From Candidatus Omnitrophota bacterium (GTDB lineage Bacteria > Omnitrophota > Gorgyraeia > Zapsychrales > JAHFFX01), in assembly GCA_023247705.1 (NCBI GenBank), contig JAHFFY010000023.1, forward strand, positions 1-32,237: a DNA stretch of 32,237 bases, written 5' to 3'. Numbering within the stretch: the stretch's first letter is position 1; the number at the start of each line of letters is the position of its first letter. The notes under the pieces are model-generated. The model did not search any database. It was given only the letters and a program-made list of their open reading frames with translations, and had not been told where the DNA came from. Positions 1 to 32,237 of the stretch are shown here, in pieces. A program made the position numbers and the translations under genes.

Positions 1-2112
1 GGCATTGGCAACAGCTGCGCCGAAATAATAATCCGCACTCACTTCCATCGTAATACGGTCGCCCAAACGGTAAGGACCCGTCTTTTCCTTATCCGAGGAA
101 CTCTTAGGTTTAATATTCACCAAAAACTCCGGGAGCTTATATTCTTCCAGACGAAACAGCGTTGAACTTCCCAAATTGACATTCTGATCGGTTGTCCACA
201 ACTCGATACGGTATTCTCCCAAAGGAGCGTTTTCATCTAATATCAATGTATCGGCAAATGAACCGAAATTGTTTAAGGAATAAACCGCTTCCTTCACCTG
301 ATTGCCCCGAGGATCATAAATGCGTGCCTTAATTGGCATTCCCATCGGCGTCGTTAACATCGTTCCGTCATATTGCCGCAAAATCCCTTTGAACGAAACC
401 TCCTCGTTCGGACGGTAAGCCGGCCGGTCGCTGAAGGCATAAAGCCACCAGTTTCCTTTGGAGTTTTGGTAAGAATAATAATAATTTTGAATGAACGCCT
501 GTTTACTTCCCTGGGATGCACACGCAAAAAGCTCATGTTGATTCCCGTAATTTTTGCTGGCCATCGTGGCGTTGAGTGTCACGGTTAGAATCCCGGAATC
601 ATCCGTCTGGCCAGCGCCCTCTTCCCAGCGCCAGTTGCCCTGATCGTCATAATAACGATACTGAAATTTGATCTGGCTCCCTTTCACCGGCGCACCGGAT
701 TTGCTATCGAAGGTGAAAAATACCACCGAGCGTCCAGCCGTTTTAACCATCATCCCCATGTCCGTCACCATGACAAGTTCGTAGGCGATGGTTTCTCCCG
801 ATGAGACGATGAGAAGATAGGTTCCGATCGGTAAAACGCCTTTCTTGTGATCCAATTGTTCCTCCGGCTGGGTCGTTTGCCATTCGGCCAAGCCTTTATT
901 CTCTTCATACCAGATATGTTTGCCTTCATCTTTTAAAACCTTATGAAACGAAAGTTCAACCGGCAGCGACGTATATTTTCTGGAATCGACCAAATTCTTA
1001 AGCAGCATCGAATAATTCTCAACACCATATTCTGAATCCGTCGCCGATTTGCTACGATTCAATTGTAATTCATTCAGCAAATCTAACCGATAGAACGTCA
1101 CACTGGCTTCTTTAATATTGCGCCACCCGAGGCTGAATTGAATTTCCGAATCAGGGAGAAACGTATACCCCACACTCACGCGCAATTGCGCGGTCGTAAT
1201 ATCTTTGATCCGGCTGTTTGAATCATCCACCCAAGGAGAATCGCCAGGCTTAAAGCGCCTCACCAAATCACGATAAACGCCCAACGCTTTTTCCAAATCA
1301 TTCTGTCGTTCATAATATTGGCCTAACTGATAATAGGCATCATCCGTCCATTCCGAAGCAGGATACCACTCAATCAATTCTTTAAAATATTTTTCCGGCA
1401 GCTTTTGTTCTTTGTCGTTGTTATACTGATTCAAAAAGCACATCCCCAACGAATAGGTCGCTTTGGCCTTGTCGGTATCGTCCGTTGCAATTTCGAGAAT
1501 CTCCTTAAAAAGAACGTTCAACCCCTGCGATTGCACTGAACCGGGCATAGCGTTTTCATCTGAAGCCGGGACAATCCCGTTGTAATACCATCCCCAATTT
1601 TGAGCGATAAAATCCGCAAGGGTGAAATTCAATTTAATAAAACGGCCTTTCGCCAGGTCCAGATCCGAGGACCCCGCCCAATAATTCCGCGCATTGTCCA
1701 GCAATGTTTTGATCTGGTTCATATAGCCCCATCGATCTTTGTACAAATAAAATTCGGCCAAGGATTCATTGGCCTCCGCCCACCCAAGGTCGTGGTCTTT
1801 AGATTCTATGATCTCGTTTAAATTTTTTTCAGCCTCAGCGAAGCGGTCGGCTTCCTGTGTCCGCCACGCGCAATCCGCCTGTTTAAATTGATATTCGCGT
1901 TTCTGGTCCTGGGATAAGGTGGGATTGCTTAAAATCTGGATGTACTGATCCAAGGCAAGGCGGTAAGATTTTTCCTGGCGTAACTGGTCAGCGGCGGCAA
2001 CGGTGGGATCGCTGTTATTGGAATAGGCTTGGGGGAAAGGAAAGTCAGAAGAGGCCGTAAAAAGCAGACATAAAAAACCAATACACAGATATTTTTTCAA
2101 GGTATCATTCAT
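1..2112 (-). CDS. Alpha-2-macroglobulin family protein, N-terminal part (signal peptide, helical/TPR-like region, MG domains); continues past the left window edge
   Basis: Manual reverse-strand translation from ATG at 2112 (MNDTLKKYLCIGFLCLLFTASSDFPFPQAYS...) gave an open frame wherever it was checked, and the same frame is open at position 1 (...DRITMEVSADYYFGAAVANA). It contains 'SDRPAYRPNEEVSFKGILRQYDG...MPIKARIYDPRGNQV', typical of bacterial A2M MG2 domains. The ORF track omits it because it has no stop in the window. Confidence 0.85.
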   Translation of the reverse strand, partial: MNDTLKKYLCIGFLCLLFTASSDFPFPQAYSNNSDPTVAAADQLRQEKSYRLALDQYIQILSNPTLSQDQKREYQFKQADCAWRTQEADRFAEAEKNLNEIIESKDHDLGWAEANESLAEFYLYKDRWGYMNQIKTLLDNARNYWAGSSDLDLAKGRFIKLNFTLADFIAQNWGWYYNGIVPASDENAMPGSVQSQGLNVLFKEILEIATDDTDKAKATYSLGMCFLNQYNNDKEQKLPEKYFKELIEWYPASEWTDDAYYQLGQYYERQNDLEKALGVYRDLVRRFKPGDSPWVDDSNSRIKDITTAQLRVSVGYTFLPDSEIQFSLGWRNIKEASVTFYRLDLLNELQLNRSKSATDSEYGVENYSMLLKNLVDSRKYTSLPVELSFHKVLKDEGKHIWYEENKGLAEWQTTQPEEQLDHKKGVLPIGTYLLIVSSGETIAYELVMVTDMGMMVKTAGRSVVFFTFDSKSGAPVKGSQIKFQYRYYDDQGNWRWEEGAGQTDDSGILTVTLNATMASKNYGNQHELFACASQGSKQAFIQNYYYSYQNSKGNWWLYAFSDRPAYRPNEEVSFKGILRQYDGTMLTTPMGMPIKARIYDPRGNQVKEAVYSLNNFGSFADTLILDENAPLGEYRIELWTTDQNVNLGSSTLFRLEEYKLPEFLVNIKPKSSSDKEKTGPYRLGDRITMEVSADYYFGAAVANA

Positions 2113-2202
2113 TCCATATCCCCCATTTGAAAGGTCGAGTGTTTTTACTTGTCTGCTCGTTAAACGTCCGCGAAAAAGGAAAGTTACAATAATCTTACGA
2201 AT

Positions 2203-3276
2203 TTATATCCATTTCCGTGCCTTAAAAAAAGAATACATCGCAAGCGCGCACAGCAACATAATCCCCAGGATAATAAAATACCCCCAATGGGTCTCCAATT
2301 CAGGCATATATTTAAAATTCATCCCATAAATCCCCGCAATAAAAGTCAAAGGGATAAAGATCGTTGAGATAATCGTCAAGAATTTCATAACTTCATTCAT
2401 CCGGTTGCTGATCACCGACATATAGACATCCAACATCCCGGAAAGCATATCGCGAAAAGTTTCCACGGTATCGATGACCTGAATGGAATGGTCATAGGCG
2501 TCTCTTAAAAAAATATTGGTGGGTTTACGGATCAATTGGGATTCGGTCCGCAATAAGCCGCTAATGACTTCCCGCAGCGGCCAAATGGCTTTATGTAAAA
2601 ACAACATGTCTCTTTTTAAAGCGTGAATCTTGCGGAACGTCGCAATGTCGGCGTCCGCCATCAATTCGGTCTCGATCAAATCAATCTCTTCGGCCAGACT
2701 TTCCAGGGCCAGAAAATAGTTATCGACAATCGTATCAATCAGGGCATAGGCGAGGTAATCCGCCCCCATTTTTCTGATCCGGCCTTTGTCATTGCGGATC
2801 CGGTCGCGGATGGGGTTGAAAATATCTCCACCAGATGATTCCTGAAACGAAATCACATAGTTCTGCCCTACAATTAAACTGACATGCTCGGATCGAATAT
2901 CCTGCGATTGATCATCGCTGTAAAGCATCTTGACCACGATAAAAAGATAATCCTCATAATCATCCAACTTTGGTCTTTGTTCGGTATTGACAATATCTTC
3001 CAAGACCAACGGATGAATTTCAAAATGGGAATCAATCTGTTCAATAATCTGGGTGTCTTCGAGGCCATCGATGTTAATCCAGGTGACGGATGGTTTGTCT
3101 TTAAACGGATAACACTCTTCCACGGTTTTCAATTCCTTTTCCTGATATTTTTTCTCGTCATAATCGAACAGTGTTATTCGGACCTTATCCGTTTTCTGCT
3201 GGCCGACGAAAACGACCTCCCCCGGAGGCAAGCCGACCGTTGCGGAACGTTTTTTGATGGATTTCTTCATCTGCAC
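2203..3276 (-). CDS. corA: CorA-type magnesium/cobalt transporter
   Basis: 357 aa; C-terminal 'FIAGIYGMNFKYMPELETHWGYFIILGIMLL' with the GMN motif and two TM helices; CorA-like cytoplasmic N-domain. Confidence 0.95.
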   Translation of the reverse strand: MQMKKSIKKRSATVGLPPGEVVFVGQQKTDKVRITLFDYDEKKYQEKELKTVEECYPFKDKPSVTWINIDGLEDTQIIEQIDSHFEIHPLVLEDIVNTEQRPKLDDYEDYLFIVVKMLYSDDQSQDIRSEHVSLIVGQNYVISFQESSGGDIFNPIRDRIRNDKGRIRKMGADYLAYALIDTIVDNYFLALESLAEEIDLIETELMADADIATFRKIHALKRDMLFLHKAIWPLREVISGLLRTESQLIRKPTNIFLRDAYDHSIQVIDTVETFRDMLSGMLDVYMSVISNRMNEVMKFLTIISTIFIPLTFIAGIYGMNFKYMPELETHWGYFIILGIMLLCALAMYSFFKARKWI

Positions 3277-3292
3277 CCCTTGAGGGATTAAC

Positions 3293-3379
3293 TATTCTCC
3301 TTCGCAAAAGTAATAGGAACAGCAGTGTTTGCTGCTAAGCAACACTGGAAAGTTCTATTGCTTTTGCGAAGCAGAATAA
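3293..3379. repeat. Dispersed palindromic intergenic element, copy A
   Basis: Imperfect inverted repeat TATTCTCCTTCGCAAAAGTAATAGGAACAGCAGTGTT...AACACTGGAAAGTTCTATTGCTTTTGCGAAGCAGAATA; the same sequence recurs inverted at 7832-7953. Confidence 0.8.
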
Positions 3380-3389
3380 TTCCGAAAAT

Positions 3390-3584
3390 TTAGAACAGCC
3401 TCTTTGACTTGGCTAATGCATATCCTGCAATTCCTCCCAGGATGAACGAAAACAACAGGAGAATAATGCGTGACATGCTGACTTTCCAAAAAAATAATTG
3501 AATACTGACGACCTGGGTGTTTTGAAAGAGAACAATCAAAAATAAGATAATGAGAAGATAGAGGACAAAGTCTTTTGATCTCAT
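3390..3584 (-). CDS. LapA-domain (DUF1049-like) small membrane protein
   Basis: 64 aa, two TM helices, 'LFQNTQVVSIQLFFWKVSMSRIILLLFSFILGGIAGYAL' pattern typical of LapA/YciS-like proteins. Confidence 0.7.
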   Translation of the reverse strand: MRSKDFVLYLLIILFLIVLFQNTQVVSIQLFFWKVSMSRIILLLFSFILGGIAGYALAKSKRLF

Positions 3585-3641
3585 GTTCAGGGGAAACGAA
3601 ATATTGGTTTAGGATTCAACTCGAAGGTAATATAGCATAAA

Positions 3642-4700
3642 TTAAAATTTTGTTTTATATTTTAACAAAATTTTATCGTCCTTCTGGGGAGAATCGGCGG
3701 GGGTTGTCGTTGCGGGGGTGTTTTGCAAATTTTTTTCGACATCAATCGAGACGCTATCAGAAAGATTAACTGCTCCTTCTAATTTATGATTTGTCGCTTG
3801 GACTTCCGGCGTTTGGGTTTGTTCTATTTTATAGCCGATTTTCGCTTTATCCGTGAGGCTTTTTCTCACACCGAACCCTTTGGTTGTCTTGTCAAATTGC
3901 AGACTGAAATCTTTTATGCTAAATTGATCGGCAAACTTCTGGCCATCTCCTCCAAAAACAAAAAAATCGATCATATCCTTAACGGCATCGGTGGATATCT
4001 GTTTCTGGTTAAACGACTCCTGTGTTGAGGTCCAGCTCTTTCCGGTCGCAAGCATCAAAAATAAATTCGGTTCCGGTAAGGGCGGATCGGAGGATAAACG
4101 CACTTCGGGATTCTCTTTCGTTCCCTGGACAATGATATTAATTTGAATTTTATCAACAACACAATGACCAGCAAGATTGAGCGCAGTATCGCCGGGAGTA
4201 CCTCGAATGAATACACTACTCGGCAAAACTTTGATTTTGGTATTCCGCACCAGCAACATTCCATCATGCAAGGAAATACTTCCATAAAGTTTATGATTTT
4301 TCGAGATCCCTTTAAGTTTTAAATTCAATTTTCCCGGGGACGATAACAATTCCCAATCTTGTCTGGTTAATTTTTCGATTAAAAATGATCCGAGACATTC
4401 CGGGCTATAAACCGGGCCGCTGAGATTCAGATCCACATCGGACAATACTCCAGAAATTTCTTTGATCTTGCTTTTAATAAGCGTGATCGATAAAAATTCC
4501 TTTACATTGACATTCTTCGAGAAGACATTAAAATGAATCATCCCCTCTTTGATCGTTCCATTCAAAACGATCGGTTCCGAATAGGGCAAAATCAACCGGC
4601 CGTTCTCAACGTCCATATCCAATTCTTTAAAATCAAACGAAAAACGATGGAGCGTTAAGCCTTGGATTTTGATAACACTCCCGTTGGGGAATCCGGGCAA
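3642..4700 (-). CDS. TamB/AsmA-like (DUF490-type) C-terminal domain protein; true N-terminus lies upstream of the annotated TTG start
   Basis: 'NPEVRLSSDPPLPEPNLFLMLATGKSW' and the terminal beta pattern '...LEGAVNLSDSVSIDVEKN...ILLKYKTKF' resemble TamB C-terminal regions. The frame stays open upstream to 5057 and encodes a TM segment 'SWIILVVSAVLLIDGASYFLFYTSGGARWVTREVLRRYF'. Confidence 0.7.
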   Translation of the reverse strand: MPGFPNGSVIKIQGLTLHRFSFDFKELDMDVENGRLILPYSEPIVLNGTIKEGMIHFNVFSKNVNVKEFLSITLIKSKIKEISGVLSDVDLNLSGPVYSPECLGSFLIEKLTRQDWELLSSPGKLNLKLKGISKNHKLYGSISLHDGMLLVRNTKIKVLPSSVFIRGTPGDTALNLAGHCVVDKIQINIIVQGTKENPEVRLSSDPPLPEPNLFLMLATGKSWTSTQESFNQKQISTDAVKDMIDFFVFGGDGQKFADQFSIKDFSLQFDKTTKGFGVRKSLTDKAKIGYKIEQTQTPEVQATNHKLEGAVNLSDSVSIDVEKNLQNTPATTTPADSPQKDDKILLKYKTKF

Positions 4701-4971
4701 ATCCGTTATTTCAATATTCCGGTAAGAAACTTCATTATGTAACGTGCCTTTAGTATCACCAATCTGATAATGTGCTGACTTAAAATAACGGCGTAAGACC
4801 TCGCGGGTGACCCATCTGGCGCCTCCGGAAGTATAAAAAAGAAAATAACTAGCTCCATCAATCAGGAGGACTGCCGAGACAACTAAAATAATCCAAGAAT
4901 ATTTTTCGTTTTGATCACTGTGGATTAACTCGTTTGTACTTTCATGACAGGGACCACAGCCAGCATCAGTT

Positions 4972-5559
4972 TTAATTCGAGAAAGATTTAATCGTATCCC
5001 GCAGATGGGAGATATCGGTTGTGATAATAAAACTATCTTTATGTAAATTTTTGAAAGTTAATAAATATTGATCTGCTTCTTCTTTGGTATCAAACCGTCC
5101 AACGCAAACCCTAAACCAAATCCCTTTATCCTTGAGATCTTTGCTGAAGAAATACGCCGGATGGCCGGCTTTACGAAGTCCATCGACCGCTTTCTGCGCC
5201 GATGGTTTGTCCTGGACCGAATAAACTTGGATGGTAAACGGTTTCTTCGATTCAGCTAGTTTCTCCGATGGGATCAAGTGCGAAAGTTGAGCGTTCTCAG
5301 CGGAATTCGCCGCACCGTTCATCAGGTTGCCTGGATCTTGTGTCCCTCCCGTCTCACCGGTGAGCGAAGCGGTTGTGGTATCCGAATTCTGTCGATCCGT
5401 CGTTTCGTTGGTCGTTGATTCAGACTGGCTCAGGGATTCATTGGAGGGATTATTCTGTGTTTTGACCGTCATAAAAATAATCAGAACGACACCAACGAGG
5501 AGTAAAATCGGCCAGCCGTTGCTGAGATTGAATCGATTGCTTCCGGGATCTTGGGGCAT
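4972..5559 (-). CDS. SPOR-domain membrane protein (peptidoglycan-binding)
   Basis: N-terminal TM 'GWPILLLVGVVLIIFMTV', low-complexity linker, C-terminal SPOR: 'KPFTIQVYSVQDKPSAQKAVDGLRKAGHPAYF...WFRVCVGRFDTKEEADQYL'. Confidence 0.9.
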   Translation of the reverse strand: MPQDPGSNRFNLSNGWPILLLVGVVLIIFMTVKTQNNPSNESLSQSESTTNETTDRQNSDTTTASLTGETGGTQDPGNLMNGAANSAENAQLSHLIPSEKLAESKKPFTIQVYSVQDKPSAQKAVDGLRKAGHPAYFFSKDLKDKGIWFRVCVGRFDTKEEADQYLLTFKNLHKDSFIITTDISHLRDTIKSFSN

Positions 5560-5671
5560 GGGACCTCACTTTGTTGTTATGAATTGACTTACAGAATATT
5601 CTTAACAGTTACCAATTATACTAAAGAAATAATTGTCTGCCTAAAAATTTTCCCTAAATAAACATCTCTGC

Positions 5672-5866
5672 TCAGGACTTCGGCTGTCTGGAGAGCATTA
5701 AGGCTTCTAGTCTTTCCAGTCGAGTTGAAATCTGCTGCAAAAAAGTAATAATAATCGCGTGAGTATACTGCGCGTCGATTCCGACCGGAGAATTCTGGAC
5801 GCTGATTTTTTCAACAATCTCTTTATATTCACTCTTAGTTTTCTTAATTGGATCTGTAAATTCCAT
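5672..5866 (-). CDS. Small hypothetical protein (64 aa)
   Basis: Good Shine-Dalgarno (AAGGAGGGCGTGCC-ATG) upstream of 5866; compact helical protein in the gene row. Confidence 0.6.
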   Translation of the reverse strand: MEFTDPIKKTKSEYKEIVEKISVQNSPVGIDAQYTHAIIITFLQQISTRLERLEALMLSRQPKS

Positions 5867-5885
5867 GGCACGCCCTCCTTTAATA

Positions 5886-6467
5886 TCAAAATAACTGGAT
5901 CACCTGGCTAATCCCTTTTCGAATCATCATAACCGCGATCGCCGCCAAAAGCAACGCCATGACTTTGGACAAAGCCCTAGCGCCTCCTTCCCCGATCAGC
6001 TTGATTAACGAATCAGAAAATAAAAAGATCACCCCAACTAATAGAATATTGATCAAAATCGAAGCAATCGTGGCGGACATCCCGTATTGAGTAAGCATGA
6101 TAATAGACGTGGTCAAGACCGCGGGACCTACCAGAAGAGGCGTGCCGAGAGGAACTGCGCCCAAATCTGTAGAGGAAATATAGTTGTCTTTTCCAGAGGA
6201 CAACAAATCCATGACAGCGATACAAAACAAAACCAATCCCCCGGCGATCATAAAGTCTCCCATCGTGACCCCCAAAATTTTAAATATCACCCGGCCTAAG
6301 AAGATAAAACCGATCGACAAGCAGGTCGCCGTTAACATCGTTTCGCCAATGACCCGCCGCTTGGTTGATTTATCTAAAGATTGCGTCAAGGCAATAAAAA
6401 TCGGCAAGAGCCCGACCGGATCGACCGCCACGAAAATCGGGATGAAAGCCAAGAAAAAATTTTCCAT
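5886..6467 (-). CDS. MarC family integral membrane protein
   Basis: 193 aa: 'FIPIFVAVDPVGLLPIFIALT...GDFMIAGGLVLFCIAVMDLL...VPLGTPLLVGPAVLTTSIIML'. Confidence 0.92.
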   Translation of the reverse strand: MENFFLAFIPIFVAVDPVGLLPIFIALTQSLDKSTKRRVIGETMLTATCLSIGFIFLGRVIFKILGVTMGDFMIAGGLVLFCIAVMDLLSSGKDNYISSTDLGAVPLGTPLLVGPAVLTTSIIMLTQYGMSATIASILINILLVGVIFLFSDSLIKLIGEGGARALSKVMALLLAAIAVMMIRKGISQVIQLF

Positions 6468-6489
6468 AATTCTCCCTCTCTTTCAAAAT

Positions 6490-7818
6490 TTACTGTAAAT
6501 TCTCGTATTGAATTGTTTTTCTCTCAACGCCTAAAATCGGTTTTACCCCCAGCATGCTGCAAAACAATTCATTACTTTTCACCGTTGGTACGGCTCTCAC
6601 TTCCTTCAATGGCAAAGGCAGCAGCGTTGCCATAATCAACCGTAAACAAGAAGACAATAAAAAAAGGCTCAAAATTTTGTAACCGAACAACTCCGGCAAT
6701 CTCGAGACAATGAATCCGCCGATTAACGCGCCAAAGGCAAGCGCGAGTCCGTTTAATAGATTGAAATAAGCGATGCATCGCGTCCTTTTTGGAGGGGAAA
6801 CGGCGTCATAAATAAAGTTAGATGCGCAAAGATTGAATCCGGCCCAAGCAAAACCAGAAACGATTTGAGTGAAAAAAAGAAAAAAAGGATTCCGATTAAT
6901 GATCCAGAACACCGGCAGAATGGATATAATCGGGGCCGTGAATTTCATCACCTTAAGATTTCCGACTCGGTCGGCGAGTCTTCCCCATCGGCTGCTCAAT
7001 AAATAAACAGTCAAGGTCGCGGTCACGGTAATCAAAGAATACAATAAATAACTAAAATGCAAATCCCTCAACATAAAAACAGAAAAATGCGGCGCGGCTA
7101 GATTAACGGAAAAACTTAAAAACGAAACGAACAATACAAACCTGGCAAAATTGCTTTCCTTGATCCTGGCTAAAAACTGATATAACGTAAACTGTTCTTC
7201 TTTTTTCTGGATCAATGCCGGCTCATACATGCGCCGCAGAAAATTCCACGATATCAAACGGAAGATACAAGCACTCAAGAAGATCAGCGCGAAGCCATGA
7301 AAAACGTTGACCGATTTCATATGCTGTAGAATGACTCCGGCCAGGAATGAACTCCCAACGATGATGCAGCCCAAAATCCTGTTTCTCCACCCGAAATATT
7401 CCCCTCGTTTATGTTCCGGGACTAAATCCGACATTAAACTCCCCCAAGCCGGAACCGGAAAAGCACCCAGAGTGGCGAATAAAGTGACAAAACAAATCAA
7501 CAAAACCGGAGAACCTTTTTGAAACCAAGCAAGCATCGCGATCGGAAGCAACGTCACCGCTTGCAAAAATACAAAGATGTTCATCACAGGTTTTCTTGAT
7601 CCGGCTTTGATCGTGGCCTCAGCGCTTTTTAATTGAACAATCGCCGAAAAAAAATTCGGGACAGCGCTTAAAATACCCACCTGACTTGCGGTCCCTCCCA
7701 ACACCAGCAAGAAAGGAATAAAATAATCCTGCGTAAACCCCATCATGGCGCTGGCAAAAATCCCATCCTTAAACGAAACGTTTAAACTCTGCTCGATTTT
7801 TTGATTTTCTGAATTCAT
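6490..7818 (-). CDS. Major facilitator superfamily transporter
   Basis: 442 aa, about 12 TM, MFS-like loop motif 'RWGRLADRVGN'. Confidence 0.88.
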   Translation of the reverse strand: MNSENQKIEQSLNVSFKDGIFASAMMGFTQDYFIPFLLVLGGTASQVGILSAVPNFFSAIVQLKSAEATIKAGSRKPVMNIFVFLQAVTLLPIAMLAWFQKGSPVLLICFVTLFATLGAFPVPAWGSLMSDLVPEHKRGEYFGWRNRILGCIIVGSSFLAGVILQHMKSVNVFHGFALIFLSACIFRLISWNFLRRMYEPALIQKKEEQFTLYQFLARIKESNFARFVLFVSFLSFSVNLAAPHFSVFMLRDLHFSYLLYSLITVTATLTVYLLSSRWGRLADRVGNLKVMKFTAPIISILPVFWIINRNPFFLFFTQIVSGFAWAGFNLCASNFIYDAVSPPKRTRCIAYFNLLNGLALAFGALIGGFIVSRLPELFGYKILSLFLLSSCLRLIMATLLPLPLKEVRAVPTVKSNELFCSMLGVKPILGVERKTIQYENLQ

Positions 7819-7831
7819 GTTCTTTAAAACC

Positions 7832-7953
7832 TACTCTGCTTCGCAAAACCAATAGAGCTTTCCAGGGTTGCTTCGCAGCAATATTCTCCAAGCAGAATAA
7901 TTACTGCGAAGCAAACACTGCTGTTTTTATTATTTTTGCGAAGGAAAATAATT
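7832..7953. repeat. Dispersed palindromic intergenic element, copy B (inverted relative to copy A, with an internal extra palindrome)
   Basis: TACTCTGCTTCGCAAAACCAATAGAGCTTTCCAGGGTTGCTTCGCAGCAA[TATTCTCCAAGCAGAATAATTACTGCGAAGCA]AACACTGCTGTTTTTATTATTTTTGCGAAGGAAAATAATTG aligns to the reverse complement of 3293-3379 with about 32 bp of extra central sequence. Confidence 0.78.
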
Positions 7954-7979
7954 GGGCGATATCATAACTCTCGTTACGA

Positions 7980-8702
7980 TCACTGATTTTCGGAGATCGT
8001 TAAAAGCTCAAACACTTTAGGAAAAATTTCATTTTCCCATACCGCATATTCTTTAGCAGAAGGATGTAAACCATCTCGGGCAATCAAGGTTGGATCTTGG
8101 CCCATCTGCTTAGAAACAGGATACAGATCAATCACGACCAAATTTCTTGCTTTCGCTTCTTCCTGGATCACTGCGTTGAATTTCTGGAGCTTTCCGGCAA
8201 AATCCTGACCGTTTGAAAAAGCACGACCTTGGGGCGTCATCAAAAAATCTGGAATTGTCAGAATGACCAGCCGGTTATGCTGAGGCAATTCCGACAACAT
8301 CCGGTCCATGAGAGATTGCAGGTGTTTCCTAAAAATATTAATATCCTGTCCTCTGACCAGATCATTCACGCCGATCATTAAAGTCGCGAAATTCGGTTTC
8401 GCCGATTTGAATACCGGAAGTTCTAATATCATCGCTTCCTGGATCGACCAGCCAGCTCTGGCCGGATTTTCAATAAGAGTGATATTCACTCCCTTCGAAC
8501 GCAAATGTTCAACTAACAACGCCGGCCAGGACTGCGCTTCGGTAGCTCCTGTTCCAATTGTATAAGAATCTCCAATGGGAACATAACGAATTTCTGTTTT
8601 TTTACTTTGCTTAACATCAAGCGCTTTTGTCATCTTGGGGGAGAAGAAAATGATCACCGCAACAGTTATGAATATTTTAATGAGGAATATTTTCCTATTC
8701 AT
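7980..8702 (-). CDS. SGNH/GDSL hydrolase (TesA/lysophospholipase L1-like), exported
   Basis: Signal peptide; 'YVPIGDSYTIGTGA' (block I Ser), 'LMIGVNDL' (block III), 'DGLHPSAKEY' (block V Asp-His). Confidence 0.92.
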   Translation of the reverse strand: MNRKIFLIKIFITVAVIIFFSPKMTKALDVKQSKKTEIRYVPIGDSYTIGTGATEAQSWPALLVEHLRSKGVNITLIENPARAGWSIQEAMILELPVFKSAKPNFATLMIGVNDLVRGQDINIFRKHLQSLMDRMLSELPQHNRLVILTIPDFLMTPQGRAFSNGQDFAGKLQKFNAVIQEEAKARNLVVIDLYPVSKQMGQDPTLIARDGLHPSAKEYAVWENEIFPKVFELLTISENQ

Positions 8703-8904
8703 AACTTAAAAGGCGGGTAAATAAAACTAAGGTTTGCTTAAACATCACGCGTGGATAATTCGTCACCTCTGGGCCATCCCACCATCAGCCGAATAGAAGC
8801 GCTAGACAGATCTTATAAATGAATATCTCTCAGGATAAGCGCTGATCCTTAAGATAGGAAAACATTTCGACACAAAAAGTCCCCGAAAGATAAATCGCAA
8901 AAAA

Positions 8905-9435
8905 TTAATCGGAAACACTTTGCGTTGCGTGTTCGGAATTCGACGGGATATTTTCGTTTTGAATCGCCTCGGGAGTTGAGACTGAAGAAATTAAATAAGT
9001 TTTTAGTTTTTCCCAGGTTTTAGGCCCCACTTTGCCATCAATTTTTAAATTATTTTTGGTCTGAAAATCTTCGATCGCCTTTTTAGTTTTCGGTCCTAAT
9101 GCGCCGTCAATCTTCCCTTGATATAAATTAGCGCTTTTCAATGCTTGCTGAATGTCCTGGATCGAAGGTTTATCTATAATATTCAGTGCAGCAGCCGGTT
9201 CCTGATCTGTCATCGCCATTTGCGTATCTGGCAAAGCTGTCGTGGGGGCTTCCGTACTTTGTGTAATCTCGGTCGGGGATTCAGTGTTTTGTTGCGGGGT
9301 GGCATTGTCAATCTCTTTAAAAAACTCCGTTGATTCTGACAAATGTTGCTGCGGTTCAGACTTTTTCTCACAGGCACTTAATCCGAACAAAAGGATCACG
9401 ATGATAAAACTCAATTTCTTCATTTGGAAGTTCAT
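8905..9435 (-). CDS. Lipoprotein with C-terminal peptidoglycan-binding domain (PG_binding_1)
   Basis: Lipobox 'LFGLSAC'; 'IQQALKSANLYQGKIDGALGPKTKKAIEDFQTKNNLKIDGKVGPKTWEKLKTYL'. Confidence 0.9.
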   Translation of the reverse strand: MNFQMKKLSFIIVILLFGLSACEKKSEPQQHLSESTEFFKEIDNATPQQNTESPTEITQSTEAPTTALPDTQMAMTDQEPAAALNIIDKPSIQDIQQALKSANLYQGKIDGALGPKTKKAIEDFQTKNNLKIDGKVGPKTWEKLKTYLISSVSTPEAIQNENIPSNSEHATQSVSD

Positions 9436-9920
9436 ATTTTTACACTCACCATTTTGATTGTTAAATTCAAAGTTACTGTTAATATTTTAACCCGATTGCG
9501 ATATCCTAATCATTGAAATCCTTCCCAACAACCTTCTGTGGACGCTAATCACACTGATGAAAAATACATGGCCAGAAGGCAAAATGTAATCATTTCAAGA
9601 CCGGATATCAAACAAAATTTACTGCCGTAAAAATCTCACAACTAACAAAACATCCTTCTTTAGAACGCTCTTGAAGAAGTTTAAACGAATCGACTTCACC
9701 TCCTTGATCATTGTTTACTCTTCAACACTGTCCCCAAAATGCCATTCTTGACTTTGTTTTATCAAGGAAATCAAAATTTTCGCAAAAAGAAAAAAATGAC
9801 CAAATTAATCAACATACAATTCTACTCCTTATGGTAAATATACCGAGAAACCGATTAACGATTTCTTCAAATAGGGGATTATATAGATCAAAATTCAATT
9901 GTCAATGATCACTCAAAGAA

Positions 9921-10910
9921 TTATTCAATAGGAATAATTATAACCAGGCCTGCTTTTAGCTTATTCGGATTATCAATGCGATCTTTATTTAACTCATATA
10001 AATATTTCCAGCGGTGTCCGCTGCCTAACTCACGCTCGGCGATTTTCCATAATGAATCATTCTTTTGAATGGTGTATTCTTTCGTCTGAACTTTAATCTG
10101 GGACTCAACGGATTCGTTCTGTTCCATCATATATTTTCCATCTTCGATCGGCGTCACTTGCTCGGCGGGCAATTGATCCGGCGCCGGGATCATGATCTCA
10201 TCGACTTCGGCAATCATAAACTGGGCGTTGCGGTCCTTCTGCATCCCGATGAGATCCGAAACAGGGGCGACAGCATCCAATTTGCCTCGGCTCACAATCC
10301 GGATCCTTTCTGCCGGAATCCCATGATCCAGCATAAACTGTTGAATCGCTGACGCTCTAGCATTCCCTAATTTAAGATTATAGGACTCCGAACCTCGAAC
10401 ATCGCAATTTCCCGTAATCAAAATACTGGAGTCAGGATTTCTCCTGAGCGTTTCAACGGCTTTCGTCAGAATACCAACCGCGTCGTCTCTTAGATCAGAC
10501 TTATCAAAATCAAAATAAATTTTCACGTTTTTGATGATCTTCTTGATTAACAAGGAAGGTCTTAACTCTCGAGGCTGCGCGGGAGGAAGTTCATCGGCTT
10601 TGTAATCATAAATAATTTTATACACATAAATATACCCTTGATTTCCCCAGGGTTTAACAGTTCCCGGAGACTGCGGCCACCACCAATAACCGCCCCGACT
10701 TTCGTCTTTCTTGGGGCCGGGGGTCGCATCGGTTGGCCACCACTGGAAACGCGCCTGCAGATCTTCGAGCTCCTTTTTGCGTTTCTCTTCCCTAGCCTCT
10801 TTATACCCTCCTGCATAAACCGGAACCGAAAACCATCCCAAGATGGCTGTCCAATGCAACAAAAAAACAACCCACATCAATTTTGAAGGTTTCATCATGT
10901 ATTTCCTCAT
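9921..10910 (-). CDS. OmpA-family peptidoglycan-associated protein with C-terminal LysM domain
   Basis: 'VKIYFDFDKSDLRDDAVGIL...ITGNCDVRGSESYNLKLGNARASAIQQFML' (OmpA_C-like) and 'KEYTIQKNDSLWKIAERELGSGHRWKYLYELNKDRIDNPNKLKAGLVIIIP' (LysM). Confidence 0.93.
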   Translation of the reverse strand: MRKYMMKPSKLMWVVFLLHWTAILGWFSVPVYAGGYKEAREEKRKKELEDLQARFQWWPTDATPGPKKDESRGGYWWWPQSPGTVKPWGNQGYIYVYKIIYDYKADELPPAQPRELRPSLLIKKIIKNVKIYFDFDKSDLRDDAVGILTKAVETLRRNPDSSILITGNCDVRGSESYNLKLGNARASAIQQFMLDHGIPAERIRIVSRGKLDAVAPVSDLIGMQKDRNAQFMIAEVDEIMIPAPDQLPAEQVTPIEDGKYMMEQNESVESQIKVQTKEYTIQKNDSLWKIAERELGSGHRWKYLYELNKDRIDNPNKLKAGLVIIIPIE

Positions 10911-11039
10911 TGTTAAAAAATTTTTATCTGGTTCTTACAATAAATTCAAGGTGAACGGACAAAACATAAAAATGTAAACTGAAAAGATTATACTATAGAT
11001 CAACAAAATTAGAATAAATATTTATCCTTACTGACAACC

Positions 11040-11660
11040 TCAAAAATAACCTTTCAATCGTTCCCAGGTGCGAGAGCCCAGAATTCCATCTGCTTTGAGA
11101 GATTCCGATATCTGGAATTGAGTAATCGCCGCGATTGTTTTCTTGCCTAGCTTACCATCAATGGGCCCCGGGTCAAAGCCGGCGTTCTTTAAAGCGTTTT
11201 GTATTTTTACAGTTTGGTTTGTGTATTTTGATTTGTTTCTTCTCGTGTTCAACGAATTCTTTTTTGATTTGACCTCTATTTTTTTGTAGATTAATTTTCG
11301 TTCAATGCCCTCATCCAGTCTGGTCAATATCGACGGATTATCATCTGATTTGGATAAACGGTTTAATTCAATCAAAGTTCTAGCATCGATAAAACCGGAG
11401 GGTTCCACATGATATAAATTCTGAAATCGTGTAATCGCTTTCCTGCTTTCCGGCATCAACCTTCCATTGATGACCCCGGGATCGAAACCTTTTTCTTGCA
11501 AAAGAAGCTGGACTTCCAAAATACGAGGATTTTCTTGATTTGTAAAACCCAACAAATCCCTCTCTTCTTTCTCTTTTGGATTCTGCGCTTTTCCAAATAT
11601 CTTGCATCCAAGCAAAGCGAAACACATCAAAATCAAAAAAAATTTTCCAATTAACTGCAT
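11040..11660 (-). CDS. Lipoprotein with two PG_binding_1 domains
   Basis: Lipobox 'CFALLGC'; two repeats: 'VQLLLQEKGFDPGVINGRLMPESRKAITRFQNLYHVEPSGFIDARTLIEL' and 'IQNALKNAGFDPGPIDGKLGKKTIAAITQFQISESLKADGILGSRTWERLKGYF'. Confidence 0.9.
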   Translation of the reverse strand: MQLIGKFFLILMCFALLGCKIFGKAQNPKEKEERDLLGFTNQENPRILEVQLLLQEKGFDPGVINGRLMPESRKAITRFQNLYHVEPSGFIDARTLIELNRLSKSDDNPSILTRLDEGIERKLIYKKIEVKSKKNSLNTRRNKSKYTNQTVKIQNALKNAGFDPGPIDGKLGKKTIAAITQFQISESLKADGILGSRTWERLKGYF

Positions 11661-11676
11661 TCTTAAGCTCTTCTGT

Positions 11677-12483
11677 TTAATCTTTTCTTTTAAACCACGG
11701 AAAAAACATACTCGTTGTCCTTTGATATTCCCAATAGGCCACCCCTTTTGATTTCAAAGCCTGCGCTTCCGCCGGAGGAATTCCGGACACAAAAACCAAA
11801 GAATAAAAAATAATAACCGGACAGTACAATGTAAGCCAGCCATACGGTGAGCCCAACGCAAAAAGAAAAAATGAAATCCAAATCAGCCATTCAAAAAAAT
11901 AATTCGGATGCCGCGAATAATTCCAGAAACCGGTCTGACACACCTTGCCTTTATTTTGAGGATAACTCTTAAAACGCCGCAGTTGAGAGTCCGAGGTCGT
12001 CTCTCCCATAAAAGCGATAATCCACAAAATAAAAGCGATTAATTCAATCAACTGGATATAAGGATAACTGTTGCAGGCAATGACCAGAAACGGCGTCGAT
12101 AATATCATGATGACAATCGTCTGGGATTGAAAAAAGAAAAAAAATTTATAATTCTCTTTCGATTTCCAGAATCGGCGCAACTTCTGATAGCGGCTGTCCT
12201 CTTTGGGGTCGCGCTCAATCCGCTGGACTAAGTGAAACGCGAGCCTTAATCCCCAGAGCGCAACCATCAGAAAAATCAAAATATTCCTCAAATAAAAACC
12301 GTCAGTTTGGGCGCAATAAAATGAAGTCAAAATGACAAAGCTGACCGCCCATCCAAGATAGACCATCCCCGCGTTTCTTTTCTTAATACTTAACAGCCAC
12401 AGAAAGGTCATCAAAAATAGGATGATCACAAACCCTAAAATCCAGAGTTTTAAAAAAACCGGTAACATGCCCCTCCTTGTCAT
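11677..12483 (-). CDS. DUF1295 / steroid 5-alpha-reductase-like membrane protein
   Basis: 'CQTGFWNYSRHPNYFFEWLIWISFFLFALGSP' and '...AYWEYQRTTSMFFPWF'; about 7 TM. The start may be the internal ATG at 12468. Confidence 0.85.
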   Translation of the reverse strand: MTRRGMLPVFLKLWILGFVIILFLMTFLWLLSIKKRNAGMVYLGWAVSFVILTSFYCAQTDGFYLRNILIFLMVALWGLRLAFHLVQRIERDPKEDSRYQKLRRFWKSKENYKFFFFFQSQTIVIMILSTPFLVIACNSYPYIQLIELIAFILWIIAFMGETTSDSQLRRFKSYPQNKGKVCQTGFWNYSRHPNYFFEWLIWISFFLFALGSPYGWLTLYCPVIIFYSLVFVSGIPPAEAQALKSKGVAYWEYQRTTSMFFPWFKRKD

Positions 12484-12611
12484 CTAAATCACAAAGGAAA
12501 ATTAAATAAAATTCTGGTAAATAATTTTAAAACGAATTTATAGCATCATGATCTTCAATTTCAAGAAAGACAGAATGTATTTTACGTCGAATAAATCTAG
12601 GAAACAAGATA

Positions 12612-12639
12612 AAATCCGAAAAGAAATCTTTTCGGATTT
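12612..12639 (-). terminator. Rho-independent-type hairpin downstream of the giant gene
   Basis: Perfect 13-bp stem AAATCCGAAAAGA / TCTTTTCGGATTT with a 2-nt loop; read on the minus strand it is followed by TTTATC. Confidence 0.6.
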
Positions 12640-12746
12640 ATATTCAAGAAAAACAACTAGAACACGTATGGCATTAAAATCGTCTACGACAAATTTTGGG
12701 AATTAAAACGGATTGGATCAAAGTAATACCGACCAGATAACAGAAA

Positions 12747-15700
12747 TTAATTTGTGAGCAGGCTGACCTGTTTGGGCGATGCTTGGGGAGAATCTATCCC
12801 GAGTTGAAAAGGAAGATTGGCAGCGGGAGTAATATCGATGATGACCGGGATGAAACCGTTGATCGGCGTATTTTCAAAATTTTTGATATCGAACGGAACC
12901 TGCGGAAGGATTTGCACGCCTTTGCCCTGTTTTTGAATCTGGGTGTCCAAATTGGCGGTGTTTAAGTCGATACCTCCGACCTTCTTAAGCAAAGCCTTAT
13001 CACCAGCAGCGGCATTGGGAGTATAGCTCTGCGCCCAGGCGTTCAGCTCCACTCTCCTCGCGGGCGCGAGAGGCAATTCCCAGCGATGGGTCTGGAAATA
13101 CTTCACAATCGCTGCGACTCTCTGAGGATAAAGCTCAGTAATATTTACACCCAGATGATTAGCCATTCTTTCCAGTTGATCAATTTTGGGAAGATCATAG
13201 TCTAAAACAATCCTGTCTTCTTTAGTCCAGATATCTACATAATCTGAGTTCAACCTTAATTCTTCCGCAAATTTTGCAACTTTTGCATTCATGTCTGGAA
13301 GATTTGCATATTTTTTATCAATCAGATCTCTTAATCTATTCGCAAATTCCGGAACCCCTCCTGAAATTCGATCGGCCCGCACTTGTCCACGGGGAGATGT
13401 CCGTCTCTGGAATCGAGTCGATATTCTTTTGAAATCTAAAAACGCTTGAATATGTTTTCTATAATCCGGTAATAACGTTTCCGGGGCGAGTTTGAGAAAC
13501 GCACTCAATTTTAAAAACTGCTGTTCAGATTCGACGAAGTATTTCCCCACGATCAACGCGTTAACAAAATAAAGTGACTTCCGTAATTCAGTTGCTATCT
13601 GCACCGGGGTAATGCCTTGTGCTTGTATGTTCGCTCTTAAACGCTCGCCTAATTGAGATCTCGCTTGCTGCCAAGTGATGCCTTCGGTAGGCGAGGGGAT
13701 GGTTTCCGGGATAGTCTCAACCGATACAAAATCCCGCGTGGGCAATCCCATCGTAGGCAACACAAGGAATTGAGCAAAAAATTGTTCACCATCAAAGCCT
13801 AAAATCTCACCCAGCGCCACATAAAATTCTTTTTTACCAAATTCATCATTTGCAGTAAACTCACTTCGTTCCAACTCCTCTATAGTCGCAACTAAAATGA
13901 CTCGTCCTAGTTTCTGATTTAACGCGCTGGCAAGCTGCTCTCGACTGATTCCTAATTTTTCCCTTACGTTTTGTACAAAAGAAACTCCTTCTTGTTGTTG
14001 CGCCGCGGTAACGGTCTGTTTTAAAAAAACATCCGTTTTTTGTTCCTCATATCCCATCTCGGGCAGGATCCCTCTTAAAATCAAATTGCGAATTTTATTC
14101 CATTCTGCTTTTCCAGTTAAATCAATTTTATCTTCGCCAATCCGATCAACCGCTGTTCTCCCTTCCTCGACTTCTCTTGAGAATCTGCCACCCAGAATTT
14201 TCGCTCCTTCCAGTAAATCTTCAACCAAATCATCGGCTAAATAAATAATACGATATAATAACGGCCTTAACTTACCTGGATTCCATCTATCTTGCTCAGT
14301 TAATAAAAATATAGCGCTAATAATTTTTATATTTTGGTCTCGATCCTGATTAAATGCCTGTTCTTTAATATCCTTCACTAACTGTTGCAATAAATCTTGA
14401 AGCGTATCAACTGAAATTTTATCTTTAAATAAACCTTTTAGGTCTTGAAGAGTTTGATCATTGGTTTTTAGCCAATCTCTCAATTCATCCGCGGACATTT
14501 CTGAAACATCTTTGGTGGCTGGCTGTGGCGCTTGAGGGGCGGCTGTCGAAGGTTTTGCAGACAATTGGGCAATCAAAACGATAAAATCATCGGCATCGAC
14601 GAAAAGGGCTTCGGCCCATTTTCTCCGTCGATTATCCCCGGATGGGAACCTTTCCCCACGCTCGTATTTTTCAATTTGTTTGATGGGAAAAGTTCCGGTC
14701 AATCCCATGTCCGCGGCCAATTCTTCTTTGGATTGTTTTTGCGATTTGCTACCCCGGAGAGCTTCCCGCCGCTTACCCATCCAAACACCAACATCTTGCA
14801 AAGAAGTAAAATTCTTTGCCTCTGTTTGTTCGGATAATTTAATAACAGTATTGGGCAACTCTGTCGTCGGCTTTTCTTGTCCTTGCAATTGCCTCAAGGC
14901 GGCTTCGGTGGCAGAAAGTTTTTCTTCGACTGATTTTTTGCTCAATCTTAGTCTCGCTAATTGCTGGGTTTGATCAACAGTAATCGCAGCCTGAATTTCT
15001 TGATCTCTTGTTGTCCTGAGTTCCTGTAATCTGGTCACGGCCGACTGAATGGCCTCATTCTTAGTTGATTTATTCTTCGCGATGTCGGCCTTCGTGTTCT
15101 CCAGGGTTTCATTCTGAACGTCCATACGGCTCTGGCGGAAACGCGTTTCAGCGGAGATATTTTCTTTCTCTGTGGCAAGACGTTGGGCGATATCGGCAGC
15201 CAGTGCGTCCCGTCGTTGTTCCAGCTTGACAATCTGTTGAGCGGATTTCGTCTCGAAGTCCGCAAAATCTTGTCTTAGATCAACCAACTCCCTTTCAATC
15301 TCTTGCTCTTGGGAAGCGAAGCTGCTGTTGATTCCTTCCTGTTTGACGGATATCGCGGTTTCGACTCCTTCGAGGGAATGACTTATTTTTTTATTAAGAT
15401 TCACTAATCTTGCGATGCGCAGATAAAGCAAAGCCGTCTGTGCGATGGGATTGCCATCAATCAATTTTTCTAACGGCACGCCTTTCCCCGGATACTGGGG
15501 CTGCAATTCGATTCTTTTCGACTTAATTTGTTCATTCAAAATATTCCTTGCCGCAGGGAGCACCTCTTCCAAAAGTTTACTGATCCCCTGGAGCCATTGG
15601 TCTTGAGCGGTCTGATTGAGTAAGGTTCGCGCCTCGGTGAGTTTCGCTTGCAGATCGTTAAAAAATTCGTCTGTGCTTTTCAGCATGGCTTTATCGCCTC

Positions 15701-18700
15701 TAACTCCCAGTTCATTTCGAAAAGGCGCAGTTCTTTCGTTATTCAAAATAAGGCTAAAATTCGTGGCGATGTCATGTGTACTGGCACGATTTCTTTGCAT
15801 CGCACTCTTTTGCGATTCCAATAGATTTCGGATCACCGCTAATGACTTTCCGGCAATATCCTCCGGAGTTAATCCAAAATCCGCTAACGCTTGAGTAAAT
15901 CGGCCTCTCAGGATCGTCTGCATCACGTCTTCGCCTTTTGCAGTAACTTGATCGCCTCCCCCTTTTTTAACAAAAGCATCATAACCGCGAAACATTTGAG
16001 TAAAAATCGCTCCCAGAGACCCATTTATTTTCAGGTAATATACAATCGCAATCGGCAACTGACGTTCATCCCCCTCAAATAAACCCTCGCCATTGATCCC
16101 GGCGGCGTTACGAATAGCGTTTAGGTCCTTGGAGGCAAGAAATTTTCTAAACAGCCCTCTTGGGTTAGCCATCCACGCGCGTAAATCTCTCCGGAAATCT
16201 CTTCGAGCACCTCCGATGACGATCTTTGTTGCAGCTTTTTTCTGCCCTAATTCTAAAATGGCATTGATTTCATCTTTAAATTGATCCAGAAGCTCATTAT
16301 CTTTATCATGTTGTTGTTTCAAATATTCTCTATAACCCATTTTCCGGACGGTTTGATATTCCGGTTGTTGCAATTTTCCCCGCAGACGCAGTCCAGCCGA
16401 CTCAATCTCACGCAAACGTTGATCGATCTCATCTTTATTTATAGATTCTTCCTGCAATGTTTCTCTGATCATTTCCAAGTCTGAATCTCGGTTAGCTTCT
16501 GTGCTACTCGCAAACATCTCCACCAAAATTTTGAATTTAAATCGTGTATCTCTTTGGAGCGCTTCCATAATAATTTCTTGCGTTTCCGGAATCTCTGCCG
16601 GACCCAGTTCCGGATGCCGCTCTTCCAAATATTCTTTGATCAGTCCTCGGATCGAATTAATATCTGCAAATTCCTCTTCACTTAAACTATCCAAAATATT
16701 TTCCACAACGAGATTGATTTGCTCTTCTTCTAATTTAGGTTTCTCGCTCAGAGGGGCTTTTCTAGCCTGTACGATCCCCGGGATAAGATCCATAATTTTA
16801 TCCAGGATCGGTTTTTCAGACAAAAATCTTCCTTGTTTTAAAAGTTCAGTACCTATATTTTCTAATGCAGCGACAAAGTCGGCCTCCTTAAGTTCTTCCA
16901 CCTCTGTCACAAGATCGCTCAAGGTTGCGGCAATGGAACGAATATCTTCGTTTGAAGGGTTTACGATTACCGATTCCTTATAAATCATCTCAACGATCTG
17001 ATGAATATCATAACCTTGAATCTTATCAGCATAATCCGCCTGCAATGTCTCCAGAATAGCGCCTTTGATCAAATCGACATCTTCAGCTTGCTGTTTCATT
17101 TCAATAATATTATCAATGAGAGGCATAAAATCTTCCGGGCCTAAGTCCAAAGCAGGCGTCGTGGTTTTTAATTCTTGAATCTTTGTTACAACCAGGGGAA
17201 CAAGAGAATCAATCATTGTATCATCCCCTCTTAATCCAGGGGCTAACGATCGGATGGTGTTCGCAATCACTGCGCTCATACCACCATTTTGAGCAACGAA
17301 CTCATCGCCTAAAGCAATAACCGCCCTAGCGACGGCTTCCGTATCAATTTCTGATCTGGTTAGCTCTTGGAGTTTACTCCAGAAAAGATCCTCGTTCACT
17401 TTCAAGGATTTAGCCCAGGCTTTCATTTTTGTCTCGTTGCTATACACCACAGGATAGGTATTGTTTTCATATGCAATCGTTGTTGTGCGGTCCATTCCGG
17501 TTATTTCGCCAAGAGCGGTATTGCTCATGCCCTGAGATCTGAATTCGCCTCGACGATCTTTCATATAGGCTCTCAGTTGATCAAGGGTCGTTATCTCTTG
17601 AGAAAAAACGGTGATCTCGGGCATCTGGTCATAAATCGCTCTTTCCCTTGCACGCTTGTCAGCAGGCGCAGTGGCAGGTGGTGTTGGAGATGGGGCTTGG
17701 CCTTCTAATGTTCTAACCTCCTGAACCCTCTGCCAAAACCAATCCGCATCCAGACCAAGATCCGCAGCGAAATCTTTGATTTGTTGTTCACTTAAGGTAC
17801 GCAATTGCGGCGCGATTTGAATTATAATAAAATCCCCTTCGGAAAGGCCCAATGCGCTCATCATGTCTTGAATAGATAAAATATTGGCGCGACTCAAAAT
17901 ATTGGATAATAATACGACCGCAAAACCGATCCCCTCTTCCATATCATTGCTTCCAATAGATTGAATAACCTGTTGTAAACTTAAAAGCTGATCATAGGAG
18001 AATTGATTCATGTTTACTTCAGGCATTCGGGAAGAAAGATTTTCTCGTAGCGTATTGATCCTCGCTAACATTGCGACCGTTTGAGAACCGACAATCGCAT
18101 CGATCCTTCCCAAAAACCAATCAGGATTTAAACCTAGCTTCTGGGCCCAAATTTCCATCCGGATCACTTTTTCTTCGTCAAACGTTTTTAAATTTTCTCC
18201 ACGTTCATAATCGGTAAAACTTCTGCGGACAATCCCCATCGTCTCGGCAATCTCTCCTGACCCAACACCCAAGAAATCCTTTAATTCCCTCATCACCTGA
18301 CCCAAAACGGTTATATCCGTCGCGCTCTCTAACTGCTTGACCAAATCTCTGATCTTATCCTGTTGCCCTGTCGAAAAGTTTCTCCATAACTCAGCATTGG
18401 AAAATTTCGTTCCGATATCATCGGTGGGAATTCCAGAGATAATCGCTTGAACCCTCCCCCAAAACCATTCAGGATTCAGTTCGAGAAACGCCGCCCATTT
18501 CTTCACCTTTTCAATTTTCTGGTCATCAAACTTTTCCATGTTGCGTCCATTTTCCCAGAAATTTAATAGTTGTGTTGACATTGAAACCGCGGCAGCCACA
18601 TCGGCATTTCTTTTCGGACCTAAACCTAATTCGCGATTCGTATTCAAAAACCCTTTCAGGTCTTGCATTGCCTTCCCTAATACTTGCATATTCGTTGCCT

Positions 18701-21700
18701 GTTCAATGCGGTCAATCAGGGCCGCCAACTGGGATTGTTGTTCGGCCGAAAGCGAAGCAGTCTGCAGAGCCGCGGATATCTTTTCTGTGCCCAGCGATGG
18801 TCCAGGCGGCGTTGGAGTGGTCGGTTGTTCTTCTTCGACAACGATCGGTTGCGTCCCAATGATCTCTTGAATTCTTTGCCAGAATAATTCCGGGTTCAAA
18901 TGCAGGACTCTCGCCCAGCTTTTCATCTGTGCTTCCAGAGGATTTTGCAGACCTTTGCCTTCTTCGTATTGGTTTTCTAAAATATCCGGAGTGATCCCCA
19001 TGGCAACGGCTAATGTCTGCAATACGTCTTCCACCACATTGGTCGAATCCAGCAGCCCACGCAGATCCCGCATGGCGTCTCCGACTGTCGCCAGATCTAC
19101 GGCATCGGTCAGTTGTTCCAAAATTCCGGCCTGGGCATTGCGTTCGGCAAAGGCGAGGGCGGGGAATTGCAAACCAGGGGCCCAGCGCAACCGGTTTAAT
19201 TCCCGTTGAGCGTAAAAAAGATGCCGCTCGACTTCATTTTTTCCTTTTTGTAAACGCGCAACACTTTCTTGCTCTCCTGCCAAGGCCGCGGTTACCTCCT
19301 CTTCCCTGGCCGCTTCCAATCTTTGCAATTCTTCCCGTCGGCGTTGCTCTAATGCATGCTGTCGTTGTATCCTTTGCCTTTCAAAATCTTCTCTAAATTG
19401 TTGGTTGGTCTGTTCCCGGGTTCTTAATCTGTTGCGTAATTGAGCCTGATTGAGCGGATCGGTTGCCTGGGCCAGCTGTTGTTCAAGAGTTGCTCTGGTC
19501 TGTTCCTGTGTCCTGATTCTTCCTTCATTTTCATCGACCCATTTATCAAATTCCTGCTGCAGGGACGCTAAGGTTTCTTGAATTCTTGATTCCACCGTTG
19601 CCTCAAATTGTTGGGTCAGTGTCGCTCTTTTGGCTTCCAAGACGGCGGTTTGTTTTTTCAATTCCTCATTAATCAATAATAAACGGTTAAGCAGTCTGGC
19701 GACTTGCAGATAAGTCCACACCCGCGCGACCGCCGTATTCTCCGCCATGAGATCTTTAATCGTCAGTTTCTTTTGAGTTAGCTTTTTGGTGGTTTGAGCT
19801 TGTTGAATCCGAATCTGTTCGTCCAGATCTCTTTGTTTTGCTTGCCAATAAGGGGTTGCTAATTCTTTCGCATATTCTTTCAACAATTGACGGGCCTCTT
19901 TGATCGCTGACAAAACCTGAGTCTGACCATTGACGAGATCGTTTTGGCTCAATAAAAATCGACCTGCGACCAAGGAGCGATAAAGATTTTCTTCTTCCGG
20001 GGTAAACACCGCCGAAACAGCGGATGGTTTGGGAAGAAAAATAACAGGGGGGGCGACCTCAGGAGTTCCCTCGGGGAGCGCAGTCGCACCGCTCTCGGCT
20101 TTGGCTAAAAGCCCACGCAGAGATTGTTGGCCCATACCGAATTTTTCTAACCATGCAAGATAACTGGCACGGGCTTCTTGATTTTTTCTTTGGTTCTCCT
20201 GGGCTGTTTTCGTGGGAACATTTGTAACCGGACGTTGAAATAATCGATTGGGCAATCCTTTATCAATTAACTCTCTCAGCAATTCAATCGTGACAGGATG
20301 GCTGAGATAGCGTGTTGTTAAAATCTTGAACACTTGTTCGATGAATGTCATCAACCTGATGTCCAAACCATTCTGCTTCAAAAGCGCATCACTCAATGCC
20401 TTGACGACTTCATCCCGCTGATATTTATCCAAATTCACCAAAAGGCTGACATAAAATCGGAAAAGATTGTTTTCAATGTCAATGCTATAGCCGCCCCAGT
20501 TCGCATTAATGAGGGTCTTGTTATTCACCCGATATGCCCCGATCTTAATGTCTATCCTCGGCATATCGGCAGGCCCGCCGTTGACATTCATGGATGATCT
20601 GGATCGAACAAATTGGATAAAATCCTCCGCAAACTTTCGACCGTATCTTTCAGGCAAAGCGTTAATAAACGTTGCCAATTGATCCTGATATTTTGCCGTA
20701 AACCACCTTAACCGTTTATCGATCTGTCCATGAGATCTCGCCAATTCCATTTCCCACAGAAAACTTAACACAGTTTCGCTGACTTGTTCCGGAGTAATCG
20801 TACCGGTTTTGACCCCGGCATCTAAAACGCTCAATGAGCTTTCAAACCAGGCACGAACCGAAGCCATCCTTAGTAAATATCTTTCCGCGTAATTAAGATC
20901 GGCCAGCCCAAAAATATTATAAATTGCTGGTTGAGCAAAAATATGATCTCTTAAAGTCAATTCTCCTTGGGTTTCATCAAATAGGTCAGCGGGAACAGAT
21001 CGCAACTGGGCTATGATCTGTTGATAAAGAATATCAAATAGTTTCTCTTTTCTCTTATCTTGGGCAACCGCCTTTAATGCCGTATCGACCTCTTTCCATT
21101 GCAGCCCGCGGATAAAAAGCTGATCGATTGTCTGTTCCGGCCAGCCTCTGTCAACAGCATCTATGATGTTGTCTAAAAAGTCCTCATCAATATCAACGCG
21201 CTTGGTCAAAAGCCCCGCGGTTTCATTCAACTCCAAAATTTTCTGCAATGTAAGGGATTCCGAGATACTCAAATCACGCGGACCGCCCGGAAGAACCACC
21301 TGGGTCGCGCCAAAGGCATTGGCCAACTGCCGGCGTAAAACGGGTTCCTCGGCTTTAGTTTTCGCTTGAAGATTATTCAAAATTTCTTTTCTGGAAATGT
21401 GTTGAAAATCCAACAGCGCAGAAACCGTCTCAGCCAAAGTTCCATCAAAAGTTAGAAGGGCAACGTCCCCTCGAGGGGTAATGAATTCAATGTCGTCTGC
21501 TGCTGTCGATTGACCCGCCTCACCAGCTGCGGGAGTGACACCTAAAACGCCCATGCCGATCCCTAACGAACCGCCTCCTTTTTGCTGAGGATCGGTCAAT
21601 GCTTCGACATTGAGGACTTCCGCTCGCCCGATTTCTCTGGCTAAAGCCAATTTTTCTTCTCGGGTATCGGCAATTTCAGGATTAACCTCTTCGCCAATGT

Positions 21701-22796
21701 CAACAAAATCAGCCCCGCCCGAAAAATATTTTCGGGGAACATTATTTTTACTGTAAGGATCGATATCTTCCTTGATATAGCTGTAAACCCCCGCTTTAAA
21801 CGCCTCAAGATATTGCTCATAAATTTTTTCGCGGATTTTTTTGTCATTCACATCCACGCCATCAATTTTCTTTTGATCCACATAAACTTTGTAGAGGAAA
21901 CTTTCCTTTAATCTTTTTTTATACCAAGCCGCCAAGATCAGGGCATTATAAACCTGACGGAGTTGAGCGAAATTTTTGCCTTCATTGACTTCTTTTTCTA
22001 TCGCAGGGATGAGAACCTCTTTGGCCACGTTCGAAGATACATTACTAATATGTTCCACATCCTCTTTTTGAAGTTGATCTGTCCCGAATTCCGCGGCCTT
22101 GGCGTTCTTATTGATCGCCAAATAATCTTCTTCCATCATAACTTTAAGATGGCTGTTCATGATATAAACCGTATTCTGTTCTTCACTCTCATAAAGGAAA
22201 GCTTTATCCGGGACAATCCAAACCTTATTAAATGTGTTCATAGGAATATTCGTTGTCCCATAAAGCTCATAAGCCTTTTGATAAACCATGTCCCAAAATC
22301 TCTTGCCTAATCCTGTTTCAGGATAAGTTAAGGAAGCCATGAGTTGTTTCAGGACATAATCCTGGCCTAACAGGTCCCTTCCCATCTGGGTAATGCCTAA
22401 TTCATCGGAAGAAATTCGCTCTTTCTCGTAGGGAGACAGGTTGACCCACAGGTCTTTTTCGGGAATAGTCAAACCGGCCAGAAAATATTTGATTAATGTT
22501 TCGGATTCCGTTTTTGCCTGTGCTTTATTGCTCTGTAAAATTGTTTGGTCACCCGTGTCGACAATAAAATTAAAATAAAACGGGTTTTCGGGATGGATGG
22601 TGATCCCTTTTAACATCGCGGGAGTAAAAACAGGGGTCGTTGAAACAATCACGCCAGGTTTGGGGAGTCCAGGAACGTTTTGGGCAAAACTTAAGGATGG
22701 CGGAATAACGGAATTTATAAGAAATGAAAAAAGGATAATTGGATTGATTACCCGGAGGGAATTACGAGATTGAGTTCGCCTAAGAAGATGTGTCAT
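12747..22796 (-). CDS. Giant (3349 aa) predicted exported multi-domain protein: N-terminal module, two coiled-coil blocks, about nine Cro/CI-like helical modules, C-terminal 'VGGIDLN' module
   Basis: Single uninterrupted 10,050-nt ORF; N-terminal signal-like 'RRTQSRNSLRVINPIILFSFLINSVIPPSLSFAQ'; internal repeats visible in the translation; terminator downstream. Confidence 0.93.
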   Translation of the reverse strand: MTHLLRRTQSRNSLRVINPIILFSFLINSVIPPSLSFAQNVPGLPKPGVIVSTTPVFTPAMLKGITIHPENPFYFNFIVDTGDQTILQSNKAQAKTESETLIKYFLAGLTIPEKDLWVNLSPYEKERISSDELGITQMGRDLLGQDYVLKQLMASLTYPETGLGKRFWDMVYQKAYELYGTTNIPMNTFNKVWIVPDKAFLYESEEQNTVYIMNSHLKVMMEEDYLAINKNAKAAEFGTDQLQKEDVEHISNVSSNVAKEVLIPAIEKEVNEGKNFAQLRQVYNALILAAWYKKRLKESFLYKVYVDQKKIDGVDVNDKKIREKIYEQYLEAFKAGVYSYIKEDIDPYSKNNVPRKYFSGGADFVDIGEEVNPEIADTREEKLALAREIGRAEVLNVEALTDPQQKGGGSLGIGMGVLGVTPAAGEAGQSTAADDIEFITPRGDVALLTFDGTLAETVSALLDFQHISRKEILNNLQAKTKAEEPVLRRQLANAFGATQVVLPGGPRDLSISESLTLQKILELNETAGLLTKRVDIDEDFLDNIIDAVDRGWPEQTIDQLFIRGLQWKEVDTALKAVAQDKRKEKLFDILYQQIIAQLRSVPADLFDETQGELTLRDHIFAQPAIYNIFGLADLNYAERYLLRMASVRAWFESSLSVLDAGVKTGTITPEQVSETVLSFLWEMELARSHGQIDKRLRWFTAKYQDQLATFINALPERYGRKFAEDFIQFVRSRSSMNVNGGPADMPRIDIKIGAYRVNNKTLINANWGGYSIDIENNLFRFYVSLLVNLDKYQRDEVVKALSDALLKQNGLDIRLMTFIEQVFKILTTRYLSHPVTIELLRELIDKGLPNRLFQRPVTNVPTKTAQENQRKNQEARASYLAWLEKFGMGQQSLRGLLAKAESGATALPEGTPEVAPPVIFLPKPSAVSAVFTPEEENLYRSLVAGRFLLSQNDLVNGQTQVLSAIKEARQLLKEYAKELATPYWQAKQRDLDEQIRIQQAQTTKKLTQKKLTIKDLMAENTAVARVWTYLQVARLLNRLLLINEELKKQTAVLEAKRATLTQQFEATVESRIQETLASLQQEFDKWVDENEGRIRTQEQTRATLEQQLAQATDPLNQAQLRNRLRTREQTNQQFREDFERQRIQRQHALEQRRREELQRLEAAREEEVTAALAGEQESVARLQKGKNEVERHLFYAQRELNRLRWAPGLQFPALAFAERNAQAGILEQLTDAVDLATVGDAMRDLRGLLDSTNVVEDVLQTLAVAMGITPDILENQYEEGKGLQNPLEAQMKSWARVLHLNPELFWQRIQEIIGTQPIVVEEEQPTTPTPPGPSLGTEKISAALQTASLSAEQQSQLAALIDRIEQATNMQVLGKAMQDLKGFLNTNRELGLGPKRNADVAAAVSMSTQLLNFWENGRNMEKFDDQKIEKVKKWAAFLELNPEWFWGRVQAIISGIPTDDIGTKFSNAELWRNFSTGQQDKIRDLVKQLESATDITVLGQVMRELKDFLGVGSGEIAETMGIVRRSFTDYERGENLKTFDEEKVIRMEIWAQKLGLNPDWFLGRIDAIVGSQTVAMLARINTLRENLSSRMPEVNMNQFSYDQLLSLQQVIQSIGSNDMEEGIGFAVVLLSNILSRANILSIQDMMSALGLSEGDFIIIQIAPQLRTLSEQQIKDFAADLGLDADWFWQRVQEVRTLEGQAPSPTPPATAPADKRARERAIYDQMPEITVFSQEITTLDQLRAYMKDRRGEFRSQGMSNTALGEITGMDRTTTIAYENNTYPVVYSNETKMKAWAKSLKVNEDLFWSKLQELTRSEIDTEAVARAVIALGDEFVAQNGGMSAVIANTIRSLAPGLRGDDTMIDSLVPLVVTKIQELKTTTPALDLGPEDFMPLIDNIIEMKQQAEDVDLIKGAILETLQADYADKIQGYDIHQIVEMIYKESVIVNPSNEDIRSIAATLSDLVTEVEELKEADFVAALENIGTELLKQGRFLSEKPILDKIMDLIPGIVQARKAPLSEKPKLEEEQINLVVENILDSLSEEEFADINSIRGLIKEYLEERHPELGPAEIPETQEIIMEALQRDTRFKFKILVEMFASSTEANRDSDLEMIRETLQEESINKDEIDQRLREIESAGLRLRGKLQQPEYQTVRKMGYREYLKQQHDKDNELLDQFKDEINAILELGQKKAATKIVIGGARRDFRRDLRAWMANPRGLFRKFLASKDLNAIRNAAGINGEGLFEGDERQLPIAIVYYLKINGSLGAIFTQMFRGYDAFVKKGGGDQVTAKGEDVMQTILRGRFTQALADFGLTPEDIAGKSLAVIRNLLESQKSAMQRNRASTHDIATNFSLILNNERTAPFRNELGVRGDKAMLKSTDEFFNDLQAKLTEARTLLNQTAQDQWLQGISKLLEEVLPAARNILNEQIKSKRIELQPQYPGKGVPLEKLIDGNPIAQTALLYLRIARLVNLNKKISHSLEGVETAISVKQEGINSSFASQEQEIERELVDLRQDFADFETKSAQQIVKLEQRRDALAADIAQRLATEKENISAETRFRQSRMDVQNETLENTKADIAKNKSTKNEAIQSAVTRLQELRTTRDQEIQAAITVDQTQQLARLRLSKKSVEEKLSATEAALRQLQGQEKPTTELPNTVIKLSEQTEAKNFTSLQDVGVWMGKRREALRGSKSQKQSKEELAADMGLTGTFPIKQIEKYERGERFPSGDNRRRKWAEALFVDADDFIVLIAQLSAKPSTAAPQAPQPATKDVSEMSADELRDWLKTNDQTLQDLKGLFKDKISVDTLQDLLQQLVKDIKEQAFNQDRDQNIKIISAIFLLTEQDRWNPGKLRPLLYRIIYLADDLVEDLLEGAKILGGRFSREVEEGRTAVDRIGEDKIDLTGKAEWNKIRNLILRGILPEMGYEEQKTDVFLKQTVTAAQQQEGVSFVQNVREKLGISREQLASALNQKLGRVILVATIEELERSEFTANDEFGKKEFYVALGEILGFDGEQFFAQFLVLPTMGLPTRDFVSVETIPETIPSPTEGITWQQARSQLGERLRANIQAQGITPVQIATELRKSLYFVNALIVGKYFVESEQQFLKLSAFLKLAPETLLPDYRKHIQAFLDFKRISTRFQRRTSPRGQVRADRISGGVPEFANRLRDLIDKKYANLPDMNAKVAKFAEELRLNSDYVDIWTKEDRIVLDYDLPKIDQLERMANHLGVNITELYPQRVAAIVKYFQTHRWELPLAPARRVELNAWAQSYTPNAAAGDKALLKKVGGIDLNTANLDTQIQKQGKGVQILPQVPFDIKNFENTPINGFIPVIIDITPAANLPFQLGIDSPQASPKQVSLLTN

Positions 22797-22835
22797 GATT
22801 TATATTGAATTAACAAAAAAATAATGTTCTTTATT

Positions 22836-22847
22836 TCAGTTATTCAT
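22836..22847 (-). other. Possible 3-codon leader mini-ORF (M-N-N-stop) upstream of the giant gene
   Basis: Reverse strand: AAAGAGGAGTTTT-ATG-AAT-AAC-TGA. A strong SD precedes this ATG, whereas the giant gene's ATG (22796) has no evident SD. Confidence 0.3.
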
Positions 22848-22985
22848 AAAACTCCTCTTTCAAATTTGGAATACTATGGAAGCATCAATACAAAAAAACT
22901 ATAACATAACATCCGTTGATGTGCAAATATTATTTTCAGCCGGATCCTGTTCATTCCATCTTCTCTCTTCTCTAAAAAAATTATA

Positions 22986-23333
22986 TTAAATTTGGGGAAA
23001 TGCGCAGCGGTTTGGCTTCTTTTTGTAGCCGCAGCATTGATCCCCGGGCCAAGATTGATGGAGGATATTGCGGATAGGTACACAGAGGAATGGTTTACCA
23101 CTTAAAGTTTTGCGTAGGCCGAAACGGTTTGCGTAAATAGAACAGAAATATTGGCCATTGGCTTTTTGAGTCAGATGTTCACAGGGATCCCCTTCCAACG
23201 TGCCGCAGCAAGCCCCGCAACGCGTACACGTATTTTCCCACTCGTGTTGTTGACGTTCTTGAAGAATTTGATATTTCAGACCATCATCTGAAGCTTCCCT
23301 CAACAGCAACTTTTCTCCTGACGACCCGTGCAA
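22986..23333 (-). CDS. YkgJ/YcgN-like cysteine-cluster protein
   Basis: 'CTRCGACCGTLEGDPCEHLTQKANGQYFCSIYANRFGLRKTLSGKPFLCVPI'; TTG start. Confidence 0.75.
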   Translation of the reverse strand: MHGSSGEKLLLREASDDGLKYQILQERQQHEWENTCTRCGACCGTLEGDPCEHLTQKANGQYFCSIYANRFGLRKTLSGKPFLCVPIRNILHQSWPGDQCCGYKKKPNRCAFPQI

Positions 23334-23346
23334 ACGAAATGATCAG

Positions 23347-24396
23347 CTACATCTGATTTACCGTATAGCCTTGCTTTTTTAAAATTTCAATCATCCCCTT
23401 GTCCCCGAGCAAATGGGCCGCGCCCACAACAACGAAATAGGTTTGATCTGTTTTTAGATATTCGCTGATCTTCTGCGCCATCCTTTGACTTCGCTCGAAC
23501 AACAACTTCTCATAAACAGGAGCTGTATCAGGATATTTTGTCAAGCCGTCGGTGATCGTGATCTTTTCCATCATGGCGGCATCGCCGTTTTGCCAAGCCG
23601 AGGTGATGTAATTGAGCATATTTTCTGTCTCTTCCAAATCATGTAATATATATCTCAACAAAAGATCCTGATCTTGCAAGCTGTCAAACATGGAGATCTG
23701 TTCATCCAAAGTCTCTAAGGCAATAATTTTCTGGGATTCACTGACTTTTTTGAGAAAATATCGGTCAATCCCATATTCCTCATTCAAACCCAGTTTTTTA
23801 AGCTGGGCCATGGTCAGATTCATGGCAATAAACCATGGTTTAAAATTATTCAATTGGGCCAAGTCCAAATCATACCGGGAGGAAAATTTTCCGAGGCTCA
23901 TTAAAAGTTCCGCAGACACATAGTCCCGGAGTTGTTGGCCATTCTGATAGGCCGCCCTCGCAAGCAGGGTCTTTTGCAGAAGCGCTGGATCGCTATGCTC
24001 CGAGTCCAATTCAACCACCAAAAATGCCGATTGACTGAATGCATCTTCAATCGGTTTATCTAAAGGAAAAAACTGCGCGTTTCCTAAATTGATCGATCCC
24101 AAGATAAAGACCGAATTCGAGGCCGAACGAACCTCCCACATGAAATGCTTTTTGGTGGTTTTCCCTTCTTGCGAGATCTCTTTAATTTCATCCCGGTAAT
24201 ATGTGACAGACATGCCAATGCCAGGATCAATACGGATGAATTTGTCATTTTCTTCGGTAATGGTTCCATCAACAGACTTGCCGGATTTGAGCAAGACCGT
24301 CTCAGCCAAGGCACAATTGGCCGAAAGAACGATTAAGTTAACGACACAATATAATCGGATCGCGGACAAAGGATGTAGAATAACAGAAGTCTTCAT
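23347..24396 (-). CDS. TraB/GumN-like protein with an N-terminal small beta-type domain
   Basis: 'HFMWEVRSASNSVFILGSINLG...FPLDKPIEDAFSQSAFLVVELD' and 'TYFVVVGAAHLLGDKGMIEILKKQGYTVNQM'. Confidence 0.82.
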   Translation of the reverse strand: MKTSVILHPLSAIRLYCVVNLIVLSANCALAETVLLKSGKSVDGTITEENDKFIRIDPGIGMSVTYYRDEIKEISQEGKTTKKHFMWEVRSASNSVFILGSINLGNAQFFPLDKPIEDAFSQSAFLVVELDSEHSDPALLQKTLLARAAYQNGQQLRDYVSAELLMSLGKFSSRYDLDLAQLNNFKPWFIAMNLTMAQLKKLGLNEEYGIDRYFLKKVSESQKIIALETLDEQISMFDSLQDQDLLLRYILHDLEETENMLNYITSAWQNGDAAMMEKITITDGLTKYPDTAPVYEKLLFERSQRMAQKISEYLKTDQTYFVVVGAAHLLGDKGMIEILKKQGYTVNQM

Positions 24397-24426
24397 GGAT
24401 GAAAAAACAGCTTATAAACGTCATGA

Positions 24427-24825
24427 CTAAGAAAAATTCAAATAATCGGTTTCCTCTCGCATCTCAAGAATTCTTTCCCGCTCGCGTTTTTTACGAGCCT
24501 CTTCTTTACGTTTTTCTTCTTCCTTGGCTTGCAGCAAATCCGAGTAATGCTGATTAGCCACACCGACCACTTCTTTAAAAAAGTCCAATTGCTGTTGTTT
24601 ATTATCTTCCCCGGAAATAATCACGACGATACGTTTTTCAATAATACTGTATTGCCTTTTTTTGTCATACGGATTGATGCGATATGCAGAATGAAAAAAT
24701 TTGACCCACAAATCATCCGGTCTATCCGAAAGAATCAGAGGATATTTATAAGCAATATCAAACGAGTTATCCTTCTCGATCCCCTCTTTATCAACCCCGG
24801 TGATCTTTACAGCTACAAAAGCCAT
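24427..24825 (-). CDS. Hypothetical protein, 132 aa, charged coiled-coil C-terminus
   Basis: Coherent ORF in the operon-like row; C-terminus 'KEEEKRKEEARKKRERERILEMREE'. Confidence 0.6.
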   Translation of the reverse strand: MAFVAVKITGVDKEGIEKDNSFDIAYKYPLILSDRPDDLWVKFFHSAYRINPYDKKRQYSIIEKRIVVIISGEDNKQQQLDFFKEVVGVANQHYSDLLQAKEEEKRKEEARKKRERERILEMREETDYLNFS

Positions 24826-24936
24826 AAGAGCGCCCCCTCATTTATTAATTAAAAAATCTCAATAAAGCCTTGAACCACTTTCTCAATTTTGCTAGCGTAT
24901 TTCTTAAATCCTATTTCAGCATTGATCTATTATTAT

Positions 24937-25581
24937 ATGATTCTTGAATATTTACAATTTCAAAAACAATTAAAAATTAATACCATTTCTTGCTTAATCT
25001 GCTTATTATCTCTCATTTTTTTGTGTGATAAAAACAATTCTCTTTGGGCCGCACCATCCGATGCCATTGCTTCCGATCACATTCTTGAAATCCAGCAGGA
25101 CCACTATCAAGCAGACGGAGTTCTGGTGACCAGGCCCAACGTTATGGATACCCAAATCCACCGTCTCATAGGCTGCAATAATCTTTATTCCATTGAAAAT
25201 TATCTGACCTGGCTCGATCAACACGTTCAAAATCAAAAAGATATCGAAGACTCCTGGTCCAACCCGGTCGAATTGCTGCGAACTCAGCGAGGCGACTGTG
25301 AAGACTACGCCCTGCTCAATGCAACCGTAACCCGAATTTTAGGCTACCCATCGCATATCCTGGCCATTATCCAGCCCAATACAAATAAGAACCACGCTAT
25401 CTGTTCATTTTTCAAAAACGGTCATTACTACTGGATCGATAATAAAAGTTTAAAAAAAACGACCGCTGGCACTTTAGAAGAATTTTCGCATTGCATACTG
25501 AAGGAATTTAAATCTTCCTATCTTTTCGAATATCGGATCGAAACCCAGACCTGGGCATTGCTCTCCTCAAACTCTTTATAA
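24937..25581 (+). CDS. Transglutaminase-like cysteine peptidase domain protein, exported
   Basis: 'TQRGDCEDYALLNATVTRILGYPSHILAI', '...KNHAICSFFKNGHYYWIDNKSL' (Cys-His-Asp pattern). ATG at 24937 preferred over the tracked TTG at 24889. Confidence 0.75.
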   Translation: MILEYLQFQKQLKINTISCLICLLSLIFLCDKNNSLWAAPSDAIASDHILEIQQDHYQADGVLVTRPNVMDTQIHRLIGCNNLYSIENYLTWLDQHVQNQKDIEDSWSNPVELLRTQRGDCEDYALLNATVTRILGYPSHILAIIQPNTNKNHAICSFFKNGHYYWIDNKSLKKTTAGTLEEFSHCILKEFKSSYLFEYRIETQTWALLSSNSL

Positions 25582-25649
25582 TATTGGAGTGGATATTGAA
25601 AATTCATTTTGCCTTGGATGAAAAAAGAGAGAAAATCTGAATGGTGAAA

Positions 25650-26252
25650 TCAAGAATATCTTCGGATCACACTAATGACCTTTCCGATAATAGAAACCTC
25701 ATTCGTGACCATAACGGGCTCATATTTGGGATTAGCCGGCTCAAGATAAAATTGATCTTTTTTACGGCGCAGATGCTTAATCGTCGCCTCTTCTCCTATT
25801 AAAGCGACAATCGTCTCTCCGGTCTTGGCCATGGATTGCCGTCGGACCAAAACAAGATCACCAGGCATGATCCCCGCCTCGATCATACTGTCTCCTTTCA
25901 CCTTCAGAGCGAAGATGTTTTCATCCGAGAAAACAATACTATCGAGATCCAGATAACCTTCGATATCTTCGACCGCCAGGCTCGGCAGTCCGGCCCGGAC
26001 ACTCCCTAGGACAGGAATAGAAAAAATATTTTCTTTGACGAGTTCGATCGCTCTTGATTTCTTGGCAGAGACCCGGACAAATCCCTTTTGGATCAGGGCC
26101 TTTAAATGATCTCGAACGGTAGCCGTGGAGGCGAAACCGAAATGACCGGCGATCTCACGCAGTGTGGGAGGAATTCTGGTGGATTTGATCGTCACATCGA
26201 CGAACCTGAGGACTTCTTTCTGTTTGAGTGTCAAACTCGATAAATTATTCAT
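25650..26252 (-). CDS. lexA: LexA repressor (S24 peptidase family)
   Basis: 200 aa; HTH 'IPPTLREIAGHFGFASTATVRDHLKALIQKGFV', cleavage region 'PVLGSVRAGLP', catalytic 'KGDSMIEAGI' Ser and 'EATIKHLRR' Lys. Confidence 0.95.
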   Translation of the reverse strand: MNNLSSLTLKQKEVLRFVDVTIKSTRIPPTLREIAGHFGFASTATVRDHLKALIQKGFVRVSAKKSRAIELVKENIFSIPVLGSVRAGLPSLAVEDIEGYLDLDSIVFSDENIFALKVKGDSMIEAGIMPGDLVLVRRQSMAKTGETIVALIGEEATIKHLRRKKDQFYLEPANPKYEPVMVTNEVSIIGKVISVIRRYS

Positions 26253-26258
26253 GGCAAA

Positions 26259-26287
26259 ACACTACCACTCATATGAGTGGTAGTCAA
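26259..26287 (-). promoter_or_regulatory. Predicted lexA promoter: -35 TTGACT, 17-bp spacer, -10 TAGTGT
   Basis: Reverse strand TTGACT-ACCACTCATATGAGTGG-TAGTGT-TTTGCC-ATG, with the lexA ATG at 26252. Confidence 0.55.
26261..26284. promoter_or_regulatory. Perfect 24-bp palindrome, probable LexA operator (SOS box)
   Basis: ACTACCACTCAT|ATGAGTGGTAGT, 8 nt upstream of the lexA start codon. Confidence 0.75.
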
Positions 26288-26324
26288 GAAATTATTTCCC
26301 CTTTTTCTTTTTAAGAATAAAATT

Positions 26325-26723
26325 TTATGCCGGATTCGGCTTTTGATCTGGCGGGACGTTGGGACCTAAATACTTGAGGATTTTTTCCAGTAAAGCTTCG
26401 ATTTGGATCGGCTTCACGATGTAACCTTTAATTCGTTTCAACCCAAAGATCGGCTGATGCTCGGCATGAGCGGTCAAAACCAAAACAGGGATGGCTTGAA
26501 ATTCGGAGGGTAATTTCCTCAGCTCAGTCATAAATGTATAACCGTTCATCCGGGGCATTTCCACATCCAAGATAATCATATCCGGTTTTTGGGTTGTAAC
26601 CGCCGCCAACCCCTCATCACCATCATGGGCAACGTTCACCACATAATGATGCGCCTGCAAACGGTTTTGAATAAGCGTCACATTGGTTAAATCATCGTCG
26701 ATCAGCAGTATTTTGTGGGCCAT
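26325..26723 (-). CDS. CheY-like response regulator receiver-domain protein
   Basis: 'KILLIDDDLTNV', 'MIILDVEMPRMNGY', 'VLVLTAHAE', 'IKGYIVKPI'. Confidence 0.93.
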   Translation of the reverse strand: MAHKILLIDDDLTNVTLIQNRLQAHHYVVNVAHDGDEGLAAVTTQKPDMIILDVEMPRMNGYTFMTELRKLPSEFQAIPVLVLTAHAEHQPIFGLKRIKGYIVKPIQIEALLEKILKYLGPNVPPDQKPNPA

Positions 26724-26841
26724 ATTCGTTAGGAGGTCAAATGAGCCGGATTAATGTCTAAGATTTTTTTAAATGCGAAATGCCTTGAACTTGCTCTATG
26801 ATAACAAAATTTATTGTCAAAATCTAAAAATAAATATTTTT

Positions 26842-27495
26842 TTATTTCACTTCGTTCTCTAATTTATGCATCAGCGTCTCGGCCTGATTCAAGAGTTCGA
26901 CCGGGGCGACCTTCAAGACCTCCATATCCTTTTTAAATGACCGGATCGCATTGAGAAGTTTTCGGATCGCCGCCACATTTCTCTTCTCTCGTTCCTCATC
27001 AGGGTCCAATTCTTTTCTTTGTTTCATGAGAGTCGTCAGGTCTTTTCGAATCAGGGTCGCATCTTTCCCTTTTTCAAAAACAGCCTCTTTCAGACGATCA
27101 AACTCTTCTTTGGGCAATTCTTTTCTGTTTTTCGCTAAACGCAGGGCATTCACCGTCTCGTAACCGGGAATCTTTCCGGCCTCTGTGGACTCGCTATATT
27201 CTTGTTTCAAATACGCTGGCTCCTCACTTTCCAAAAAATAATATGTCTTTAACAACTTCATCGCCACTTGTTTTTTGAGTCCGATCTCTTTCTCGGTATA
27301 ATCTTCAAACTTTTCGTAACCCCAAAGTTTATAAATTTTGTCATTCCAGACCGAGTAAAGGGCTTGGCCTAATTTGACCCAAGAGATTTTAAAATCTTTG
27401 GCATGCTGCAAAACACCTCTTCTCAAAGTTTCATCGGTGATCTGTCCGATTCCAGAAGTTTTTCCCTCGTATAAAAGCGAATTTAATGTGTTCAT
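26842..27495 (-). CDS. Hypothetical protein of unknown function (about 217 aa)
   Basis: Coherent ORF; SD GAGGAG-ACAG-ATG supports the start at 27495 rather than the tracked 27516; basic/helical C-terminus. Confidence 0.7.
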   Translation of the reverse strand: MNTLNSLLYEGKTSGIGQITDETLRRGVLQHAKDFKISWVKLGQALYSVWNDKIYKLWGYEKFEDYTEKEIGLKKQVAMKLLKTYYFLESEEPAYLKQEYSESTEAGKIPGYETVNALRLAKNRKELPKEEFDRLKEAVFEKGKDATLIRKDLTTLMKQRKELDPDEEREKRNVAAIRKLLNAIRSFKKDMEVLKVAPVELLNQAETLMHKLENEVK

Positions 27496-27570
27496 CTGTC
27501 TCCTCGCCAAGATCACATTTTATGATCTTACTTATTTGATCCCTCATGATTACGACTTTAAGGATATTCG

Positions 27571-28401
27571 TTAGTGAATCGGAAGCTCGATACAACGTAA
27601 CCCCAGTCTTTTTTTGATCTTCTCATTACTGATGATTTTGTATGCACCCGGAGATTCCCCGGGAAAAACCGGGCTGGATAATCCCCTCTTCACGGCGATG
27701 GTCGTATAAAGTTCTTTTCTGGTCGGATGCGCGTCGCTGCAGGCGTTAAAAAGTTCTCCCCTGATATTTTGAGTAATCACTCCGGTCAGAATCCGAACCG
27801 CATCATCCAGATGAATCAAATTGACCGGTGCATCCGAGGCCTTTTGAGAAAGCGGATGACGGTCCGAGGAACGATTCAGCATAAATGATGCCAACTGCCG
27901 ATCACCGCCGTATAATCCCGCGAAACGCACAACGGTTGTTTGAAAATATTTGCTGCGACACAGGCTCTGTTCCGCCTCCAATAAAATCCTGGCTCGATCT
28001 GATTCTGGAATAAAAACAACATCCTCGGTCATAATACGGTTGGAATCAGGATAAACCGAGGTCGAACTGGTAAAGATGACAAATCGAATCGGAGATTGCT
28101 CTAGCTGTGTAATCACCGAATTAATTTGATCCAAATAAATGTGAGGAGGAGTCAAATCTCTGCGGAATGGAATCGTTAAAACAAGAATTTTCGATTGAAA
28201 AAAATCGTTAATTTTTTCACCGGAAATGGACGGGGACACCTTCAGGAAGAAAGGGGCAATGTTCTCTTCAGCGAGAATATTCAATTTTTGCGGGGTCGTC
28301 GTGGATCCTTTGACCCCAAAGCCCAAAGAAACAAGTTGTTTTGCCAGCGGAAACCCTAACCAGCCGCATCCCAAAACACTGATTCCCGATTTTCTATTCA
28401 T
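27571..28401 (-). CDS. NAD(P)-binding SDR/epimerase-like protein (YeeZ-like)
   Basis: 'SVLGCGWLGFPLAKQLVSLGFGVKGSTTTPQKL', 'FVIFTSSTSVYPDS', 'VVRFAGLYG', 'PVNLIHLDDAVR'. ATG at 28401 preferred; the tracked start at 28458 falls inside a hairpin. Confidence 0.85.
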   Translation of the reverse strand: MNRKSGISVLGCGWLGFPLAKQLVSLGFGVKGSTTTPQKLNILAEENIAPFFLKVSPSISGEKINDFFQSKILVLTIPFRRDLTPPHIYLDQINSVITQLEQSPIRFVIFTSSTSVYPDSNRIMTEDVVFIPESDRARILLEAEQSLCRSKYFQTTVVRFAGLYGGDRQLASFMLNRSSDRHPLSQKASDAPVNLIHLDDAVRILTGVITQNIRGELFNACSDAHPTRKELYTTIAVKRGLSSPVFPGESPGAYKIISNEKIKKRLGLRCIELPIH

Positions 28402-28424
28402 GCAAACCTTATAATCGATCAGAA

Positions 28425-28461
28425 ATAATGAGACCCAAACAAATCGCTTGGGTCTCATTAT
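28425..28461 (-). terminator. Intergenic hairpin between the PG-binding lipoprotein gene and the SDR gene
   Basis: Perfect 14-bp stem ATAATGAGACCCAA / TTGGGTCTCATTAT with a 9-nt loop. Confidence 0.55.
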
Positions 28462-28483
28462 AAAAAAATTCGTTTTATTGAGA

Positions 28484-28939
28484 TTATTCTAAATATGTTT
28501 TTAATTCATCCCAGGTTTTGCGTCCGACAACACCATCGGCGGTCAGATTACGGGATTTTTGGAAATCGGCAATGGCGCGTTTGGTCTTCTGCCCGATCTT
28601 ACCGTCCACCGGGCCATTGTAATAGCCCGCTTTTTTCAGGGCTAATTGCACCTGATCGACGCTTGCGTCTATTCTGATAATACTATCGTTTTTGAGACCA
28701 AGATCCTTATCAGAATATTTCGGCAGCTTTCGATACGCCGGTTCTTTACTGGATTCTTGCGACAAGGTCTGGATTTCGTTTTTCAGATCACTGATTTCTT
28801 CTTCTTTTTGTGACAACTGCTCCTCTAATTGACTAATTCGCATTTGCGTCTGGTCTGCGGACATATCGGCCCGGCGAGTTGTTGCGCAACCAATCAGAGT
28901 AAAAGCTAAAACCAGGTAAAAAAATAATCTTCCCACCAC
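28484..28939 (-). CDS. Lipoprotein with coiled coil and C-terminal PG_binding_1 domain
   Basis: Lipobox 'FTLIGC'; coiled coil 'QMRISQLEEQLSQKEEEISDLKNEIQTL'; 'VQLALKKAGYYNGPVDGKIGQKTKRAIADFQKSRNLTADGVVGRKTWDELKTYL'. Confidence 0.92.
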   Translation of the reverse strand: MVGRLFFYLVLAFTLIGCATTRRADMSADQTQMRISQLEEQLSQKEEEISDLKNEIQTLSQESSKEPAYRKLPKYSDKDLGLKNDSIIRIDASVDQVQLALKKAGYYNGPVDGKIGQKTKRAIADFQKSRNLTADGVVGRKTWDELKTYLE

Positions 28940-29108
28940 TATTCCCTCCTTCTGATGATTAAAATTTTAGAGTATTTATATCAAATTTTATTTTATATAT
29001 CTCTGGTGTACTATCGTGTGTCTATTGTAGCACAAAGTTTATTTTCAGTTAAATTTCTTTAAAATTTTTATGGCCTGCTGTTTCACTTGGAACTGAACCA
29101 CGCTTTTC

Positions 29109-30740
<1,632 letters not shown>

Positions 30741-30880
30741 TCATTACGAATTTAGAGTTGGAGTATATTACATTCCTGTCTAAATTCTGTCAACAAAACA
30801 CTCTCAATCTTCTATAGGCAAGGAGAACAATTCTTGTTATAATCCCGAAGAAAGCGGTTTGGAATTTTATGATCAAATAA

Positions 30881-32237
30881 GTGAACCAGTCATCCCCAAA
30901 AAATTCATATGCATCAATCCCCGTCCTGATATTCTTGTTAGGAATCATTCTTTATTTTAGTCCCCTTTTTAATCGCCATTTTTTTTATGATGATGATATC
31001 AGCATTGTCAATAATCAGGCCATTCGCGAGCTCGGCAATTGGGGTGATCTTTGGCGGGCGTTCAATTCCCGTTTTGTCGTTGGAGTCAGTTACGCTTTCA
31101 ATTTCTGGCTGGACGGATTGAATCCGTTGGGATACCGGATCACGAATCTTCTCATCCATCTGATCTCTTCACTTGTGATCTACCGGATTATCTTGCTGAC
31201 CTTTCAAACCGCATACTTTCGATCAAAGACCATCCCCTATGCACCTCGATCAATCGCGTTATGGACGGCACTTATTTTTTTGGCCCACCCGATCCAGACC
31301 GAAGCAGTCAATTTTTTGACTCAAAGGGCGGCGTTGCTGGCTAGCCTATTTTATTTTTTGACCCTGTCCTTTTATATTCAAGGGCGGATCCTCTGGATTC
31401 AGAAAAACAGAACTCAAGGGTTGGGACTGTTCGCCTTATCCCTCGGGACAACGGTTTTGGGGATGCTTTCCAAAGAAATCACATTCTCTTTACCATGGAC
31501 GCTAACTGCTTATGAGCTCTATTTTTTCAACAATAAAGAAGAAAAATTTTCGTCCAGATTAATTCTCCTGAGTCCGTTTCTAATCACATTGTTTTTGATC
31601 CCTTGGACCCTGCAGCAAACGTCTTTTTCAACGCTTTCCACTACGAGGATTGCCACCATCACCACAGAATTTTCTTCTGAACAAGAAAACGGTATACATC
31701 CCGTTGATATCACCCGCGCGCGCGGAGCAACACTCAGCCGCACCGACTATTTCCTGACCGAGCAGAATGTGTTGGCCACATATCTGCGTCTTTTATTTTT
31801 ACCAATCAACCAGAATATCGATTACGATTATCCTCTGTTTCATTCCCCCAATATCACGACCGTGCTGTGCGTGTTCCTGTTCGTCATCCTGATCGGAATT
31901 ACCATCAAAACATTTCACCGACAGAGAATAATTTCCTGGGGGATCCTTTGGTTCTTTCTGACCTTGAGTGTTGAATCGAGCTTCATCCCCATCGGACATG
32001 TCATTGCGGAATATCGGCTCTATCCGGCCATGCTGGGATTTGCAGTTGTCCTGACGGTCGTGATCTTTCTGTTATCAAACCATGATCCCAGCAAGGCCCG
32101 GATCCTGCTGGCGGCATGGGTTTTGGTTTTATCAATGATGACTATCCAGCGTAATCAATTATGGAAAAACGAAATGGCCCTTTGGGAAGATACCGTCCAA
32201 AAATCCCCGAATAAAGTCCGACCGTGGAACAATCTAG
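30881..32237 (+). CDS. TMTC-like multi-TM (glycosyltransferase C-type / DUF1736-like) protein; TPR region expected beyond the right window edge
   Basis: Manual translation from GTG 30881 (preceded by in-frame TAA) is open to the window end: 'VNQSSPKNSYASIPVLIFLLGIILYFSPLFNRHFFYDDDISIVNNQAI...FLAHPIQTEAVNFLTQRAALLASLFYFLTLSFY...YRLYPAMLGFAVVL...LWKNEMALWEDTVQKSPNKVRPWNN'. Not in the ORF track because it has no stop in the window. Confidence 0.82.
   Translation, partial: MNQSSPKNSYASIPVLIFLLGIILYFSPLFNRHFFYDDDISIVNNQAIRELGNWGDLWRAFNSRFVVGVSYAFNFWLDGLNPLGYRITNLLIHLISSLVIYRIILLTFQTAYFRSKTIPYAPRSIALWTALIFLAHPIQTEAVNFLTQRAALLASLFYFLTLSFYIQGRILWIQKNRTQGLGLFALSLGTTVLGMLSKEITFSLPWTLTAYELYFFNNKEEKFSSRLILLSPFLITLFLIPWTLQQTSFSTLSTTRIATITTEFSSEQENGIHPVDITRARGATLSRTDYFLTEQNVLATYLRLLFLPINQNIDYDYPLFHSPNITTVLCVFLFVILIGITIKTFHRQRIISWGILWFFLTLSVESSFIPIGHVIAEYRLYPAMLGFAVVLTVVIFLLSNHDPSKARILLAAWVLVLSMMTIQRNQLWKNEMALWEDTVQKSPNKVRPWNNL

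What the first reader, a model, noticed from the sequence alone, without database searches (positions are those of the whole stretch)
13090..19125. Giant exported protein carrying about nine degenerate Cro/CI (XRE)-like modules
Seen in the translation: a recurring unit of roughly 80-130 aa with a Cro/CI-like helical pattern that often ends in a 'WAxxLxLNPxWFWxRxQxI'-type tail. Examples: 'VLGQVMRELKDFLGVGSGEIAETMGIVRRSFTDYERGENLKTFDEEKVIRMEIWAQKLGLNPDWFLGRIDAIVG' (about 18071-18340); 'ADVAAAVSMSTQLLNFWENGRNMEKFDDQKIEKVKKWAAFLELNPEWFWGRVQAIIS' (about 18421-18715); 'TLAVAMGITPDILENQYEEGKGLQNPLEAQMKSWARVLHLNPELFWQRIQEIIG' (about 18842-19125); 'ADLGLDADWFWQRVQEV' (about 17700-17960); 'NTALGEITGMDRTTTIAYENNTYPVVYSNETKMKAWAKSLKVNEDLFWSKLQEL' (about 17350-17627); 'SKEELAADMGLTGTFPIKQIEKYERGERFPSGDNRRRKWAEALFVDADDFIVLIAQL' (about 14560-14830); more divergent copies at about 13750-13995, 13450-13665 and 13090-13360. 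Cro/CI HTHs are normally cytoplasmic DNA-binding domains in small regulators. A tandem array inside a signal-peptide-bearing 3349-aa protein is unexpected. It may be the HTH scaffold reused as an extracellular structural or binding repeat, DNA binding outside the cytoplasm, or delivery into a partner cell. This is the best candidate for an undescribed system here.
Basis: partly seen in the sequence, partly recalled or inferred. Interest (0 to 1): 0.88.

Follow-up and report, generated by a model that had tools for sequence, protein, structure and literature searches.

The report
Exported giant protein with Cro-fold modules
A 3,349-residue exported bacterial protein really does contain at least five copies of a fold normally used inside cells to bind DNA, and it belongs to an apparently unnamed family of nearly cysteine-free exported proteins in the phylum Omnitrophota that put one conserved start and one conserved end around many kinds of normally intracellular parts, central-metabolism enzymes included.

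Summary
The 3,349-aa ORF (12747-22796, minus) carries five self-similar Cro/CI (XRE) modules (m1, m2, m3, m5, m6), one remnant (m4), two weak candidates (m7, m8) and one unsupported (m9). Pfam HTH_19/HTH_3 pass their cut-offs, and a modelled module (pLDDT 90) matches Cro/CI-type structures in the PDB. The bigger result is the vehicle. The protein is one of 11 complete paralogues in this 2.4-Mb Omnitrophota genome. All have a signal peptide, a ~330-aa N-domain with no Pfam or PDB relative, variable cargo, and a ~75-aa C-domain. The N-domain occurs in 138 of 386 Omnitrophota genomes. Cargo elsewhere includes PGI, enolase, TIM, PGK, GAPDH, aldolase, isocitrate lyase, malate synthase, DnaJ and response regulators. 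These proteins are almost free of cysteine (this one: 0 in 3,349 residues), and some surviving cysteines are catalytic (GAPDH, isocitrate lyase). This supports real work outside the cytoplasm. The modules have lost positive charge and their recognition helices are the least conserved part, so I favour a docking/scaffold role over DNA binding. The cargo of this protein is unique among 386 genomes. Function and final location are inferred, not shown.

The parts
12747..22796 (-). P0001, 3349-aa exported giant protein (whole ORF)
   Evidence: 0 cysteines
22683..22796 (-). signal peptide, residues 1-38, hydrophobic stretch from residue 17, invariant A38-Q39
   Evidence: no dedicated signal-peptide predictor was available
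21690..22682 (-). conserved N-domain, residues 39-369, found only in Omnitrophota among the matches listed; no Pfam or NCBIfam match; no PDB fold match
21453..21467 (-). boundary motif DVALL (residues 444-448) after the N-domain
18882..19910 (-). first coiled-coil + XRE cassette (residues 963-1305), duplicated at 14583-15647
   Evidence: blastp 24% over 361 columns, E 6e-9
18849..19118 (-). XRE module m1 (1227-1316)
   Evidence: homology to m2/m3; no Pfam hit alone
18432..18713 (-). XRE module m2 (1362-1455)
   Evidence: HTH_3
18081..18338 (-). XRE module m3 (1487-1572), modelled fold
   Evidence: HTH_19; AF2 and Foldseek
17715..17870 (-). remnant module m4 (1643-1694), mostly the helix 4-5 tail
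   Evidence: 20.8 bits self-HMM, not in the seed
17352..17597 (-). XRE module m5 (1734-1815)
   Evidence: HTH_19 E 0.001
15681..15695 (-). boundary motif DKAML (2368-2372) between cargo units 1 and 2
14583..15647 (-). second coiled-coil + XRE cassette (2384-2738)
14553..14816 (-). XRE module m6 (2661-2748)
   Evidence: weak HTH_19
13752..13985 (-). possible HTH m7 (2938-3015)
   Evidence: Pou 0.0016, HTH_25 0.04: marginal
13413..13667 (-). possible HTH m8 (3044-3128)
   Evidence: HTH_19 E 0.1: marginal
12987..13001 (-). boundary motif DKALL (3266-3270) before the C-domain
12750..12986 (-). conserved C-domain (3271-3349), 'GGIDLN...INGFIPVIIDITP..NLPF.LG'

Best explanation
P0001 is one member of a family of exported Omnitrophota proteins built on a common chassis: a Sec-type signal peptide, an N-domain with no known relative, interchangeable cargo of normally intracellular domains set off by D-x-A-[M/L] motifs, and a C-domain. 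The cargo of P0001 is a duplicated coiled-coil + Cro/CI-fold cassette plus extra Cro/CI modules. Shown by sequence: the fold, the chassis, the paralogues, the near-absence of cysteine. Inferred: the signal peptide is used, the protein works outside the cytoplasm, the two end domains direct or anchor it there, and the Cro-fold modules serve as protein-docking or structural repeats rather than as specific DNA readers. Confidence is about 0.95 for fold and chassis membership, 0.85 for a place outside the cytoplasm, 0.5 for the docking/scaffold role; the figure given is for the whole statement.
For: Fold. Chassis: N-domain 53-59% identical in 10 other complete own paralogues of 1256-4553 aa; at least 582 genome stretches, the 80 returned being Omnitrophota MAGs except two loci of one record titled only 'bacterium'; 138 of 386 phylum genomes; 61 ORFs with both ends. 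Motif: D[KRT]A[LM]L 20 times in 11 own proteins, 0.28 expected; in other Omnitrophota D.A[ML] within 60 aa after N in 32/61 (2.2 expected) and within 100 aa before C in 21/61 (3.4 expected). Outside the cytoplasm: signal-peptide-like segment in 91 of 93; Cys 0.03% in the 11 own proteins against 0.84% in ORFs without a hydrophobic segment from the same contigs; in other Omnitrophota 0.12% against 1.23%; residual cysteines include GAPDH ASCTTN (twice) and the GCKKCGH segment of isocitrate lyase. Not a DNA reader: charge difference, Mann-Whitney p=0.002, n=5 vs 27; recognition region least conserved.
Against: No localisation, proteomic or binding data. Low charge may simply follow the acidity of the whole protein (pI 5.3), and the five modules are paralogues, not independent samples. 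m5 and m6 are near neutral or basic (+1, +2). No partner protein is known, and no gene next to P0001 looks like a dedicated secretion partner. The C-domain could be a retention rather than a sorting signal. Exported proteins in this window are themselves somewhat low in cysteine (0.52%).
Confidence: 0.5

Rival explanations
1. Exported DNA-binding array: the modules bind extracellular DNA, or DNA of a partner or prey cell after delivery (a bacterial nucleomodulin-like effector).
For: Cro/CI fold intact, several modules in one chain; Omnitrophota are proposed symbionts or predators (PMC10066038); another giant ORF of this genome has basic XRE modules (+4).
Against: Five modules average about -1 net charge against +3.8; recognition region least conserved; no nuclear or delivery signal tested; cargo unique to this genome.
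Confidence: 0.2
2. Neutral domain accretion: the ends are the functional part and the cargo is recruited, diverging filler (spacer, shell or coat) whose original activity is irrelevant.
For: P0001 cargo has no relative in 385 other genomes; the exported PGK of P0005 has changes at active-site motifs (SHLGRP to SHLENP, GGGD to GGGN); m4 is a remnant.
Against: Catalytic cysteines are kept in GAPDH and isocitrate lyase cargo while most others are gone; a PGI cargo scores E 1e-189; the HTH fold is kept over much divergence.
Confidence: 0.2
3. The protein stays in the cytoplasm or at the inner-membrane face: the N-terminal hydrophobic segment is an anchor and the HTH modules act on the chromosome.
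For: No localisation data; Cro/CI domains are normally cytoplasmic.
Against: 0 Cys in 3311 mature residues (chance 7e-13 at the 0.84% of neighbours, 2e-6 at 0.4%); invariant Ala-Gln after the hydrophobic segment in all 11.
Confidence: 0.08

Closest known systems
Cro/CI (XRE) helix-turn-helix domains (Pfam HTH_3, HTH_19; structures C.AhdI 1y7y, ClgR 3f51, HipB, 434 Cro)
   Same: Fold, helix order, whole-protein Pfam scores over cut-off
   Different: Tandem in an exported, cysteine-free protein; extra conserved W-A-L-NP-F-W tail; low charge; diverged recognition helix
Omnitrophota giant ORFs (Ca. Velamenicoccus 39,678 aa; PMC10066038)
   Same: Same phylum, very long ORFs, few annotated domains
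   Different: Here a defined N- and C-domain; members as short as about 620 aa; no transmembrane array in P0001 and no adhesin domain
Gigantic Omnitrophota proteins with Lipocone, enzyme, kinase, peptidase, LysM domains (PMC12419801)
   Same: Mixed intracellular-type domains in giants; a predation role is proposed
   Different: The passages read do not describe the N/C-domains, the motif, the lack of cysteine or HTH arrays; no Lipocone test was made here
Polymorphic toxin systems (from own knowledge)
   Same: Constant trafficking end and interchangeable cargo
   Different: Cargo is internal, not C-terminal; no toxin domain found in P0001; cargo is metabolic or regulatory
RodZ, HTH_25 (from own knowledge)
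   Same: A Cro-fold HTH used for protein binding rather than DNA
   Different: RodZ HTH is cytoplasmic and single

Membership tests
Cro/CI (XRE) HTH superfamily | Profile match over curated cut-off | tested here: met
   HTH_19 46.5/30.2, HTH_3 33.1/23 for the whole protein; single modules are below cut-off on their own
Cro/CI (XRE) HTH superfamily | Five-helix Cro-like fold | tested here: met
   m3 model pLDDT 89.9; 49 of the 50 listed PDB matches are Cro/CI/XRE-type HTH
Cro/CI (XRE) HTH superfamily | Positive charge usual for DNA binding | tested here: not met
   -6, 0, -3, +1, +2 against mean +3.8, n=27; net charge only, not surface charge
Cro/CI (XRE) HTH superfamily | Binds operator DNA | not testable with these tools
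   needs EMSA
Omnitrophota N/C-bracketed exported proteins (defined here) | Conserved N-domain after a signal peptide | tested here: met
Omnitrophota N/C-bracketed exported proteins (defined here) | Conserved C-domain at the end | tested here: met
   P0001 3271-3347, 89 bits; P0001 is in the model
Omnitrophota N/C-bracketed exported proteins (defined here) | Boundary motif and lack of cysteine | tested here: met
Velamenicoccus-type giant surface proteins | ORF over 20 kb with many transmembrane helices | tested here: not met
   10 kb; strongest 15-residue hydrophobic stretch beyond residue 80 has mean Kyte-Doolittle 1.68
Polymorphic toxins | C-terminal toxin domain with immunity gene | tested here: not met
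   no toxin family over cut-off in P0001, which ends in the C-domain; neighbours read by eye only

The most novel reading that the evidence does not exclude
Omnitrophota run a general 'second cytosol': a dedicated chassis exports cysteine-free, still active copies of intracellular enzymes (glycolysis, glyoxylate cycle, chaperones, signalling) and regulatory folds, perhaps cut into units at D-x-A-[M/L] sites, to act in an extracytoplasmic compartment or a partner cell; P0001 is its scaffold or regulatory component built from Cro-fold repeats.
Probability: 0.3. Interest if true: 0.95.

Novelty: new variant of a known kind. Interest (0 to 1): 0.8.

Why it matters
Giant Omnitrophota proteins are called unexplained in the papers read (PMC10066038, PMC12057145). 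A shared N- and C-domain, a boundary motif and a cysteine signature turn many of them into a recognisable family that can be counted, localised and tested, and they show a DNA-binding fold and central-metabolism enzymes in proteins that carry the marks of export. If the enzymes are active outside, it changes the view of where metabolism can take place in these very small bacteria.

Tried and rejected
Whole-chassis alignment A3 (N rows plus C rows) put the C rows onto the N-domain and was not used. N-domain fold search gave no match better than probability 0.12, so no function could be read from fold. Search for the array and for the whole cargo in 386 phylum genomes found no relative except one marginal 35% stretch. 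PADLOC: none. The Pfam SicP-binding and NCBIfam SptP hits at 665-737 are below cut-off on helical sequence and were rejected. 'Nine modules' rejected for m9; m7 and m8 left open. Paper searches for this family by keyword gave nothing beyond the giant-ORF papers; bioRxiv and most subscription papers are not held, so an earlier description cannot be ruled out.
Full report
WHAT IS THERE. The ORF 12747-22796(-) codes for 3349 aa. Pfam gives HTH_19 (46.5 bits, cut-off 30.2) and HTH_3 (33.1, cut-off 23). A profile built from five modules finds those five and one degenerate copy it had not seen (1643-1694), and nothing like them in ten paralogues or twenty shuffled copies. Single-module queries support m1, m2, m3 as mutual homologues; Pfam supports m2, m3, m5 singly and m6 weakly; m7 and m8 are marginal and m9 is not supported. 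A profile search of PDB sequences lists C.BclI, 434 and P22 repressors, HipB and others, at modest E-values (best 2e-4, a designed DNA-binding protein). The model of m3 from the five window modules has pLDDT 89.9 and the helix order of a Cro domain; of the 50 structures listed, 49 are Cro/CI/XRE-type HTH proteins and one is an unnamed chain of a ribosome complex; Foldseek E-values are modest (0.02-0.2), as expected for 90 residues, with probability 0.99-1.00.

ANATOMY. Residues 963-1305 and 2384-2738 align over 361 columns (24%, E 6e-9): a coiled-coil + XRE cassette was duplicated. D-x-A-[M/L]-L motifs lie at 444, 2368 and 3266, i.e. after the N-domain, between the two cargo units and before the C-domain.

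THE FAMILY. The first ~370 residues recur in 13 or so places of the same genome, ten others being complete ORFs of 1256-4553 aa that all end with the same C-domain. Short or interrupted N-domain copies also occur (C71, C49, C37). Of 386 phylum genomes 138 have it. 61 of the ORFs at the named loci carry both ends. The window genome itself is unnamed; Omnitrophota is inferred from this. I found no Pfam or NCBIfam entry for the N-domain and no PDB fold match for a fair model (pLDDT 80.9, pTM 0.82).

CARGO. Own genome: PGK and histidine-phosphatase (P0005), RmlD and ROK (P0009), M48 peptidase and ABC1 kinase (P0006), cNMP-binding (P0008), ThiS (P0003). Elsewhere: 49 cargo stretches give response regulators, HEAT, GH116, PPDK, DnaJ, HATPase, PGI (1e-189), enolase, TIM, hexokinase, FBPase, PGM, GDH, radical SAM; L058 PGK + enolase, L056 two GAPDH + acyl-CoA dehydrogenase; L106 class-I aldolase + malate synthase + isocitrate lyase; L165 response regulator, NUDIX, methyltransferase and an HTH_3 over cut-off. 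L165 is thus a second bracketed protein with an XRE domain, in another family of the order (its N-domain is cut by the contig end). The own genome keeps a normal 415-aa PGK besides the exported, diverged one.

EXPORT. Signal-peptide-like segments are in 91 of 93. Cysteine: 9 in 28,654 residues of the 11 own proteins (0 in P0001) against 0.84% in ORFs without a hydrophobic segment from the same contigs; 0.12% against 1.23% at the named loci. In the mature parts of the 61 ORFs 65 cysteines remain (0.07%); they include both GAPDH ASCTTN sites, a radical-SAM CxxxCxxC, several CxxC pairs and GCKKCGH in the isocitrate lyase protein. I read this as selection against free thiols outside the cytoplasm, with retention where catalysis or metal binding needs them; that is inference.

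FUNCTION. Net charge of five modules is -6, 0, -3, +1, +2; 27 XRE domains of small ORFs in relatives have mean +3.8, none below 0. Recognition-region identity among modules is 19%, helix 1 29%, helix 4-5 tail 36%. This speaks for reuse of the fold as a docking or structural repeat; it is not proof. XRE arrays also occur in other giant ORFs: own C63 (14,647 aa, 0 Cys), G387:C62, G388:C147; these lack the N-domain in what could be read.

KNOWN. Papers read: giant ORFs with unknown roles (PMC10066038); giant proteins mixing enzymes, kinases and LysM with a proposed predatory role (PMC12419801); a large exported protein in a related clade (PMC12057145). None of the passages read describes the bracketed family.

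LIMITS. Export, processing and activity are untested; cysteine backgrounds are samples; the charge comparison is small; the literature held is partial.

Noticed in passing
G000 contig C63:22102-66045 (L124-L126): A 14,647-aa open frame without a single cysteine, open at the contig end, with several XRE HTH domains, GFO/IDH/MocA oxidoreductase, TPR, abhydrolase and CAAX-protease-like stretches, beside mutS/mutL; G388 has a giant ORF in the same setting.
   Followed up: partly
L106:9989-19081 (+): Chassis protein with class-I aldolase, malate synthase and isocitrate lyase; its only two mature cysteines lie in GCKKCGH of the lyase.
   Followed up: partly
L056:6816-15143 (+): Chassis protein with two GAPDH copies (both keep ASCTTN) and an acyl-CoA dehydrogenase.
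   Followed up: partly
L087:9884-14599 (+): Enolase cargo with the C-terminal barrel matched before the N-terminal domain, as if permuted.
   Followed up: no
L020:255-7457 (P0005): Exported PGK diverged at active-site motifs beside an intact 415-aa PGK elsewhere in the genome (C40).
   Followed up: partly
L022 (C27:81933-96693): Two giant chassis genes in tandem, 31 bases apart.
   Followed up: no
G000 C71:688-1686, C49:77763-78800, C37:115-576: Short or stop-interrupted N-domain copies, perhaps decayed or N-domain-only members.
   Followed up: no
window 8905-9435, 11040-11660, 28484-28939: Three small exported proteins that by eye end in peptidoglycan-binding-type repeats.
   Followed up: no
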